A stretch of 64,000 nt of DNA. Source: Bacteroidia bacterium (GTDB taxonomy: Bacteria > Bacteroidota > Bacteroidia > NS11-12g > UBA9320). The stretch lies in the NCBI GenBank assembly GCA_020849295.1, contig JADLGN010000054.1, positions 1-64,000 on the forward strand, read 5' to 3'. Every line of letters starts with the position of its first letter. Within the stretch, counting starts at the first letter, position 1. A program made the position numbers and the translations under genes. Under the pieces are notes generated by a model that made no database searches, was not told the origin of the DNA, and saw only the letters and a list, made by a program, of their open reading frames with translations. This document shows positions 1-64,000 of this stretch, piece by piece.

Positions 1-192
1 CATTTGTAGAATCCTGGTCTGTTACTGTTACACTTCCGCCTCCATTACTCAATGTAAGTACATTCCCTGATTTGCTCAGTGTTTGTATTTCATTGGTAGA
101 ACTTGAATCATTCAGTACCACATTTCCACCATTTATAAGGTATATTTTTCCTTTTCCACCTGAAATACTTATTGATTGAATTTCATTTGTAG
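1..192. repeat. 279-nt-spaced direct repeat, copy 1
   Basis: Bases 1-192 are nearly identical to 280-471, with a constant offset of 279 nt (93 codons). Only scattered substitutions are seen. The repeat is in frame inside the fibre-like gene, so it is a protein-repeat unit and not a mobile element. Confidence 0.9.
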
Positions 193-1048
193 AGTTTGAA
201 TCTGCATCATTAACATTTATTGTGCCGCCTCCTTTGCTCAATGTTACATTTACTCCTGTTTTTGATATAGTCTGAATCTCATTTGTTGAATCCTGATCTG
301 TTACAGTTACACTTCCGCCTCCATTACTCAATGTAAGTACATTCCCTGATTTGCTCAGTGTTTGTATTTCATTGGTAGAACTTGAATCATTCAGTACTAC
401 ATTTCCACCATTTGTAAGGTAAATTTTTCCTTTTCCGCCTGAAATACTTATTGATTGTATTTCATTTGTAGCCGAACTGTCAGGAATTGAAATTGTGTTT
501 CCTCTTTGTATTGTTAGTCTTCCGCCTATTATGCTTAAATTTTGATTATCTGCCGATGTAGGAATTTTTACAAACCCACCTCCATTAAGGAAGATTGTGT
601 CATTTGAAACTGTAATTTTTTGATTATAATAATTTTTTTTCAGGTTGATATTGAAAGTATTTCCATTGTCCCAAACAGTTAAAATATTTGTTATAGAATC
701 ATAAGTGATGCCTTGTAACAACTCATTTGTTGAAGAGTTATCATCTAAAGCTTGCCAGACAGAACTTGTGCTGTTCCAATAAAAAAACAATCCTAAGTTA
801 ATATCAAAAACTAATAATCCATTTGATGTTGCAGGGATGGATAATCTTTCTGCTGTTGTAACTCTTGGAGTTAAAAATCCCTGGTTTTTACTTACTAAAT
901 CAAGGATTGCATCTGCCGAAGGTGAATTAGTCCCAATACCTACATTGCTTTGGCTATATACAATATCGCTAAAACCAAAAAATATAATAATAACTATAAA
1001 CAGATTAGTTTTTATATTTGATTCTAAATTAAGTAAAAAATTTTTCAT
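1..1048 (-). CDS. Tail-fibre-like repeat surface protein, N-terminal part (cut by window edge)
   Basis: This open frame is not in the ORF track because it runs off the left edge. I read it by reverse-complementing bases 1-1048. It starts with ATG at 1048, followed by a hydrophobic export signal ending near 'DIVYSQ'. A head region with 'NVGIGTNSPSADAILDL' and 'GLLVFD' follows, which is the usual N-terminus of Bacteroidota tail-fibre-domain proteins. After that come repeats of the type 'STNEIQTLSKSGNVLTLSNG', rich in Asn, Ser, Thr and Gly. No stop codon is met before base 1. Such proteins are probably surface fibres or adhesins and often end in a self-cleaving S74 chaperone domain, but that end lies outside the window. 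The gene is 63 nt downstream of priA on the same strand. ORF 837..1067 on the plus strand is a shadow of it. Confidence 0.85.
   Translation of the reverse strand, partial: MKNFLLNLESNIKTNLFIVIIIFFGFSDIVYSQSNVGIGTNSPSADAILDLVSKNQGFLTPRVTTAERLSIPATSNGLLVFDINLGLFFYWNSTSSVWQALDDNSSTNELLQGITYDSITNILTVWDNGNTFNINLKKNYYNQKITVSNDTIFLNGGGFVKIPTSADNQNLSIIGGRLTIQRGNTISIPDSSATNEIQSISISGGKGKIYLTNGGNVVLNDSSSTNEIQTLSKSGNVLTLSNGGGSVTVTDQDSTNEIQTISKTGVNVTLSKGGGTINVNDADSNSTNEIQSISISGGKGKIYLINGGNVVLNDSSSTNEIQTLSKSGNVLTLSNGGGSVTVTDQDSTN
280..471. repeat. 279-nt-spaced direct repeat, copy 2
   Basis: This is the second copy of the in-frame repeat found at 1-192. The two copies are separated by a shorter, more diverged unit with the same 'NEIQ..SKxG' protein pattern, so the array looks nested. 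The high DNA identity suggests recent duplication or gene conversion. Confidence 0.9.
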
Positions 1049-1111
1049 GATTATCTTAATATTTTAGTTCAAATATTAAGAATTATTTTTGATTTTTAAA
1101 ACTAAAATCAA

Positions 1112-3571
1112 TTAGAAATAAGCATCAACGTCTGGAATTATAATCACCGATTTATATTCTTTTATTGATTTAATATTTAAAATTGCTTTACTTATAAGTG
1201 ATTTAATTTTTGAAGATGAATGTAAAGCAGGTTCATATTTGAGTATAATTTGCTTTAAGTAATAATTTCTGATTTTAGAAATATAAGGACTTTCAGGTCC
1301 TAAAACATTGTCTTTTAAAATTTTTTTTAATGATATGCCAAGTAAATTTGCAGCTTGTGTTGCAATTTTATTATCAGGGTGTTTTACTGTAAGTTTTATA
1401 ATTCTACAGAACGGAGGGTAATTATATTTTAATCTTTCCTGTATTTCCCAATCATACAATTCTGTAATATTTGAGTTTTTTAATGCTTCTATTACCTTAT
1501 GCCATGTTTGGTATGTTTGCACAATTACTTTCCCAGGCTTATTTCTTCTACCTGCTCTTCCACTTACCTGTGTAAAAATCTGAAAACTTCTTTCGGCAGC
1601 CCTGAAATCCGGGAAATTTATCAAATGGTCAGCATTTACTATTCCAACAAGTTCAAGATTTTCAAAATCCAATCCTTTGCTTATCATTTGTGTACCAACA
1701 AGAATATCAATCTCGTTTTTCTCAAAAGCTTTAATAATATTTTCCTGATGTTTTTTGCTTTTTACCGATTCAGAGTCGAATCTGAAAATTTTAGCATCCT
1801 GAAAATGTATTTTTAATTCTTCTTCAAGTCTTTCTGTACCATATCCAATTAGTTTAAGTCTGCTACTGCCGCATGTTTCGCATTTATTTACTATTTCTTT
1901 TTTAAAACCACAAAAACTACATCTGTAATTATTTGATGTAGCAAAAAAAGTAAGTGAAACATCACAATTTACACATCGAGGCGACCATCCACACATACTA
2001 CATTCTGTTACGGGCACGTACCCTCGTCGGTTTTGGAATAAAATTGCCTGTTTTTTCTCATTTAACACTTTGCTTATTTCATTTAATAGTGTTACAGAAA
2101 ATGGACCTTTCATCCTATTTGTTTTTTGAGATTCGGCTATATTTACAATTTTTATTTCGGGTTCATTTACATTACCAAATCTCTCATTAAGATTAACCTT
2201 GACATATTTGTTTGTCATTGCATTGTGCCAACTTTCAATTGAAGGAGTAGCACTGCCGAGCAAAACATTTGCATCATATTGCTTTGCCAGCATAATTGCA
2301 CAATCTCTTGCGTGATAACGCGGTGCAGGGTCATGTTGTTTTAAGGTACTTTCATGTTCTTCATCTACTATTACCAAACCTAAGTTTTTGAATGGCATAA
2401 AAACTGATGACCTTACTCCTAGTATAATTTTAATTTTGCCTTCAGATAAATGATTCCATGTTTCTAATCTTTCATTTATACTGTATCCAGAATGTGTAGT
2501 TTCTATTTTATTTCCAAAGTATTTTCTAAATCTATCAATGAGTTGTGCAGTAAGTACCATTTCCGGTACTAAATACAAAACTTCTTTACCTTGAGAAATA
2601 ATTTTTTCAATGAGTTTATAATAAATATGTGTTTTACCTGAAGAAGTTATCCCATGCAACAAGCATATTTTATTTTGGTCAAAATATTTTTCAATTTCGT
2701 TAAATGCTCTTTGTTGATGTTGGCTTAATACCGGTATTTCATCTGTTTTTCCTTCAAATAATTGAAATTTATCAATCTTATACAATTCCAAAATATTTTT
2801 TTTCACTAAAGTATCTATTGCACTTTTTGATATGGAAGTTTCTTTAATAAAAAGTGTTTTTTCAACATGTTTCTTACCATTTTGATAATTGTAAAATTTC
2901 ATTAATACATCAAGTTGTTTTTTTGCTTTAATCTCAAGTTCGTTAAAAATTGTATTCAATTCACCTTCATTCAAACTCTGATTAATTCTAATACAATTGA
3001 TTCTTTTTGGTTTTGTATTATCGGCAATATCCTCTTTTAATACTATTTTTCCTTTTTGATACAGAGACTTAATATATTTATGAATATTTTGTTTTTTTAA
3101 TAATAGTTCTAAGGTGCTAATACTTGTTTCACTAGCTTTTTCAAGATATTCAATTATTAGATTTTCGCATTCATCCATTTCGATAGTTTCATCATCATAA
3201 TTGTCTGACAAGGCTACCAACGACTCACTTTCAAGCCTCAGTACAGCTGGAAGTGCAGCTTTCATCACCTCTCCTTGCGTACACATATAATATTCTGAAA
3301 TCCATTTCCAAAAATCTGTTTGAACCCTTGAAACTATTGGGACACTATCAAGTACAGACAAAATATATTTTACTTCAAAGGCTACTGGAACTTTATCGGA
3401 AACTGAAATTACAATTGCAGAATATAGTTTTTTTTTACCTACCTGAACCACTACTCTCTTTCCTTCAGTTACAAATTCATTTAGTTCTACCGGAATTCTA
3501 TAAATCAAATTTACAGGAATTGCTAATGGCAACAATACTTCTGCAAACAATGTATGACTCTCTGTTTCCAT
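1112..3571 (-). CDS. priA: Primosomal protein N', replication-restart helicase PriA
   Basis: PriA is a 3'-to-5' superfamily 2 DNA helicase that recognises stalled forks and reloads the replicative helicase. The 819-residue protein has the family's usual length. An N-terminal DNA-binding region precedes a Walker A motif 'GITSSGKT' near residue 310 and a 'DEEH' box near residue 403. Eight cysteines in four CxxC-like pairs (about residues 520-565, for example 'CSMC', 'CVNC', 'CSFC', 'CETC') form the zinc-binding insert. Helicase motifs 'GTQMISKGLDFENL' and 'QVSGRAGR' follow. The start is ATG. It is transcribed divergently from the ferredoxin gene, and the truncated fibre gene lies just downstream. 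Confidence 0.97.
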   Translation of the reverse strand: METESHTLFAEVLLPLAIPVNLIYRIPVELNEFVTEGKRVVVQVGKKKLYSAIVISVSDKVPVAFEVKYILSVLDSVPIVSRVQTDFWKWISEYYMCTQGEVMKAALPAVLRLESESLVALSDNYDDETIEMDECENLIIEYLEKASETSISTLELLLKKQNIHKYIKSLYQKGKIVLKEDIADNTKPKRINCIRINQSLNEGELNTIFNELEIKAKKQLDVLMKFYNYQNGKKHVEKTLFIKETSISKSAIDTLVKKNILELYKIDKFQLFEGKTDEIPVLSQHQQRAFNEIEKYFDQNKICLLHGITSSGKTHIYYKLIEKIISQGKEVLYLVPEMVLTAQLIDRFRKYFGNKIETTHSGYSINERLETWNHLSEGKIKIILGVRSSVFMPFKNLGLVIVDEEHESTLKQHDPAPRYHARDCAIMLAKQYDANVLLGSATPSIESWHNAMTNKYVKVNLNERFGNVNEPEIKIVNIAESQKTNRMKGPFSVTLLNEISKVLNEKKQAILFQNRRGYVPVTECSMCGWSPRCVNCDVSLTFFATSNNYRCSFCGFKKEIVNKCETCGSSRLKLIGYGTERLEEELKIHFQDAKIFRFDSESVKSKKHQENIIKAFEKNEIDILVGTQMISKGLDFENLELVGIVNADHLINFPDFRAAERSFQIFTQVSGRAGRRNKPGKVIVQTYQTWHKVIEALKNSNITELYDWEIQERLKYNYPPFCRIIKLTVKHPDNKIATQAANLLGISLKKILKDNVLGPESPYISKIRNYYLKQIILKYEPALHSSSKIKSLISKAILNIKSIKEYKSVIIIPDVDAYF

Positions 3572-3741
3572 ATTTTACTAAAGAAAATGCAAAATAATAT
3601 TTATTTAAACTATAAAATAATAATATGATTATACTTAATTAAAATGTTAGAAAAATAAGACTTGTATATTTTTCTGCCATTAAAATTATACATGGTTGAT
3701 ATTTTTTTTATTGACTAAATTCTTATAAAAAATAAATCGTA

Positions 3742-3749
3742 TAAGTTTG
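3742..3749 (+). promoter_or_regulatory. -7 box upstream of ferredoxin gene
   Basis: The sequence TAAGTTTG matches the Bacteroidota -7 consensus TAnnTTTG and lies 22 nt before the ATG. A TTG occurs at 3711-3713, but its 28-nt spacing is longer than the usual 19-21, so the -33 element is uncertain. Confidence 0.5.
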
Positions 3750-3771
3750 TAATTATAATAAATAAACAAAA

Positions 3772-4119
3772 ATGGCAATAATAATAACAGATGATTGTAT
3801 TAATTGCGGGGCATGTGAACCTGAATGTCCCAACAATGCAATTTATGAAGCAGGTGCTGAATGGGCAATGGCTGACGGTACAACCGTTTCGGGAATGTTT
3901 ACACTTGAAAATGGCAATAATGTTGATGTAAATGACAGACTTAGTCCTTTGTCTGACAGTGTTTACTTTATAGTGCCCGACAAGTGTACTGAATGTAAAG
4001 GTTTTCATGATGAGCCACAATGTGCTTCAGTTTGCCCTGTTGATTGTTGTATAGCAGACGAAAGTCGTGTTGAAAGTGAAGATGTCCTTTTGGCAAGAAA
4101 AGCACGACTTCATCCTTAA
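3772..4119 (+). CDS. 2[4Fe-4S] ferredoxin
   Basis: This is a small soluble electron carrier of 115 residues. The first cluster motif is clear: 'CINCGACEPECP', with Cys 9, 12, 15 and 19. The second motif near the C-terminus is 'CTECKGFHDEPQCASVCP', with an expanded gap between its second and third cysteines, as in dicluster ferredoxins of the Chromatium/Bacteroidota type. The start ATG is followed directly by the conserved 'MAIIITDDC'. It is 3 nt upstream of the NlpC/P60 gene and may be cotranscribed with it, although no functional link is obvious. The redox partner is not indicated by the neighbours. Confidence 0.95.
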   Translation: MAIIITDDCINCGACEPECPNNAIYEAGAEWAMADGTTVSGMFTLENGNNVDVNDRLSPLSDSVYFIVPDKCTECKGFHDEPQCASVCPVDCCIADESRVESEDVLLARKARLHP

Positions 4120-4122
4120 CAA

Positions 4123-4863
4123 ATGCATGCTTTAGGTATATGTAATTTAAGTTGTATTTCTGTTAGAAAAGAACCATCTCATAGGTCAGAAATGGTTACT
4201 CAGCTTATATATGGCGAAAGTTATAATGTAATTTCTGAAAGTCAAGAATGGTTGCATATCAAATGTGAATTTGATAATTATTCGGGATACATTCCTTCAA
4301 ATCAATTTAAAGAATTTATTTATGAAAATACACCTTTATTATTTAGCGGTGATTTTGCTTGGGATGAAATAAATAATTTTATTCCCAAAGGTGCATACAT
4401 TTATAACAAAGAGACTTTAGTAGATATTGAAAACGATGAATTACTTGACTTTAATTTAATAAAATTTTCTGAAAATCAAATTAGAGAAAATATATTCAAT
4501 CAAAGTACATCAATGATTAATACACCTTATCTCTGGGGCGGTCGTACTAACTGGGGAATTGACTGTAGCGGTTTTACTCAAATAATATATAAAGTATGCG
4601 GAATAAATATTCCACGAGATGCAAGCCAACAGCAGCAAATAGGAAAAATAATAAACAATGAGGATTCTAAAATTGGTGACTTGGCTTTTTTCTGTAATGA
4701 GAATGGATTAATTACTCATACTGGTATTGTTTTAGAAAATAATACAATTATTCATTGCAGCGGTTTTGTTAAAGTTGATATTTTAAACCCTGACGGTATA
4801 TATTGTCACTTATCTAATACCAAAACTCACCATTTACATTCAATAAAGAAAATAATTACCTGA
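4123..4863 (+). CDS. SH3-domain NlpC/P60 (C40) cell-wall hydrolase
   Basis: This is a predicted peptidoglycan endopeptidase of 246 residues. The N-terminal half looks like a bacterial SH3 domain ('SVRKEPSHRSEMVTQLIYGE'). The C-terminal half is an NlpC/P60 domain with catalytic Cys148 in 'WGIDCSGF', His199 in 'THTGIV' and His211 in 'IHCSG'. I see no convincing signal peptide, so export may need another route or the start may be misplaced. C40 enzymes usually cut between D-Glu and the diamino acid of wall peptides, but the specificity here is inferred. The 3' end overlaps the convergent UbiA gene by 8 nt. Confidence 0.9.
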   Translation: MHALGICNLSCISVRKEPSHRSEMVTQLIYGESYNVISESQEWLHIKCEFDNYSGYIPSNQFKEFIYENTPLLFSGDFAWDEINNFIPKGAYIYNKETLVDIENDELLDFNLIKFSENQIRENIFNQSTSMINTPYLWGGRTNWGIDCSGFTQIIYKVCGINIPRDASQQQQIGKIINNEDSKIGDLAFFCNENGLITHTGIVLENNTIIHCSGFVKVDILNPDGIYCHLSNTKTHHLHSIKKIIT

Positions 4864-5746
4864 CTAAGATTACTAAGGAAATTATAATTAATAAGAAAAA
4901 CTTATATACTTTATGAATTATTTCGGCATTTTTTTGAAAATTTCTGTTTTTATAAATCAACTTAAATACAATTATATTTAACAACAAAACCAAAATTGCA
5001 AAGCTAATTCCTATTTGTAAAAAATTATATTTACATACAATTACCCCTAAAGGTAGCAATGAAGAAAAATTTATTATTATAATACTTAATGCTGACTTAT
5101 CAATACCTAATTTTCCTGCATAAGTTCCATATCCAAAAATATTATTACCCATATAAGCTTCAATATCTTTTAAAATTTCTCTCGAAAAAATTATAAACAT
5201 TGCAAAGCAGCCGTAAAGAAAAAGTGGAATTGTTATATACTTATAAAAAATACCTATTGCAAAAAAAGACATTACTGATAGTATAGAAGCAGAAATTTCT
5301 CTTACAAAAGGTATTTTCTGAAACTTGTGAGAATACATCCATAATAAAATTGCAAACATCAGAAAAAATAAAAAAATCCTAAATGATGCAGAAATAGCCA
5401 AAATAAGGCCAATTGTATTAAACAAAAAGTAACAATTAAGACAAAATCTACGACTTATTATTCTGCCAAACAAAGTTTTATCTGGTCGGTTTACCAAATC
5501 TTTTTCGAGGTCATAAAAGCTGTTTATTATATAACCGCCGGCAATAATAAAAGCAGATGCTAATGCCATTAGATGCAGTTTATGATTTGACAAAACCCAC
5601 AAATAATTTTTGTTAGGATTTAAAATATAAACCGCAGCCAAATATTGGGCTACCAAAGTAAGTACAATATTTTGCCATCTTACTATTGAAAGTAAAGCAA
5701 ATATTTTAATTATTAAAATTCTGTATTTTACTTTTACGCTTGTCAC
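4856..5746 (-). CDS. UbiA-family prenyltransferase (geranylgeranylglycerol-phosphate type)
   Basis: This is an integral membrane protein of 296 residues with about eight hydrophobic segments. The first UbiA motif NxxxDxxxD is intact: Asn75, Asp79 and Asp83 in 'NSFYDLEKD', followed by 'NRPDK'. Where relatives carry the second motif DxxxD after 'REIxKDIE', this protein reads 'AYMGN', with Ala197 and Asn201 in place of the aspartates. Members of this branch in Bacteroidota are usually annotated as digeranylgeranylglyceryl phosphate synthase-like enzymes, transferring a prenyl chain to a lipid acceptor. The gene is 12 nt behind mevalonate kinase, supporting a role in isoprenoid use. The degenerate motif makes the exact reaction, and even activity, uncertain. 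Confidence 0.85.
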   Translation of the reverse strand: MTSVKVKYRILIIKIFALLSIVRWQNIVLTLVAQYLAAVYILNPNKNYLWVLSNHKLHLMALASAFIIAGGYIINSFYDLEKDLVNRPDKTLFGRIISRRFCLNCYFLFNTIGLILAISASFRIFLFFLMFAILLWMYSHKFQKIPFVREISASILSVMSFFAIGIFYKYITIPLFLYGCFAMFIIFSREILKDIEAYMGNNIFGYGTYAGKLGIDKSALSIIIINFSSLLPLGVIVCKYNFLQIGISFAILVLLLNIIVFKLIYKNRNFQKNAEIIHKVYKFFLLIIISLVILVR

Positions 5747-5758
5747 ATGGGGAAATAG

Positions 5759-6706
5759 CTAAAAAGTATATATAACCTCTGGATTTAGATTCTTAAGTTT
5801 TGGCAAAGCTTTGCTGTAATCTGGCGCAAAGCCCAATATGAAACCGCCACCTCCCGAACCACACAATTTAAGATAATATGTATTAGTCTCTATCCCATCT
5901 TTCCATATTTTATGAAAATCATTTGGTATCATCGGCTTAAAATGTTTAAGAACGAACTTAGAAAGTGATTTAAGATTTGTAAAAAGCGGATTAAAATCGT
6001 GCTTTAAAAATGCTTTAATACATGCATCATTATATGTCTTAAATTGCTCTGAAATTACTTTTCTAAAGCCTTCATTTTTCATTTTTTCAAGAAAAATATT
6101 AACCATAGGTTCTGTTTCGCCGGGCATTCCGCTGTCAATTAAAAAAATTGCACTTTTACCTTCTTTGTTTTGCGATGGAATTCCAATAGCATCGAGATCA
6201 TTTTTTGATTTTATGAGGATAGGAATATTCAAATAACAAATAAGTGGATCAAGACCGCTACTGCGACCATGGAAAAAATTTTCCATATTTCCAAACCATG
6301 TTTTTAGTTTTAAAATATCTTCCTTGAGTATATTCGTTTCCGGTTCTATTTTATTAATTGCATATTTACTATATATGGCTGCTACCAATGCCCCACTGCT
6401 ACCTACACCAAAACCCTGAGGAATACTGCTGTCAAATGTCAAGCCATTGCTTATATCTTCTTCAAATTTTTTCAAATCAATAGCTGGCAATATCCCATCT
6501 TCATTGCCTTTTTCTACAAGATAATTGTAAAAGTTTTTTAATGATTTGTTAGATTTAACTGATTTTTCATTTGTAAGTTCTGAAAAACCTAAAGTACCTT
6601 TGTAAAAATTAAAAGGGATAGATAATCCCATCGAATCGTGAATTATTCCATATTCTCCAAATAATAAAATTTTAGCATAAAATTTTGATTTGCTTAAATT
6701 CCCCAT
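5759..6706 (-). CDS. Mevalonate kinase-like GHMP kinase
   Basis: This GHMP-superfamily kinase has 315 residues. The N-terminus 'YAKILLFGEYGIIHDSMGLSIP' is typical of Bacteroidota mevalonate kinases. The glycine/serine-rich ATP loop 'GVGSSGALVAA' and the C-terminal 'LCGSGGGGFILGF' loop are both present. It should phosphorylate mevalonate in the mevalonate pathway for isopentenyl diphosphate. mvaD, a later pathway enzyme, lies 21 kb away on the plus strand, and a UbiA prenyltransferase follows 12 nt downstream. A -7 box ends 8 nt before the ATG, so the mRNA leader is probably only a few nucleotides. The exact substrate is inferred from family and context. Confidence 0.9.
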   Translation of the reverse strand: MGNLSKSKFYAKILLFGEYGIIHDSMGLSIPFNFYKGTLGFSELTNEKSVKSNKSLKNFYNYLVEKGNEDGILPAIDLKKFEEDISNGLTFDSSIPQGFGVGSSGALVAAIYSKYAINKIEPETNILKEDILKLKTWFGNMENFFHGRSSGLDPLICYLNIPILIKSKNDLDAIGIPSQNKEGKSAIFLIDSGMPGETEPMVNIFLEKMKNEGFRKVISEQFKTYNDACIKAFLKHDFNPLFTNLKSLSKFVLKHFKPMIPNDFHKIWKDGIETNTYYLKLCGSGGGGFILGFAPDYSKALPKLKNLNPEVIYTF

Positions 6707-6714
6707 TTTCGCTG

Positions 6715-6722
6715 CAAATATA
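6715..6722 (-). promoter_or_regulatory. -7 box for mevalonate kinase operon
   Basis: The minus strand reads TATATTTG, a perfect TAnnTTTG match. Its G lies only 8 nt from the ATG at 6706. No TTG is found at the expected -33 distance. Confidence 0.5.
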
Positions 6723-6827
6723 TTAAAATTTAAAATATAAACCGATATAAAGATTTAACTTATAAAAGGCATAATTTGTCTCAAAATAAAATTAATTAAT
6801 CTCATTAGTTTTTATATTGAATTATAC

Positions 6828-6835
6828 TATTTTTG
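6828..6835 (+). promoter_or_regulatory. -7 box upstream of DUF2231 gene
   Basis: TATTTTTG matches TAnnTTTG and ends 7 nt before the ATG at 6843. Transcription would start at or just before the first codon. Confidence 0.45.
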
Positions 6836-6842
6836 AAAAATT

Positions 6843-7328
6843 ATGAACCCTGCAAATTTTCATTTACTAATTAATCATTTCCCTATTGTTGGAGGAATTT
6901 TAGCAACAGTTTTAATGTTTTCGGGTATTGTAATAAAAAATGAAACAGTAAAGCGAACTGCTTATTTTTTATTTGTTTTTGCCGGAATAACTGTGGTATT
7001 TACTTTTTTGAGTGGCGAAGGAGCAGAAGAGATTATTGAAAAAATAAAAGGCATTGATGAAAACTTAATTGAAAAACACGAAGAATCAGCAAAATTTGCT
7101 TTATGGTCAACTATAATATCAGGGATAATTTCATTGATTGGACTTTTCCTTTCATTCAAATCATCAAGACTAAGTGGGATTTTCTCCTTTGTAGTACTTT
7201 TAGTATCTTTCATTTCAATTTTCTTTTCATGGAAAGCCGGCTTTACTGGAGGTAAAATAAGACATACAGATGCAAGCAATACACAGTCAACAATTGAAGA
7301 CCATACTGACGAAACACATCATCACTAA
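6843..7328 (+). CDS. DUF2231-like four-helix membrane protein
   Basis: This is a membrane protein of 161 residues with unknown function. The opening 'MNPANFHLLINHFPIVGGI' with paired His residues in the first helix is characteristic of DUF2231 proteins. Four hydrophobic segments are visible, at about residues 10-30, 38-56, 85-105 and 112-130. The C-terminal tail is acidic and histidine-rich ('DHTDETHHH'), which could bind metal, but that is inference. It stands alone between the divergent mevalonate kinase and efp. DUF2231 members are often found near redox or haem proteins, and nothing here confirms such a role. Confidence 0.85.
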   Translation: MNPANFHLLINHFPIVGGILATVLMFSGIVIKNETVKRTAYFLFVFAGITVVFTFLSGEGAEEIIEKIKGIDENLIEKHEESAKFALWSTIISGIISLIGLFLSFKSSRLSGIFSFVVLLVSFISIFFSWKAGFTGGKIRHTDASNTQSTIEDHTDETHHH

Positions 7329-7403
7329 GATTAATTATTGTTATTATTTTTGAACTGATTGCTAATTTATAAATAGTAGAGTTAATTTATTATTTCAAAA
7401 TAT

Positions 7404-7411
7404 TACTTTTG
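7404..7411 (+). promoter_or_regulatory. -7 box upstream of efp
   Basis: TACTTTTG matches TAnnTTTG and lies 25 nt before the efp ATG, leaving a leader of about 20 nt. No TTG lies at the expected -33 position. Confidence 0.5.
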
Positions 7412-7436
7412 CAAAAATTTTTTATTATACAATAAA

Positions 7437-8000
7437 ATGGCAACCACAGCAGATATTTCAGTAGGTACTTTTATCAGATTTAATGGTGAACTTTGTCAGA
7501 TTACAGAATGGCAGCACCGCACCCCCGGTAATTTACGAGCCTTCTACCAAGGCAAAATGAGAAATGTAAAAAATGGGAAAAACATGGAAAACCGCTTTAG
7601 AAGCGGCGAAGAGATTGAAACAGTTAGAGTAGAGGCAAAAGAAATGCAATACTTGTATAAAGAAGGCGATGCTCTTGTGTGCATGGACAATGAAACTTAT
7701 GATCAGGTAAATGTTCCTGAATTTTTATTTGGAAATGCAGCAAAATTTATTAAAGAAGGAATGAATGTAGTTGTACAATTTGAAAGTGATATGCCTATTG
7801 GTGCTCAAGCCCCTGCCAATGTTGAACTTGAAATTACCTATACCGAACCCGGAGTAAGAGGCGATACAGCAACAAATACAGGAAAACCTGCCACACTTGA
7901 AACCGGTGCAGAAATAAGAGTTCCTCTTTTTTGTGAAATTGGAGACACTATAAGAGTGAATACAGAAGCCGGCGAATATCTTGAACGAGTGAAAAAATAA
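7437..8000 (+). CDS. efp: Translation elongation factor P (atypical loop)
   Basis: EF-P binds the ribosome between the P and E sites and relieves stalling at consecutive prolines. The 187-residue length, the three-domain layout and the C-terminal signature ('EITYTEPGVRGDTATNTGKPATLETG') identify the family. The tip of the domain I loop reads 'PGNLRAF'. Aligned to E. coli 'PGKGQAF', the modified Lys34 is replaced by Asn32, with Leu33 and Arg34 following. Neither lysylation at Lys nor rhamnosylation at Arg is possible at that exact position. Known modification genes (epmA, epmB, earP) are not in the window. The gene is 32 nt upstream of agmatinase and probably cotranscribed with it. Confidence 0.97.
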   Translation: MATTADISVGTFIRFNGELCQITEWQHRTPGNLRAFYQGKMRNVKNGKNMENRFRSGEEIETVRVEAKEMQYLYKEGDALVCMDNETYDQVNVPEFLFGNAAKFIKEGMNVVVQFESDMPIGAQAPANVELEITYTEPGVRGDTATNTGKPATLETGAEIRVPLFCEIGDTIRVNTEAGEYLERVKK

Positions 8001-8032
8001 AATATTTCTGTTTAATAAAAAATGAATAAGAA

Positions 8033-8950
8033 ATGTTGAATTATCATGAAACAGAAAATAATTTTTTGGGAATTACCGAAAAAGAACTTTATAAATATCC
8101 TACTTCAAATGTAGTAATACAATCTGCCCCTTATGAATATACTTCATCATATTTGAGTGGCTCTGATAAAGGACCTGATGCCATAATTGACGCATCACAT
8201 TTTGTAGAGTTTTATGATGAAGAACTCGATCAAGATACATATAAAAAAACAGGTATTTGTACATTATCACCTTTAAATTTTACAAATAAAACCGATAAAA
8301 CTGCTATTGATTATATAGAAAAAGAATCTAAAAAACTAATTGAAGATAAAAAATTTGTAATTAGCCTTGGGGCAGAACATACCGTAACTCTTGGTTTTTT
8401 TAAAGCTCACTTTGAAAAAGATAATAATATTGGTATTTTACAAATTGATGCCCATTCAGATTTAAGGCAAAGCTATAATGGAAACGAATATAGCCATGCT
8501 TCTGTAATGGCAAGAATACACGATTTGGGTGCAAAAATTTTTCAGGTAGGTATTAGGGCTCAATGTAAAGAAGAAGCAGAACTTATTAAAAACTCTGATT
8601 TAATAAATACTTGGTATGCATATCAAATAAATGCAAACCCAAATTGGCAAGATGAGATAATATCAAAACTTCCTGAAAAAATTTATATAACAATAGATGC
8701 AGATGGGTTTGATCCTTCTGTAATTCCGGCGGTTGGTACTGCTGAGCCAGGAGGACTTGGATGGTACGAAACACTTACATTTCTTAAAAAAGTATGTATA
8801 AGTAAAGAAGTTGTAGGATTTGATATAGTAGAATGTGCTCCTCGTGAAAATGAAATTTTATCTCAATTTAATCTTGCAAAACTTCTTTATAAATTATTAG
8901 GCTATTGCACACTAAATAATAGCTTTGCTAAAAAATATAATATTATATGA
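8033..8950 (+). CDS. speB: Agmatinase / ureohydrolase family protein
   Basis: This is a 305-residue manganese ureohydrolase, probably converting agmatine to putrescine and urea. The metal ligands are all visible: His in 'GAEHTVTLG', the cluster 'DAHSD', 'HASVMAR', and the pair of aspartates in 'TIDADGFDP'. 'GTAEPGGL' closes the active site. Agmatinase is the best family fit, but arginase or another guanidino substrate cannot be excluded from sequence alone. It follows efp by 32 nt, and its stop overlaps the start of the cysteine desulfurase gene by 4 nt (ATGA), which suggests translational coupling. A five-codon upstream ATG frame overlaps its start. Confidence 0.9.
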   Translation: MLNYHETENNFLGITEKELYKYPTSNVVIQSAPYEYTSSYLSGSDKGPDAIIDASHFVEFYDEELDQDTYKKTGICTLSPLNFTNKTDKTAIDYIEKESKKLIEDKKFVISLGAEHTVTLGFFKAHFEKDNNIGILQIDAHSDLRQSYNGNEYSHASVMARIHDLGAKIFQVGIRAQCKEEAELIKNSDLINTWYAYQINANPNWQDEIISKLPEKIYITIDADGFDPSVIPAVGTAEPGGLGWYETLTFLKKVCISKEVVGFDIVECAPRENEILSQFNLAKLLYKLLGYCTLNNSFAKKYNII

Positions 8951-10077
8951 GAGTATATCTTGATAATGCAGCTACAACACCACTTGACCCCGAAGTGGTA
9001 ACTGCAATGACTGACGTACTTTCAAATTATTACGGCAATCCAAGTGCCCAGCACGCAATTGGCAGAACTGCAAAAGGAATTCTTGAAATTGCCAGAAGAA
9101 ATGTAGCTGAACTAATTAATGCCAAATCATCTGAGATTTTTTTTACATCAGGTGGTACAGAAGCTGACAATATAGTAATAAGGAGTGCTGTAACAGACTT
9201 AGGAATTAAAAATATTATTACCTCACCTGCCGAACACCATGCAGTTCTTTATACTGCTGAAGCGATGCATGAAAAAGGGCTGGCAAATCTTCATCTTGTA
9301 AAAATCAACAATAAGGGAGAAATTGACTTAGAAAATCTGGAATTGTTAGCATCAACATATCCCGACAGTTTGATAAGTATAATGCATGCAAATAATGAAA
9401 TAGGGACACTTGCAGATTTAAAAGCAATTTCTCAAATAGCAAAAAAATATCATTGTATTTTTCATTCTGATACAGTACAAACTATGGGGCATTATAAAAT
9501 AGATGTTGAGGAACTCGGTGTAGATTTTTTAGTTTGCTCAGCACATAAATTTAATGGACCAAAAGGCACCGGATTTTTATATATTAAAAATATTCACAAA
9601 CTGAAACCAATGATTACCGGAGGCGGACAAGAAAAAAATCTAAGAGCAGGGACAGAAAACCTTCATGGAATAGTTGGACTTGCTAAAGCATTGGAAATTT
9701 CAAACAAATCAATTGATGAAAAACAAAAGTATATTTTAAAACTAAAAAACCTGATGAAAAAACTTGTGGAAGAAAAAATCCAAGGTGCCGGTTTTAATGG
9801 AGTTACAACTGACAATGGCAGTCTTTACACTGTTCTTAATATTAGTGTACCTCCAAATCCAATAGGCGAAATGTTGCTTTTTAAACTAGATATTGAAGGG
9901 GTTTGTGCAAGTGGGGGTTCGGCATGTAGCAGTGGCTCAAACAAAGGCAGCCATGTACTTGCCGCTATCGGACATCCTGAAGATAGAACTGGCTTACGAT
10001 TTTCTTTTGGTAAGTTTACTACTGAAGAAGATATAACATTTGCAGTAGATAAACTTCAAAAAATCTTGTCAGAATAA
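8947..10077 (+). CDS. Cysteine desulfurase (NifS/IscS class)
   Basis: This PLP enzyme of 376 residues removes sulfur from cysteine for Fe-S clusters and thio-modifications. The N-terminus 'YLDNAATTPLDP' is diagnostic. 'HADNIV'-type aspartate/histidine contacts are represented by 'TEADNIV' and 'AEHHAVL'. The PLP-binding lysine lies in 'SAHKFNGPKG', and the mobile-loop catalytic cysteine in 'SGGSACSSGS'. It overlaps agmatinase by 4 nt and ends 6 nt from the convergent fcl gene. No iscU or other Fe-S assembly gene is adjacent, so whether it serves Fe-S clusters or tRNA thiolation is not shown. Confidence 0.95.
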   Translation: MRVYLDNAATTPLDPEVVTAMTDVLSNYYGNPSAQHAIGRTAKGILEIARRNVAELINAKSSEIFFTSGGTEADNIVIRSAVTDLGIKNIITSPAEHHAVLYTAEAMHEKGLANLHLVKINNKGEIDLENLELLASTYPDSLISIMHANNEIGTLADLKAISQIAKKYHCIFHSDTVQTMGHYKIDVEELGVDFLVCSAHKFNGPKGTGFLYIKNIHKLKPMITGGGQEKNLRAGTENLHGIVGLAKALEISNKSIDEKQKYILKLKNLMKKLVEEKIQGAGFNGVTTDNGSLYTVLNISVPPNPIGEMLLFKLDIEGVCASGGSACSSGSNKGSHVLAAIGHPEDRTGLRFSFGKFTTEEDITFAVDKLQKILSE

Positions 10078-10083
10078 TTTTTA

Positions 10084-11013
10084 TCAATAGTTTTTGTTTA
10101 GAAAATCCTTGTAAGCAATTTTAATTCCTACCGTTAATTCAGTTTTATATTTCCAGCCTAAAGAGTTTAAAAAACTTACATCGAGTAGTTTTCGGGGAGT
10201 TCCATCTGGCTTGCTTTTATCAAAAATTAATTCTCCTTCAAATCCAATAATTTTTTTTATTATAAGTGCCAGCTCTTTTATACTTATATCTTTTCCTGTA
10301 CCAATATTTACAAATTTTTCACCGTTATACTCTTTCATCAGCATTACAGCAGCATCAGCAAGGTCGTCAGCAAATAAAAATTCACGTAATGGGTTTCCGC
10401 TTCCCCATATTTCAACGTAAGATTTGTTATTAATCTTTGCTTCATGAAATTTTCTTATAAGAGCAGGCAATACATGACTGTTTTGCAGATCATAATTATC
10501 ATTTAATCCATAAAGATTGGTTGGCATTATTGAAATAAAATTGCATCCGTACTGTTGCCTGTATGATTCACACATTTTTATTCCTGTAATTTTGGCAATT
10601 GCATAAGGTTCGTTTGTAGTTTCAAGAAGTCCGGTAAGTAAATACTCTTCTTTTATTGGCTGAGGTGCAAGTTTTGGATAAATACAAGATGAGCCTAAAA
10701 ACATAAGTTTTTTGACTCCACTCAAATAAGAATTATGTATTACATTGTTTTGTATTTGCAAATTATCATACAAAAATTCAGCTCTATAAGTATTATTAGC
10801 TACTATACCTCCTACTTTGGCTGCTGCCAAAAAAACAAATTCAGGTTTTTCGTTTTCAAAAAACACTTTTACATCTTCAAAATTTCTTAAATCAAGCTCT
10901 TTGGATGTGCGAAAAATAATATTGTTAAAATTTTGTCTTTTTAATTCACGAACAATGGCAGAACCCACCATACCATTATGTCCTGCAACATAAATTTTGC
11001 TGTTGGTATTCAT
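10084..11013 (-). CDS. fcl: GDP-L-fucose synthase
   Basis: This short-chain dehydrogenase of 309 residues epimerises and reduces GDP-4-keto-6-deoxymannose to GDP-L-fucose with NADPH. The Rossmann glycine motif '[11 protein letters not shown]' is at the N-terminus, 'GSSCIYP' carries the catalytic serine, and 'YAIAK' is the YxxxK catalytic pair. '[14 protein letters not shown]' is a conserved family segment. It follows gmd by 8 nt, so the two genes form the complete pathway from GDP-mannose to GDP-fucose for surface glycans. Confidence 0.97.
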
Positions 11014-11021
11014 TGTTTTTT

Positions 11022-12161
11022 TTATTCAAAATAATTAAATACCCTAAACCCTCCGTCTTGTAGATATTTTTCTTTTTTCATGAGTTTCAAATCTCCTTTC
11101 ATCATATCATTTACAAGTGATTTTAAGTCATATTTGGGTTTCCATCCAAGTTGTTTTTGTGCTTTTGTAGCATCTCCAACTAATAGGTCAACTTCAGTTG
11201 GTCTAAAATATTTAGGGTCAACGAAAACCACTTCTTTACCTGTTTTTAAATTTTTATTTTTAATTTCAAGGAATTCAAGTCGGCTATTATCTATTTCAGA
11301 TATAATTCCTTTTTCGTCTTGTTCTTTCCCAGTAAATTCTATTCCAATACCAAGATCGGCAAAACTTAATCTTATAAATTCTCTTACAGTTGTAGTAATG
11401 CCCGTAGCAATTACATAATCTTCGGGTACAGGTTGCTGCAACATTAGATACATAGCTTCAATATAATCTTTCGCATGCCCCCAATCTCTTTGGGCATGGA
11501 GATTTCCTAAAAACAATTTATCCTGCAAGCCAAGAGCTATGCGGCTTGCAGCTCTTGTTATTTTTCTTGTTACAAATGTTTCTCCTCTTATAGGCGATTC
11601 ATGATTGAATAATATACCATTACAAGCATACATATTATACGCTTCGCGGTAGTTTACCGTAATCCAATAGGCATATAACTTTGCTACTGCATAAGGCGAC
11701 CGCGGATAAAATGGTGTAGTTTCTTTTTGTGGAATTTGCTGCACTAACCCATATAATTCTGAAGTAGATGCCTGATAAAACTTTGTTTTTTCACTAAGAT
11801 TACAAATTTTTATAGCCTCAAGTATTCTCAAAGTTCCTATTGCATCAGCATTTGCAGTATATTCTGGCGTTTCAAAACTCACTTTTACATGGCTTTGTGC
11901 TGCGAGGTTATAAATTTCATCTGGTTTTACTTCCTGAATAATCCTTATAAGGTTTGTACTGTCAGTCAAATCACCGTAATGAAGTTTCATTTTAAGGTTT
12001 TTTTCATGTGGGTCTTGATAAAGATGATCTATTCTATCAGTATTAAACAATGAACTTCTCCTTTTTATACCATGAACTTCGTATCCTTTGTTCAATAAAA
12101 ATTCAGCAAGATATGCTCCATCTTGTCCTGTAATTCCGGTTATAAATGCCTTTTTGTGCAA
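11022..12161 (-). CDS. gmd: GDP-mannose 4,6-dehydratase
   Basis: This NAD(P)-dependent dehydratase of 379 residues makes GDP-4-keto-6-deoxymannose from GDP-mannose. The N-terminal motif '[17 protein letters not shown]', the family segment '[11 protein letters not shown]', the catalytic 'TSELYG' and '[15 protein letters not shown]' (YxxxK), and '[18 protein letters not shown]' are all present. The start is TTG, the only codon that preserves the conserved N-terminus. It is the first gene of the gmd-fcl operon. A -7 box lies about 25 nt upstream. Confidence 0.97.
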
Positions 12162-12186
12162 TTTTTTGTTATTTTATTAGTCAATG

Positions 12187-12194
12187 CAAATTTA
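12187..12194 (-). promoter_or_regulatory. -7 box upstream of gmd
   Basis: The minus strand reads TAAATTTG, a TAnnTTTG match. Its G lies 25 nt from the TTG start codon of gmd. Confidence 0.45.
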
Positions 12195-12254
12195 AAGTTT
12201 GTTATATTATTTTAAAGACTTTAATTAGCAGAAATTCTCAATATTTCAATTAGA

Positions 12255-13577
12255 GTGTCATTGCCGGTATTTATATTTTCTGATTTTAAAAGTAAGAGGC
12301 TAAATTTTACTCTTAAATTAATTTTTGAACAATTGCTAGGTGTAAACTTTGAGTTTACAGATTTAACAGCTAAAGCAAATATAGTTTTTTCTGAAAATCA
12401 AATTTATCCCGATGTAATTAATATTCCTATATGTAGCAATTTATTATCAAATACAGGTATTGAAAATATTGATTTAAAATACAAATACACCGGCGAAAAA
12501 ACCATTTTATTTCCAAATTATAGCAATCAAATTAATCAATTGGATTTCGATATTTTTTCAGCAATATTTTATCTTGTAAGCAGATATGAAGAATATAGTA
12601 ATTTTAAGACAGATGTACACAATAGATTTCCACCTGAGGAAAGTATATTGCACAAAACAGAAAGTTTTGAATTTCCAATGGTAAATATTTGGATTAATAA
12701 ATTAAAAAATGATCTTCTTAAAAAATTCCCATATTTAAAATTTAATGAGCCTAAATTCAGATTTATTTCTACAATAGATATTGACAGCACATTCAGATAC
12801 AAAGAGAAGGGATTTTTATGGACTATTTCAGGATTGATAAAGGATTTAATTAATTTTAAATTTTATGATGTATCAGACAGGATAAAGATTATTGCTAATT
12901 TAAAACCAGATTCGTTTGATGTTTATGATAGAATAAATCGGTTACATGCAAAATACAAAACTGAGGTTATTTTCTTCTGGCTTTTGGGCAATTATGGCAA
13001 ATTTGATAAAAATATAAATTGGAAAAACTCTGAGCAAAGAAAAATAATACGCGAAAATTCAAAAAATAATAAAATAGGGCTGCACCCATCTTACAAATCA
13101 AATTTTGATAATCAACTTTTAAAAATTGAAAAATCAAGACTTGAAAATATTTGTGATACAAAAATTGAATACAGCAGACAACATTTTTTAATGCACCGTT
13201 TTCCATATACATATCAAAACTTAATAAAAGAAGGTATAAAACACGACTTTACTTTGGGCTATACAAGCCAATATGGTTTTAGAGCCGGTATTGCATCTCC
13301 ATTTTATTTCTATGATTTGCATCAAGAAATTGAAACTGATTTGCTGCTTTACCCTTTTTGCAGTATGGATATTACACCAATGCATTATTATAAACTAAGC
13401 CCAAATCAAGCTATAGAAAAAAATTGTGAAATGCTTAACAAAGTAAAAAATGTAAATGGAGCTTTTATTAGCTTATGGCATAATGAATCAATATCTGGCA
13501 CTACAAGATGGCAGGGCGGATGGGATAAAGTATATTTAGAATTAATAAAATATGCAGCAGAACTGCAAAGAGGCTAA
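12255..13577 (+). CDS. Polysaccharide-deacetylase-like protein (DUF7033-type)
   Basis: This 440-residue protein has no obvious signal peptide. Its middle section contains 'FISTIDIDSTF', which resembles the Asp-Asp metal motif of NodB-type carbohydrate esterases. Later segments 'IGLHPSYKSN', 'SRQHFLMHRFPYTYQNL' and 'SLWHNESIS' match the Bacteroidota family usually named polysaccharide deacetylase with an N-terminal DUF7033 domain. The reaction is not proven. The start is GTG. It lies beside the GDP-fucose genes, which fits a role in surface polysaccharide processing. Its stop codon interlocks with that of the convergent T9SS protein gene (shared CTAA). Confidence 0.75.
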   Translation: MSLPVFIFSDFKSKRLNFTLKLIFEQLLGVNFEFTDLTAKANIVFSENQIYPDVINIPICSNLLSNTGIENIDLKYKYTGEKTILFPNYSNQINQLDFDIFSAIFYLVSRYEEYSNFKTDVHNRFPPEESILHKTESFEFPMVNIWINKLKNDLLKKFPYLKFNEPKFRFISTIDIDSTFRYKEKGFLWTISGLIKDLINFKFYDVSDRIKIIANLKPDSFDVYDRINRLHAKYKTEVIFFWLLGNYGKFDKNINWKNSEQRKIIRENSKNNKIGLHPSYKSNFDNQLLKIEKSRLENICDTKIEYSRQHFLMHRFPYTYQNLIKEGIKHDFTLGYTSQYGFRAGIASPFYFYDLHQEIETDLLLYPFCSMDITPMHYYKLSPNQAIEKNCEMLNKVKNVNGAFISLWHNESISGTTRWQGGWDKVYLELIKYAAELQRG

Positions 13578-14524
13578 AGTTTAATAAACTTAGAATAATA
13601 AATATTGTTATTTTCTTTTATTTTAATTAAATAATTACCCGACTTCAAATCACCTATGTTTATTGAATTTTCAAGTGTATTCCCTTTTTTTACAGATTTA
13701 CCATTCAATGCAATAATATTATATTCAAAATCCGATTTTTTTAATCCTTCAATTTTAATACTTTCAAAAGCTGGATTAGGATAAACACTTATTTTTACTG
13801 ACTTTTTACTTTTTATAAAATTAGTTTTATTAAAATCAATTGTAATAGTTCGTCCAATTTCCGGAAGGCTAGCAAATGCCGTATCACTTGTAGTATCAAT
13901 AGATGGAGCTTTAGGATCTCCAAAAACAAACCAAGAAAATATACTGTCATTTTCGTCAATATAATTTACAGATGGTCTTAAACCTCCAAAACCCTCAAAA
14001 CACAAATCGGGTCTTTCAATAATAAAATCACCGTAGGTTATGTTTATTCTATTATTCGAGTTAATTTTCATAATTACATTTCCTGTACTTGGCAAAGAAT
14101 CAAGCGAATCTAACTCATTTGTAAAACCAAAACCACGCCATTCAATAGCAGTTGTATCAGAAGAAACAATAATCGGAGAAATATTAGGATAATTAACTGT
14201 GTCTGTATATCCTTTATCAATCAAATCCCAACTTGTGGCATCAACTATCAAATATGAGTTTAACTTTTTTGATGAACCAAAAACTATTAATCCGTCTGAA
14301 ACTACCATTGTATCCCAAATTGTTTCAAATGCTTTAAAAGTATTTTTAAGTGGAAAAATCTCAGGTAATTCATCAATTGGGTCATCCCACGAAAACTGAT
14401 AATAAATCAAATTACCATTATTTATAGAATCGTAAGCTTGCATATCTGAAGAAACTTTAATTTGAGAAAATCCAGAAAAACTGAAAAAAACTAATGTAAT
14501 TACTAATATTTTTAATCTGTTCAT
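13574..14524 (-). CDS. Secreted protein with T9SS C-terminal sorting domain
   Basis: This is a 316-residue exported protein of unknown function. A signal peptide ('LKILVITLVFFSFSGFSQ') is followed by a beta-rich region without a motif I recognise. The last ~80 residues are a type A T9SS sorting domain: 'KISVYPNPAFESIKI', then 'LNGKSVKKG', then 'LKSGNYLIKI' and the terminal 'SKFIKL'. It is therefore probably exported across the outer membrane and anchored or released. No por or gld secretion genes are in the window. It converges on the deacetylase-like gene with a 4-nt overlap. Confidence 0.85.
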   Translation of the reverse strand: MNRLKILVITLVFFSFSGFSQIKVSSDMQAYDSINNGNLIYYQFSWDDPIDELPEIFPLKNTFKAFETIWDTMVVSDGLIVFGSSKKLNSYLIVDATSWDLIDKGYTDTVNYPNISPIIVSSDTTAIEWRGFGFTNELDSLDSLPSTGNVIMKINSNNRINITYGDFIIERPDLCFEGFGGLRPSVNYIDENDSIFSWFVFGDPKAPSIDTTSDTAFASLPEIGRTITIDFNKTNFIKSKKSVKISVYPNPAFESIKIEGLKKSDFEYNIIALNGKSVKKGNTLENSINIGDLKSGNYLIKIKENNNIYYSKFIKL

Positions 14525-14591
14525 ATTCTTTATTGAAATTTGACGACAAACTTAACAAAAATATAACCTGATGTTAAAAAAAAATATTTTT

Positions 14592-15239
14592 TTACCTGCT
14601 TGAACTGAAATATATAAGTTTTTTGGTTTCAAAAAATTCTTCACTAAAGTAATTGCTTAATTTTACTTCATTAATTTTTTTAATAAAACTACATTCTTTG
14701 TAAAATTGATTTATTTCCTCAGTCAAATCACCTCCCTTAAGTAAAATATAACCATTCTTAATATCATTTGAATTTTTATTTGAGACCAAATGATTGCTCC
14801 ACTTATACAATTGGCTTATTGGTGCAACTGCTCTTGAAACAATAAAATCAGCATAAATATTTCTTAATGTCTCTACACGACAATTTATAGCTTCTGCATT
14901 TTTGAGTTCAAGTGCGTTAATTATTTCTTTAACTCCGTCAATTTTCTTTTTAATTGAATCGATAAGATAAAATTTTGTATCTGGAAACATTATTGCTAAT
15001 GGGATTCCAGGAAATCCACCGCCGGTACCTATATCTATTATTTTAGTATTTGGCTTAAAACAAACAAATTTAGCCGGTGACAAAGAATGTAAAATATGGT
15101 TTGTTTCAATATTATCAATATCCTTACGGCTAATTATATTTACTTTTTTGTTAAACTCAGTTGCCAGAAAAGCAAAATGATTTAGTTTGTCTAATTTTTG
15201 AATTTCTAATTCTGTGAAATATTTTTTTATTATTTCCAA
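14592..15239 (-). CDS. rsmG: 16S rRNA (guanine527-N7)-methyltransferase RsmG
   Basis: This is a SAM-dependent methyltransferase of 215 residues that modifies G527 in the 530 loop of 16S rRNA. The SAM-binding motif 'IDIGTGGGFPGIPLAI' is intact, followed by 'LIDSIKKKIDGVKEI' and 'SRAVAPI', both typical of RsmG. The start is TTG, which gives the usual N-terminus 'MEIIKKYF'. A -7 box ends 7 nt before that TTG, so the leader is very short. It is divergent from tatC. Confidence 0.95.
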   Translation of the reverse strand: MEIIKKYFTELEIQKLDKLNHFAFLATEFNKKVNIISRKDIDNIETNHILHSLSPAKFVCFKPNTKIIDIGTGGGFPGIPLAIMFPDTKFYLIDSIKKKIDGVKEIINALELKNAEAINCRVETLRNIYADFIVSRAVAPISQLYKWSNHLVSNKNSNDIKNGYILLKGGDLTEEINQFYKECSFIKKINEVKLSNYFSEEFFETKKLIYFSSSR

Positions 15240-15246
15240 ATTGTGG

Positions 15247-15254
15247 CAAATTTA
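15247..15254 (-). promoter_or_regulatory. -7 box for rsmG
   Basis: The minus strand reads TAAATTTG, ending 7 nt before the TTG start of rsmG. It forms a back-to-back promoter region with the tatC box. Confidence 0.45.
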
Positions 15255-15298
15255 AATTAAAAAAAAATTGAACGAGAAATTTAAAACTGCATTATTCT

Positions 15299-15306
15299 TA
15301 AATTTG
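15299..15306 (+). promoter_or_regulatory. -7 box upstream of tatC
   Basis: TAAATTTG matches TAnnTTTG, 25 nt before the tatC ATG. No TTG is found 19-21 nt upstream. Confidence 0.45.
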
Positions 15307-15331
15307 CAAATTATTTTTTAAATAATATTAA

Positions 15332-16144
15332 ATGCCATTAGATCAAGGTGACATAGAAAATGACGATAAAAACATGTCGTTTTTCGAACATATTGATGAA
15401 CTTAGAAGTCATATTATAAAATCATTATTGGCAATATGTATATTCGGTGTTTTAGCTTATGTATTCAGTGACTTTGTTGTAGATACTATAATATTCGGTC
15501 CAAAATCAAAAGATTTCATTACTTATAAAATTTTATGTATGCTAAGTAAAGACTCATGCTTTGAAGGTTATGATTTTAAAATTATAAATACTGACGTTAC
15601 AGGTCAGTTTATAATGAGCCTATCTATTGCATTTATTACCGGATTAATTATTGCATTTCCTTTTATAATTTACCAATTCTGGCTTTTTTTAAAACCAGCT
15701 TTAAAGCCAAAAGAAAGAAAAAAAACAACAGGTATTATCATGGTAAGCTCTTTATTATTCATTATTGGTGTGCTTTTCGGGTATTATGTACTTGCTCCCT
15801 GTTCTTTGTTTTTTATGGCTTCTTATCATATTTCAACTGAAATAAACAATACATGGACTATTCAAAGTTATATTTCATTTATGGCAATGCTTACAGTTGC
15901 CACAGGTCTTATTTTTGAACTGCCACTTGTTATGTATTTTCTTGCAAAATTAGGTTTGATAACTTCGTCATTTCTTAAAAAAAACAGAAGATATGCAATT
16001 TTAATAATAGTAGTAGTAGCTGCAATTGTTACACCGCCTGATGTTGGAAGTCAAATACTTGTATCAATTCCATTACTTGTATTATTTGAAATTGGAATTA
16101 TAGTTACAAAAAGGGTTGAAAAAAATTTAAAAAAAGAATCTTAA
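15332..16144 (+). CDS. tatC: Sec-independent protein translocase TatC
   Basis: TatC is the membrane receptor for folded proteins with twin-arginine signal peptides. The 270-residue protein has the family opening 'MSFFEHIDELRSHIIKSL', with the conserved Glu near the first helix, and 'FPFIIYQFWLFLKPALKPKERK' in the middle. Six hydrophobic segments are visible, and 'TPPDVGSQI' lies in the last loop. tatA is not adjacent, so it must be elsewhere. The gene is followed 60 nt later by rpiB on the same strand. Confidence 0.97.
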   Translation: MPLDQGDIENDDKNMSFFEHIDELRSHIIKSLLAICIFGVLAYVFSDFVVDTIIFGPKSKDFITYKILCMLSKDSCFEGYDFKIINTDVTGQFIMSLSIAFITGLIIAFPFIIYQFWLFLKPALKPKERKKTTGIIMVSSLLFIIGVLFGYYVLAPCSLFFMASYHISTEINNTWTIQSYISFMAMLTVATGLIFELPLVMYFLAKLGLITSSFLKKNRRYAILIIVVVAAIVTPPDVGSQILVSIPLLVLFEIGIIVTKRVEKNLKKES

Positions 16145-16204
16145 ATACTACTATTTTCGTAAATAAGATTATTATTAAAATAAATAATTACATAGCACAT
16201 ATAT

Positions 16205-16645
16205 ATGGAAAATAAACTTAGGATAGCATTTGGCAGTGACCACGCAGGATTTGAACTAAAACAAAAATTAATAGCTTCAATAAACGGAAAATACGATGTA
16301 AAAGATTTCGGATGTTATAATGATAATGCAGTTGATTATCCTGATTTTGCACACCCACTTTCTATGTCTGTGGCAAACGGGCAATATACTTTTGGAATAT
16401 TGATATGTGGTAGCGGAAACGGTGTTTGTATGACAGCTAATAAACATCAACAAGTAAGAGCAGCACTTTGCTGGGATATTGAACTCAGCAAATTTGCCCG
16501 ATTGCATAATGACGCTAATATTTTATGTATTCCTGCAAGATTTATTAATGAAGACAAAGCTATAGAAATTCTATCTACCTTTATAACTACTGAATTTGAA
16601 GGGGGAAGACATAAAAACAGAGTTAAAAAAATTCCTTTGCTTTAA
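16205..16645 (+). CDS. rpiB: Ribose-5-phosphate isomerase B
   Basis: RpiB interconverts ribose 5-phosphate and ribulose 5-phosphate in the pentose phosphate pathway. The 146-residue length is normal. The motifs 'FGSDHAGFELK', 'DFGCY', 'DYPDFA' and the active-site 'LICGSGNGVCMTANK' with catalytic Cys are all intact. 'NDANILCIPARF' is also conserved. It ends 13 nt from the convergent prmC gene. Confidence 0.96.
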   Translation: MENKLRIAFGSDHAGFELKQKLIASINGKYDVKDFGCYNDNAVDYPDFAHPLSMSVANGQYTFGILICGSGNGVCMTANKHQQVRAALCWDIELSKFARLHNDANILCIPARFINEDKAIEILSTFITTEFEGGRHKNRVKKIPLL

Positions 16646-16658
16646 TTGAATATTTTAT

Positions 16659-17516
16659 TTAAATCTTTTCAGCAGTAATAAATCTGCTTAATCCCGTATA
16701 ATCAGCTATTATTTCAATATTTTTATAATCATATTTTTCAATCAGTTCTTTTATCTGTGTATCATATTTATTGTTTATTTCAAAATATACTGCTCCTCCT
16801 TTTTTTAAAATTTTTTTTGAATGATTTAAAATATGCTTATAAAACCTCAAAGGGTGGTATTTGCTGAATAGTGCTATATGTGGTTCGTTTTGTAGTACTT
16901 TTTTGTCTATCTCATTTTTTTCATTTAATGCTATATATGGAGGATTGCTAACTATGATATCAAATTTAAAATTAAAATTTTTATTAAATGTTCTTACTGT
17001 AATATCAGATTTAATAAAATGAATATTTGTACTTCCTAAAATTTTAAACTCATTTTCTTTTGCTATTTTCAAAGCTCCATTCGAAATATCAATACCATAT
17101 ACTTTTGCATTAGGTATGTTTTTTTTTAATAGAACAGGAATACATCCACTGCCGGTTCCAATGTCAATTATTGATGGATTTTCTATATCGTTTTTATCAA
17201 TAATAATTTTCACAAGTTCTTCGGTTTCGGGTCTTGGAATAAGAACTTTATTATTTACTATAAAAACTTCATTACCAAAATATGCTTTACCTAAAATATA
17301 TTGAATAGGTTCATTTAAAATTAACCTATCAGCAATTTGAAATATCATATTACATTCATTTTCGCTTATATCAAATTCATTATTTATAATAAAGAAATTT
17401 TTGGTATTTTTTAAAACAAAATCAAGACAATATTGCCAATTACCTTCTATTTCTTGAGGACTGAAAGTTCCATTTAATTTTTCAAAATATTTATATTTTA
17501 AATCTTTATAAACCAC
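16659..17516 (-). CDS. prmC: Peptide chain release factor N5-glutamine methyltransferase
   Basis: PrmC methylates the GGQ glutamine of release factors RF1 and RF2. The 285-residue protein has an N-terminal helical domain including 'EPIQYILGKAYFG', the conserved 'VLIPRPETEELV', the SAM motif 'IDIGTGSGCIPVLL' and the catalytic 'NPPYIA'. The start is GTG. It is divergent from ribD with only 44 nt between the two starts. Confidence 0.96.
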   Translation of the reverse strand: MVYKDLKYKYFEKLNGTFSPQEIEGNWQYCLDFVLKNTKNFFIINNEFDISENECNMIFQIADRLILNEPIQYILGKAYFGNEVFIVNNKVLIPRPETEELVKIIIDKNDIENPSIIDIGTGSGCIPVLLKKNIPNAKVYGIDISNGALKIAKENEFKILGSTNIHFIKSDITVRTFNKNFNFKFDIIVSNPPYIALNEKNEIDKKVLQNEPHIALFSKYHPLRFYKHILNHSKKILKKGGAVYFEINNKYDTQIKELIEKYDYKNIEIIADYTGLSRFITAEKI

Positions 17517-17547
17517 AAATCGATATTTATTTTCGCAATATACTTAA

Positions 17548-17555
17548 TATATTTG
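17548..17555 (+). promoter_or_regulatory. -7 box for ribD
   Basis: TATATTTG matches TAnnTTTG and ends only 5 nt before the ribD ATG. The transcript probably begins at or within a base or two of the start codon. Confidence 0.5.
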
Positions 17556-17560
17556 CATAG

Positions 17561-18610
17561 ATGGAATATCACGAATTGTATATGCACCGATGTTTAAGAC
17601 TGGCACAGATTGCAAAAGGAAAAGTTTTTCCAAACCCGCTTGTAGGGGCTATTTTGCTATACAATGATAAAATCATAGGTGAAGGTTATCATCAAAAATA
17701 TGGGGAGTCACATGCCGAAGTTAATGCTATAAATTCTGTTAAAGATAAGAGTTTATTAAAAGATGCAATTTTGTATGTTAATCTTGAGCCTTGTTGTCAT
17801 TCAGGGAAAACTCCTCCATGCACCGATTTAATTATAAAATCAGGAATTAAAACAGTAGTTATTGGGAGTTTAGATATTAATCCGCTTGTAGGTGGAAAAG
17901 GTGTTACAACATTGAAAAATGCTGGAGTTAATGTAATTTTTCCGATTATAGATAAAGAATGTTTAACTCTAAATTATCAATACTTTCAACTTTATAAAAA
18001 CAAAAAAAAATATGTAAGATTTAAAATAAAATGGGCTGAAAGTCTTGATGGATTTATGGGAAAAAAGGAATATCAAAAGCCCGAAGACAGATTATTGTCA
18101 AATAAAATAACATATAGACTTGTTCATAAACTCAGAAGCGAATCAGATGGTATTCTTATTGGAACCAATACTGCTCTTATTGATAACCCAAGTCTTGATA
18201 CAAGATTTTGGTGTGGTTCATCTCCTACTCCAATATTAATAGATAAAACATTGAAAGTTCCTACTGATTTTAATATTTTTAAATCTGAACGTAAAGTAAT
18301 TGTATTTAATGAAGTGAAAAACGAAATTGTTGGAAATATTAATTATATTAAAATAGATTTCAGCAATAATGATAAGTATATTTGGAATGAAATAAATGAC
18401 AAACTTATTGAAAATTCAATTTTTTCTGTGTTGATAGAAGGAGGTAGTCATACCATACAATCTTTTATTAATTCAGGTTTACCATGCAAGTTGTATCATC
18501 TTATTACAAAAAAAATATGGCACAACGGAATTAAAGCTCCACGAATAAAAACTGATGCAAATGAACACTTTTATTTAGGTGACAATTTAGTAAAAATATA
18601 TGTAATGTAA
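17561..18610 (+). CDS. ribD: Bifunctional riboflavin deaminase/reductase RibD
   Basis: RibD carries out the second and third steps of riboflavin synthesis. In this 349-residue protein the N-terminal deaminase domain has 'SHAEVNAI' and the zinc site 'PCCHSGKTPPCTDLI'. The C-terminal reductase domain includes 'WAESLDGFMG', 'LVHKLRSESDGILIG' and 'VLIEGGSHTIQSF'. Its stop TAA shares one base with the ATG of the next gene (TAATG), so the two are translationally coupled. Other rib genes are not nearby. Confidence 0.96.
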   Translation: MEYHELYMHRCLRLAQIAKGKVFPNPLVGAILLYNDKIIGEGYHQKYGESHAEVNAINSVKDKSLLKDAILYVNLEPCCHSGKTPPCTDLIIKSGIKTVVIGSLDINPLVGGKGVTTLKNAGVNVIFPIIDKECLTLNYQYFQLYKNKKKYVRFKIKWAESLDGFMGKKEYQKPEDRLLSNKITYRLVHKLRSESDGILIGTNTALIDNPSLDTRFWCGSSPTPILIDKTLKVPTDFNIFKSERKVIVFNEVKNEIVGNINYIKIDFSNNDKYIWNEINDKLIENSIFSVLIEGGSHTIQSFINSGLPCKLYHLITKKIWHNGIKAPRIKTDANEHFYLGDNLVKIYVM

Positions 18611-19224
18611 TGTTGTTTTCAGATGAATACAAAACAATTTCTAACGAAGCAGAATCTAACATTGTAGAACAAAGTAGCAGATTTTTAGCTTTTGCATATA
18701 ATGTATCAAATGAAACACAAGTAAAGCAATATCTTATAAAATTAAAATCAAAGTTTCCTGATGCAACACACCATTGTTATGCATATATATTAAACCCTGA
18801 TAAATCATATATAAAAATAAATGATGATGGCGAACCTTCAGGTACAGCAGGCAGACCTATTCTGATTCAGATTAACAAGAGTAATCTTACAAATATTTTG
18901 TTAGTTGTTGTAAGATATTTTGGAGGAAAAAAACTTGGGATACCTGGATTAATTTCAGCCTACAGCAATGCAGCCATGCTTTGCCTGAGCAATGCAACCA
19001 TTATAAATAAAAAACTGATGGATTATTACCACATAAAAATACCGTCAGAAAAAAACTTTGAAATGTATAACTTAGTTAAAAAATATAATGCTAAAATAGT
19101 TGATTCTTCTTTAGGAGAAAAGGCTGAATTTACAATCTCTATAAGCAAAACATTAAGCAACAAGTTCATCGAAGAGTGTAATATTAATTATAAATTTGAA
19201 GTTAAATATTTAAAAACAGAATGA
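18610..19224 (+). CDS. YigZ/IMPACT family protein
   Basis: This 204-residue protein belongs to the widely conserved YigZ/IMPACT family. The signature region 'FPDATHHCYAYIL', 'DDGEPSGTAGRPIL', 'LLVVVRYFGGKKLGIPGLISAYSNAA' is complete. The biochemical role in bacteria is not settled; eukaryotic IMPACT regulates Gcn2. It starts one base inside the ribD stop and overlaps the next gene by 4 nt, so ribD, this gene and the protease probably form one transcript. Confidence 0.92.
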   Translation: MLFSDEYKTISNEAESNIVEQSSRFLAFAYNVSNETQVKQYLIKLKSKFPDATHHCYAYILNPDKSYIKINDDGEPSGTAGRPILIQINKSNLTNILLVVVRYFGGKKLGIPGLISAYSNAAMLCLSNATIINKKLMDYYHIKIPSEKNFEMYNLVKKYNAKIVDSSLGEKAEFTISISKTLSNKFIEECNINYKFEVKYLKTE

Positions 19225-20978
19225 AATTAAAATTTAAAATAATTTTTCTCTTATCAATCTTAGTACTCAATTTTGATTTATATTCATATAAAGAAAAAGA
19301 GAAAATTATTATTCCTTTAACAGAACAAATTTCTTATAAAAATTCAACGATAAAATTTATAAGTATTGACCAGACAACAGAATTTTTAAAAAGCTTTTTA
19401 AACTCAAAAATCAATGGTCAGGAATTAAAATTAATATCTCAAAAACAATCTCCTGTTGGAATGCATTTGAATTTTAAGCATTATTTGTATGGTATAGAAA
19501 TTTTTCAATCTTCTATTCAAGCAAATTTCAATCAACAAGGAATATTGTATTCAATAATATTTTCGCTTGCCAAGTTTGAAACAATAATTGATAAAAACAC
19601 AAATTATTCAAATAAAATATGGGTAAATACTGATGGTGGATTAAAATATGCTTACTTAAAATTTGAAACCAGAGGAAAAGAACCTGTTAAAAATCTTTAT
19701 GATTCAAAAAATAATCTTTTATTCACATACAATACAAGAAGATACAGCAATAATCCTGACAGTATGGTAACAGCAATGGTTTATTTACCAAACCCCATTG
19801 TAGCTGCCAATGTAAACTACGGAGGTGAATACAGAGACAACGGCGATGTCAATAATCAATCTCTACAAAATTCAAGGAACAAAGTACGATTACCCCTAAA
19901 ATTTGAAAATGGAAAATTTTATTTAACTAACGGATTAATTACAATCAAAAACTTGCACGACCCTTCGGTTTTGCCTGTAACCCCAACAGATACTTTTATA
20001 AATTATACACGCGACCAGTCTGGCTTTGAAGATATAAATGTATTTTATCATATAAATACAATGACTGAATATATTAAAAACAAAGGATTTGAGAATATGC
20101 TTGATTCTGCATATATAGACAGCCATGGTTCAAATGGCGACGACAATAGTTTTTGCGACCCTTCGCTATACCCTATCGAAATAGAATATGGCACAGGTAA
20201 TGTTGACGATGGAGAAGACGGTCAAGTAATAATACACGAATTTGGGCACATGCTTTCTGCAATTGCTACATCAACTGATGTAATTGGTGCCCAACGAAAT
20301 GCAATGGAAGAAGGACAAGCAGATTACCTCTGTATGTCTTATACAGGGTCTTATAGCTCAAATAAAAAAGGTTTAGTTTTCAGTTGGGATGGTCATAATG
20401 AATTTTGGGATGGATTTAGATGTAATACAAGTAAAACTTATGATGACCTTACAGGAATAAAAGACGACGACCGAGAAGTGTGGTCAACAGCATTAATGTG
20501 TATAAATGACAAACTTGGCAGAAATAAAAGTGACAGCATTATTCTTTCTTCCTTTTTTCAACAAGCACCCAATAGTACAATGCCTCAAATGGCAAAAACT
20601 ATCTTAAAAAATGACAGCATATTGTTTGGAGGTAAGCATGTTGCAGCAATCTGGCAATGTTTTACAGACCGTGGTATATTAGATACCGTTCCTTGGTATT
20701 TAATAAAAATTAATAAATTAAACCATGAAAATTTAATAAAAATAAACAATTCTTATGGGTTTTCTTGCAATTTATCTCCACTTAGAATTGAAATTAAATA
20801 TCCTGATATTTTCAAAAGCATAAACATTTCGGGTATTGATGGAAAAATTATAAAATCATATCAGTCGGATAAAGAAATTTATATCTTACCAGAAAATTTT
20901 ACAACAGGAATATACTTTATAAGTTTTAACTTAAAAAACGGAAATAGTTATAATAAATTTAAAGTAATTAAATTTTAG
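19221..20978 (+). CDS. Secreted gluzincin metalloprotease (M36/M4-like) with T9SS domain
   Basis: This is a 585-residue exported protein. A signal peptide is followed by a propeptide region resembling the FTP inhibitor domain ('LKLISQKQSPVGMHLNFKHY'). The catalytic site is 'HEFGH' with His339, Glu340 and His343; a third ligand Glu363 lies in 'MEEGQAD', exactly 24 residues after the first His, as in thermolysin-like enzymes. The C-terminal ~70 residues look like a T9SS sorting domain ('SGIDGKIIKSY', 'FTTGIYFISFNLKNG', final 'FKVIKF'). Family M36 (fungalysin-like) is likely, but I cannot exclude another gluzincin family. It overlaps the YigZ-family gene by 4 nt. Confidence 0.82.
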   Translation: MKLKFKIIFLLSILVLNFDLYSYKEKEKIIIPLTEQISYKNSTIKFISIDQTTEFLKSFLNSKINGQELKLISQKQSPVGMHLNFKHYLYGIEIFQSSIQANFNQQGILYSIIFSLAKFETIIDKNTNYSNKIWVNTDGGLKYAYLKFETRGKEPVKNLYDSKNNLLFTYNTRRYSNNPDSMVTAMVYLPNPIVAANVNYGGEYRDNGDVNNQSLQNSRNKVRLPLKFENGKFYLTNGLITIKNLHDPSVLPVTPTDTFINYTRDQSGFEDINVFYHINTMTEYIKNKGFENMLDSAYIDSHGSNGDDNSFCDPSLYPIEIEYGTGNVDDGEDGQVIIHEFGHMLSAIATSTDVIGAQRNAMEEGQADYLCMSYTGSYSSNKKGLVFSWDGHNEFWDGFRCNTSKTYDDLTGIKDDDREVWSTALMCINDKLGRNKSDSIILSSFFQQAPNSTMPQMAKTILKNDSILFGGKHVAAIWQCFTDRGILDTVPWYLIKINKLNHENLIKINNSYGFSCNLSPLRIEIKYPDIFKSINISGIDGKIIKSYQSDKEIYILPENFTTGIYFISFNLKNGNSYNKFKVIKF

Positions 20979-20980
20979 GA

Positions 20981-21412
20981 TTAAGCCAACCTTACTCTAG
21001 TATTTCTGCTTGTTTTAATTACCTCTTGTTTTTCGAAAATATTTACAGATTTTATTTCAAATAAAATATTATTTTGTAATTCTACATTTGCATTGTTTAC
21101 AATTTTTTTTATTCTGAAAATGTCTATAATCCACCAAATAAAACAACCACCTAAAGATAACCAGAACAAAAACTGCATTTGCCATTTACCAAGAAAAGCA
21201 TAGTGAGTAGTAGGGAAAAACAAAACACAAATAAATGCAAGCGAAAGTGATTTTTTACGACTTAAATACATTTCCTGAAACCTAAATTGATTTTCAGGGC
21301 AAATTTTGCCCAATTCGTATTTTACCTTCTGATTGAGACATTGAGTAAAAGCGGCATTCAGAATTAAATTATGGTTGCGTAATGTTACCAATATTACAAA
21401 TCTATGCCACAA
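20981..21412 (-). CDS. TM2-domain membrane protein
   Basis: This 143-residue protein has a central TM2-like hairpin. A soluble lead-in ('ICPENQFRFQEMYLSRKK') is followed by two hydrophobic segments separated by a short loop ('SLSLAFICVLFFPTTHYAF', 'WQMQFLFWLSLGGCFIWWI'), ending in 'DIFRI', as in TM2 proteins. The function is unknown. The track start is TTG and the N-terminal ~30 residues are poorly supported, so the real start may be downstream. It converges on the protease gene with a 2-nt gap. Confidence 0.65.
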   Translation of the reverse strand: MWHRFVILVTLRNHNLILNAAFTQCLNQKVKYELGKICPENQFRFQEMYLSRKKSLSLAFICVLFFPTTHYAFLGKWQMQFLFWLSLGGCFIWWIIDIFRIKKIVNNANVELQNNILFEIKSVNIFEKQEVIKTSRNTRVRLA

Positions 21413-21462
21413 TTATATGAACTGTGGATAAAATATGCAAATCTTTTTTTTATAAAAAATAA

Positions 21463-21813
21463 TTATTTTTCTGCAGGCTTTCTATTCATTTTATTAACTG
21501 CTTTTATCAGTATAAAAATACAAAAAGCAACTATAATAAAATTAATAGTTGATTGAACAAATGAACCATAGCCAATAACAGGAGCTCCGGCAGCTTTTGC
21601 CTCTTCTAATGTTTTGTAAACATTGCCATCAAGCGACAAGTTTAAATCGGTAAAATTAACACCCCCCAACAATTTTCCAATTGGAGGCATTAATACATCA
21701 TTTACAAGTGAATTGACAATTTTGCCAAATTCAGCACCGATAATAATACCAACTGCAAGATCTAAAACATTACCTTGCATTGCAAATTCTTTAAATTCCT
21801 TAATTATTCCCAT
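21463..21813 (-). CDS. mscL: Large-conductance mechanosensitive channel MscL
   Basis: MscL opens under membrane tension to release solutes during osmotic downshock. The 116-residue protein opens with 'IKEFKEFAMQGNVLDLAVGIIIGAEFGKIVNSLVNDVLMPPIG', the classic first helix and gate. A second hydrophobic helix 'TINFIIVAFCIFILIKAVNKM' follows, with a short basic tail. It is shorter than the E. coli protein mainly in the periplasmic loop and tail. It is divergent from terC. Confidence 0.97.
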   Translation of the reverse strand: MGIIKEFKEFAMQGNVLDLAVGIIIGAEFGKIVNSLVNDVLMPPIGKLLGGVNFTDLNLSLDGNVYKTLEEAKAAGAPVIGYGSFVQSTINFIIVAFCIFILIKAVNKMNRKPAEK

Positions 21814-21833
21814 TTTATTATTTTTTAAGTGAA

Positions 21834-21841
21834 CAAATATA
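21834..21841 (-). promoter_or_regulatory. -7 box for mscL
   Basis: The minus strand reads TATATTTG, a TAnnTTTG match, with its G 20 nt from the mscL ATG. Confidence 0.45.
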
Positions 21842-21862
21842 TTTAAAAAAACATAAAAACTA

Positions 21863-21895
21863 TTGCAATAAAAATGGACTAAGTTAATATTTTTG
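21863..21895 (+). promoter_or_regulatory. Bacteroidota-type promoter of terC
   Basis: TTG at 21863-21865 is followed after 22 nt by TATTTTTG at 21888-21895. This is close to the -33/-7 arrangement TTG-N19-21-TAnnTTTG. The terC ATG is 18 nt downstream of the box. Confidence 0.6.
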
Positions 21896-21913
21896 CACCA
21901 TTCTTAAACATAC

Positions 21914-22735
21914 ATGGAAGAATTTTTAAGTTTATTTCAGGGAACAGATGCTCGTGCTTCAATTTTATTACTTATCAATATAGTTTTAATTGAGAGTTTA
22001 TTATCAATTGACAATGCAGCAGTTCTTGCTTCTATGGTAATGGAACTACCCGAAAGACAACGCAAAAGTGCTTTGTTTTGGGGTATGGTTGGGGCAATTG
22101 GGTTTAGAATAATTTGTCTTTTTTTAGCCTCGTTTTTAATTAAAATTTGGTGGATTGAAGCAATTGGAGGCTTTTATCTAATGATTCTTTCTATAAATTA
22201 TTTCAGAAAAAAACATAGCCTAAACGAACATAATAAAAAAGAAAAACACAGCAAACTTTATAAAAAATTCACTAAATACATATCTCCTTTTTTAGTAACA
22301 GTTCTTTTAATTCAACTTATGGATTTAGCATTTTCAATTGATAACGTACTTGCCGTAGTAGCATTTACCAAAAATATGACTATGATTATTATTGGTGTTA
22401 CTATAGGAATAATTACTATGAGGTTTGTGGCTGTAAAGTTTGTAAAACTAATGACAAAATTTCCATTCCTTGAAGCATCTGCATATCTTATTATTGGTAT
22501 ATTAGGATTAAAACTATTTATTTCAATTGTTACACATAACTTTCCGGATTTTCCAATTTTGAAATTTATAGGTTCTGGAGGAAATGTAGAACCTCACCTG
22601 AAAGAACAGCTTGATATGATTTTTTCTCTTCTTACCATTCTAATTTTTTTATCACCCTTAATTACTTCTTATGCTTTCAACTATCCAAAAAATAATCGTA
22701 AAAAAAGAAAACCCAAGCATACTGAAATTGACTAA
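21914..22735 (+). CDS. TerC-family integral membrane protein
   Basis: This is a multi-pass membrane protein of 273 residues. Two TerC signatures with acidic membrane residues are present: 'ESLLSIDNAAVLASMV' in the first helix and 'DLAFSIDNVLAVVAF' in the middle, with 'MRFVAVKFVKLM' after it. TerC/Alx proteins are linked to metal (notably manganese) export and tellurite resistance in other bacteria; the substrate here is unknown. No other ter genes are nearby. The stop codon interlocks with that of the convergent glycosyltransferase gene (CTAA). Confidence 0.92.
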   Translation: MEEFLSLFQGTDARASILLLINIVLIESLLSIDNAAVLASMVMELPERQRKSALFWGMVGAIGFRIICLFLASFLIKIWWIEAIGGFYLMILSINYFRKKHSLNEHNKKEKHSKLYKKFTKYISPFLVTVLLIQLMDLAFSIDNVLAVVAFTKNMTMIIIGVTIGIITMRFVAVKFVKLMTKFPFLEASAYLIIGILGLKLFISIVTHNFPDFPILKFIGSGGNVEPHLKEQLDMIFSLLTILIFLSPLITSYAFNYPKNNRKKRKPKHTEID

Positions 22736-23712
22736 ATACTCATTGCACATTTTGCAATTTCATTTGTATCTTGAAGCATCATGCAATTGAAATGTTTTTG
22801 GGGACATTTATTATAACCGATTTTAGAACATGGTCGGCAGTTTAAATTTAAAACTTCAAAATTCTTATTAGCAACTTTGTATTTTCCATAATAAGGATAC
22901 ATCCCAAATGCGGTAACTGTATTACCCCATATAGCAATTATTTTTTTCTTAAATGCTGCTGCAATGTGCATCATTCCTGTATCGTGTGTTATTAATACTT
23001 TAGCCATATCAATAACTGCGGCGCTTTCACTTACACTTAACTTTCCTGCCAAATTTATAATTTTGTTTGTAAATTCGTTTTCTAACTTTTCAGCAATTTC
23101 AATGTCTTCATTTCCTCCAATTATCACTATTTTACTGTCAATTTTTGTAATAATTTCTATTATTTTTAATAAAGGTAGTTTTTTGGTATAATGCTGTCCT
23201 CCTATGGCAAAGCATACAAAATCATTCGCGGTTTTTTCTAATACAATTTTCTTAAATTCAGGTGTATTTTCAGGTAGAAAAAAATCTAACCCCTCGCCAT
23301 CATTTGTAACTCCAAGATATTTCACAGTTCTTAGATATCTGTCAACTATATGTATTTCAGGCAAAATATTTATTTTAAATTTAACTAATAAAAATTTCCT
23401 AAAATTCAACTTATTGAAAGAAACTACTTTAGAATTGCAAAAAATCTTAAATGCAAAAGTTCTTAAATTATTATGTAAATCAATAATCAATTCAAATTTT
23501 TGAGATTTTATTATATTAATAGTTTTAAAAAGTGACTCGTCAAGAGTCCATATTTTTGTTATATAAGGATTTGTTTGCAAAAAATTCTCATAGTTTTTTT
23601 TTGTTAAAAAATGAATTTCGACATCAGGTATTTGATTTTTCACACATCTAACAACCGGCGTTGTAAGAACAATATCGCCAATAGAACTAAATCTTATAAT
23701 TAATATTTTCAA
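22732..23712 (-). CDS. Family 9 glycosyltransferase (ADP-heptose transferase-like)
   Basis: This 326-residue protein has the GT9 fold. The N-terminus 'ILIIRFSSIGDIVLTTPVVRCV' and the C-terminal 'ITHDTGMMHIAAAFKKKIIAIWG' nucleotide-sugar site are typical of heptosyltransferases that build lipopolysaccharide core. Near the C-terminus four cysteines are close together ('NCRPCSKIGYNKCPQKHFNC'), which also occurs in relatives. The donor sugar is not certain. It stands alone, divergent from the LysM gene. Confidence 0.9.
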   Translation of the reverse strand: MKILIIRFSSIGDIVLTTPVVRCVKNQIPDVEIHFLTKKNYENFLQTNPYITKIWTLDESLFKTINIIKSQKFELIIDLHNNLRTFAFKIFCNSKVVSFNKLNFRKFLLVKFKINILPEIHIVDRYLRTVKYLGVTNDGEGLDFFLPENTPEFKKIVLEKTANDFVCFAIGGQHYTKKLPLLKIIEIITKIDSKIVIIGGNEDIEIAEKLENEFTNKIINLAGKLSVSESAAVIDMAKVLITHDTGMMHIAAAFKKKIIAIWGNTVTAFGMYPYYGKYKVANKNFEVLNLNCRPCSKIGYNKCPQKHFNCMMLQDTNEIAKCAMSI

Positions 23713-23828
23713 CTACAATACTTCTTTTAAATAAATCGTATAAAAAAATAAAAAACATGGCAAAATAAGTTTATTAATATTTAATCCTTACACAGATTTT
23801 AGTTTATTTTCGTATGTTTATTTTTTTT

Positions 23829-24947
23829 ATGAAACATAAAACAATATTTTTTTTTATAATTTACTTATTCGCTTTTTATTCAAGCATAGCTGCAGTTGAT
23901 GATTCCACAGGAGTAATTCTTAGAGAAAACAAAGTATTTATTTTACATAAAGTAGATGCCGGGCAAGGTCTTTTTGCTGTTGCAAGAAGATATAATGTGC
24001 ACTGGACTTCTGTTAGAGATGCAAATCCGGGGTCAGATAAAAGTATATCACCTGGAGAAATTTTATACGTTCCTACCGGTAAAACAGAAGCACAATTTTG
24101 GGGAAAGAAAAAGCCAATTTACTCAAAAAATTCTAATGAATATGTTAAGCCTAAAGAAATACAAAAAAATAATAATACAACTGACAAACATGATGATAAA
24201 CAAACTTCAAAAACATCTTTCACCATTTATTATACAGTAAAAAAAGGCGAAACTCTATATAGTATTGCAGAACAATTTAATACAACCGTTGAATTTTTAA
24301 TGCAGCTTAATAATCTTCAAACAGATAAGGTTAATGAAGGAATGGACATTCTTGTACCTAAACAAGATGAAAAACAAGATGCTACTGAAAAATCAAACAT
24401 AAAGGACTCAAATACAGAAGACGATGAGGGAAATAAACAAAAAGACAATGACGAAATTTTGATTGAGAAAAAAGAAGAGACAAAAAAAGTAGAGAAAGAA
24501 ATTGATAATATATCAAAAAAAATAGAAGATGAAAAACAAAAAAAATCTGACACAATTAAGGAAAGTAATAGTGAAGAAATCAAAAATTCAACAGAAGAAA
24601 ACAACATTAATGCAGATGTAAATACCCCTTGGAAATACACTTTAGAAATTACAAATTATCCTGAATATGATATTAAAAAAATAACTGAAACAGGTCAGGG
24701 AAAATTGACAGATGACAAAAGTATTGATCAAACTAAAGACTGGGTTATCCATCATAATGCACCTGAAAACACAGTAATATTAATTACAAATCCTGTAAAT
24801 AATAAAACTGTTTATGCTAAGGTTGTAAAAAACTTTAATCGGACTAATGATAATCAGGAAATAATTTTTTTAACCAAAAACACCTTAGATTTTCTAGAAA
24901 TAAAAAGTAAAGGAAAATTTAATATAAAGCTCAGCTTTGCAAAATAA
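23829..24947 (+). CDS. Two-LysM cell-wall protein with RlpA-like C-terminal domain
   Basis: I place the start at the second Met (ATG 23829, 'MKHKTIFFF'), because it gives a normal signal peptide ending near 'SSIAA'; the track starts five codons earlier. The mature protein has two LysM domains: 'HKVDAGQGLFAVARRYNV' near residue 45 and 'YTVKKGETLYSIAEQFNT' near 135. A long Lys/Glu-rich, probably unstructured linker follows (about 180-260). The last ~85 residues ('HHNAPENTVILITNPVNNKTVYAKVV') resemble a double-psi beta-barrel of the RlpA type. It should bind peptidoglycan in the periplasm. It overlaps the following O-antigen ligase-like gene by 11 nt. Confidence 0.88.
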   Translation: MKHKTIFFFIIYLFAFYSSIAAVDDSTGVILRENKVFILHKVDAGQGLFAVARRYNVHWTSVRDANPGSDKSISPGEILYVPTGKTEAQFWGKKKPIYSKNSNEYVKPKEIQKNNNTTDKHDDKQTSKTSFTIYYTVKKGETLYSIAEQFNTTVEFLMQLNNLQTDKVNEGMDILVPKQDEKQDATEKSNIKDSNTEDDEGNKQKDNDEILIEKKEETKKVEKEIDNISKKIEDEKQKKSDTIKESNSEEIKNSTEENNINADVNTPWKYTLEITNYPEYDIKKITETGQGKLTDDKSIDQTKDWVIHHNAPENTVILITNPVNNKTVYAKVVKNFNRTNDNQEIIFLTKNTLDFLEIKSKGKFNIKLSFAK

Positions 24948-26157
24948 CTCACATAATTTTAATATAAATTTATTAAAGGCTTTATTAATTATATTTGTAG
25001 CATCAATACCGTTTTCTCGTGCTGTATTAAGCATTTCGGGTTTATCAATTTTTGTTTTGTCATTACCATTAATTAATACTAAAAAGTTACAATTTGATAA
25101 AAGCTACTTATTACTTGTTTTTTTAATATTAGTATGTTTTGCTGATTATTTTAGAGCAGACAATATTGTACAATGGAAAAGTGAAATATTAATTAAATTG
25201 CCATTGATTTTGCTGCCAATCCCTATAATATTTGCACAAAACACGCTTGAAAGAACTTTTCTTAAATTCTTATTAATTACTTTTATTATTACTATTTTGG
25301 TATCTTCTTCAATTAGTGTTATAAATTATTTTTTAAATTTTGAAGAATTAAATAAATTAGTGTTGCAATCAAAAAATATTCCTATATCAGGCGGAATGCA
25401 CCATATAACTTTTTCAGTTTATTGTGCAATTGCAGTATTTATTTCAATTTTTATTGCTGTTGATTATAAAATAAAATGGATGTATTTGGCAGCAGGTATT
25501 AATCTGATTAACCTTCATATTCTTAGTGCCAGAACGGGTTTGGCAGGTTTTTACTTTGCTTCTTTTACTTTAGCTATAATATTGATTTTTAAAAACAAGC
25601 AATATTTAAAATTTGTTCTTCCGTCAATAATTTTATTAATTTTATTTCCGGTAATTGCTTTTTTTACAGTAAAATCATTTAAAAACAGAGCTATTAACAC
25701 TTTAGATGACATAAAAACTACAATTAATCAAACTGATGCCAACTATAAATCAATGGCAATGCGTGTTGAAGCTACAAAAATTGCATGGAAAATTTTTATA
25801 AAAAATCCAATTACAGGTGTTGGCACAGGCAATTTACGAAAACAAATGGATATTGAATATGAACTGCAAAATACTAATCTATTTTTAGAAAATAGAATTT
25901 TACCACATAATCAATTCATACTTGAAGCCGCAACTCGTGGCATTTTGGGACTTATACAATTTATTCTTTTCATTTTTTCGCCATTACTTATTGGAATAAA
26001 AAAATTGTCTTACCCATTTTTAACACTATGGGTTTTAATCATTTTTGGATTACTTTTTGAATGTTTTTTTGAAAGACAGCATGGAATTATTCTTGTCTCA
26101 TTTTTTTGGTTTTTATTACTAAACTATAATAAATTTTTAAATAACATTAAAGGTTGA
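24937..26157 (+). CDS. O-antigen ligase / polymerase family membrane protein
   Basis: This is an integral membrane protein of 406 residues with about eleven hydrophobic segments. The Wzy_C/WaaL-type signature is the large periplasmic loop with 'FIKNPITGVGTGNLRKQM' and 'LPHNQFILEAATRGILGL'. Such proteins join or polymerise surface glycans on lipid carriers; ligase versus polymerase cannot be told from sequence. The start is TTG inside the end of the LysM gene, as no ATG precedes the first helix. The nearby GT9 gene fits an envelope-glycan role. Confidence 0.85.
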   Translation: MQNNSHNFNINLLKALLIIFVASIPFSRAVLSISGLSIFVLSLPLINTKKLQFDKSYLLLVFLILVCFADYFRADNIVQWKSEILIKLPLILLPIPIIFAQNTLERTFLKFLLITFIITILVSSSISVINYFLNFEELNKLVLQSKNIPISGGMHHITFSVYCAIAVFISIFIAVDYKIKWMYLAAGINLINLHILSARTGLAGFYFASFTLAIILIFKNKQYLKFVLPSIILLILFPVIAFFTVKSFKNRAINTLDDIKTTINQTDANYKSMAMRVEATKIAWKIFIKNPITGVGTGNLRKQMDIEYELQNTNLFLENRILPHNQFILEAATRGILGLIQFILFIFSPLLIGIKKLSYPFLTLWVLIIFGLLFECFFERQHGIILVSFFWFLLLNYNKFLNNIKG

Positions 26158-26208
26158 TTTTCGTTATTAAATTTGAAACTTTTTTCTTACTTAAGAAATA
26201 AAGAACAT

Positions 26209-26216
26209 TAACTTTG
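26209..26216 (+). promoter_or_regulatory. -7 box upstream of barrel-like protein gene
   Basis: TAACTTTG matches TAnnTTTG and ends 11 nt before the ATG at 26228. Confidence 0.45.
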
Positions 26217-26227
26217 AAAAATATTAA

Positions 26228-26977
26228 ATGAAGAAATTTTATATATTAATATTCTTAATTTTTGTGGCAATTGCTCTAAATGCTCAAAAGAAAAACAATG
26301 ATTCGTCAAAAGAAAACAGTGAATTTTCAAAAAAGTTCTTTATGGCTGTAACCACATCAACCTATACAGATATACTCATTTCACCCTTAAAGTATTTTTA
26401 TGGTTTTACAGGAAATACTGATTTATTGGGCAATAAAATTTATGCAGATATACCCTACCAATCAATGCAGACTAATATTGTTACTTTAGGACTTGAGCCA
26501 AGATATAACTTTAAAGAAATAAATGATAATAATGCAATTTCTGTTTCAATACCATTTGGTTTTGGTATTGGTTCATCAATTTCGGCAGCAGGCGATGACC
26601 TTACAGTAAGAGGGGTTGAAGGATTTGGTTCTCTTCAATTTCCAATTATTATAAAATATAATACTGGAAATGGCTCTACTTACAACACACAAAAAGATTT
26701 TGGATTTAATATTGGTGGAGGAATTGAGTTTTCAAAAGTCGGTTTAATTAATTTGAATGGAGCTAAAAGTCCATACAATAACTTTTTTGTTTTACCTTGT
26801 TTTACAACCGGAATTACTATGATGAGAGGCTCAAGTCCTATGGAAATAAACTTTAAATACGCTTTTGGAAAGCTAATTACACAGTCAAAAGACACTCAAG
26901 GGATTTTGATGCCAGAAAATAGAAATACACGTGGACAAACATTGAAACTAACATTTGTATATTTATTAAATTATTAA
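26228..26977 (+). CDS. Probable outer-membrane beta-barrel protein
   Basis: This 249-residue protein of unknown function has a clear signal peptide ('ILIFLIFVAIALNAQ'). The mature part alternates hydrophobic and polar residues, is rich in Gly and aromatic residues, and ends 'LKLTFVYLLNY' with a terminal aromatic residue, which all suggest a small outer-membrane beta-barrel. I do not recognise a named family. Its stop codon interlocks with the convergent YdcF-like gene (shared TTAA). Confidence 0.7.
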   Translation: MKKFYILIFLIFVAIALNAQKKNNDSSKENSEFSKKFFMAVTTSTYTDILISPLKYFYGFTGNTDLLGNKIYADIPYQSMQTNIVTLGLEPRYNFKEINDNNAISVSIPFGFGIGSSISAAGDDLTVRGVEGFGSLQFPIIIKYNTGNGSTYNTQKDFGFNIGGGIEFSKVGLINLNGAKSPYNNFFVLPCFTTGITMMRGSSPMEINFKYAFGKLITQSKDTQGILMPENRNTRGQTLKLTFVYLLNY

Positions 26978-27726
26978 ATTTTCGCCAAAAGCAGTCCTAT
27001 CCATTCATGTATAAGATTTTCCCATAAAATCAAAGCTTTTGAATTTGGTATAATGTAATCCTTAATTTTAATTTGTTTATCATACCTTCTCACAATAAAA
27101 TCAACCGGGTAGCTATCGCATTGTATTCCATTTTGCATAAAAACATGCTTACTTCGAGGTAAATGTAATGCAGATGTAATTAATAGTATTTTCTTAAATT
27201 GAGGATGTTGGTCAAGAATTTTTTTTACAAATTTTGCATTTTCAGCAGTATTTCTTGATTCTGTTTCAATAATTATATCATTTGTGTCTATTCCCATTTC
27301 AATCCAAAATTTTCTTACATATTTGGCTTCCTTTTCATAAGGAGGAAATACACTTGCAGAGCCTCCTGTAAATAATAATTTCCTTACTTTTTTATTTTTA
27401 TAGAGCAATACTGGCTCGGTAATTCTTTCTGCTGATTCATTAAACTGCAATCTTTGAGAAAAACTATCGTAAGCAGAAGCACCACCTAAAACAATTGCAC
27501 AATCATAAATTTTCCCTTTTGCAATGGGGTGAAAAGGTATTTCATACCTTTCAACAAACTTATTTACAATAAAAATATTTGTAAGAAAAAGTGTAAAAAC
27601 AATCCAAACACCAATCAAATACTTCTTTTTCTTGGCATTTTTAACCCTCCAAATAAAAAAAAGTAATATCAATATCCATATCAATGGTTTAAAAAAAATT
27701 GCAGCTATTTTTGATAAATAAAACAT
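26974..27726 (-). CDS. YdcF/SanA-type DUF218 envelope protein
   Basis: This 250-residue protein has two N-terminal hydrophobic segments and then a DUF218 domain. Conserved DUF218 segments are 'CAIVLGGA', 'LLFTGGSASVFPPYEKEAKYVR', 'IIIETESRNTAENAKFV' and 'ILLITSALHLPRSKHVF'. Related proteins (ElyC, SanA) affect envelope integrity and lipid-carrier metabolism in E. coli; the reaction is unknown. It is divergent from mvaD. Confidence 0.88.
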   Translation of the reverse strand: MFYLSKIAAIFFKPLIWILILLFFIWRVKNAKKKKYLIGVWIVFTLFLTNIFIVNKFVERYEIPFHPIAKGKIYDCAIVLGGASAYDSFSQRLQFNESAERITEPVLLYKNKKVRKLLFTGGSASVFPPYEKEAKYVRKFWIEMGIDTNDIIIETESRNTAENAKFVKKILDQHPQFKKILLITSALHLPRSKHVFMQNGIQCDSYPVDFIVRRYDKQIKIKDYIIPNSKALILWENLIHEWIGLLLAKI

Positions 27727-27789
27727 TTTTTTAAATTAAAAAATATAAAGCAAAATAAACAGAGTTAATCATCAATTCAAACAAAATAT

Positions 27790-27797
27790 TAATTTTG
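27790..27797 (+). promoter_or_regulatory. -7 box for mvaD
   Basis: TAATTTTG matches TAnnTTTG and ends only 4 nt before the GTG start codon, so the transcript is predicted to be leaderless. Confidence 0.5.
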
Positions 27798-27801
27798 CTT
27801 T

Positions 27802-28842
27802 GTGATACAATCTACATGGAAATGCCCGTCAAATATAGCTCTTATAAAGTATTGGGGAAAACAAGGCAAACAATTGCCTGCCAATCCATCGCTTAGTTTT
27901 ACACTAAGCAATTGCTTTACAAAAACTCAAATTGGTTTATTGCCTAAAAAAAGTAATGATTTGTATGAGTTTTCGTTTTTTTTTGAAGGTAATCGTAAAA
28001 AAGAATTTGAACCTAAATTATCTTCATTTTTCGAAAAAATAAATTACTTATTTCCATTTATCAATGAATATTCTTTAGAAATAAAGTCAGAAAATTCTTT
28101 TCCTCATTCAAGTGGAATTGCATCATCAGCATCAGCTTTTGGTGCATTAGCACTTTGCCTTTGCAGTATCGAAAAACAACTTGATAATACAATAAACGAT
28201 AATGAATTTTTTATTAAAACTTCAACTGCAGCAAGACTTGGCAGCGGTAGTGCATGTCGTTCTGTTTATGCACCTATGGCTATTTGGGGCAAAACAAAAA
28301 TAATAGAAAATTCTTCTGATGAGTATGCTGTAAAATTTGAAAATATTCATCCGATTTTTCAAAATTATTGTGATACAATCCTTATTGCAGATGATAATGC
28401 TAAAGAGGTATCGAGTAGTGTAGGTCATTCATTACTTAATAGCAATCCCTTTTCTAAAATAAGATTTAATGAGGCAAATAAAAACTTAAAATTTTTAATT
28501 CAAGCTCTAAAAAAAGGTGATTTAGAATTATTTAATAATATAACTGAATCAGAAGCATTGATGCTGCATGCTTTAATGATGACAAGTAATCCTTATTTTA
28601 TTTTAATGAAACCAAATACATTAAATATTATAAACGAAGTATGGAATTTCCGCAAACTATCAAAACTGAATTTGACTATAACTCTTGATGCCGGGGCAAA
28701 TGTTCATTTATTGTTTCCCGATTTTGAAAAGACGAAGGTTAGAGAATTTATCAATAATGAGCTTTCAAAATATTGTATTAAAAATTATTTTATAAATGAT
28801 TTTGTAGGAAATGGTCCCGAGAAATTGAATAATTTTATTTAA
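27802..28842 (+). CDS. mvaD: Diphosphomevalonate decarboxylase
   Basis: MvaD makes isopentenyl diphosphate from diphosphomevalonate, the last step of the classical mevalonate pathway. The 346-residue protein opens 'WKCPSNIALIKYWGKQG', the family signature, and has the GHMP ATP loop 'HSSGIASSASAFGALA' and the catalytic-Asp segment 'TLDAGANVHLLFP'. The start is GTG, 4 nt after a -7 box. The rest of the pathway in this window is mevalonate kinase at 5.8-6.7 kb. The stop interlocks with the convergent mfd stop (TTAA). Confidence 0.95.
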   Translation: MIQSTWKCPSNIALIKYWGKQGKQLPANPSLSFTLSNCFTKTQIGLLPKKSNDLYEFSFFFEGNRKKEFEPKLSSFFEKINYLFPFINEYSLEIKSENSFPHSSGIASSASAFGALALCLCSIEKQLDNTINDNEFFIKTSTAARLGSGSACRSVYAPMAIWGKTKIIENSSDEYAVKFENIHPIFQNYCDTILIADDNAKEVSSSVGHSLLNSNPFSKIRFNEANKNLKFLIQALKKGDLELFNNITESEALMLHALMMTSNPYFILMKPNTLNIINEVWNFRKLSKLNLTITLDAGANVHLLFPDFEKTKVREFINNELSKYCIKNYFINDFVGNGPEKLNNFI

Positions 28843-31800
28843 AAACTGTCTATCAGACTAATAGCAGAATCAATATTTTTAATATCATCACACTTTAGCC
28901 ATAAAGAATCATTAGTTTGTTTTAGGCTTGTTTTATTCGGGTTTTGCCTTACATAATCTAATATTTTTCCAAAATCTGCCTGTTGATAATACTTATCATT
29001 TTTGATAAACTGACCTGAAAACTTTCCGTTTTTTAATATTAACTTTTCAAAACCTACATTTTTTGCTTTCCATTTCAAAACCATACTTCTAATAAGATTT
29101 CTTACCTGTGGTGGAATTTTTCCAAATCTGTCTTTAATTGCAGAGTCAAACTCTTCTAATTTTTCAATATTCTTTATTGCCGCAAGTTCATTGTATAAAC
29201 TAAGTCTTTCGCTAATATTTCTTACATAATTATCAGGAATCATAATGTCAAGGTCAGTTTCTATCTGGCAATCATTGTTCTGTTCAATTTCATTTTTATC
29301 AAAAACACCTGCAAATTCAGTTTCTTTAAGTTCCCTTACTGCTTCATCAAGAATTTTATGATACATATCAAAGCCTATATCTGCAATAAAACCACTTTGT
29401 TCACTACCAAGTAAATTGCCTGCTCCACGTATATCAAGGTCACGCATTGCTACATTAAAACCTGAGCCTAAATCACTAAACTCTTCAATTGCTTTCAATC
29501 TTCGTTTTGCTTCTTCATTAAGAGTATGAATGGGCGGACAAATCAAATAACAATATGCTTTTTTGTTGCTACGTCCTACCCTGCCACGCATTTGGTGCAA
29601 ATCACTTAAACCAAAAAAATGTGCATTATTAATGATAATGGTATTGGCATTACTTATATCAAGACCTGATTCAATAATATTTGTAGCAACTAATACATCG
29701 TATTCGCCTTCCACAAATTTCAACATTACATTTTCAAGTTCATCGCCTGACAACTGTCCGTGGCCAACGCAAACTTTTGCATCTGGGCAAAGAAGCCTTA
29801 TTTGCATTGCCATTTCATTTATATCTTTTACTCTGTTGTGCACAAAGAATATTTGCCCTCCTCTTTTAAGTTCATTATCTATTGCTTGTTTTAAAATTTG
29901 TTTATTAAATATATTTAATGATGTACTTACTGCTTGTCTGTTTGCAGGAGGAGTATTAATAATAGATAAATCTCTTGCTCCCATAATACTAAAATGAAGT
30001 GTGCGTGGTATTGGTGTAGCAGTAAGTGTAAGCGTATCTACATTCACTTTTATTTCTTTAAGCTTGTCTTTGTTAGCTACTCCAAACTTTTGTTCTTCAT
30101 CAATTATAAGCAAGCCCAAATCGTGAAATTTTATTTTTTTACTTAATAATTTATGTGTTGCAATTATTATATCAACTTTGCCTTCAGATAAATTTTTTAT
30201 AGTTTCATTTTGCTTTTTTGTTGAGCAAAATCTGTTTAAATAATCAACCTTAACGGGAAAATCTTCAAGTCTGTCCTTGAAAGTATGATAATGCTGTTGT
30301 GCAAGAATAGTAGTAGGTACAAGTATTGCTACTTGTTTGCTGTCACACACAGCTTTGAAAGCTGCTCTTATAGCTACTTCAGTTTTGCCAAAACCTACAT
30401 CACCACACACAAGTCTATCCATAGGATGAGGTGAGTGCATATCATTTTTCACATCTTCTATGGCTTTTGCTTGGTCAGAGGTTTCTTCGTAAATAAAACT
30501 TGCTTCAAGTTCGGTGAGTAAATAATTATCTGGAGAAAAACTATAACCCGGCTGTGCTTTTCGCATAGCATACAATTTTATAAGGTCACGAGCAATATCT
30601 TTAACTTTTGATTTAGTTTTTCTTTTAAGATTTTGCCAAGCATCACTTCCAAGTTTATTTAAAACAGGTTCAGTTCCTTCTTTTCCGGTATATTTTGAAA
30701 TTTTATGAAGCGAATGAATATTTACATAAAGCAAATCGTCATTTTTATACCTTATTCGTACAGCTTCCTGCAATGTACCAGCCATTTCAATTTTTTGCAA
30801 TCCCTCAAATTTTCCTATTCCATGGTCAATATGTACTACAAAATCGCCCGGGGTAAGGTCTTTTAATTCCTTTAAAGTAATAGCCTGATTGCTTGTGTAT
30901 CTGTTTTTTTGCTTGTACCTATAAAATTTATTAAAAATTTGATGCTCGGTATAATAAGCCGTTTTTCCTGTCACATCAATAAATCCATTTGAAATTCCTT
31001 TATAAACCGGTGTAAAATGTAGCTTTGCGTTTATATCTTCAAGAATTGAATTTAATCTTTCAATTTGTTTGCCGGTTTCTGAAAAAATTAATGTTTTAAT
31101 TCCCGATTTATTATTTTCTTCAAAATTATTTACAAGCAACTCAAATTTTTTATAAAATACCGGCTGACTTTTTAGTTCAAAATCAATTATTGCTTTTGGA
31201 TGAAAAACCGCATTACCTCCTATTTCTACAATAGTATGTTCTATAATTTTTGATTTAATGAACTGGGTTGTATCTAACTTATCCTGCCAATTATTAATTT
31301 CATTTTCATCTTTAATTTTATCAATTGCATCTTTAATAATATTTAATGAAACATCAAAATCTTTAAAAAACAATACTGCATCTTTATTCAAAATATTCCA
31401 AATGCTTTTCTTTGAATTTTTAATTTCACTTTCTGAAATATTAGGAATTATACCTGCAAAAGCAATATTTGAAATTGATAACTGACTAATTGTATCAAAA
31501 GCCCTAATTGACTCAACAGTATCTCCATCAAGTTCTATTCTGTATGGATTATCATTAGAAAATGAAAAAATATCTATAATACCGCCTCTCACTGAGTATT
31601 GACCAGGCTCATACACAAAGTCAACTCTTTCAAAATGATACTCATTAAGAAACTCTACAACAAAATCAAGATCAAGTTTGTCGCCAATTTTAAGATTCAT
31701 CATCGCTTTGTTAATTTCATCATCCGAAATTATCTTTTCGCATAAAGATTCAGGATATGTAATGATAATATAAGCTTTATTTTGCTTTGAAATTTTATTT

Positions 31801-32123
31801 ATGATTTCAATTCTTTTCTGTACTTTAAAAGTGTCAAGATTATCAAATTCAAAAGGTTTTAAACAGGAATCAGGCAACAAAAAAACCGAATTTTCTCCTA
31901 ATAAATTTTCTAAATCAGATTTAAAATATTCAGCATCATTGGCATCAGGAAGCACAATAAACAAAGGAATATTTTTTAAATTATAAACTCCTGCAACTAT
32001 AAATGCCAATCCGCTTCCATTTACGTTTTTAATATTTATAATCTCAGAAAGCCGTAGTTTATCTAATAGCAAAGGCAATTTACTGCTGCTGCAAAAATGT
32101 TCAAAAACATGTTTAACATTCAA
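28839..32123 (-). CDS. mfd: Transcription-repair coupling factor Mfd
   Basis: Mfd removes stalled RNA polymerase at DNA lesions and recruits UvrA. The protein (about 1094 residues) has an N-terminal UvrB-like region with 'YSVRGGIIDIFSF', the RNA-polymerase-interacting segment 'GDFVVHIDHGIGKFEGL', Walker A 'GDVGFGKTEVAIRAAF', the 'DEEQKFGV' box, 'TLTATPIPRTL', and the TRCF tail. The track begins at TTG 32135, but a -7 box (TATTTTTG, 32140-32133, minus) covers that codon. I therefore prefer the next in-frame TTG at 32123; this start is an inference. Confidence 0.95.
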   Translation of the reverse strand: MNVKHVFEHFCSSSKLPLLLDKLRLSEIINIKNVNGSGLAFIVAGVYNLKNIPLFIVLPDANDAEYFKSDLENLLGENSVFLLPDSCLKPFEFDNLDTFKVQKRIEIINKISKQNKAYIIITYPESLCEKIISDDEINKAMMNLKIGDKLDLDFVVEFLNEYHFERVDFVYEPGQYSVRGGIIDIFSFSNDNPYRIELDGDTVESIRAFDTISQLSISNIAFAGIIPNISESEIKNSKKSIWNILNKDAVLFFKDFDVSLNIIKDAIDKIKDENEINNWQDKLDTTQFIKSKIIEHTIVEIGGNAVFHPKAIIDFELKSQPVFYKKFELLVNNFEENNKSGIKTLIFSETGKQIERLNSILEDINAKLHFTPVYKGISNGFIDVTGKTAYYTEHQIFNKFYRYKQKNRYTSNQAITLKELKDLTPGDFVVHIDHGIGKFEGLQKIEMAGTLQEAVRIRYKNDDLLYVNIHSLHKISKYTGKEGTEPVLNKLGSDAWQNLKRKTKSKVKDIARDLIKLYAMRKAQPGYSFSPDNYLLTELEASFIYEETSDQAKAIEDVKNDMHSPHPMDRLVCGDVGFGKTEVAIRAAFKAVCDSKQVAILVPTTILAQQHYHTFKDRLEDFPVKVDYLNRFCSTKKQNETIKNLSEGKVDIIIATHKLLSKKIKFHDLGLLIIDEEQKFGVANKDKLKEIKVNVDTLTLTATPIPRTLHFSIMGARDLSIINTPPANRQAVSTSLNIFNKQILKQAIDNELKRGGQIFFVHNRVKDINEMAMQIRLLCPDAKVCVGHGQLSGDELENVMLKFVEGEYDVLVATNIIESGLDISNANTIIINNAHFFGLSDLHQMRGRVGRSNKKAYCYLICPPIHTLNEEAKRRLKAIEEFSDLGSGFNVAMRDLDIRGAGNLLGSEQSGFIADIGFDMYHKILDEAVRELKETEFAGVFDKNEIEQNNDCQIETDLDIMIPDNYVRNISERLSLYNELAAIKNIEKLEEFDSAIKDRFGKIPPQVRNLIRSMVLKWKAKNVGFEKLILKNGKFSGQFIKNDKYYQQADFGKILDYVRQNPNKTSLKQTNDSLWLKCDDIKNIDSAISLIDSF

Positions 32124-32132
32124 AACCTGTTG

Positions 32133-32140
32133 CAAAAATA
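32133..32140 (-). promoter_or_regulatory. -7 box for mfd
   Basis: The minus strand reads TATTTTTG and overlaps the track's TTG start. A minus-strand TTG occurs 17 nt upstream (32160-32158), slightly closer than the usual spacing. Confidence 0.45.
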
Positions 32141-32238
32141 ACCTAAAGTTGTCTTGACAAATATTTGAAAAAAACTTTTTTAAAATAATTTGAATTTTTT
32201 ATAAAATTATATTTATTTTGCAACCTCTAAAATAAAAA

Positions 32239-32430
32239 ATGATATTAGTTAACGTAAAAGAAAACGAGTCTTTAGATAAGGCGATTAAAAAGTTTAAAAA
32301 GAAGTTTGAAAAAACAGGAGTTGTAAGAGAATTAAGAGAAAGACAAGCATTTACTAAGCCAAGCATAAAACGCAGACAACAAATAATAAAAGCTTCATAC
32401 AAGCAAACTCTTCAAAGTAAAGAAAATTAA
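32239..32430 (+). CDS. rpsU: 30S ribosomal protein S21
   Basis: This is a small basic 63-residue ribosomal protein. 'VNVKENESLDKAIKKFKKKFEKTGVVRELRERQAF' is the family signature, and Lys/Arg-rich helices follow. A near-consensus promoter lies upstream (TTG at 32190-32192, then TATTTTG ending at 32220, one base short in the -7 spacer). The next gene, xerC, starts inside a hairpin that follows rpsU. The order rpsU-xerC-hpf is usual for Bacteroidota. Confidence 0.96.
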   Translation: MILVNVKENESLDKAIKKFKKKFEKTGVVRELRERQAFTKPSIKRRQQIIKASYKQTLQSKEN

Positions 32431-32460
32431 ATTTCATATTTAATAAAAAATATTGTAAAT

Positions 32461-32485
32461 TGCCCATGCTAATTTAGTATGGGCA
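32461..32485 (+). terminator. Hairpin after rpsU, overlapping the xerC start
   Basis: TGCCCATGCT and AGTATGGGCA pair around the loop AATTT with one G-U wobble (10 bp). It is followed by GTTTGTTTAT, a weak U-rich tract. The ATG of xerC (32479) lies in its 3' arm, so it may act as a terminator, as a translational gate, or both. Confidence 0.6.
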
Positions 32486-33363
32486 GTTTGTTTATAAATC
32501 AATTTTTAGAATACTTAAAGTTTCAGAAAAAATATAGCAATCATACAATTATAGCATACAAAAAAGATCTTGAAGATTTTTCTGATTTTTTAACAGAATT
32601 ATACCAAATTACAATGCCCGATAAAATAACAAACGAAATTGTAAGAACATGGCTCAGCAATTTGATTGAAAAAAAAATAAATCCTGTTTCAGTAAAAAGA
32701 AAACTTTCAGCAGTTAAATCATTTTTTAAATATTTGAAAAAAGAAAAAATAATAGAAAAAAATCCGGCAACTAATTTGACAAAACTAAAAACCGCCAAAA
32801 GAATTCCTAATATTATCAATTCAAAAATACTAAATAATATAATTGATAAAACTCCTGAAAATAATTATTCAGACTATGTTTCGTATATTATTATATGTAT
32901 TTTGTTTGGAACTGGAGTAAGACGCAACGAACTAATTACGCTTAAAGATAATAATGTAGATACAGAATCAAGATTAATAAAAGTATTAGGAAAAAGAAAC
33001 AAAGAAAGAATTATTCCAATAACTAATGAATTAGCAGAACAAATAGAAATATACAGAAAATTAAAAATTAAAAACAACTTACATTCAGAAACATTGCTAG
33101 TAACAAATAAAAACAAAAAACTATCACCTACATATATATATAATACAGTAAAAAATATACTTGGTATTAATGGTGTAAATGGTAAAAAAAGCCCACATAT
33201 TTTAAGGCATGTATATGCAACAGAAATGTTAAAAAATGGGGCAGAACTATTAAGTGTTAAAGAATTATTAGGACATTCAAGCCTTGCATCAACACAAGTA
33301 TATACACATGTAAACATAGAAGATTTAAAAAAAATATATAAAGAAAATCATCCAAAACAATAA
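32479..33363 (+). CDS. xerC: Tyrosine recombinase XerC/XerD
   Basis: This is a 294-residue site-specific recombinase, probably resolving chromosome dimers at dif. A SAM-like N-terminal domain ('FLEYLKFQKKYSNHTIIAYKKDL') precedes the catalytic domain. The catalytic residues are visible: Arg in 'GTGVRRNEL', Lys in 'VLGKRNKER', 'HILRH' and 'LGHSSLASTQVYTHV' with the nucleophile Tyr. The position between rpsU and hpf, as in other Bacteroidota, argues for a housekeeping Xer rather than a phage integrase. The C or D assignment is uncertain. The start may be ATG 32479 or TTG 32488. Confidence 0.92.
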   Translation: MGSLFINQFLEYLKFQKKYSNHTIIAYKKDLEDFSDFLTELYQITMPDKITNEIVRTWLSNLIEKKINPVSVKRKLSAVKSFFKYLKKEKIIEKNPATNLTKLKTAKRIPNIINSKILNNIIDKTPENNYSDYVSYIIICILFGTGVRRNELITLKDNNVDTESRLIKVLGKRNKERIIPITNELAEQIEIYRKLKIKNNLHSETLLVTNKNKKLSPTYIYNTVKNILGINGVNGKKSPHILRHVYATEMLKNGAELLSVKELLGHSSLASTQVYTHVNIEDLKKIYKENHPKQ

Positions 33364-33368
33364 ATAAT

Positions 33369-33668
33369 ATGAACATTAACATTCAATCAATCCATTTTGA
33401 CGCCGACAAAAAGTTGCTTAATTTTATTACCAAAAAATTAGAAAAACTTGAACAATTCACAGATAGAATAGTAGATATGTCGGTATTTTTAAAATTGAAT
33501 AACCATAAAGATAAATCAAATAAAACAGTAGAAGTAAAACTTAATGTTTCAAATACAATTATCTATAGCGAAGCTACATCATCAACATTTGAAGCTGCAA
33601 CCGAAAAAGTTTTAGAAACTCTTAAACAACAGATTAAGAAGCGTAAAGAACAGCTTTCAGAAAAATGA
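33369..33668 (+). CDS. hpf: Ribosome hibernation-promoting factor, short type
   Basis: This 99-residue protein has the HPF/RaiA fold. 'INIQSIHFDADKKLLNFITKKLEKLEQF' and 'VEVKLNVSNTIIYSEATSSTFEAATEKVLETLKQQIKKRKEQL' match the family. It binds the small subunit decoding region in starvation and either dimerises or inactivates ribosomes; the long-form C-terminal dimerisation domain is absent. It is 5 nt downstream of xerC and just upstream of the tRNA cluster. Confidence 0.93.
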   Translation: MNINIQSIHFDADKKLLNFITKKLEKLEQFTDRIVDMSVFLKLNNHKDKSNKTVEVKLNVSNTIIYSEATSSTFEAATEKVLETLKQQIKKRKEQLSEK

Positions 33669-33685
33669 AAAATTTTTTTTTCATT
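33664..33685 (+). terminator. AT-only hairpin after hpf
   Basis: AATGAAAAA and TTTTTCATT pair perfectly around TTTT, overlapping the hpf stop codon. The stem is A/T-rich and weak, but the location before the tRNA promoter suits a terminator. Confidence 0.5.
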
Positions 33686-33687
33686 AC

Positions 33688-33718
33688 TTGAACTTTTAAA
33701 TAATTAAATATACTTTTG
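33688..33718 (+). promoter_or_regulatory. Consensus Bacteroidota promoter of the tRNA-tuf operon
   Basis: TTG (33688-33690), a 20-nt spacer and TACTTTTG (33711-33718) match TTG-N19-21-TAnnTTTG exactly. It is the best full promoter match I found in the window. Transcription should start near 33724, about 45 nt before the first tRNA. Confidence 0.8.
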
Positions 33719-33768
33719 CAGTCCTCAAAAATCTTGCATAGATAAATATGTAAATTTTTAAGGAAAAA

Positions 33769-33841
33769 GCCACTTTAGCTCAGCTGGTAGAGCAACTGAT
33801 TTGTAATCAGTCGGTCATTGGTTCGATTCCGATAAGTGGCT
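33769..33841 (+). tRNA. tRNA-Thr (anticodon TGT)
   Basis: The cloverleaf is complete: acceptor GCCACTT pairs with AAGTGGC, and the discriminator is T. The anticodon arm ACTGA-TTTGTAA-TCAGT exposes TGT, and the T-loop GGTTCGATTCC is normal. The 3' CCA is not encoded. Confidence 0.97.
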
Positions 33842-33908
33842 CAAAAAGTGAGATTGGGGAGCAAACAGAGGAGAGAGATACGTTTTTTGAAATATTGAAA
33901 CATATCAT

Positions 33909-33991
33909 GGGGAGTTACCAGAGTGGCCAAATGGGGCAGACTGTAAATCTGTTGGCTTACGCCTTCGGTGGTTCGAATCCACCACTCCCCA
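33909..33991 (+). tRNA. tRNA-Tyr (anticodon GTA)
   Basis: Acceptor GGGGAGT pairs with ACTCCCC, and the discriminator is A. The anticodon loop CTGTAAA exposes GTA. A long variable arm (class II tRNA) explains the 83-nt length. CCA is not encoded. The 67-nt spacer before it (33842-33908) is purine-rich and contains nothing I recognise. Confidence 0.97.
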
Positions 33992-34012
33992 CGGTTTAGT
34001 TAGTTTTAAATT

Positions 34013-34085
34013 GCGGGAGTAGCTCAGTTGGTAGAGCGACAGCCTTCCAAGCTGTAGGTCGCGGGTTCGAGCCTCGTCTCCCGCT
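34013..34085 (+). tRNA. tRNA-Gly (anticodon TCC)
   Basis: Acceptor GCGGGAG pairs with CTCCCGC, and the discriminator is T. The anticodon arm ACAGC-CTTCCAA-GCTGT exposes TCC. CCA is not encoded. Confidence 0.97.
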
Positions 34086-34097
34086 CTTTTTTACCAA

Positions 34098-34169
<72 letters not shown>

Positions 34170-34282
34170 CTTAAAAATAACAAAACGTGGGGTAAAGCAG
34201 ATATGTTTTCAATATAATAGATAAATAGAAAAAATATAATATTAATTTAATAAAATTTAAAACAACTTAAACAAATACCAAA

Positions 34283-35470
34283 ATGGCAAAAGAAAAATTC
34301 GACCGTTCAAAACCGCACGTAAACATTGGAACAATCGGACACGTGGATCACGGTAAAACTACCTTAACTGCAGCAATCACAAAAGTACTTGCTGAAAGAG
34401 GTTTATCAGAAGCAAGATCATTCGAATCTATTGATTCGGCGCCGGAAGAAAAAGAACGTGGTATTACTATTAATACAGCTCACGTTGAATATTCAACCGC
34501 GAATCGTCACTATGCACACGTTGACTGTCCTGGTCACGCTGACTATGTAAAAAACATGGTTACAGGTGCTGCACAAATGGATGGAGCCATAATAGTAGTA
34601 GCTGCTACCGATGGTCCAATGCCACAAACAAAAGAGCATATACTTTTAGCACGTCAGGTTGGAGTGCCTCGCTTAGTAGTGTTTATGAATAAAGTTGATA
34701 TGGTTGATGATGAAGAATTGTTGGAAATAGTTGAAATGGAAATCAGAGACCTTTTAAAATTCTATGAATTTGACGCTGATAATACTCCTATCATCAGAGG
34801 TTCTGCACTTGGAGGACTAAATGGCGAAGCAAAATGGGTTGAAAAAATAGTAGAACTAATGGATGCAGTTGACAATTGGGTTCCAATTCCAACTCGTTTA
34901 ACTGACAAACCATTCTTAATGCCAATAGAAGATGTATTCTCAATTACAGGACGTGGTACTGTAGCAACAGGACGTATTGAAAGAGGTGTGATAAATGTAG
35001 GTGATGCTGTTGATATTATTGGTATGGGAGCTCAAAACATTACATCTACCGTAACAGGAGTAGAAATGTTCCGCAAATTATTAGACAGAGGTGAAGCCGG
35101 AGATAATGCAGGCCTATTACTTAGAGGTATTGACAAAGACCAAATTAGAAGAGGTATGGTAATTTGTGCTCCAAAATCTGTTCACCCTCATAAAAAATTC
35201 AAAGCTGAAGTTTACGTATTATCAAAAGAAGAAGGAGGAAGACATACACCATTCTTTAACAAATATCGTCCACAATTTTACTTTCGTACAACAGATGTAA
35301 CAGGTGAAATTACATTACCAGAAAATACTGAAATGGTAATGCCTGGCGATAACCTTACTATAACCGTAGAACTTATTAATCCGATTGCAATGGAAAAAGG
35401 TTTGAAGTTCGCTATTAGAGAAGGTGGAAGAACAGTAGGTGCCGGACAAGTAACTGAAATATTAGATTAA
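34283..35470 (+). CDS. tuf: Elongation factor Tu
   Basis: EF-Tu is the GTPase that delivers aminoacyl-tRNA to the ribosome. The 395-residue protein is full length. 'GHVDHGKT' is the P-loop, 'DCPGHADYV' the G3 motif, and 'NKVDMVDD' the G4 motif. Domains II and III follow, with '[12 protein letters not shown]' and '[16 protein letters not shown]'. A 113-nt leader after tRNA-Thr shows no separate -7 box, so it is probably expressed with the upstream tRNAs. A tRNA-Trp gene follows 20 nt later. Confidence 0.99.
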
Positions 35471-35490
35471 TATTAATTGATATTTTAAAA

Positions 35491-35561
35491 ACGGGTATAG
35501 TTCAATGGTAGAATAGAGGTCTCCAAAACCTTAGATCAGGGTTCGAATCCTTGTACCCGTG
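35491..35561 (+). tRNA. tRNA-Trp (anticodon CCA)
   Basis: Acceptor ACGGGTA pairs with TACCCGT, and the discriminator is G. The anticodon arm GAGGT-CTCCAAA-ACCTT, closed by a G-T wobble, exposes CCA. The 3' CCA end is not encoded. It sits between tuf and secE, 14 nt before secE. Confidence 0.96.
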
Positions 35562-35575
35562 CTTAGTAAACATAG

Positions 35576-35770
35576 ATGGAAAAAATAAAAATATTGTGGC
35601 GAAATACATTAGATGAACTTCTAAATAAAGTTTCATGGCCTTCTTGGGATGAATTAAAAACAAGTACTTTGATTGTATTAGTTGCATCGCTAATCTTTAG
35701 TGTAGTTATTTACCTAATTGATACTTCATTTGGATTTATCTCTGATATGTTTTATAAATTTTTGGAATAA
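35576..35770 (+). CDS. secE: Preprotein translocase subunit SecE
   Basis: This is the 64-residue single-helix SecE form, part of the SecYEG channel. The amphipathic region 'TLDELLNKVSWPSWDELKTSTLIVL' contains the conserved 'VSWPS'-type motif before the membrane helix. It lies 6 nt before nusG in the usual secE-nusG-rplK order. Confidence 0.95.
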   Translation: MEKIKILWRNTLDELLNKVSWPSWDELKTSTLIVLVASLIFSVVIYLIDTSFGFISDMFYKFLE

Positions 35771-35776
35771 TAAAAA

Positions 35777-36328
35777 ATGGAAAGACCGCAGGAAGATTTT
35801 AAGTGGTATGTTGTTAGGGCTATCAGCGGAAAAGAACGCAAAGTGAAGGCAATTATAGAGTCTGAATTAATGCGTGAAAAACTTAGCCAGTATGTACCAA
35901 CTATTCTTATTCCTATGGAGAAGGTTTATGAAATTAAAAACGGTAAAAAATCTTCTAAAGAAAAAAATTTTTATCCCGGGTACATTTTGATAAATGCTTT
36001 ATTAATTGGAGAAGTTGTCCCTGTGATAAAATCAATTAATGGAGTGGTTGGGTTTTTAGGAACACACGGCGAACCAACACCATTAAGGCAATCAGAAGTT
36101 AATAGAATACTTGGAGCAGTAGATGAAAGTAACGAAAAAGGCGAATCAAATGTTGAACCATTTATAATAGGTGAATTTGTTAATGTTATAGATGGTCCAT
36201 TTAACGGTTTTAGCGGTGTAATAGAGGAAATAAACGAAGAAAAGAAAAAACTAAAAGTAATGGTTAAGATTTTCGGTAGAAAAACTCCATTAGAATTAAA
36301 TTATATACAAGTACAAAAAGAACAATAA
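35777..36328 (+). CDS. nusG: Transcription termination/antitermination factor NusG
   Basis: NusG binds RNA polymerase and couples it to the ribosome or Rho. The 183-residue protein has the N-terminal NGN domain ('KWYVVRAISGKERKVKAIIE', 'FYPGYILINA') and a C-terminal KOW domain ('DGPFNGFSGVIEEIN'). It is 6 nt upstream of rplK. Confidence 0.97.
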   Translation: MERPQEDFKWYVVRAISGKERKVKAIIESELMREKLSQYVPTILIPMEKVYEIKNGKKSSKEKNFYPGYILINALLIGEVVPVIKSINGVVGFLGTHGEPTPLRQSEVNRILGAVDESNEKGESNVEPFIIGEFVNVIDGPFNGFSGVIEEINEEKKKLKVMVKIFGRKTPLELNYIQVQKEQ

Positions 36329-36334
36329 GAAATA

Positions 36335-36766
36335 ATGGCAAAGGAAATATCAGGTTATGTAAAATTACAGGTTAAGGGAGGTCAAGCAAATCCTGCCCCA
36401 CCTATTGGTCCTGCTTTAGGTTCAAAAGGTGTGAACATTATGGAATTTTGCAAACAATTTAATGCACGAACTCAAGATAGACTAGGCAAAGTATTACCGG
36501 TAATTATTACCGTATACGTGGACAAGTCATTTGAATTTATTATTAAAACTCCACCAGTTGCAGTACAGTTGCTTGATGCGTCAAAAGTACAAAAAGGATC
36601 TGACCAGCCAAATCGTAAAAGAGTAGGAACTGTAACATGGGAACAAATTAAAAAAATTGCAGAAGAAAAAATGCCTGACTTAAATTGCTTTACAGTTGAC
36701 TCTGCAATGACAATGGTTGCTGGTACAGCACGAAGTATGGGAATAAGTATTACAGGTGATAAATAA
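36335..36766 (+). CDS. rplK: 50S ribosomal protein L11
   Basis: L11 forms the GTPase-associated centre with 23S rRNA. The 143-residue protein has '[33 protein letters not shown]' and the rRNA-binding C-terminal domain ending '[10 protein letters not shown]'. It is full length and in the usual place between nusG and rplA. Confidence 0.98.
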
Positions 36767-36797
36767 TTAAGACTCCGATAATTTAATATTTTAAAAA

Positions 36798-37487
36798 ATG
36801 AAGGTTACAAAAAACAGAAAATCAGTTTTAACAAAATACGATAAAACAAAATCATACAGTTTAAAAGAGGCAACTCAAATTGTAAAAGATATATCATTTA
36901 CAAAATTTGATTCGTCAGTTGATATTGATGTAAAATTAGGAGTAGATCCACGTCAGGCAAACCAAATGGTGCGTGGCAGTGTTTCTTTACCTCACGGTAC
37001 CGGTAAGCAAATAAAAGTATTAGTACTCTGTACTCCTGATAAAGAAGAAGAAGCCAAAGCGGCAGGTGCTGATTTTGTTGGATTAGATGATTATATCGAA
37101 AAAATTTCAGGAGGCTGGGTTGATGTTGATGTAATTATTACAATGCCAAGTATAATGGGAAAATTAGGAAAATTAGGAAAAATTTTAGGTCCAAGAAACT
37201 TAATGCCAAATCCTAAAACAGGCACGGTTACTATTGAAATTGGTAAAGCCGTACAAGCTACAAAAGCAGGTAAAATTGATTTTAAAGTTGACAAAACAGG
37301 AATAATTCATACCTCAGTAGGCAAAACAAGTTTTAATCCTGATAAAATATTTGAAAATGCCAAAGAAGTTTTAGACACAATAGTAAAATTAAAACCAACA
37401 TCGTCAAAAGGAACATATATGAAAGGGATTACATTGTCAAGTACAATGAGTCCAGGTATAAAAATTGACGTAAAATCAGTTATATAA
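36798..37487 (+). CDS. rplA: 50S ribosomal protein L1
   Basis: L1 forms the mobile L1 stalk at the E site. The 229-residue protein contains '[34 protein letters not shown]' and '[21 protein letters not shown]', both hallmarks. It may bind its own mRNA in other bacteria; I did not identify such a site in the 31-nt gap upstream. Confidence 0.98.
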
Positions 37488-37505
37488 TAGTAAAATAAAA
37501 CAGAA

Positions 37506-38027
37506 ATGACTAAAGAAGAAAAAAATCAGGTTATAAACGAGCTTTCAGAATATTTCTCAAACTACAAATTTGTATATTTAGCAGATGCTTCAGGCATGAC
37601 TGCTATTGACACAAATAAAATGAGAAGAGTGTTTTTTAACAAAAACATAAAAATGAAAGTAGCAAAAAATACTTTGATTATAAAAGCTCTTGAAAGATCA
37701 AATGTAGATTTTAAAGAACTAAAAGATACGCTTAAAGGTTCTACAGCTTTACTCTTTTCAGAAAATGCAAAAGATGCTGCTAAAGCAATTATTGAATATA
37801 GAAAAAAAGGAGTAAAACCTCTATTAAAAGGTGCATATATTGACACTGATGTATTTGTAGGTAATGACAAACTTGAAGTGTTAAATAACCTGAAAAGCAA
37901 AGAAGATTTAATTGGCGATGTGATAGCAATATTACAATCACCGGCAAAGAATGTAATTTCAGCATTAAAATCAGGCGGAGGCAAACTTGCTGGAATTATT
38001 AAAACATTATCAGAAAAAGAAAGTTAA
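37506..38027 (+). CDS. rplJ: 50S ribosomal protein L10
   Basis: L10 anchors the L7/L12 stalk. The 173-residue protein has 'LSEYFSNYKFVYLADASGMTA', 'KMKVAKNTLIIKALE' and a C-terminal helix 'LKSGGGKLAGIIKTLSEKES' for L7/L12 dimers. Only 18 nt separate it from rplA, so the long L10 leader known from E. coli is absent. Confidence 0.97.
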   Translation: MTKEEKNQVINELSEYFSNYKFVYLADASGMTAIDTNKMRRVFFNKNIKMKVAKNTLIIKALERSNVDFKELKDTLKGSTALLFSENAKDAAKAIIEYRKKGVKPLLKGAYIDTDVFVGNDKLEVLNNLKSKEDLIGDVIAILQSPAKNVISALKSGGGKLAGIIKTLSEKES

Positions 38028-38068
38028 AAAATTAATAAAAAAATAATCATAAAATAAAATAATCAGAA

Positions 38069-38455
38069 ATGGCAGACTTAAAAGCATTTGCAGAACAATT
38101 GGTTAATTTAACCGTAAAAGAAGTAAACGAACTAGCTTCAATTTTAAAAGATGAGTACGGAATTGAACCTGCAGCAGCAGCAGCTATAGCAGTAGCAGCA
38201 CCAGCAGGTGGAGCTGGCGATTCTGGTGCAGCAGCAGCAGAACAAACAGAATTTACTGTAATATTAAAAAGTGCAGGACCATCAAAATTAAACGTGGTTA
38301 AAACTGTAAAAGATATTACAGGATTAGGACTTAAAGAAGCTAAAGACTTAGTTGACGGGGCTCCTAAAGAGGTAAAAGCCAATATTTCAAAAGATGAAGC
38401 TGAGCTTATCAAATCGAAATTGGTTGAAGCCGGAGCTGAAGTTGAGCTTAAGTAA
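38069..38455 (+). CDS. rplL: 50S ribosomal protein L7/L12
   Basis: This 128-residue stalk protein recruits translation GTPases. The N-terminal dimerisation helices ('[25 protein letters not shown]') are followed by an Ala-rich hinge and the C-terminal domain ('[37 protein letters not shown]'). A GC-rich hairpin follows before rpoB. The 121-residue minus-strand ORF here is its shadow. Confidence 0.98.
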
Positions 38456-38479
38456 ATTCAATTTGAATTTTTGAATGAT

Positions 38480-38504
38480 AGACCCCGGAGAAATCCGAGG
38501 GTCT
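38480..38504 (+). terminator. GAAA-loop hairpin between rplL and rpoB
   Basis: AGACCCCGGA and TCCGAGGGTCT pair around a GAAA tetraloop, with one bulged base. The following sequence is not a clean U-tract, so it is likely an attenuator or RNA-processing signal that lowers rpoBC expression relative to rplL, rather than a full stop. Confidence 0.7.
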
Positions 38505-38552
38505 GTCCTTGTTTATATATATTTTATTTTTAAATTTTAAATTTTTAAAAAA

Positions 38553-41500
38553 TTGTCAAAATACATCATTCCAACCGATAGAATTAATTTTGCAAAAATC
38601 GAAAAAATAATAGACTATCCTGATTTTCTTGATATTCAATTAAAGTCGTTTGCAGAATTTTTTCAGTTAGAAACATCTTCTGAAAACAGAAAAAATGAGG
38701 GTTTATTTAAGGTATTTGCCGAAAATTTCCCTATTACAGACACAAGAAATATTTTTGTTCTTGAGTTTCTTGATTATTTCATAGACCCTCCAAGATACAA
38801 TATTGAAGAGTGTATTGAAAGAGGTCTTACTTATGCAGTTCCATTAAAAGCAAAATTAAAATTGTCTTGTAACGATATTGAACACGAAGATTTTGAAACA
38901 ATAATTCAAGACGTTTATCTTGGACCAATTCCATACATGACTCCAAGAGGTACTTTTATTATAAACGGTGCTGAGAGAGTGATAGTATCTCAACTTCACC
39001 GCTCACCGGGAGTATTTTTTGGGCAAACATATCACACAAACGGCACAAAATTGTACTCAGCTCGTATTATACCATTTAAGGGTAGCTGGATTGAGTTTGC
39101 AACAGATGTAAACAATGTGATGTATGCATATATTGACCGTAAAAAGAAATTCCCAGTTACTACTTTGTTAAGAGCCATTGGTTTTGAAACTGATAAAGAC
39201 ATATTGGATATTTTTGGTCTTGCAGAAGAAGTAAAGGTAAGTAAATCAGGACTTAAAAAACTTGTTGGCAGAAAACTGGCAGCAAGAGTTTTAAGAAGTT
39301 GGATTGAAGATTTTGTTGATGAAGATACTGGAGAGGTAGTTTCTATTGAAAGAAACGAAATAATAATAGAACGAGATACGATAATTGAAGATAAGCATAT
39401 AGATGATATTATTGATGCTGGTGTAAAAACTATTATACTTACTAAAGAAGATGACAATAAAAATGATTTTGCAATTATTCAAAATACATTACAAAAAGAC
39501 ACTTCTAATTCAGGAAAAGAAGCTGTAGAACATATTTACCGCCAGTTAAGAAATACTGACCCACCTGATGAAGAAACTGCAAGAGGCATAATTGAAAGAT
39601 TATTCTTTTCTGATAAAAGATATGACTTAGGTGATGTTGGAAGATACAGAATTAATAAAAAATTAGAACTTGATATTCCAATGGATACAAAAGTTCTTAC
39701 AAAACAAGATATTATTTCAATCATCAAATTTTTGATTGATTTAAGTAATTCAAGAGCTGATGTTGATGATATTGACCACTTAAGTAACAGAAGAGTACGT
39801 ACCGTTGGCGAGCAATTATATTCTCAATTTGGTGTAGGATTGGCAAGAATGGCAAGAACTATACGCGAAAGAATGAATATAAGAGATAATGAAGTATTCA
39901 CTCCTACTGATTTGATTAATGCAAGAACTCTTGCATCGGTTATTAATTCATTTTTTGGAACAAATCAATTGTCTCAATTTATGGATCAAACAAATCCGCT
40001 TGCAGAAATTACTCACAAAAGACGTATGTCAGCATTAGGACCCGGCGGTCTTTCACGAGAAAGAGCCGGATTTGAAGTAAGAGACGTACATTATACCCAC
40101 TACGGTAGGCTATGTACTATTGAAACACCTGAAGGACCAAATATCGGATTGATTTCTTCGCTTGCTGTTCATGCAAAAATTAACTCACTTGGGTTTATTG
40201 AAACTCCATACAGAAAAGTATCAAATGGAAAAGTTGAAATAAATAATGCTGTCGAATATTTAAGTGCTGAAGAAGAAGATGGAAAAACTATAGCTCAGGC
40301 AAATGCCGAAATTGACAAAGAAGGTAATTTTTTAACCAATGATATTAAAGCAAGATTTGAAGGAGATTACCCATTAGTAAGTGCAGACAAGCTTGAATAT
40401 ATGGATGTAGCACCAAATCAGATTGTATCAATTGCTGCATCATTAATTCCGTTTTTAGAGCATGACGACGCAAACAGAGCTTTAATGGGTTCAAACATGC
40501 AGCGTCAGGCAGTTCCACTTTTCAAACCAGAAGCGCCTATAGTTGGAACAGGTTTAGAAAAAAGAGTAGCATTAGATTCAAGAACTCTTACACTTGCAGA
40601 AGGAGATGGTATTGTTGAATATGTAGATTCTAAAGAAATTAAAATCAGATATAATTTTACTGAAGAAATGGAACTAGTTACGTTTGGAGGTGAAGTAAAA
40701 TCATACAGTCTTATTAAATTTAGCAGAACTAACCAAAATACTACTATTAATTTAAGACCAATAGTAAGAAAAGGTCAGAGAGTAAAAAAAGGTGATGTTT
40801 TGGTTGAAGGATATGCAACTGAAAATGGAGAATTGGCATTAGGGAGAAACCTTATGGTTGCATTTATGCCATGGCAAGGATATAATTTTGAAGATGCTAT
40901 TGTAATTTCTGAAAAAGTAGTTAAAGACGATTATTTTACATCATTGCACATTACAGAATATAGTTTAGAGGTAAGAGATACAAAAAGAGGCGAAGAAGAA
41001 TTGACCAATGATATTCCTAATGTTAGTGAAGAAGCAACAAAAAATCTTGACGAAAATGGGTTAATTAGAATAGGTGCAAGAGTAAAAGAAGGAGATATAC
41101 TTATTGGAAAAATAACTCCTAAGGGTGAAACAGAGCCTTCTCCTGAAGAAAAATTATTAAGAGCTATTTTTGGAGACAAAGCCGGCGATGTAAAAGATGC
41201 ATCTTACAAAGCTCCTCCTAGTACAGAAGGTATTATAATTGATAAAAAATTATTTACCAGAACAAAAAAGGATAAGAATATTAAGGCTGAAGAAAAAAGT
41301 CAATTGAATAAAATTGATGCTGAATATGAGAAAAATTTAGGCAAAATAAAATCTATATTAATTGATAAAATATTTAAGGTTGTTAATGGTAAAACTTCGC
41401 AAGGTGTGTCAAATGTATATGGTGAAGACGTAATTTCTAAAGGCACTAAATTTACCATGAAAAATTTAAGTGAAGTTGATTTTAGTATTGTTTCATATAG

Positions 41501-42365
41501 TAATTGGACTACTGATGCAGAAAAAAATGCAATGATTGTTCAGATTTTTAACAACTATAAGTTAAAGCACAATGAAATTACTACTGATTACAAGCGAAAA
41601 TATTATGCAATAAGTGTAGGAGATGAACTACCCGCCGGAATTCTTAAAATGGCGAAAGTATATATTGCACATAAGAGAAAACTTAAAGTTGGAGATAAAA
41701 TGGCAGGTCGTCATGGAAACAAAGGTATTGTAGCCAGAATAGTGCCTGAGGAAGATATGCCATTTTTAGAAGATGGAACTCCTGTAGATATAGTTCTTAA
41801 TCCATTGGGTGTACCGTCGAGGATGAATTTAGGTCAAATTTACGAAACCGTTTTAGGCTGGGCAGGTAAACAATTAGGGTTAAAATTTTCAACACCAATA
41901 TTTGATGGAGCAACTGAAAAGGAAATTAGCGATTATATAGAACAAGCAAATATTCCTAAATGGGGCTATACCAATTTATACAATGGATTAACAGGTGAAA
42001 AATTTGACCAGAAAACCACAGTAGGTATAATATATATGCTTAAATTAGGTCACCTTGTAGATGACAAAATGCACGCTCGAAGCATAGGACCATACTCACT
42101 TATTACACAACAGCCACTTGGAGGTAAAGCTCAGTTTGGAGGTCAAAGATTTGGAGAAATGGAGGTATGGGCATTAGAAGCATTTGGGGCATCTAATATT
42201 TTGCGAGAAATTTTAACCATTAAATCTGATGATATTATTGGTCGTGCAAAAGCTTATGAAGCAATTGTAAAAGGTGATAATTTAGGAGAACCTGGCATCC
42301 CAGAATCTTTCAATGTACTTGTACATGAATTAAGAGGACTTGGTTTAGATGTAACTTTTGAATAA
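38553..42365 (+). CDS. rpoB: DNA-directed RNA polymerase beta subunit
   Basis: This is the catalytic-core beta subunit, 1270 residues and full length. The rifampicin pocket region '[36 protein letters not shown]' keeps the wild-type Asp, His and Ser that are usually changed in resistant mutants. 'GRHGNKGIV' and the C-terminal '[24 protein letters not shown]' are conserved. The start is TTG, giving '[16 protein letters not shown]'; no ATG fits better. It follows the rplL hairpin and precedes rpoC by 24 nt. Confidence 0.99.
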
Positions 42366-42389
42366 TTTAAAATTATAATTAAAAAAAAC

Positions 42390-45300
42390 ATGTCATTCAA
42401 CAAAAAAGATTTAAAACTTAAAAGTAATTTTACACAAATAAGAATTGGTCTTACTTCGCCCGAGACAGTGTTACAACGTTCATTTGGAGAAGTAATAAAA
42501 CCTGAAACAATAAACTATCGTTCATACAAACCAGAAATGGGAGGACTTTTTTGTGAACGAATTTTTGGACCTGTTAAAGATTACGAATGTCATTGCGGCA
42601 AATACAAAAGAATACGCTATAAAGGTATTGTTTGCGATAGATGCGGAGTAGAAGTTACAGAGAAAAAAGTTCGTCGCGAAAGAATGGGACATATTGAATT
42701 GGTAGTACCAGTAGCGCATATTTGGTATTTCCGTTCTTTGCCTAACAAAATAGGTTATCTGCTTGGACTACCTACAAAAAAACTCGACATGCTTATTTAT
42801 TACGAAAGGTATGTTGTAATTCAAGCAGGAATTAAAGCTCAAGATGGTGTTAACTACCTTGATTTTCTTACAGAAGAAGAGTATATTGATATACTTGACA
42901 CACTGCCTAAAGAAAATTATTATCTCGATGATAAAGACCCAAATAAATTTATTGCCAAAATGGGTGGTGATGCAATTTGGGAGCTACTTTCGAGAATTAA
43001 CCTTGCAGAACTGTCTTATCAGTTACGTCATCAAGCAGCAAACGAAACATCACAACAAAGAAAGCAAGAGGCATTAAAAAGATTAAAGGTAATTAACAGT
43101 TTCATCAACTCAAACAACAAATATGAAAATCGTCCTGAATGGATGATAATGAAAATGTTGCCTGTAATTCCACCAGAATTAAGACCACTTGTGCCTTTAG
43201 AAGGAGGCAGATTTGCAACATCTGACCTAAATGATTTGTACAGAAGAGTAATTATTAGAAATAATCGTTTAAAAAGATTAATTGAAATAAAAGCACCTGA
43301 AGTAATTTTAAGAAATGAAAAAAGAATGCTTCAAGAGTCAGTAGATTCTTTGCTTGACAATACAAGACGTGCAAATGCCGTAAAATCTGAAGGTAATAGA
43401 CCTTTAAAATCTTTAAGTGATATGCTTAAAGGAAAACAAGGACGTTTCCGCCAGAATTTATTAGGTAAAAGGGTAGATTATTCAGGTCGTTCAGTAATTG
43501 TGGTGGGTCCATCATTAAAACTTAATGAGTGTGGAATTCCTAAGGGAATGGCAGCAGAATTATTCAAACCTTTTATTATCAGAAGACTTATTGACAGAGG
43601 TATTGTTAAAACAGTAAAATCTGCTAAAAAAATTGTTGACAGAAAAGACCCTGTAATTTGGGAAATATTAGAAAATATACTCAAGGGACATCCTGTATTA
43701 TTAAACCGTGCTCCTACACTTCATAGATTAGGTATTCAGGCATTTCAACCAAAACTTGTAGAAGGAAAAGCAATTCAACTACACCCGCTAACTTGTACAG
43801 GTTTTAACGCTGACTTTGATGGAGACCAAATGGCTGTTCACGTGCCACTTGGTAATGCTGCAATTCTTGAAGCACAACTTCTTATGCTTGCTCCTCATAA
43901 TATATTGAACCCTGCTAATGGTGCACCAATAGCAGTACCATCGCAAGACATGGTTCTTGGTCTTTATTATATGACTAAAATAAGAAAAAGTACAAAAGAT
44001 GAAAAAGTAAAAGGAGAAGGAATGACATTTTATTCTGATGAAGAAGTAAACATAGCATTCAATGAAGGTAGAATTGATCTGCATGCTTCTATTAAAATAA
44101 AAACAAATATTCGCGAAAACAAAGAAATAGTTGAAAAAATTATTGAAACTTCTGTTGGTAGAGTATTGTTTAATCAAATTGTTCCTAAAGAAATTGGGTT
44201 TTTAAATGTTGAACTAACTAAAAAATCATTAAGAGGTATTATAAATGAAATGATAAAAATATCAGGAGTTGCTGTAACTGCTGATTTTCTTGATAACATT
44301 AAAGCACTTGGATTCAGATTTTCATTCAAAGGCGGATTGTCATTCAACATTTCTGATATTCCTGTTCCTGACGAAAAAGAAGATTTAGTATTAAAAGCTA
44401 AAGAAGAAGTAGAAGAAGTATGGAACAATTATAACAATGGTTTTATCACTAACAATGAAAGATATAATCAGGTAATTGATATCTGGACAAGAGTAAACAA
44501 TAAAGTATCAGATGCTCTAATCAAAAAATTAATTTCAGATAATCAAGGATTCAATCCTATCTATATGATGCTAGACTCAGGTGCGAGAGGTTCAAAAGAA
44601 CAAATTAGGCAGTTGGGCGGTATGAGAGGTCTTATGGCAAAACCACAGAAAAAAGTTGGTGGTGGCGGTGGAGAAATTATTGAAAATCCGATTTTATCAA
44701 ACTTTAAAAACGGACTTTCTGTACTTGAATATTTTATTTCTACACACGGTGCTCGAAAAGGATTGGCTGACACTGCTCTTAAAACAGCTGATGCTGGATA
44801 TCTTACCCGTAGGCTTCATGATGTAGCACAAGATATTGTAATTTCAATTGATGATTGTAATACGCTCCGCGGTATAGAAATGAGTGCTCTTAAAGACAAT
44901 GAAGAAGTTGTAGAAACACTATATGAAAGAATTCTTGGCAGAACATGTCTTTACGATATAATTGACCCACTTTCTGGTGAATTAATATGCCCAGCCGGTA
45001 GTGAACTTAATGAAGATATTTGCGATCTAATAGAAAACTCGCCAATTGAAACTGTTGAGATCAGATCGGTTTTAACTTGCGAATCAAAAACCGGAGTATG
45101 TGTAAAATGCTATGGAAGAAATCTGGCTACAGGAAGAATTGTTCAAACCGGAGAATCAGTAGGTGTTATTGCCGCGCAATCTATCGGAGAGCCGGGAACA
45201 CAGCTTACACTTAGAACTTTCCATACTGGGGGTGCTGCATCTGGTATAGCATCTGAATCTACATTATTTGCAAAATTCAAGGGTAAATTAGAATTTGATG

Positions 45301-46688
45301 GAATTAAAACAGTTAAAACTACAAATGATGAAGGTGAATCTATAGTAGTAGTTATCGGTCGTTCAGGCGAAATACGAATAATGGACGAAAATGATAGCGA
45401 TCCTATTATCACTATGAATATCCCTTATGGGGCACATTTGATGGTTGAAAACGGGCAAAAAATAAACAAAGGTGATTCAATTTGTAAGTGGGACCCATTT
45501 AATGCAGTTATTGTAAGTGACGAACCTGGTAAAATTGTTTATAAAGATGTTGTTGACGGATTGACATACAGAGAGGAAATTGATGAACAAACCGGACACG
45601 TTGAAAAACTTATGATAGAAAGTAAGGATAAAAAATTAATTCCTTCTCTTCATATTTTAGGCAAAGGTGACGATTTGGTAAGGGAATTTAATCTACCGGT
45701 TGGTGCACATATAGTTGTTGAAAACGGAGAAAAAATTAAAGCAGGTAAAATACTTGTTAAAATTCCGAGAACATTAGGAAAAACAAGTGACATCACCGGT
45801 GGGTTACCAAGGGTTACAGAACTTTTTGAAGCGAGAAACCCATCAAACCCTGCAATAGTTTCAGAGATTGAAGGGATAGTTCAATATGGTGGAATTAAAC
45901 GCGGTAACCGAGAAATTACAATAGAACCAAAAGATGGTTTAAAGAAGAGATATTTAGTTCCTCTTTCAAAACACATATTAGTACAAGATGGCGATTTTAT
46001 AAAAGCCGGATATCCACTATCAGATGGAGCAATTACACCACAAGATATTTTAAGCATACAAGGACCTGGAGCTGTACAACGCTATATTTTGAACGGTATT
46101 CAGGAAGTTTATCGTTTGCAAGGTGTAAAAATCAATGACAAACATATTGAAGTAATTGTCCGTCAGATGATGCAAAAAGTTCAAATTGTAGAACCGGGAG
46201 ATACCAAATTCCTTGAAGGAGAATATGTTGAAAAATATGAATTTAAGGAAGAAAATGACTGGATATATGACCAAAAAGTTGTAGTAGATGCTGGTGAAAG
46301 TATCAACATGAAACCCGGTCAAATAGTAAGCCTGCGTCGTTTGAGAGATGAAAATTCAACTCTAAGACGCCGTGATATGAAAGTTGTACAAGTTAGAGAT
46401 GCCGTTCCGGCAACTTCATCGCCAATTTTAATGGGAATAACTAGAGCTTCTTTAGGAACATACAGTTGGCTAAGTGCTGCTTCGTTCCAGGAAACTACTA
46501 AAGTACTTAATGAAGCTGCAATTGCAGGTAAAATAGACTTAATGCTTGGATTAAAAGAAAATGTAATAACAGGTCACTTAATTCCGGCAGGAACAGGTTT
46601 GAGAAATTACCAAAACATTGTTGTAGGCTCTCAAGAAGAATACGACTTACTTTTGGCTTCAAAAGAGAATGTTGAAGTTAACAATTAA
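42390..46688 (+). CDS. rpoC: DNA-directed RNA polymerase beta' subunit
   Basis: This 1432-residue protein contains the active-site '[15 protein letters not shown]', with the three Mg-binding aspartates. The N-terminal zinc site '[20 protein letters not shown]' and the second zinc site '[15 protein letters not shown]' are complete. The bridge and trigger helix region reads '[23 protein letters not shown]' and '[19 protein letters not shown]'. It is followed after 14 nt by a DUF3467 gene. Confidence 0.99.
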
Positions 46689-46702
46689 ATAATATCAAAA
46701 AA

Positions 46703-47020
46703 ATGTCAAACAAAGAACAAAAAGAAAATCAACTTGAGATAGAATTGTCTGAAGAAGTTTCAGAAGGTATTTATTCTAATTTAGCAATAATTTCACATTC
46801 TAATGCAGAATTTATTGTAGATTTTGCAAGAATTTTACCAGGAGTTCCAAAAGCAAAAGTTAAATCAAGAATAGTATTAATGCCACAACATGCCAAAAGA
46901 CTGCTAATGGCATTGAATGATAATATTTCAAAATTTGAAGATATGTTTGGCACAATTGAAGTTCATGAAGGGAAACAAGGTTTTCCAATGAATTTTGGCG
47001 GACCAATCGGAGAAGCTTAA
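46703..47020 (+). CDS. DUF3467 protein downstream of rpoC
   Basis: This is a small 105-residue protein of unknown function. 'YSNLAIISHSNAEFIVDFARILPG' and 'KSRIVLMPQHAKRLLMALNDNI' are the DUF3467 signature. It is 14 nt after rpoC and before a strong hairpin, so it is the last gene of the rpoBC transcript. Its steady association with rpoC in Bacteroidota suggests a role linked to transcription, but this is inference. Confidence 0.9.
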   Translation: MSNKEQKENQLEIELSEEVSEGIYSNLAIISHSNAEFIVDFARILPGVPKAKVKSRIVLMPQHAKRLLMALNDNISKFEDMFGTIEVHEGKQGFPMNFGGPIGEA

Positions 47021-47044
47021 AAATTTATTATAATTATCAAATTT

Positions 47045-47080
47045 AAAAAAGTAAGGTTAATTATTAATCTTACTTTTTTA
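47045..47080 (+). terminator. Terminator of the rpoBC-DUF3467 operon
   Basis: AAAAAAGTAAGGTTAA and TTAATCTTACTTTTTTA form a long stem (one G-T pair) around a 3-nt loop, with A-tract before and T-tract after. It is symmetrical and could stop transcription on both strands. Confidence 0.8.
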
Positions 47081-47132
47081 TTACACAATTTTTTAATAGG
47101 TTTGTTTATAATGTTCGGCTAATAACTGATAG

Positions 47133-50100
47133 ATGAAAATAAAATTACTAATTGTCATATTTCTTTTGCCTTTTTTTGCTTTTACTCAATCTATAAAAAT
47201 AGGACAGGGCAGCTACGGAGGAACAAATATTTATGGACCAATGTACACAACTACTTTGTACGATACTGCTTTTAGTACTCATGCCTTTATTTATAAAAAA
47301 TCATTATTATCGGGATTAAATCATGGAGATTCTATAAGCAGTTTTACATTTTATGCAGTTGCCGATAATCCTGCTAAAGGATACATGAATTTAAAAATTT
47401 ATATTAAAATGACCGACAATGATACATTTGGTGCATCAAACTTAAATTGGACAAACGAAAAAAATTCTTCAGGTGTTGTTCTTGTATATGATGATAATCC
47501 TTCATCAATGCTAAACGGAGTTTCAGAATATAAAACTTTTGTATTCAATAAAAATATTTTTAAGTATGACACAAGCGGAAGTAAACACAATCTTGAAATA
47601 TTATTTTCATATACACAACATAATAAACAAACTACAAATACCTATTGGGTTTATGAAAGTAATTTTACGGTACCCGAATTCAAATCCAGAAATGAAGGAA
47701 AATATAATTTTGGTGTAGGAAAAGCACCTGACACAACTAGGTTTTCGGATGTAAGAAAACCTCATATTATAATAAATTTCCCTAGATATACAAATAATCT
47801 GGAAGTATTAAAAACATATTGTCTTGGGCAAGTCCCCTTATTGGCAAACATTTCTGACTCAATAAAAGTATTAATAGGGAATAGAGGTAAAAAAACAGTT
47901 TTTCAATCAAAATTATTTTTAAAAATTACAGGTGCAAACACTCATTTTGATACTTTAAATTTAGATACAATTATTCCATGGAAAGATAAAATTTATTCAT
48001 TTGCAAAATTCAAACCTGATTCGTCAGGAGAAGACAATGTTTTGATTGAATTGAAAAATGACGATTTTAATGGAAATAATTTTGACACAATTAAAAGGTT
48101 AGTTAATTACAACATATTTTCTCATGCAGATCCATTTATAGGCAATGCCGGAGGAATTGGTTTTAATGGAGCAACAGGCGATTTTGTTGCAAAGTTTTTT
48201 TCAGATACCGGCAACTTTATAAATCAGGTATCCGTTGATTTTAGTTCTTCGGGCAGAGGATTCAGAGTAGGGATATGGGATGACAATGGTACCGGAGGTA
48301 TGCCAGGCAAAGTTTTATTTATGTCTGATTCGCTTATATCAAAAGCAGGAAGTTATATTTTACCAGTTTCACCAAAAGTGAAAGTAGGCGGAGGATTTTA
48401 TGTTGGAATAAGGCAAAATACATTTACAAACGTAGCTTTCTCATATCAGGAAGAAGACCCTGTAAGACCTGGTGCTTTTTATTTTACAGAGCCAATGGGC
48501 AATACCACATGGACACCTTTTAGCCCAGGTTTCCCTTACAAATTTAATATCCAACCACGTATTCAGGCAGATAATGATATAGCTCCTATAGAAATTGTAT
48601 TCCCAAAATCTAATCAAGTTATAGATTACAGCGTTAGAGATTCAATTGGACCTATTGTAAAGGTTACAAATTTTGGTGTTAATGACCAAAATACCCCTTT
48701 TGAGGTTATTTGTAAAATTGATAATATTTACGGAATAAATGAATATACATCTATTAAGAAAATTACGCTAAAATCAGAAGAAACAAAAACATTGTATTTT
48801 GATACACTCTTTAGACTTTATAATATTGGTGAACACAAAATCAAAGTAACATGTAAATTAAAAAATGATAAAATTACAGATAATGACGAATTAAGTCATT
48901 TATTTAAAATAGCAGTAAAACATGATATTGCTTGTGATATAATGTATTCACCTGACGAAAACAGCATTTTTGAATATAATAAAGATACAATATACCCCAC
49001 AGTAAGAATAAACAATAACGGTATTATTTCAAAAAATAACTTTAAAGTAACATTCAGAATTAAAAACGACACATCTGTTGTATATGAACACACGCTAATA
49101 AAATCGCTTATTGCCAACGAACAGGATATTATTTCATTCAAAAAATTTGTACCAAAAGTAGTGGGAATATATACTGCAGAATGTTTTGTAACTATAAAAG
49201 ATTCTATTCCATATAATGATACAATAAGACATATAGTTGAATTTCAAAAATCAAATGATGTATCACCTATGAAAATAGATAATCCATTAAGTACTTCATT
49301 GTATGCTATGGGAGCAATAATTTTGCCTAGAGCTACAATTATTAATTATGGCTTAAAAACACAAATAGTGCCTTTTAAAACTAATATAAAAATATATGAC
49401 CCCACAGGTACTTTGGTATATGAAGATACTCTTTCAACTCAACTTGGCGGATATTCTCAAACACAATTAACATATAAAAAATTTGTTATACCTATGAAGT
49501 ATGGTAGATACTTTATACTTGCCAATACATTATTAAATGAAGATCAAGAAAAATCAAACGATTCGCTTATTAGTTATTTTATTGTTTTACCAAACAAAGA
49601 CTTTTCAGTAAAAAAAATTATAATACCGGCAAATGATACTGTTATTTCAATTGAATCAAAGCCATTAGTACCTGTAATAAAAATAAAAAATGAAGGTTCT
49701 CAAACAATTTCAAACCCAGGCTTTTTCTTATTTGAAATTTATAAAAAGAACATTAAAATATATGAAGATTCTGCAAATGCAACAGGAAATATTAGCTACA
49801 ATACTTCTATAAATGTTAATTTTTCAAAACAAGCGTTTTTTAATGAAACAGGTGAATATATGTGCCGAGTAACAAATAAATTAAACGGAGATATAAAATC
49901 TGCAAACGATACAATTTATTCAAAATTCAGAGTAACCCGAAATTACGACATTGCTATTGATACGTTAGGAAATATAAGCAAAGAACAAGTTTTTACTTAT
50001 GAAAACAAATTCTTTAAACCTCAGATTTTAATAAAAAATTTCGGTTCCATTAGCTATCCTGATTCAATAAATGTAGAGTTAAAACTTTATAAAAATGGCT

Positions 50101-50891
50101 TTTTGTTTAAAACATTTAATAAAATTTTTGACTCACTTTCTAAGTTTGAAAGTTACTCATGGCTACAAGATAGTTTTATAAGTTTAAGGCAAGTTGGTGA
50201 TTTTGTATTTAAAGTAAATATAAAAGCAAACTTAGACCAAAATAATACTAACGACAGTGCAATGTGGAAATTTTCAATAGTAAAACCTTACGATTTAACT
50301 CTTGATTCAATTACATTTCCTGACAAATACAATTATTGCTATAATAATAAAATTTACAGACCACGTCTTAAAGTTTCAAACAAAGGGCTTGTGCCAATTG
50401 TAAATACATCTATCAATTTTAGAGTTTATGAAACCACTAACATTATTTGGCAACAAAGTATAGATATAGACTTAGGAAAAGATGAATCAAAATGGTTGGT
50501 GTTTGACAGCACCTTGAAATTTGATTTTACAGGTGGTGCCTGGGCAAGAGCAGTTGGATACCTTAGCAACGACAATGAGAAAAACAATGACACTTTAATA
50601 TTAAGTTTTAATGTTGACTTTACTTCAGGAATAAATAATTCAAGTGTTGACAAAAACTACAAAATATATCCCAACCCTACAGATGGTATTATAAACTTTG
50701 AATTTGAAGAACAAAATAATTCAATTTATATTTATAATACAAAATCACAATTGATCTATGTAAAAACAAATATTAATTCAAAAAATATAAAACTTGATTT
50801 GATAAATGATATAAAACTTAAAGGTGGAGTTTATTTTATCCGTATTCAAAATCCAAAAGGAAACTTTATTTCTAAGCTAATATTATATTAG
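47133..50891 (+). CDS. Large T9SS cargo protein with CARDB-like repeats
   Basis: This is a 1252-residue exported protein of unknown function. The signal peptide ('LLIVIFLLPFFAFTQ') is clear. About residues 330-480 form a region with 'GRGFRVGIWDDNGTGGMPGKVLF'. From about 480 to 1150 there are about six repeats of ~110 residues with the shared pattern 'I..P......Y.......P...I.N.G', resembling CARDB or Ig-like adhesion domains. The T9SS type A sorting domain closes the protein ('KIYPNPTDGIINFEF', 'LKGGVYFIRIQNPKGNFISKLILY'). It is probably a surface adhesin or structural protein. It ends 5 nt from the convergent lipoprotein gene. Confidence 0.85.
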   Translation: MKIKLLIVIFLLPFFAFTQSIKIGQGSYGGTNIYGPMYTTTLYDTAFSTHAFIYKKSLLSGLNHGDSISSFTFYAVADNPAKGYMNLKIYIKMTDNDTFGASNLNWTNEKNSSGVVLVYDDNPSSMLNGVSEYKTFVFNKNIFKYDTSGSKHNLEILFSYTQHNKQTTNTYWVYESNFTVPEFKSRNEGKYNFGVGKAPDTTRFSDVRKPHIIINFPRYTNNLEVLKTYCLGQVPLLANISDSIKVLIGNRGKKTVFQSKLFLKITGANTHFDTLNLDTIIPWKDKIYSFAKFKPDSSGEDNVLIELKNDDFNGNNFDTIKRLVNYNIFSHADPFIGNAGGIGFNGATGDFVAKFFSDTGNFINQVSVDFSSSGRGFRVGIWDDNGTGGMPGKVLFMSDSLISKAGSYILPVSPKVKVGGGFYVGIRQNTFTNVAFSYQEEDPVRPGAFYFTEPMGNTTWTPFSPGFPYKFNIQPRIQADNDIAPIEIVFPKSNQVIDYSVRDSIGPIVKVTNFGVNDQNTPFEVICKIDNIYGINEYTSIKKITLKSEETKTLYFDTLFRLYNIGEHKIKVTCKLKNDKITDNDELSHLFKIAVKHDIACDIMYSPDENSIFEYNKDTIYPTVRINNNGIISKNNFKVTFRIKNDTSVVYEHTLIKSLIANEQDIISFKKFVPKVVGIYTAECFVTIKDSIPYNDTIRHIVEFQKSNDVSPMKIDNPLSTSLYAMGAIILPRATIINYGLKTQIVPFKTNIKIYDPTGTLVYEDTLSTQLGGYSQTQLTYKKFVIPMKYGRYFILANTLLNEDQEKSNDSLISYFIVLPNKDFSVKKIIIPANDTVISIESKPLVPVIKIKNEGSQTISNPGFFLFEIYKKNIKIYEDSANATGNISYNTSINVNFSKQAFFNETGEYMCRVTNKLNGDIKSANDTIYSKFRVTRNYDIAIDTLGNISKEQVFTYENKFFKPQILIKNFGSISYPDSINVELKLYKNGFLFKTFNKIFDSLSKFESYSWLQDSFISLRQVGDFVFKVNIKANLDQNNTNDSAMWKFSIVKPYDLTLDSITFPDKYNYCYNNKIYRPRLKVSNKGLVPIVNTSINFRVYETTNIIWQQSIDIDLGKDESKWLVFDSTLKFDFTGGAWARAVGYLSNDNEKNNDTLILSFNVDFTSGINNSSVDKNYKIYPNPTDGIINFEFEEQNNSIYIYNTKSQLIYVKTNINSKNIKLDLINDIKLKGGVYFIRIQNPKGNFISKLILY

Positions 50892-50896
50892 TGGAT

Positions 50897-51346
50897 TTAC
50901 CATGTGTGGTCAATAAAAATTTTCCACTCATCTTTCTTTTTTCTTAAAAAAACAGAAAAATTTCCTCCGAAAATTGTATCATTCTTTAATTCCCAATTTC
51001 CATACACTTGAGCAGTATTTTTATTTAAAAATAAAATATCCATATTCTTAAAAGTTAATTTTCCCATACTGTTTTTATCAAAATAAGTTTTTTTATATTT
51101 CTCATAAACATTTTGCCAGCCCCAAGTTCTTCCTTTTCTAGTAATAAACTGTATTGAATCATCAAATTCATATCCTTTCATAAATTCTCTAAGGTTTCCT
51201 TTGTTCCACGCTTTATATTGTTTGTTTAGTACATTTAAAACCTCGCTTGAATCATCTTGAGAATTTATTTTGCATTTATTATAATCACAAGAAAAAAACA
51301 TAAAAGAAAATAATACAATTAATGTAAATTTTGAGAACTTAATCAT
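50897..51346 (-). CDS. NTF2-like (SnoaL/DUF4440-type) lipoprotein
   Basis: I start this gene at ATG 51346 rather than the track's TTG 51364, since the resulting N-terminus 'MIKFSKFTLIVLFSFMFFSC' is a standard lipoprotein signal peptide with a lipobox cysteine. The mature ~125 residues resemble the NTF2/SnoaL fold: 'VLNVLNKQYKAWNKGNLREFMKGY', then beta strands ending 'EWKIFIDHTW'. Such domains often bind small ligands; no catalytic role can be read. It is divergent from the OmpA-type gene across a 207-225-nt region that holds a terminator-like hairpin. Confidence 0.8.
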   Translation of the reverse strand: MIKFSKFTLIVLFSFMFFSCDYNKCKINSQDDSSEVLNVLNKQYKAWNKGNLREFMKGYEFDDSIQFITRKGRTWGWQNVYEKYKKTYFDKNSMGKLTFKNMDILFLNKNTAQVYGNWELKNDTIFGGNFSVFLRKKKDEWKIFIDHTW

Positions 51347-51418
51347 GTTGCTTTTTTGAAACAAATAAAAAAAACTTTATCAAATTGTGGAAAAATTTTT
51401 TTTTTAAAATTTTGTGGT

Positions 51419-51426
51419 TATATTTG
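51419..51426 (+). promoter_or_regulatory. -7 box in the 51.4-kb intergenic region
   Basis: TATATTTG matches TAnnTTTG. It lies about 60 nt before a strong terminator hairpin and about 145 nt before the OmpA-type gene. No TTG is found 19-21 nt upstream. Confidence 0.45.
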
Positions 51427-51430
51427 TTGT

Positions 51431-51520
51431 ACCCTTTGTGAAAAGGAAACATCGTAAGTAGTAGTTTAGTATTTATCTCAGAGCTTGGGTCCTGATGCAA
51501 ATCAGGACCTTTCTTTTTTA
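51431..51520 (+). ncRNA. Candidate small RNA or leader attenuator
   Basis: Between the -7 box and the terminator lie about 90 nt with a small stem CCTTT-GTGA-AAAGG near the 5' end and the terminator hairpin at the 3' end. No start codon with a plausible reading frame is visible. It could be an independent sRNA or the leader of the OmpA-type gene. I do not recognise it as 6S, SRP, tmRNA or RNase P RNA. Boundaries are estimated from the box and the U-tract. Confidence 0.4.
51488..51520 (+). terminator. Strong intrinsic terminator with GCAA tetraloop
   Basis: GGTCCTGAT and ATCAGGACC form a perfect 9-bp stem around a GNRA-type GCAA loop, followed by TTTCTTTTTT. It is the most GC-rich, canonical terminator in the window and acts on the plus strand. 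Confidence 0.85.
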
Positions 51521-51571
51521 TATAAAATTTCATTTTTTTTATGTTATTATTTATATTTTTATTTGTAGAAC

Positions 51572-52645
51572 GTGGTAAAGTTAAAATTGATTATATTTCT
51601 TATTGCTTGCTTTCCGACTATACTAAAATCACAAATTGAAAGTGATTCGCAACAACATGTATTAAATGTATATTTTAATAAAAACTCTGACAAACTAAAT
51701 GCTGAGGCTTTCTCAATAATAAGGAAAAATCTAATTGAAATTGGCACTCAAAATATCCAAAAAATAAAATTAAAGGGATTTGCAGATTCTGACCATACTG
51801 ATTCTTTTAATCTTGATTTATCTTCACGTAGAACAAAGAGCGTTTATGAATATTTACTTACTCAGGCGGTACCTACAGAATTGATAGAAATGGAATCATT
51901 AGGTGAATCAGTTTCAATTTCGGAGCAAAAAAGCTTGAACCGTAGGGTAGAGTTAATAATATTTTACAGATTGTTTAATATAAAAGTATATAAAAAAAAT
52001 ACACAGCTTGTAATAACTGGTAAAGTAATAAATAAACACACTTCAAATCCTCTCGCATCAACAATAGTAATTGAATATAATAAATTAACAATGTTTGCTT
52101 CTTCGGGAAGCAATGGAAAATTTATTATTAAATCAGGTAGTGGTTCTTTATTGACATTTAACAGAGATGGATTTTTAAATTCTTCTATTATTATAACTGA
52201 TTCACTCATTAAAAAATCAATAAATGACACTTTGTATCTTGATATAAAAATGACACCAATTGAGGTAACAGAAAAAATTGTATTCGAAAAAATATATTTT
52301 TACTCTGATTCTGATTCATTAAAGCCTGAAAGTAAAACTGATTTGCAAAGGTTGTTAAATATACTATCAAAGGACAATACATTACTTATCGAAATTCAAG
52401 GACACATGAACTGCCCTTTGTCATACCCACTTAATCATGTACAAAAAAAATACAACCACGAACTTTCATACAAAAGGGCAAAAGCAGTTTACAAGTATTT
52501 GATTAAAAATGGTATATCGGCTTCAAGACTAAGTTACAAAGGAATGAGTAATTTTAAAATGATTTATCCTCAACCAAAAAACGAAAAAGAAGCCGATAAA
52601 AACAAAAGAGTAGAGGTGTGGAAACTAAAGGTAATTGAACACTAA
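51572..52645 (+). CDS. OmpA-family protein with two OmpA domains
   Basis: This 357-residue exported protein has an unusual layout. After a signal peptide, residues ~26-130 form an OmpA-like peptidoglycan-binding domain ('YFNKNSDKLNAEAFSII', 'LSSRRTKSVYEYL', 'NRRVELIIF'). Residues ~146-225 resemble a carboxypeptidase-regulatory-like domain ('ITGKVINKHTSNPLASTIV', 'SNGKFIIKSG'). Residues ~240-355 are a second OmpA-like domain ('FYSDSDSLKPESKTDLQRLL', 'LSYKRAKAVYKYL', 'DKNKRVEVWKL'). No beta-barrel is present. It may tether the envelope to peptidoglycan. The start is GTG. The stop interlocks with the convergent MFS gene (CTAA). Confidence 0.85.
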   Translation: MVKLKLIIFLIACFPTILKSQIESDSQQHVLNVYFNKNSDKLNAEAFSIIRKNLIEIGTQNIQKIKLKGFADSDHTDSFNLDLSSRRTKSVYEYLLTQAVPTELIEMESLGESVSISEQKSLNRRVELIIFYRLFNIKVYKKNTQLVITGKVINKHTSNPLASTIVIEYNKLTMFASSGSNGKFIIKSGSGSLLTFNRDGFLNSSIIITDSLIKKSINDTLYLDIKMTPIEVTEKIVFEKIYFYSDSDSLKPESKTDLQRLLNILSKDNTLLIEIQGHMNCPLSYPLNHVQKKYNHELSYKRAKAVYKYLIKNGISASRLSYKGMSNFKMIYPQPKNEKEADKNKRVEVWKLKVIEH

Positions 52646-53871
52646 CCTACTTCATAATAATCAAGGTCTTTGTGGTACGTTTCTTCTATTGTTACTGCTG
52701 AATAAATAGCAAGTGCCATAACTACCACTCCAACTGCAATTGCTGCCCCTACAATACCAAATGTATCTGCTTTTAAATAATTGAACGTTGTGGTTACAGC
52801 AACTGTTGCACCTCTTACAAAATTAGGGACAGTTGTGGTAACAGTTGCTCTTAGATTTGTGCCAAATTGCTCTGATGCTGTTGTTACAAAAACTGACCAA
52901 TATCCGTTTGGAATACCAAGAATTAATAATAAGAAATAAAACCAAACATTAGTAGAACCTGATGAAAGAAAAAATGCTACAAGTATAATTGACAATGAAA
53001 TTAAGGAATATAATAATGCTTTTTTCCGCGATTTTACATACTGACTATAAACACCAGTAAGAAATGCTCCTATAGATGCTCCAATATAATGATACATTAC
53101 TGCTTTACCTGCTAATACATCTCCTTTTATACTAAATGCTTTTTCAGAAGCAAACTCTGGAGCAAGAGTTACTAAAATACCTATTATGTACCATACAGGC
53201 ACGCCTATGAGTATGCATTTAATATATTTGACAAATCTTTTTTTGTTATTAAACAAACTCATAAAATTACCTCTCTTTACATTACTTACTTTAGTTTTTG
53301 CATACATTCCAGATTCATACATCAGTACTCTAAGTGCCAAAAGCATAATTCCCATACCGCCACCAAAATAATATGCTACTCTCCAATTGAACTGTTCGGC
53401 AACTAAAAACCCTATAACAGCTCCAGCAATTCCAATACTTGAAACTATTGTAGTTCCATAACCTCGTGTTTCTTTACTCATTACTTCCGAAACAAGTGTA
53501 ATACCCACGCCAAGTTCTCCTGCCAGCCCCAATCCGGCAAAGAATCTGCACAAATAATATTGAGGCAGATTAGTAACCATACCGTTCAGTATATTGGCAA
53601 GAGAATACATAAGTATTGTTAAAAAAAGAACTGATAATCTTCCTCGTTTATCACCTAAAATACCCCAAATTATCCCACCCAAAAGCATTCCTATCATCTG
53701 AACATTCAATAAATTGATACCCGTATTAGTAAGCTCATCACCTACTAATCCCAAATCCTTTAAACTTGCAACTCTTACTATACTGAATAGAATAAGATCA
53801 TATACATCTACAAAATATCCCAAAGCAGCTACTATAACTGCTACATTAAAAATTTTATGTGTTGAAGTCAT
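52642..53871 (-). CDS. Major facilitator superfamily transporter
   Basis: This is a 12-helix membrane transporter of 409 residues. The loop motif between helices 2 and 3, 'GGIIWGILGDKRGRLSVLF', is the MFS signature, and 'CRFFAGLGLAGELGVGITLVSEVM' in helices 4-5 is like metabolite:proton symporters. The substrate cannot be inferred. It lies 40 nt downstream of trmH on the same strand. Confidence 0.9.
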   Translation of the reverse strand: MTSTHKIFNVAVIVAALGYFVDVYDLILFSIVRVASLKDLGLVGDELTNTGINLLNVQMIGMLLGGIIWGILGDKRGRLSVLFLTILMYSLANILNGMVTNLPQYYLCRFFAGLGLAGELGVGITLVSEVMSKETRGYGTTIVSSIGIAGAVIGFLVAEQFNWRVAYYFGGGMGIMLLALRVLMYESGMYAKTKVSNVKRGNFMSLFNNKKRFVKYIKCILIGVPVWYIIGILVTLAPEFASEKAFSIKGDVLAGKAVMYHYIGASIGAFLTGVYSQYVKSRKKALLYSLISLSIILVAFFLSSGSTNVWFYFLLLILGIPNGYWSVFVTTASEQFGTNLRATVTTTVPNFVRGATVAVTTTFNYLKADTFGIVGAAIAVGVVVMALAIYSAVTIEETYHKDLDYYEVG

Positions 53872-53911
53872 ACGGCTGCTAAATTAAAATTTTTATGTAA
53901 AAAAATATATT

Positions 53912-54649
53912 TTATCCAAAAACAAATTTATGGCTTATAATGGCAGCCGCCATAGCAGCATTAAGGCTTTCAGCTTTTCCTATACGAGGTATAGTTATTT
54001 TATAATCAGAAATATTAATAATTTCATCATTTATTCCGTTTGATTCATTGCCTATAATAATTATTGCCTCTGTTGGTTTTGACATTTGTTGAATTGAATT
54101 TCCATTTATAACACATGAGTATTTTTTTACCTTTGTTTTTGCTAATAATTCATAAATATTTTCATAATAAACATTTACTCTTGTAAATGAACCCATTGTA
54201 GAATTGATTGTTTTTGTATTGTAAAAATCAACTGATTTATCAGAGCAAATTACATTTTCAATTCCATACCAATCTGCAATTCTAATTATAGTTCCAAGAT
54301 TGCCCGGATCTGAAATATTGTCAAGTACAAGCGTAAGTTTATTACTAAAATCAGAAATAGAAAACTTAATATCCTTGAAATTAGACACAGCAATTATACC
54401 GGGCGGATTCTCTAATGAACTTATACTTTTCATCTCTTTCTCGCTAATTATCAATATTTTTGATAAATCAAATTTAATTTTACTTTTATCTAAAAACTGC
54501 CGAGTAGCATAAGTTTCTACTATTGTAAAACTGCTATTGCATAATTCAAAAACGGATTTTTCGCCTTCTACTAAAAATTGACTGTATTTTTGCCTGAATT
54601 TTTTATGTTTGAGGCTTATAATTTCTTTTTTCCTATTGTTTGTGAGCAT
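53912..54649 (-). CDS. TrmH/SpoU-family RNA 2'-O-methyltransferase
   Basis: I start this gene at ATG 54649 ('MLTNNRKKEIISLKHKKFR'), not at the track's 54850; the extra 67 residues are unlike the family and lie over the tamL gene. The resulting 245-residue protein has the SpoU substrate-binding N-terminus ('FLVEGEKSVFEL') and the knotted SAM domain with 'DNISDPGNLGTIIRIADWYG', 'IIIGNESNGI' and 'PRIGKAESLNAAMAAAI'. It methylates ribose in rRNA or tRNA; the target is unknown. A -7 box lies 8 nt upstream, inside the divergent tamL frame. Confidence 0.92.
   Translation of the reverse strand: MLTNNRKKEIISLKHKKFRQKYSQFLVEGEKSVFELCNSSFTIVETYATRQFLDKSKIKFDLSKILIISEKEMKSISSLENPPGIIAVSNFKDIKFSISDFSNKLTLVLDNISDPGNLGTIIRIADWYGIENVICSDKSVDFYNTKTINSTMGSFTRVNVYYENIYELLAKTKVKKYSCVINGNSIQQMSKPTEAIIIIGNESNGINDEIINISDYKITIPRIGKAESLNAAMAAAIISHKFVFG
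54585..54592 (+). promoter_or_regulatory. -7 box for tamL
   Basis: TATTTTTG matches TAnnTTTG. It lies within the 5' part of the trmH coding region, about 50 nt before the preferred GTG start of tamL. Confidence 0.4.
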
Positions 54650-57011
54650 TGATAAAGCAAAATTAATAATATTTGGTCTTTTTATATTGACCATATTTGC
54701 TTCATGCAATGTATTTAAATTTGTGCCTGATAACAAATCATTGGTTGATGCTAACAGAATAAAACTTGATAAAAAAGTAAAAATTGATGAGTTAAAGGAG
54801 CAAATTACATTAGTGCCAAACCGTAAAATGCTTTTGGTAGTTAAATTCAATCTTTGGTCGTATTACATAGGCAATAAACTTTTTCCACGCGATACTATAA
54901 AAAGTAAAATTGGCAGAAAAATAAAATATCTACTAGTAGAAACTATTGGCGAAAAACCAATATATCTCGATAGTAATTTATTAAAAAAATCTTCAAATAA
55001 TTTGCATAACTACTTATTTCAAAAAGGATATTTTTATAATAATGTTTCATATAAAGTAAATACATATTTAAAACGCTCAATAATTAATTACAACATAACT
55101 CTTGGACCTACATATTCAATAAAAAGTATAGCATATAATGGTTCAGATATGTTGCTTGACCAGGCAGTAAATAATTATGCATCAAAATCTCTAATAAAAC
55201 AAGGCGATATAGTAGATTATGAAAAATTAACAAATGAATTAAACAGAATTACAAATGAATTCAGAAATGACGGATTTTATTATTTTAATAAATCGTTTAT
55301 AGAAATAGAAATTGATACCGGAGGACATAATAAAATGGCAAATATTAGCTACAATATTTCTAACCCGGGTGAAATAAAAATTGCCAGAAGACAAACTATA
55401 CAAAAAGTAGTTGTAGAAATGAATTTTAAACAAAGATTTGGAAGACGCGATACCTTGAAGTACGAAAAAGTTCATTATCTTTTCAACGGATACAATATAA
55501 AACCAAATATTATAAATCGCTCTGTATTATTAAAACCAGGTAATCTTTTTTCGCAAACTGATTTAGAAAATACATATAAAAAAATAATTGGTCTGGGATT
55601 ATTCAAATCAGTTATTATACGTGTTTTGCCATACAGTTACGACTCTGCCAATAGGCTAACTGTTCATATTAGCCTAACGCCAAGTGCAAAATATGAATAT
55701 ACTATAGAGCCTCAAGTTCTAATTTCTGAAAGGCAAACAGACCTTATAAAAGACAATAATCAAAGAAATTACGGCTTAGCATTTTCTTTTATATTCAATA
55801 ACAAAAATGTATTGAGAAATGCAGAAGATTTTAATATAAGATACAAACTTGCAACCGAAACACAATTTGGAGGCACTAATAAAGGAGTTCCTGTAGAAAT
55901 TTTTGGGAAAAAATTTTATGCAGGAAACTATGAAAGCAACCTTACATTCGAATTACTATATCCAAAATTGATAGCCTTTAGAAAAATTGATTTGAATAAA
56001 AAATTAAAACAAAATCGTACATCAATAAATGTAAATTATCTTGTTGAAATAAATACTAATTACAAACGACGCTCAATACCAATAAACTTAACTTATAGAA
56101 CATTTTACGAAACAAGAAATAAAAACAGCCTGTATCTGGATTATTCGCCAATTCAACTAAGTTTTAATAACTCTGACCTAAAACCTGAATTTATCAAAAA
56201 GTTTAATAATTCTTATGATAGTTTCAGGCTCGTTACAACTTTTCGAAATTATATTAAACCATCTCAGCAGTTTTCAATTGTATTCAACAATAAAAACAAA
56301 AACAAGTACAGATACTGGGCTGTAAGAAGCAATATTTTTGAGCTTTCGGGCAATTTGTTGAACTTATCATATAATTTATTTTTTGATAGTAAATCTAAAG
56401 AAAAAATGTTTTTGGGATTACCATATTTTCAATATGCAAGAAGCGAAGTTGATGCAGTAAGGTACCTTGTATTTGACAAAAACAAATCTTTGGTACTAAG
56501 AGTAAATATAGGAATTGGCAAAGCTTATGGAAACTCTAAAATGATGCCATTTGAGAGGCAGTTTTTTGTTGGAGGCAGTAATAGCTTAAGAGCATGGCGC
56601 CCCAGAGTTCTTGGACCGGGGTTATTCAACGATACAAAAACTTACCAAATAGACAAAACCGGAGATTTAATGCTAGTAAATAATGCCGAATTTCGCTTTG
56701 CTGTTGCACCAGGAGCAATTGACGGAGCGTTTTTTATTGATGCAGGAAATATTTGGTATTTGAATGACAGTACAAAAAATGAAACCAAGTTTCAGTTTAA
56801 GACCTTTTATAAACAGCTTGCCGTAAACACAGGCATAGGACTTAGATTTGATTTGGAGTTTTTCAAAATCAGAGTAGATTGGGGAATTCCGTTACATGAC
56901 CCTTCAGAGCCAAAAGACCAGCGATGGGTTATAAAAGATGTATTTACTAAAAGATGGTTTTTTGACCGAACTGTACTAAATGCAGCTATAGGATTGCCAT
57001 TCGAGTTTTAA
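54642..57011 (+). CDS. tamL: TamL-type outer-membrane assembly lipoprotein
   Basis: I prefer GTG 54642 to the track's TTG 54609, because it gives a compact lipoprotein signal peptide 'MSIDKAKLIIFGLFILTIFASC' with a lipobox cysteine. The protein (about 789 residues) has POTRA-like repeats in its first half ('LLKKSSNNLHNYLFQKGYFYN', 'LENTYKKIIGLGLFKSVIIRV') and a BamA/TamA-type barrel with the conserved 'FVGGSNSLRAWRPRVLGPG'. A lipidated TamA homologue, TamL, is known in Bacteroidota and works with TamB in envelope assembly. tamB is not adjacent here. The 5' end overlaps the divergent trmH frame by 8 nt. Confidence 0.85.
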   Translation: MSIDKAKLIIFGLFILTIFASCNVFKFVPDNKSLVDANRIKLDKKVKIDELKEQITLVPNRKMLLVVKFNLWSYYIGNKLFPRDTIKSKIGRKIKYLLVETIGEKPIYLDSNLLKKSSNNLHNYLFQKGYFYNNVSYKVNTYLKRSIINYNITLGPTYSIKSIAYNGSDMLLDQAVNNYASKSLIKQGDIVDYEKLTNELNRITNEFRNDGFYYFNKSFIEIEIDTGGHNKMANISYNISNPGEIKIARRQTIQKVVVEMNFKQRFGRRDTLKYEKVHYLFNGYNIKPNIINRSVLLKPGNLFSQTDLENTYKKIIGLGLFKSVIIRVLPYSYDSANRLTVHISLTPSAKYEYTIEPQVLISERQTDLIKDNNQRNYGLAFSFIFNNKNVLRNAEDFNIRYKLATETQFGGTNKGVPVEIFGKKFYAGNYESNLTFELLYPKLIAFRKIDLNKKLKQNRTSINVNYLVEINTNYKRRSIPINLTYRTFYETRNKNSLYLDYSPIQLSFNNSDLKPEFIKKFNNSYDSFRLVTTFRNYIKPSQQFSIVFNNKNKNKYRYWAVRSNIFELSGNLLNLSYNLFFDSKSKEKMFLGLPYFQYARSEVDAVRYLVFDKNKSLVLRVNIGIGKAYGNSKMMPFERQFFVGGSNSLRAWRPRVLGPGLFNDTKTYQIDKTGDLMLVNNAEFRFAVAPGAIDGAFFIDAGNIWYLNDSTKNETKFQFKTFYKQLAVNTGIGLRFDLEFFKIRVDWGIPLHDPSEPKDQRWVIKDVFTKRWFFDRTVLNAAIGLPFEF
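54658..54665 (-). promoter_or_regulatory. -7 box for trmH inside tamL
   Basis: The minus strand reads TAATTTTG, its G 8 nt from the trmH ATG. It sits within the signal-peptide codons of tamL. The position supports the shorter trmH start. Confidence 0.5.
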
Positions 57012-57058
57012 TTTTTGATTAAAAATGTCAAATAGTTAAAATCATAATTCCAATAAAT

Positions 57059-57066
57059 TAATTTTG
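57059..57066 (+). promoter_or_regulatory. -7 box for lysA
   Basis: TAATTTTG matches TAnnTTTG and ends 7 nt before the lysA ATG, so the leader should be very short. Confidence 0.5.
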
Positions 57067-57073
57067 CAAAATA

Positions 57074-58303
57074 ATGCAATTAGTTAAAAACAGATATCAA
57101 TTAGGAGGAGTAGATTTACTTGAAGTAGCCAATCAATTCGGCACACCACTTTATGTTTATGATGCTGAAACTATAAAAAGACAATATAACAAACTTAATG
57201 AAGCTTTCGAAGGTGTTGATTTAAAAATAAAATATGCTTGCAAAGCACTAAACAATATAAATATAATAAAATACCTTAAAAGCCTTGGTTCTGGTCTTGA
57301 TACTGTATCTATTCAGGAAGTAGAACTTGGGCTTAAAGCAGGATACAAACCTGATGAAATATTATTTACCCCAAACTGTGTTGATTTCAATGAAATAATT
57401 AATGCAGTAAACTATGGAGTAGCTATAAATATTGATAATATTTCAATACTAGAGCAATTCGGACATGACTTTGGCAATAAAGTAGAATGTTGTATTAGAA
57501 TAAATCCACACATTATGGCTGGAGGAAATAGCCATATTTCAGTAGGACATATTGATTCTAAATTTGGAATATCAATATATCAATTGCCTTTGATTGACAG
57601 AATTGTTAAAAATAATAAAATAAAAGTAACAGGTCTGCACATGCACACAGGTAGCGATATTTTAGATGCAGATGTTTTTCTAAGAGGAGCAGATTTATTA
57701 TTTGATGCTGCTTCACATTTCCCTGATTTGAAATATCTTGATTTTGGTTCGGGCTTTAAAGTAGCTTATAAAGAAGGCGACATTACTACTGATATTCATA
57801 GAATAGGTAAAAAAATAACTAGCAATTTCAATAAATTTTGTAAAAATTATGGAAGAAAGCTTGAATTATGGTTTGAACCCGGAAAATTTCTTGTAAGCGA
57901 AGCAGGCGTATTTCTTGTAAAAGTAAATGTTGTAAAGCAAACACTTTCTACAGTATTTGCTGGAGTAAACAGTGGTCAAAACCACCTATTAAGACCAAAA
58001 CTATACGATGCATATCATAACATTACAAACATAAGTAATACAAAAAGCACTAAAAGAATATATTCGGTAGTTGGCTATATATGCGAAACCGATACACTCG
58101 GATACGACCGCAAATTAAGCGAAATAAAAGAAGGCGATATTCTTGCAATTCAAAATGCCGGCGCTTACGGATATACAATGAGTTCTAATTACAACAGCCG
58201 TCCGCGTCCTGCCGAAGTTTTTATAATTAATAACGAAGCCAAATTAATAAGAAACCGCGAAACATCTGATGATTTGCTCAGACACCAAATAGATGTTATT
58301 TAA
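57074..58303 (+). CDS. lysA: Diaminopimelate decarboxylase
   Basis: LysA makes L-lysine from meso-diaminopimelate, a fold-III PLP enzyme. In this 409-residue protein the PLP lysine lies in 'KYACKALNN', and 'GLHMHTGSDI', 'YLDFGSGFKV', 'WFEPGKFLV' and 'ICETDTLGYDR' line the active site. 'GAYGYTMSSNYNSRPRPAEV' is the C-terminal signature. No other lysine genes are nearby. It is followed by the convergent cytochrome gene with a 52-nt gap. Confidence 0.96.
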   Translation: MQLVKNRYQLGGVDLLEVANQFGTPLYVYDAETIKRQYNKLNEAFEGVDLKIKYACKALNNINIIKYLKSLGSGLDTVSIQEVELGLKAGYKPDEILFTPNCVDFNEIINAVNYGVAINIDNISILEQFGHDFGNKVECCIRINPHIMAGGNSHISVGHIDSKFGISIYQLPLIDRIVKNNKIKVTGLHMHTGSDILDADVFLRGADLLFDAASHFPDLKYLDFGSGFKVAYKEGDITTDIHRIGKKITSNFNKFCKNYGRKLELWFEPGKFLVSEAGVFLVKVNVVKQTLSTVFAGVNSGQNHLLRPKLYDAYHNITNISNTKSTKRIYSVVGYICETDTLGYDRKLSEIKEGDILAIQNAGAYGYTMSSNYNSRPRPAEVFIINNEAKLIRNRETSDDLLRHQIDVI

Positions 58304-58355
58304 AAAAAAAAATTGATACTGAATTTAAAAAAGTAAATTTATCAAAATTAAGTAA

Positions 58356-60257
58356 TCACTTTTCAGACTCTATAAATTTATTTAATACAACATTACTCGG
58401 TTCTTTTTCAATTATAATCTTTGCAAAAAAAACCGCTTTTACTTTGTTGTTTAAAGAAAAATAGTAGTCAAACAAATTTTTAAGAACGGGCAAAAAATCA
58501 GGATTTGTATTATACGATCGCATGTAATATGAAAAAGCAAGGCTATTATTTCCTAATTTAAAATTCATAAATCCCAAATCATTTAATGCCATAGTATGTT
58601 TGGGATTTAGGCTTATAACTTGTTTTAAAATTTCTTCCTGAGCAGAATTTTTATTTAAATTTTGTTTAATTTCACTAAGTTTATATAAAAATTCAAAATT
58701 GTCTGACTTCTGTTTTATTGCTTTTTGTAAATAATTCTCGGCATTTACCCATTGCTTTGTATTTATATAAGATTGGGCAATACGATAATTTGTCCATGCG
58801 TCAGCATTTTTAATTTTTTCGGCAATTTTTGTTATCTTTTTATACTCGCCTTTTAAAAACAAGTAATGAATTTCTAATTCTTCGTTTGATTTTTTATCGA
58901 GAATATTTCGTGCATTTTTCAGGTAAATTTCTTTTGAATCAAATTTTTCATAATAGGTTAAATATGCTCTGATTAAATTTTCATCTTCAGGTTTGGGATT
59001 ATTAACACAATACAAACCTACAACTTCTGGTTTGTTAGCAATATTTGATTTTTCAATTTTTTTTCTGATGTAATGGTCGTGTATCTGAACATGTGGAATA
59101 TCGCTGGTGCCGCTGCCGGGCAAATGACACTTAATGCAATTGTAGTTTTCTTTTATAAGAATATTAATATCATTACTGCACTTTGAGTCTGTATTATGAC
59201 ATTTTTTACATGCAGAATTAAAACTTTCGTTTTTGGTTTCCTTTACTGTAATATGAGGGTTATGGCAAGTAATACAAGTAAGTTTTGCATTTGAGTTTTT
59301 ATTGTTTGACTTTATAAAACATTGGCTTTTTTGTAATCTTTGTGCATGTGAAGCCATTATAAATTCTGATTCATTGCCTGCTTTAAATTCTGGCATATAC
59401 ACTTCATAAAAATCTGACAATTTCATTCCTGGCTTAAACTGTAAAAAACTTTTATTTTTTTTCAATACAGCGTTACCTTGCAAATGGCATCTTTGGCATA
59501 CATCTACTTGTTTTTGCCATTCAAGTTTAGAAGGATTAACTATTGTACGGTCTATTCCATTTTTACTTTTTATTGATTTACCGCTTTTATGAATATTTAC
59601 ATGCAATTCTCCTGGTCCATGACATCTTTCGCAATCTATCCCATCTCCAATTTTTAAAAATTTATATTCGTCAGTATTACTCATTGCAGGCATTGCATTA
59701 TGACAACTCATACATTCATCATTTATTATTCTTGTAAATCTTGAATTTCTACCTTTTTCAAAACCCGGCGGCAAATCCCATTTTCCAGTCTGTGTGTACC
59801 AAGTTAAAGGTGCTTGATAAATATACCCGTTTCTAAAAATCAAATGAGAATTAGTATGCTGCCCTGAACCTATTATAAAATCAATTTTTTCAGTTTGTTT
59901 ATATACAGTATCAGAATTTTTAAGTCGATACTCCATAATATACAATTCGTTATTTTTCAAAAAAGGCATATAATTCATATTGATTGACGAATCATAAATT
60001 ATATGATTAGTTATAAAATCAGCAGCACTTTTTTGTTTGGTGGCTTTGTGAAATGACTGCCCCATTCCGGTTTTAATAAAAGTTTTGTACTTGTCATAGT
60101 GACAACTTTTGCAAGTATTTATTCCAACATAATTAACAGTATCGCTATGGTTTAGGTAAAATTCGGCTTCACTGTTTTTTTTAATATTACATGAATAAAA
60201 CTGTAATGAAAAAATTATAAATAAATTAATGAATGTATGTTTTCCTGAAAAAAACAT
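58356..60257 (-). CDS. Heptaheme c-type cytochrome with TPR domain
   Basis: This is a 633-residue predicted lipoprotein ('FIIFSLQFYSC' lipobox). Seven CxxCH haem-binding motifs are present in the first ~400 residues: CKSCH, CMSCH, CERCH, CQRCH, CITCH, CKKCH and CIKCH, as in the cytochrome c-554/multihaem nitrite-reductase-like group. The C-terminal ~170 residues form TPR repeats ('NAENYLQKAIKQ', 'ALNDLGFMNFKLGNNSLAFSYYMRSYNTNPDFLPVL'). It probably moves electrons in the periplasm or at the cell surface, with partners unknown. It ends the ddl-PASTA-T9SS-rhodanese-cytochrome cluster, 9 nt after rhodanese. Confidence 0.88.
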   Translation of the reverse strand: MFFSGKHTFINLFIIFSLQFYSCNIKKNSEAEFYLNHSDTVNYVGINTCKSCHYDKYKTFIKTGMGQSFHKATKQKSAADFITNHIIYDSSINMNYMPFLKNNELYIMEYRLKNSDTVYKQTEKIDFIIGSGQHTNSHLIFRNGYIYQAPLTWYTQTGKWDLPPGFEKGRNSRFTRIINDECMSCHNAMPAMSNTDEYKFLKIGDGIDCERCHGPGELHVNIHKSGKSIKSKNGIDRTIVNPSKLEWQKQVDVCQRCHLQGNAVLKKNKSFLQFKPGMKLSDFYEVYMPEFKAGNESEFIMASHAQRLQKSQCFIKSNNKNSNAKLTCITCHNPHITVKETKNESFNSACKKCHNTDSKCSNDINILIKENYNCIKCHLPGSGTSDIPHVQIHDHYIRKKIEKSNIANKPEVVGLYCVNNPKPEDENLIRAYLTYYEKFDSKEIYLKNARNILDKKSNEELEIHYLFLKGEYKKITKIAEKIKNADAWTNYRIAQSYINTKQWVNAENYLQKAIKQKSDNFEFLYKLSEIKQNLNKNSAQEEILKQVISLNPKHTMALNDLGFMNFKLGNNSLAFSYYMRSYNTNPDFLPVLKNLFDYYFSLNNKVKAVFFAKIIIEKEPSNVVLNKFIESEK

Positions 60258-60266
60258 AATAAAATT

Positions 60267-60569
60267 TTAGCAAAACTTACTTTGCCAATCGAGCATCCCT
60301 CCTACAAGATTTTTAACATTTGAAAATCCTTGTTTAGTAAGAAAATCAGTAGCTGCGGCACTTCTGGCTCCAGAACGGCAATGTATAACAATTTCCATGT
60401 CTCTGTATTTTTCTATTTCGGCAAGAGATTCTTTTAGGTTGCCAAGTGGTATTAATATTCCGTTTATATTAAATTCATCGTATTCGTAAAGCTCTCTTAC
60501 ATCAATAATAATTGGTGGGGTTCCTTTATCTATTCTGTCTTTGAGTTCTTCGGAGCTTATTGTTTGCAT
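60267..60569 (-). CDS. Rhodanese-domain sulfurtransferase
   Basis: This is a single-domain rhodanese of 100 residues without a signal peptide. 'PPIIIDVRELYEYDEFNINGILIPLGNL' is the conserved first half; the active-site loop is 'IVIHCRSGARSA', with the catalytic cysteine intact. It may carry persulfide sulfur or have a signalling role; the acceptor is not known. It lies 4 nt after the T9SS gene and 9 nt before the cytochrome, so the three are probably cotranscribed. Confidence 0.92.
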   Translation of the reverse strand: MQTISSEELKDRIDKGTPPIIIDVRELYEYDEFNINGILIPLGNLKESLAEIEKYRDMEIVIHCRSGARSAAATDFLTKQGFSNVKNLVGGMLDWQSKFC

Positions 60570-60573
60570 AATT

Positions 60574-62454
60574 TTACTGCAATTTAATTATTTTTCCTGT
60601 AAAAGATTTTCCATTCATTAAATTTACTTGGACTGTATAAACACCTCCCGTAAGTTTATCTACACTAATTTCATTTTCATTTGTAACAAACAACAATCTG
60701 CCGGTATTATCAAATATTTTTACATTCAAAATTTTATTTGGGCTTTCAATATTAACTATATCAATAGCTGGATTTGGGTAAATTTTTATTTTATCATCTG
60801 CTGTATTTATAATTTTTGCTGAGCCGTAAATAACCTTTTTGCCTATATATGGTCTTATCATAAGGGCACCTTTAAAAGATACCGATTGCCAGTTGCCTCT
60901 ATCTGCCCAAAACAGATTGTTACTCGATTCTGTCTGATGATATCCGTTGTTTATATCGTAACCCACATCAAGATGATAATTTCCTGTTTGTTCCCATCCA
61001 ATATAAAATTCGCCTTTTGGCAATAATATTGGGGTATCAAGATAAAAAATATGGAAACCATTTACTGAATCAGTAAATTTTGGAGTTTGGTCGTAAATTA
61101 CAAATAGTTCTTCATCATTATTTCTGCCTTTGCCTGTTTCAGTTATTTTTTGCCAGCCTTTTACGTCAAATCTTATATTTTTTGAACTACTCACCGATTG
61201 ATTAAAAAACATACCGACAGCCCACAGTGTATCGCTCTTTGTAAGGTTAAATTTATAGGCAATTGCTCCTTTGTAATAAGGGTCAATTACGTCATCATTG
61301 TAGCCAAAACCATATTCTGCTGTTCCATCGTCGTAGGCATAGCAACTTCCGAACTCTTGGTAAACAGTAATTTTGTCGTTTGCCGGATATAAGGTTGAAA
61401 AGTTGGCATCTATTATCTGATACTCTCTTTTTATCTTAAAAATTATATCTGTTATTTTATTAAATGAAAATTTTGCAAATCGTCTTTTGGCATTATTTTG
61501 AGGAAGTATATTGGCAGAATTACTTAAAAAATTGGTTGATATAATTATATTTCCATTTACAGATTCAGTGTGTTTTGCCTGTATATTCATACCATTTTTA
61601 TAAAGGTTTGCAGCATAAAAAAATATTGAATCTGATGATTGTGCAACAGAGTCGGCAAGATAATGGCTGTAGGGCATTTGGCTGTAATTTTTCAATAATG
61701 AACTTGGTTTGCTCTGAATTGAAAAATCTTCATAATAGCTTTGGTTTGTCTTTCTATTTTTATCAAGATGTACATAGTCTATATGCCATTGATTGGTATT
61801 GCCTGTACGTCGCGAAAAATTAATAAACCTGAATTGAAACCCATTAATAAAATATTTTGACTCAACAAATGCTATACTTTTAAATATAAATGGAGTAAGT
61901 GTTCCGCCTGTGGCTTTCCAAACTGTATTCCAATTATCATTGATTTCTTTAAATTGTAATATTATAGAATCTTTTGAGTCTGAAGGGTCGCCATTGCCCT
62001 GACGCTGATAAAAAAAACTGAAAACAAATGAATCGGCTAAACTATATAACTTTCCACTTGAATCATGCAAATTAATATTGAGTGAAAGCAAGGTATCGCA
62101 AGCACCCCAAGCAAAACCACTCAACTCACTGTATGGATTTCCGTTTTCGTCTAAATCGTCAAATGTGGCTACCCCGTAACTTGGCGGATTAATTGGGAAA
62201 TCACTATTTATAAATACATAGTTTGTTTTCCATTTTGAAGAGTCAGGATAAACATTTGTACTAACAAAATCGTCTAAAAAAGGCAAACCCAACGTATCTT
62301 GTTTCCCCCATTTAAATTGTTTTGAGTTATAATTCCACTTTGTATGATTTCTTTGATATTGTTTTATTGTATTATTTGATGATTTTCTCAATACAGGCTG
62401 AGCAAAACCGTAATTAAATAATATTAAAATGGCTGTAAAAAATGCTATTCTCAA
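60574..62454 (-). CDS. T9SS cargo protein of unknown function
   Basis: This is a 626-residue exported protein. The signal peptide 'IAFFTAILILFNYGFAQ' is clear. The mature part is beta-rich with many Asn, Ser and Tyr residues; motifs such as 'FLDDFVSTNVYPDSSKW' and 'ILLPKGEFYIGWEQTG' recur in Bacteroidota surface proteins without assigned function. The T9SS sorting domain is at the end ('KIYPNPAIDIVNIESP', 'KLTGGVYTVQVNLMNGKSFTGKIIKLQ'). It is 23 nt after the PASTA gene. Confidence 0.85.
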   Translation of the reverse strand: MRIAFFTAILILFNYGFAQPVLRKSSNNTIKQYQRNHTKWNYNSKQFKWGKQDTLGLPFLDDFVSTNVYPDSSKWKTNYVFINSDFPINPPSYGVATFDDLDENGNPYSELSGFAWGACDTLLSLNINLHDSSGKLYSLADSFVFSFFYQRQGNGDPSDSKDSIILQFKEINDNWNTVWKATGGTLTPFIFKSIAFVESKYFINGFQFRFINFSRRTGNTNQWHIDYVHLDKNRKTNQSYYEDFSIQSKPSSLLKNYSQMPYSHYLADSVAQSSDSIFFYAANLYKNGMNIQAKHTESVNGNIIISTNFLSNSANILPQNNAKRRFAKFSFNKITDIIFKIKREYQIIDANFSTLYPANDKITVYQEFGSCYAYDDGTAEYGFGYNDDVIDPYYKGAIAYKFNLTKSDTLWAVGMFFNQSVSSSKNIRFDVKGWQKITETGKGRNNDEELFVIYDQTPKFTDSVNGFHIFYLDTPILLPKGEFYIGWEQTGNYHLDVGYDINNGYHQTESSNNLFWADRGNWQSVSFKGALMIRPYIGKKVIYGSAKIINTADDKIKIYPNPAIDIVNIESPNKILNVKIFDNTGRLLFVTNENEISVDKLTGGVYTVQVNLMNGKSFTGKIIKLQ

Positions 62455-62477
62455 TTTATTTTTTTATTAAATAATTT

Positions 62478-63113
62478 TCAATTATCAATTCCTTCAACAT
62501 CTGATTTTTCTAACAATGGGTCTTCAGGTTCTGTTATATCTGAAGTATCTGTAGCGTTGTTACCTATCATCACTCCTATTATCAAATCTATTTTAGATTT
62601 TCTTTTTATTTTCGTTCCTGGTTCTATTCTGCTTCCTCTGTACAATTGCTCAAAAACAGGTTTATCATTTTCTGATGTTATAGATGGATCTGGCTGTGGC
62701 GTAATTTCACCTAAAACCAAGCCCTTGTTTTCTAAAGTTTTTTCGGCTTGTTCGAGTGACATTTTTCCTGCAATTTCTGGCATTTCTACTTCTGGTATAT
62801 CTAAAGAGTTTACTGTAAGATAAATTTTTCTGCCTCGTTTTACTTTGTTCATTGCAATTGGCATTTGCTCTGTAACAAAGTATTTTGGGATATTTTCATC
62901 ATAAACAGAATCTACTATTATATACTCAAGTTCGTTTTCGTTAAGTTTATCTATGGCTTTTTTTATATCCATACCTGTTACCTTTGGTACATCTACAGTT
63001 TGCCCTTTGCGTGTATAAATATTTATTGCAAAAAACATGATTACAAAAATCACTACTAACACCAAAAGCATTAATAATAAATTTTTTACAACCACCCAAA
63101 TACCTTTAAACAT
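62478..63113 (-). CDS. Membrane-anchored PASTA-domain protein
   Basis: This 211-residue protein has one N-terminal membrane helix ('LLLMLLVLVVIFVIMFFAI') and at least two PASTA repeats: 'VDVPKVTGMDIKKAIDKL' and 'VEMPEIAGKMSLEQAEKTLENKG'. The tail is acidic. No kinase domain is attached, unlike PASTA kinases of Gram-positive bacteria. PASTA domains can bind cell-wall peptide or beta-lactams. The gene is 26 nt after ddl, which fits a cell-wall role, and the ddl-PASTA pairing is common in Bacteroidota. Confidence 0.88.
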   Translation of the reverse strand: MFKGIWVVVKNLLLMLLVLVVIFVIMFFAINIYTRKGQTVDVPKVTGMDIKKAIDKLNENELEYIIVDSVYDENIPKYFVTEQMPIAMNKVKRGRKIYLTVNSLDIPEVEMPEIAGKMSLEQAEKTLENKGLVLGEITPQPDPSITSENDKPVFEQLYRGSRIEPGTKIKRKSKIDLIIGVMIGNNATDTSDITEPEDPLLEKSDVEGIDN

Positions 63114-63139
63114 TTAAAATTAATTTTTTACAATATTAA

Positions 63140-64000
63140 TCAATTTGAACTTGCCCTAAACTTTTCATCAATTAATTTATTTATAAAATCTTCTACATTC
63201 ATACCGGCAGCTCTTACTTGCTGTGGCACAATACTTTCGTTTGTCATACCGGGCGTAGTATTTACTTCAAGAAAATAAAATGTATCGTTGTTCAATATAA
63301 AATCAATCCTTGACAGAGTACTGCAACCTACGGCTTCAAAAATTTTTATTGCCCAATTTTGCATTTCTGTTGTAAGATTATTATTAATATTTGCAGGGGT
63401 AATTTCGATTGATTTTCCAAGATATTTTGCTTCGTAATCAAAAAAATCTGTCTGGCTAATAATTTCTGTAGGAGGCAAAGCCTTTGTTTTACCTTCAAGT
63501 TGATAAACGCCACAAGAAAATTCACGACCATGTATAAATTCTTCAACTATTACCTCATCATCAAATTTTAATGCCTTTTGAAGTGCTTCATTCAGATTTT
63601 CATTTTGCATTACTTTTGAAACTCCGTAACTTGAACCATTTTTATTTGGCTTTACAAAAACAGGAAGACTCAGTTTTGTTTGAATTTCACTTATTGTATT
63701 TGCTATATTATTTTCTTTTCTGAAAACAATTGATTTTGCAAGTGCAACACCTGTATTTTCAATAAAAGTTTTACAAGCCTGTTTATCAAAAGTAATTGCA
63801 GAAGAAAGTACATTACATCCCATATATGGTAATCCAATCAACTCAAAATATGCTTGAATTTTACCATCTTCTGCCGGCGGACCATGTAATGGAAAGAAAG
63901 CAGCAAGCTCAAATTTTATTTTTTTGTTTTCTATCGTAAGAGAAAAATCATTTTTGTCAATAGAGTATAATATATCGCCGTATTTATGATACCATTGGTT
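63140..64000 (-). CDS. ddl: D-alanine--D-alanine ligase (cut by window edge)
   Basis: The ORF track shows 63140-63841 with an internal TTG as start. I read the frame further and find no stop to base 64000. The extra 53 codons include 'FPLHGPPAEDGKIQAYFEL', the family's N-terminal 'HGxxxEDG' region. The ATP-grasp part has 'FVKPNKNGSSYGVSKV', 'DEVIVEEFIHGREFSCGVY', 'SRIDFILNNDTFYFLEVNTTPGMT'. About 286 residues are visible of a usual ~325. Ddl makes the D-Ala-D-Ala dipeptide for peptidoglycan. The true start is beyond the right edge. Confidence 0.95.
   Translation of the reverse strand, partial: NQWYHKYGDILYSIDKNDFSLTIENKKIKFELAAFFPLHGPPAEDGKIQAYFELIGLPYMGCNVLSSAITFDKQACKTFIENTGVALAKSIVFRKENNIANTISEIQTKLSLPVFVKPNKNGSSYGVSKVMQNENLNEALQKALKFDDEVIVEEFIHGREFSCGVYQLEGKTKALPPTEIISQTDFFDYEAKYLGKSIEITPANINNNLTTEMQNWAIKIFEAVGCSTLSRIDFILNNDTFYFLEVNTTPGMTNESIVPQQVRAAGMNVEDFINKLIDEKFRASSN

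Follow-up and report, generated by a model that had tools for sequence, protein, structure and literature searches.

The 64-kb window (the whole stretch of DNA analyzed) has a 207-nt gap at 51365-51571 between two divergent genes, a DUF4440-like gene on the minus strand and an OmpA-family gene on the plus strand (Table 1). An earlier note on this DNA ranked it as the second-largest tRNA-free gap, and so it is; among tRNA-free gaps between ORFs of at least 90 aa only the one at 32136-32478 (343 nt, no match in Rfam) is larger. As the flanking genes diverge, the terminator found in the gap does not end any upstream plus-strand gene; the next plus-strand gene does begin after the terminator, as had been claimed (the U-tract ends at 51519, the OmpA-family gene runs from 51572).

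Table 1. Features of the gap and its two flanking genes (coordinates in the window)
Feature	Coordinates	Strand	Evidence
DUF4440/SnoaL-like divergent neighbour gene	50897..51364	-	Weak PF14534 match just below curated cut-off; outside the RNA
Bacteroidetes -7 box TATATTTG, consensus TAnnTTTG	51419..51426	+	Sequence; same box at same hairpin distance in G001
Predicted small RNA, ~87 nt	51433..51519	+	Covariance-model matches in 16 family genomes; folding z = -4.3
5' hairpin CCUUU-GUGA-AAAGG	51433..51446	+	11 distinct family hairpins, 5/5 pairs covary
Conserved core, presumed seed	51450..51478	+	Almost invariant across family copies
17-mer AAGTAGTAGTTTAGTAT within core	51456..51472	+	Almost invariant
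Intrinsic terminator: 9-10 bp stem, GCAA loop, U-tract	51487..51519	+	Sequence; 5/11 pairs changed on both sides across family
OmpA-family neighbour gene, GTG start	51572..52645	+	PF00691; synteny; outside the RNA

The terminator stem GGTCCTGAT/ATCAGGACC with its GCAA loop occupies 51488-51509 (9 bp, or 10 with a closing G-U pair), and the U-tract TTTCTTTTTT follows directly on its 3' side, at 51510-51519. The -7 box claimed at 51419-51426 reads TATATTTG; 60 nt separate it from the stem, in agreement with the claimed order of -7 box, about 60 nt and terminator. The same note called this the strongest terminator in the window; its stem is indeed the longest among the 30 terminator-like sites that we found there. 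As a group, these sites are barely more frequent than in shuffled sequences; thus, the stem by itself proves little.

When 58 relatives were searched at the DNA level, the core turned up in further genera, next to the OmpA ortholog. With a covariance model built from 13 copies we saw homologs of the RNA in 16 of the 38 genomes of one uncultured Bacteroidia family (84-127 bits), spanning eight genera, with a patchy distribution; of the seven genomes in the window's genus, G000 and G001 carry the RNA and G002-G006 do not. No homolog was found by the model in the rest of the order outside the family (108 genomes). Three weak model matches in a sample of the class (395 genomes), in G140, G222 and G250 (39-42 bits), were rejected as terminators lacking the full core. 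The exact core, sought in one genome per species for 84,980 species, occurred in 14 stretches, all from uncultured Bacteroidota and only from the family of this RNA; viral contigs gave no exact match. These limits of distribution apply to the model, the pattern and the genomes searched. The Rfam scan called for in the earlier note matched no known family (Rfam 15, strict and permissive scans, nothing above a gathering threshold); judged by its sequence, the predicted RNA is a new family outside Rfam, though of a known kind, small regulatory RNA.

A lack of conservation beyond the hairpin in close relatives had been named in advance as an observation that would speak against the RNA; what we saw was promoter position, 5' hairpin, core and terminator conserved as one unit. 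Covariation analysis of homologous regions, also proposed earlier, gave changes on both sides at all 5 pairs of the 5' hairpin and at 5 of 11 pairs of the terminator. There are 11 distinct 5' hairpins in the family (e.g. CUUUC-GAGA-GAAAG, GUACC-GCAA-GGUAC and GUACU-GAAG-AGUAC), with a covariation score of 0.855 versus 0.327 in shuffles, none of which reached the observed value. Paired cells make up 96% of the hairpin alignment, a percentage favoured by the location of the hairpins via complementarity; the double changes and the fixed site beside the promoter should weigh more than this percentage. The hairpin register is fitted less well by G013. In the G016 copy, which may be decaying, the terminator is weakened and small lesions are present. 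Furthermore, the RNA segment folds much better than its shuffles (z-score in Table 1), and between G000 and G001 84 of 88 RNA positions are identical, versus 147 of 200 at the start of ompA.

Both ends of the predicted RNA were placed by inference, from the position of promoter and hairpin and from the U-tract. It is very likely, given this conservation, that a real RNA gene occupies 51433-51519 (+), and likely that the predicted RNA is a stand-alone one; of the two readings offered earlier, the stand-alone RNA of about 90 nt is thus the one that comparison supports. On the evidence of sequence it has its own promoter, its own terminator and a structure conserved independently of the next gene.

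The -7 box ends 6 nt before the 5' hairpin; at the usual spacing to this box no good -33 element was found in this genome. In the seven other genera, we saw sigma-54 elements, a -24 (TTGGCA-like) and a -12, located 12-17 nt before the hairpin, at a spacing that predicts a start at or just before it. The sigma-54 score summed over 15 copies was 144, versus 93±3.6 (maximum 103) in dinucleotide-preserving shuffles; individual promoters vary, those of G008, G015 and G018 being each only moderately unusual. This -24/-12 placement is absent from the window copy and from G001; in G000 and G001 the sigma-54 score is at chance, and the TATATTTG box is present instead. The rpoN gene was found in 56 of the 58 relatives, G000 included. 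Since the sigma-54 form spans seven genera, the housekeeping promoter would most simply be the derived state.

A search with the upstream inverted repeat, TGATnATCA + TGGCA, did not lead to further genes that have a fitting -12 element in noncoding sequence. A similar intergenic element, TTGATWATCA ... GTGGCATAAA ... AATTAGCGTTTATGGACGGATAAA, with no sigma-54 -12 element, was observed in G033:C56 near 39240 (L124) and in G058:C348 near 1899 (L134). G013 has a diverged second copy of the RNA (C9:7639-7737, minus strand, L060) with a near-consensus sigma-54 promoter, CTGGCACGTTACATGCA; it sits upstream of a gene for a 233-aa protein without Pfam match.

Between the 5' hairpin and the terminator the RNA is unpaired or weakly paired. 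The 17-mer located there is identical in all copies except for one T-to-C change in G016; the diverged second copy in G013 keeps it intact as well. Near matches to the 17-mer elsewhere were at control level and came without hairpin and terminator. A repeated GTAGTAG resembling part of the core, seemingly intergenic and also without hairpin or terminator, was seen in G013, G011 and G014 (L108, L110, L112).

The core is most likely the seed of a trans-acting sRNA, and action by base pairing is plausible. Our reading of 51433-51519 (+), which we consider probable with ample room for doubt, is that of an independently transcribed, trans-acting sRNA that would pair via its core with mRNAs, without Hfq. 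Near-complete complements of the core were found at control level only, and no consistent signal emerged from duplex energies with the start regions of genes nearby. The patchy distribution in the family, the absence of Hfq and, in this genus, that of RRM proteins also count against this reading.

One could also think of a stand-alone RNA whose core binds and titrates a protein, as RNAs of the CsrB type do, instead of pairing with mRNA; we rate this as unlikely. The core has repeated UAG/GUAG units, to be set beside GUAGGAUA, the reported preference of the RRM protein RbpB of Bacteroides (PMC12119571); the invariant 17-mer, more rigid and longer than most seeds, could be a protein site; and 29 of the 38 family genomes have RRM proteins. 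However, no RRM protein (PF00076) was found in the window's genus (seven genomes, G000-G006), nor in G007, while the 17-mer is unchanged in G000, G001 and G007; therefore, titration would need another protein, and these genomes argue that an RRM partner is not essential for the RNA. No Hfq was found in any of the 38 family genomes. The window's genus is without both known types of sRNA helper, Hfq and RRM; it seems to have lost them or never had them.

The other reading offered earlier, attenuation of the OmpA-type gene, gained no positive evidence. The RNA could be the 5' leader of ompA, with the terminator bypassed under some condition; it is on the same strand and, in 15 of the 16 genomes that bear the RNA, at a conserved site directly upstream of the same OmpA-family gene. 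Still, this linkage is broken both ways: G010 has two copies of the RNA and no ompA ortholog, and ompA is found without the RNA in many relatives (G002-G004, G006, G017, G019 and others). No competing anti-terminator fold was seen; hence, neither of the two marks of an attenuator, constant linkage to ompA and such a fold, was found. In several copies, though not uniformly, a TAnnTTTG-like box lies after the terminator and ahead of ompA, a hint that ompA has a promoter of its own there. All this makes the leader improbable. The two G010 copies are in tandem (C13, about 4135-4570, L009), each with its own sigma-54-like promoter.

A leader-peptide attenuator, built on the mini-ORF MVNNFHHK present in most genera, is strongly disfavoured and has very little probability left; ATGGTTAATAATTTTCATCATAAGTAG is open in many copies and the deletion in G007 is in-frame, but the frame is broken in G016, G000 and G001 lack the ATG and the second G013 copy reads differently, all while the nucleotides are conserved; nor does any amino-acid biosynthesis gene lie downstream. 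That the AT-rich gap encodes no RNA at all and its terminator arose by chance would fit the near-shuffle frequency of such sites in the window but is already refuted by conservation: covariation, the invariant core and homologs in eight genera.

Among known systems, the Vibrio Qrr sRNAs are about 100 nt long, often multicopy, have a strongly conserved core and act with Hfq. They are under sigma-54 control (PMC10162802), and the RNA described here, compared by description, resembles them as a predicted sigma-54-dependent sRNA of about 100 nt with a strongly conserved core, multicopy in some genomes; it differs in the absence of Hfq from all 38 family genomes and belongs to another locus and another phylum. 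Rfp36 of Flavobacterium psychrophilum, a putative regulatory RNA with a sigma-54 promoter (PMC9723704), offers a likeness within Bacteroidota; unlike Rfp36, also compared by description, our exact core was confined in the scan to the family of this RNA. In FopS and GibS of Bacteroides thetaiotaomicron, the former multicopy, an intrinsic terminator comes after a conserved single-stranded seed (PMC11697453). The same arrangement is predicted for our Bacteroidota RNA, which, unlike FopS/GibS, carries an additional hairpin at its 5' end, is preceded in most copies by a sigma-54 promoter and has no RRM partner of RbpB type in the window's genus (most other family genomes have RRM proteins); it has no Rfam match, and these scans are what the comparison with the R1 seed of FopS covers.

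If the RNA is a trans-acting sRNA, its transcription would begin at the 5' hairpin. Most family members would use sigma-54 polymerase and an activator for this, whereas this species and G001 would rely on the housekeeping sigma factor. Hairpin and terminator would shield the ends of the RNA, and the core would pair with target mRNAs near their start codons and so, with no need of Hfq, affect how stable they are or how well they are translated. The chaperone and envelope-stress genes of F. psychrophilum are under sigma-54, as is a putative regulatory RNA (PMC9723704); analogy to this regulon suggests a stress role for the RNA of our family. Given control by sigma-54 and an activator, a stress signal would probably be what induces the predicted RNA in the majority of family members. 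One could tentatively go further: the sRNA would belong to a sigma-54 stress regulon, and in one branch its control would have passed to the housekeeping sigma factor with no change to the 17-nt core; with no Hfq, and no RRM protein in the genus, it would have another partner or none. We regard this fuller picture as possible rather than probable.

To our knowledge, few Bacteroidota sRNAs have been characterized, and the best-known ones of Bacteroides are tied to an RRM protein. Comparative data define the RNA described here, which presents three contrasts found in nature: (i) a sigma-54 versus a housekeeping promoter ahead of the same RNA; (ii) RNA present versus absent in close relatives; (iii) RRM proteins present versus absent. 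Such contrasts make the control of this RNA, as well as sRNA action without Hfq or RRM proteins, directly testable.
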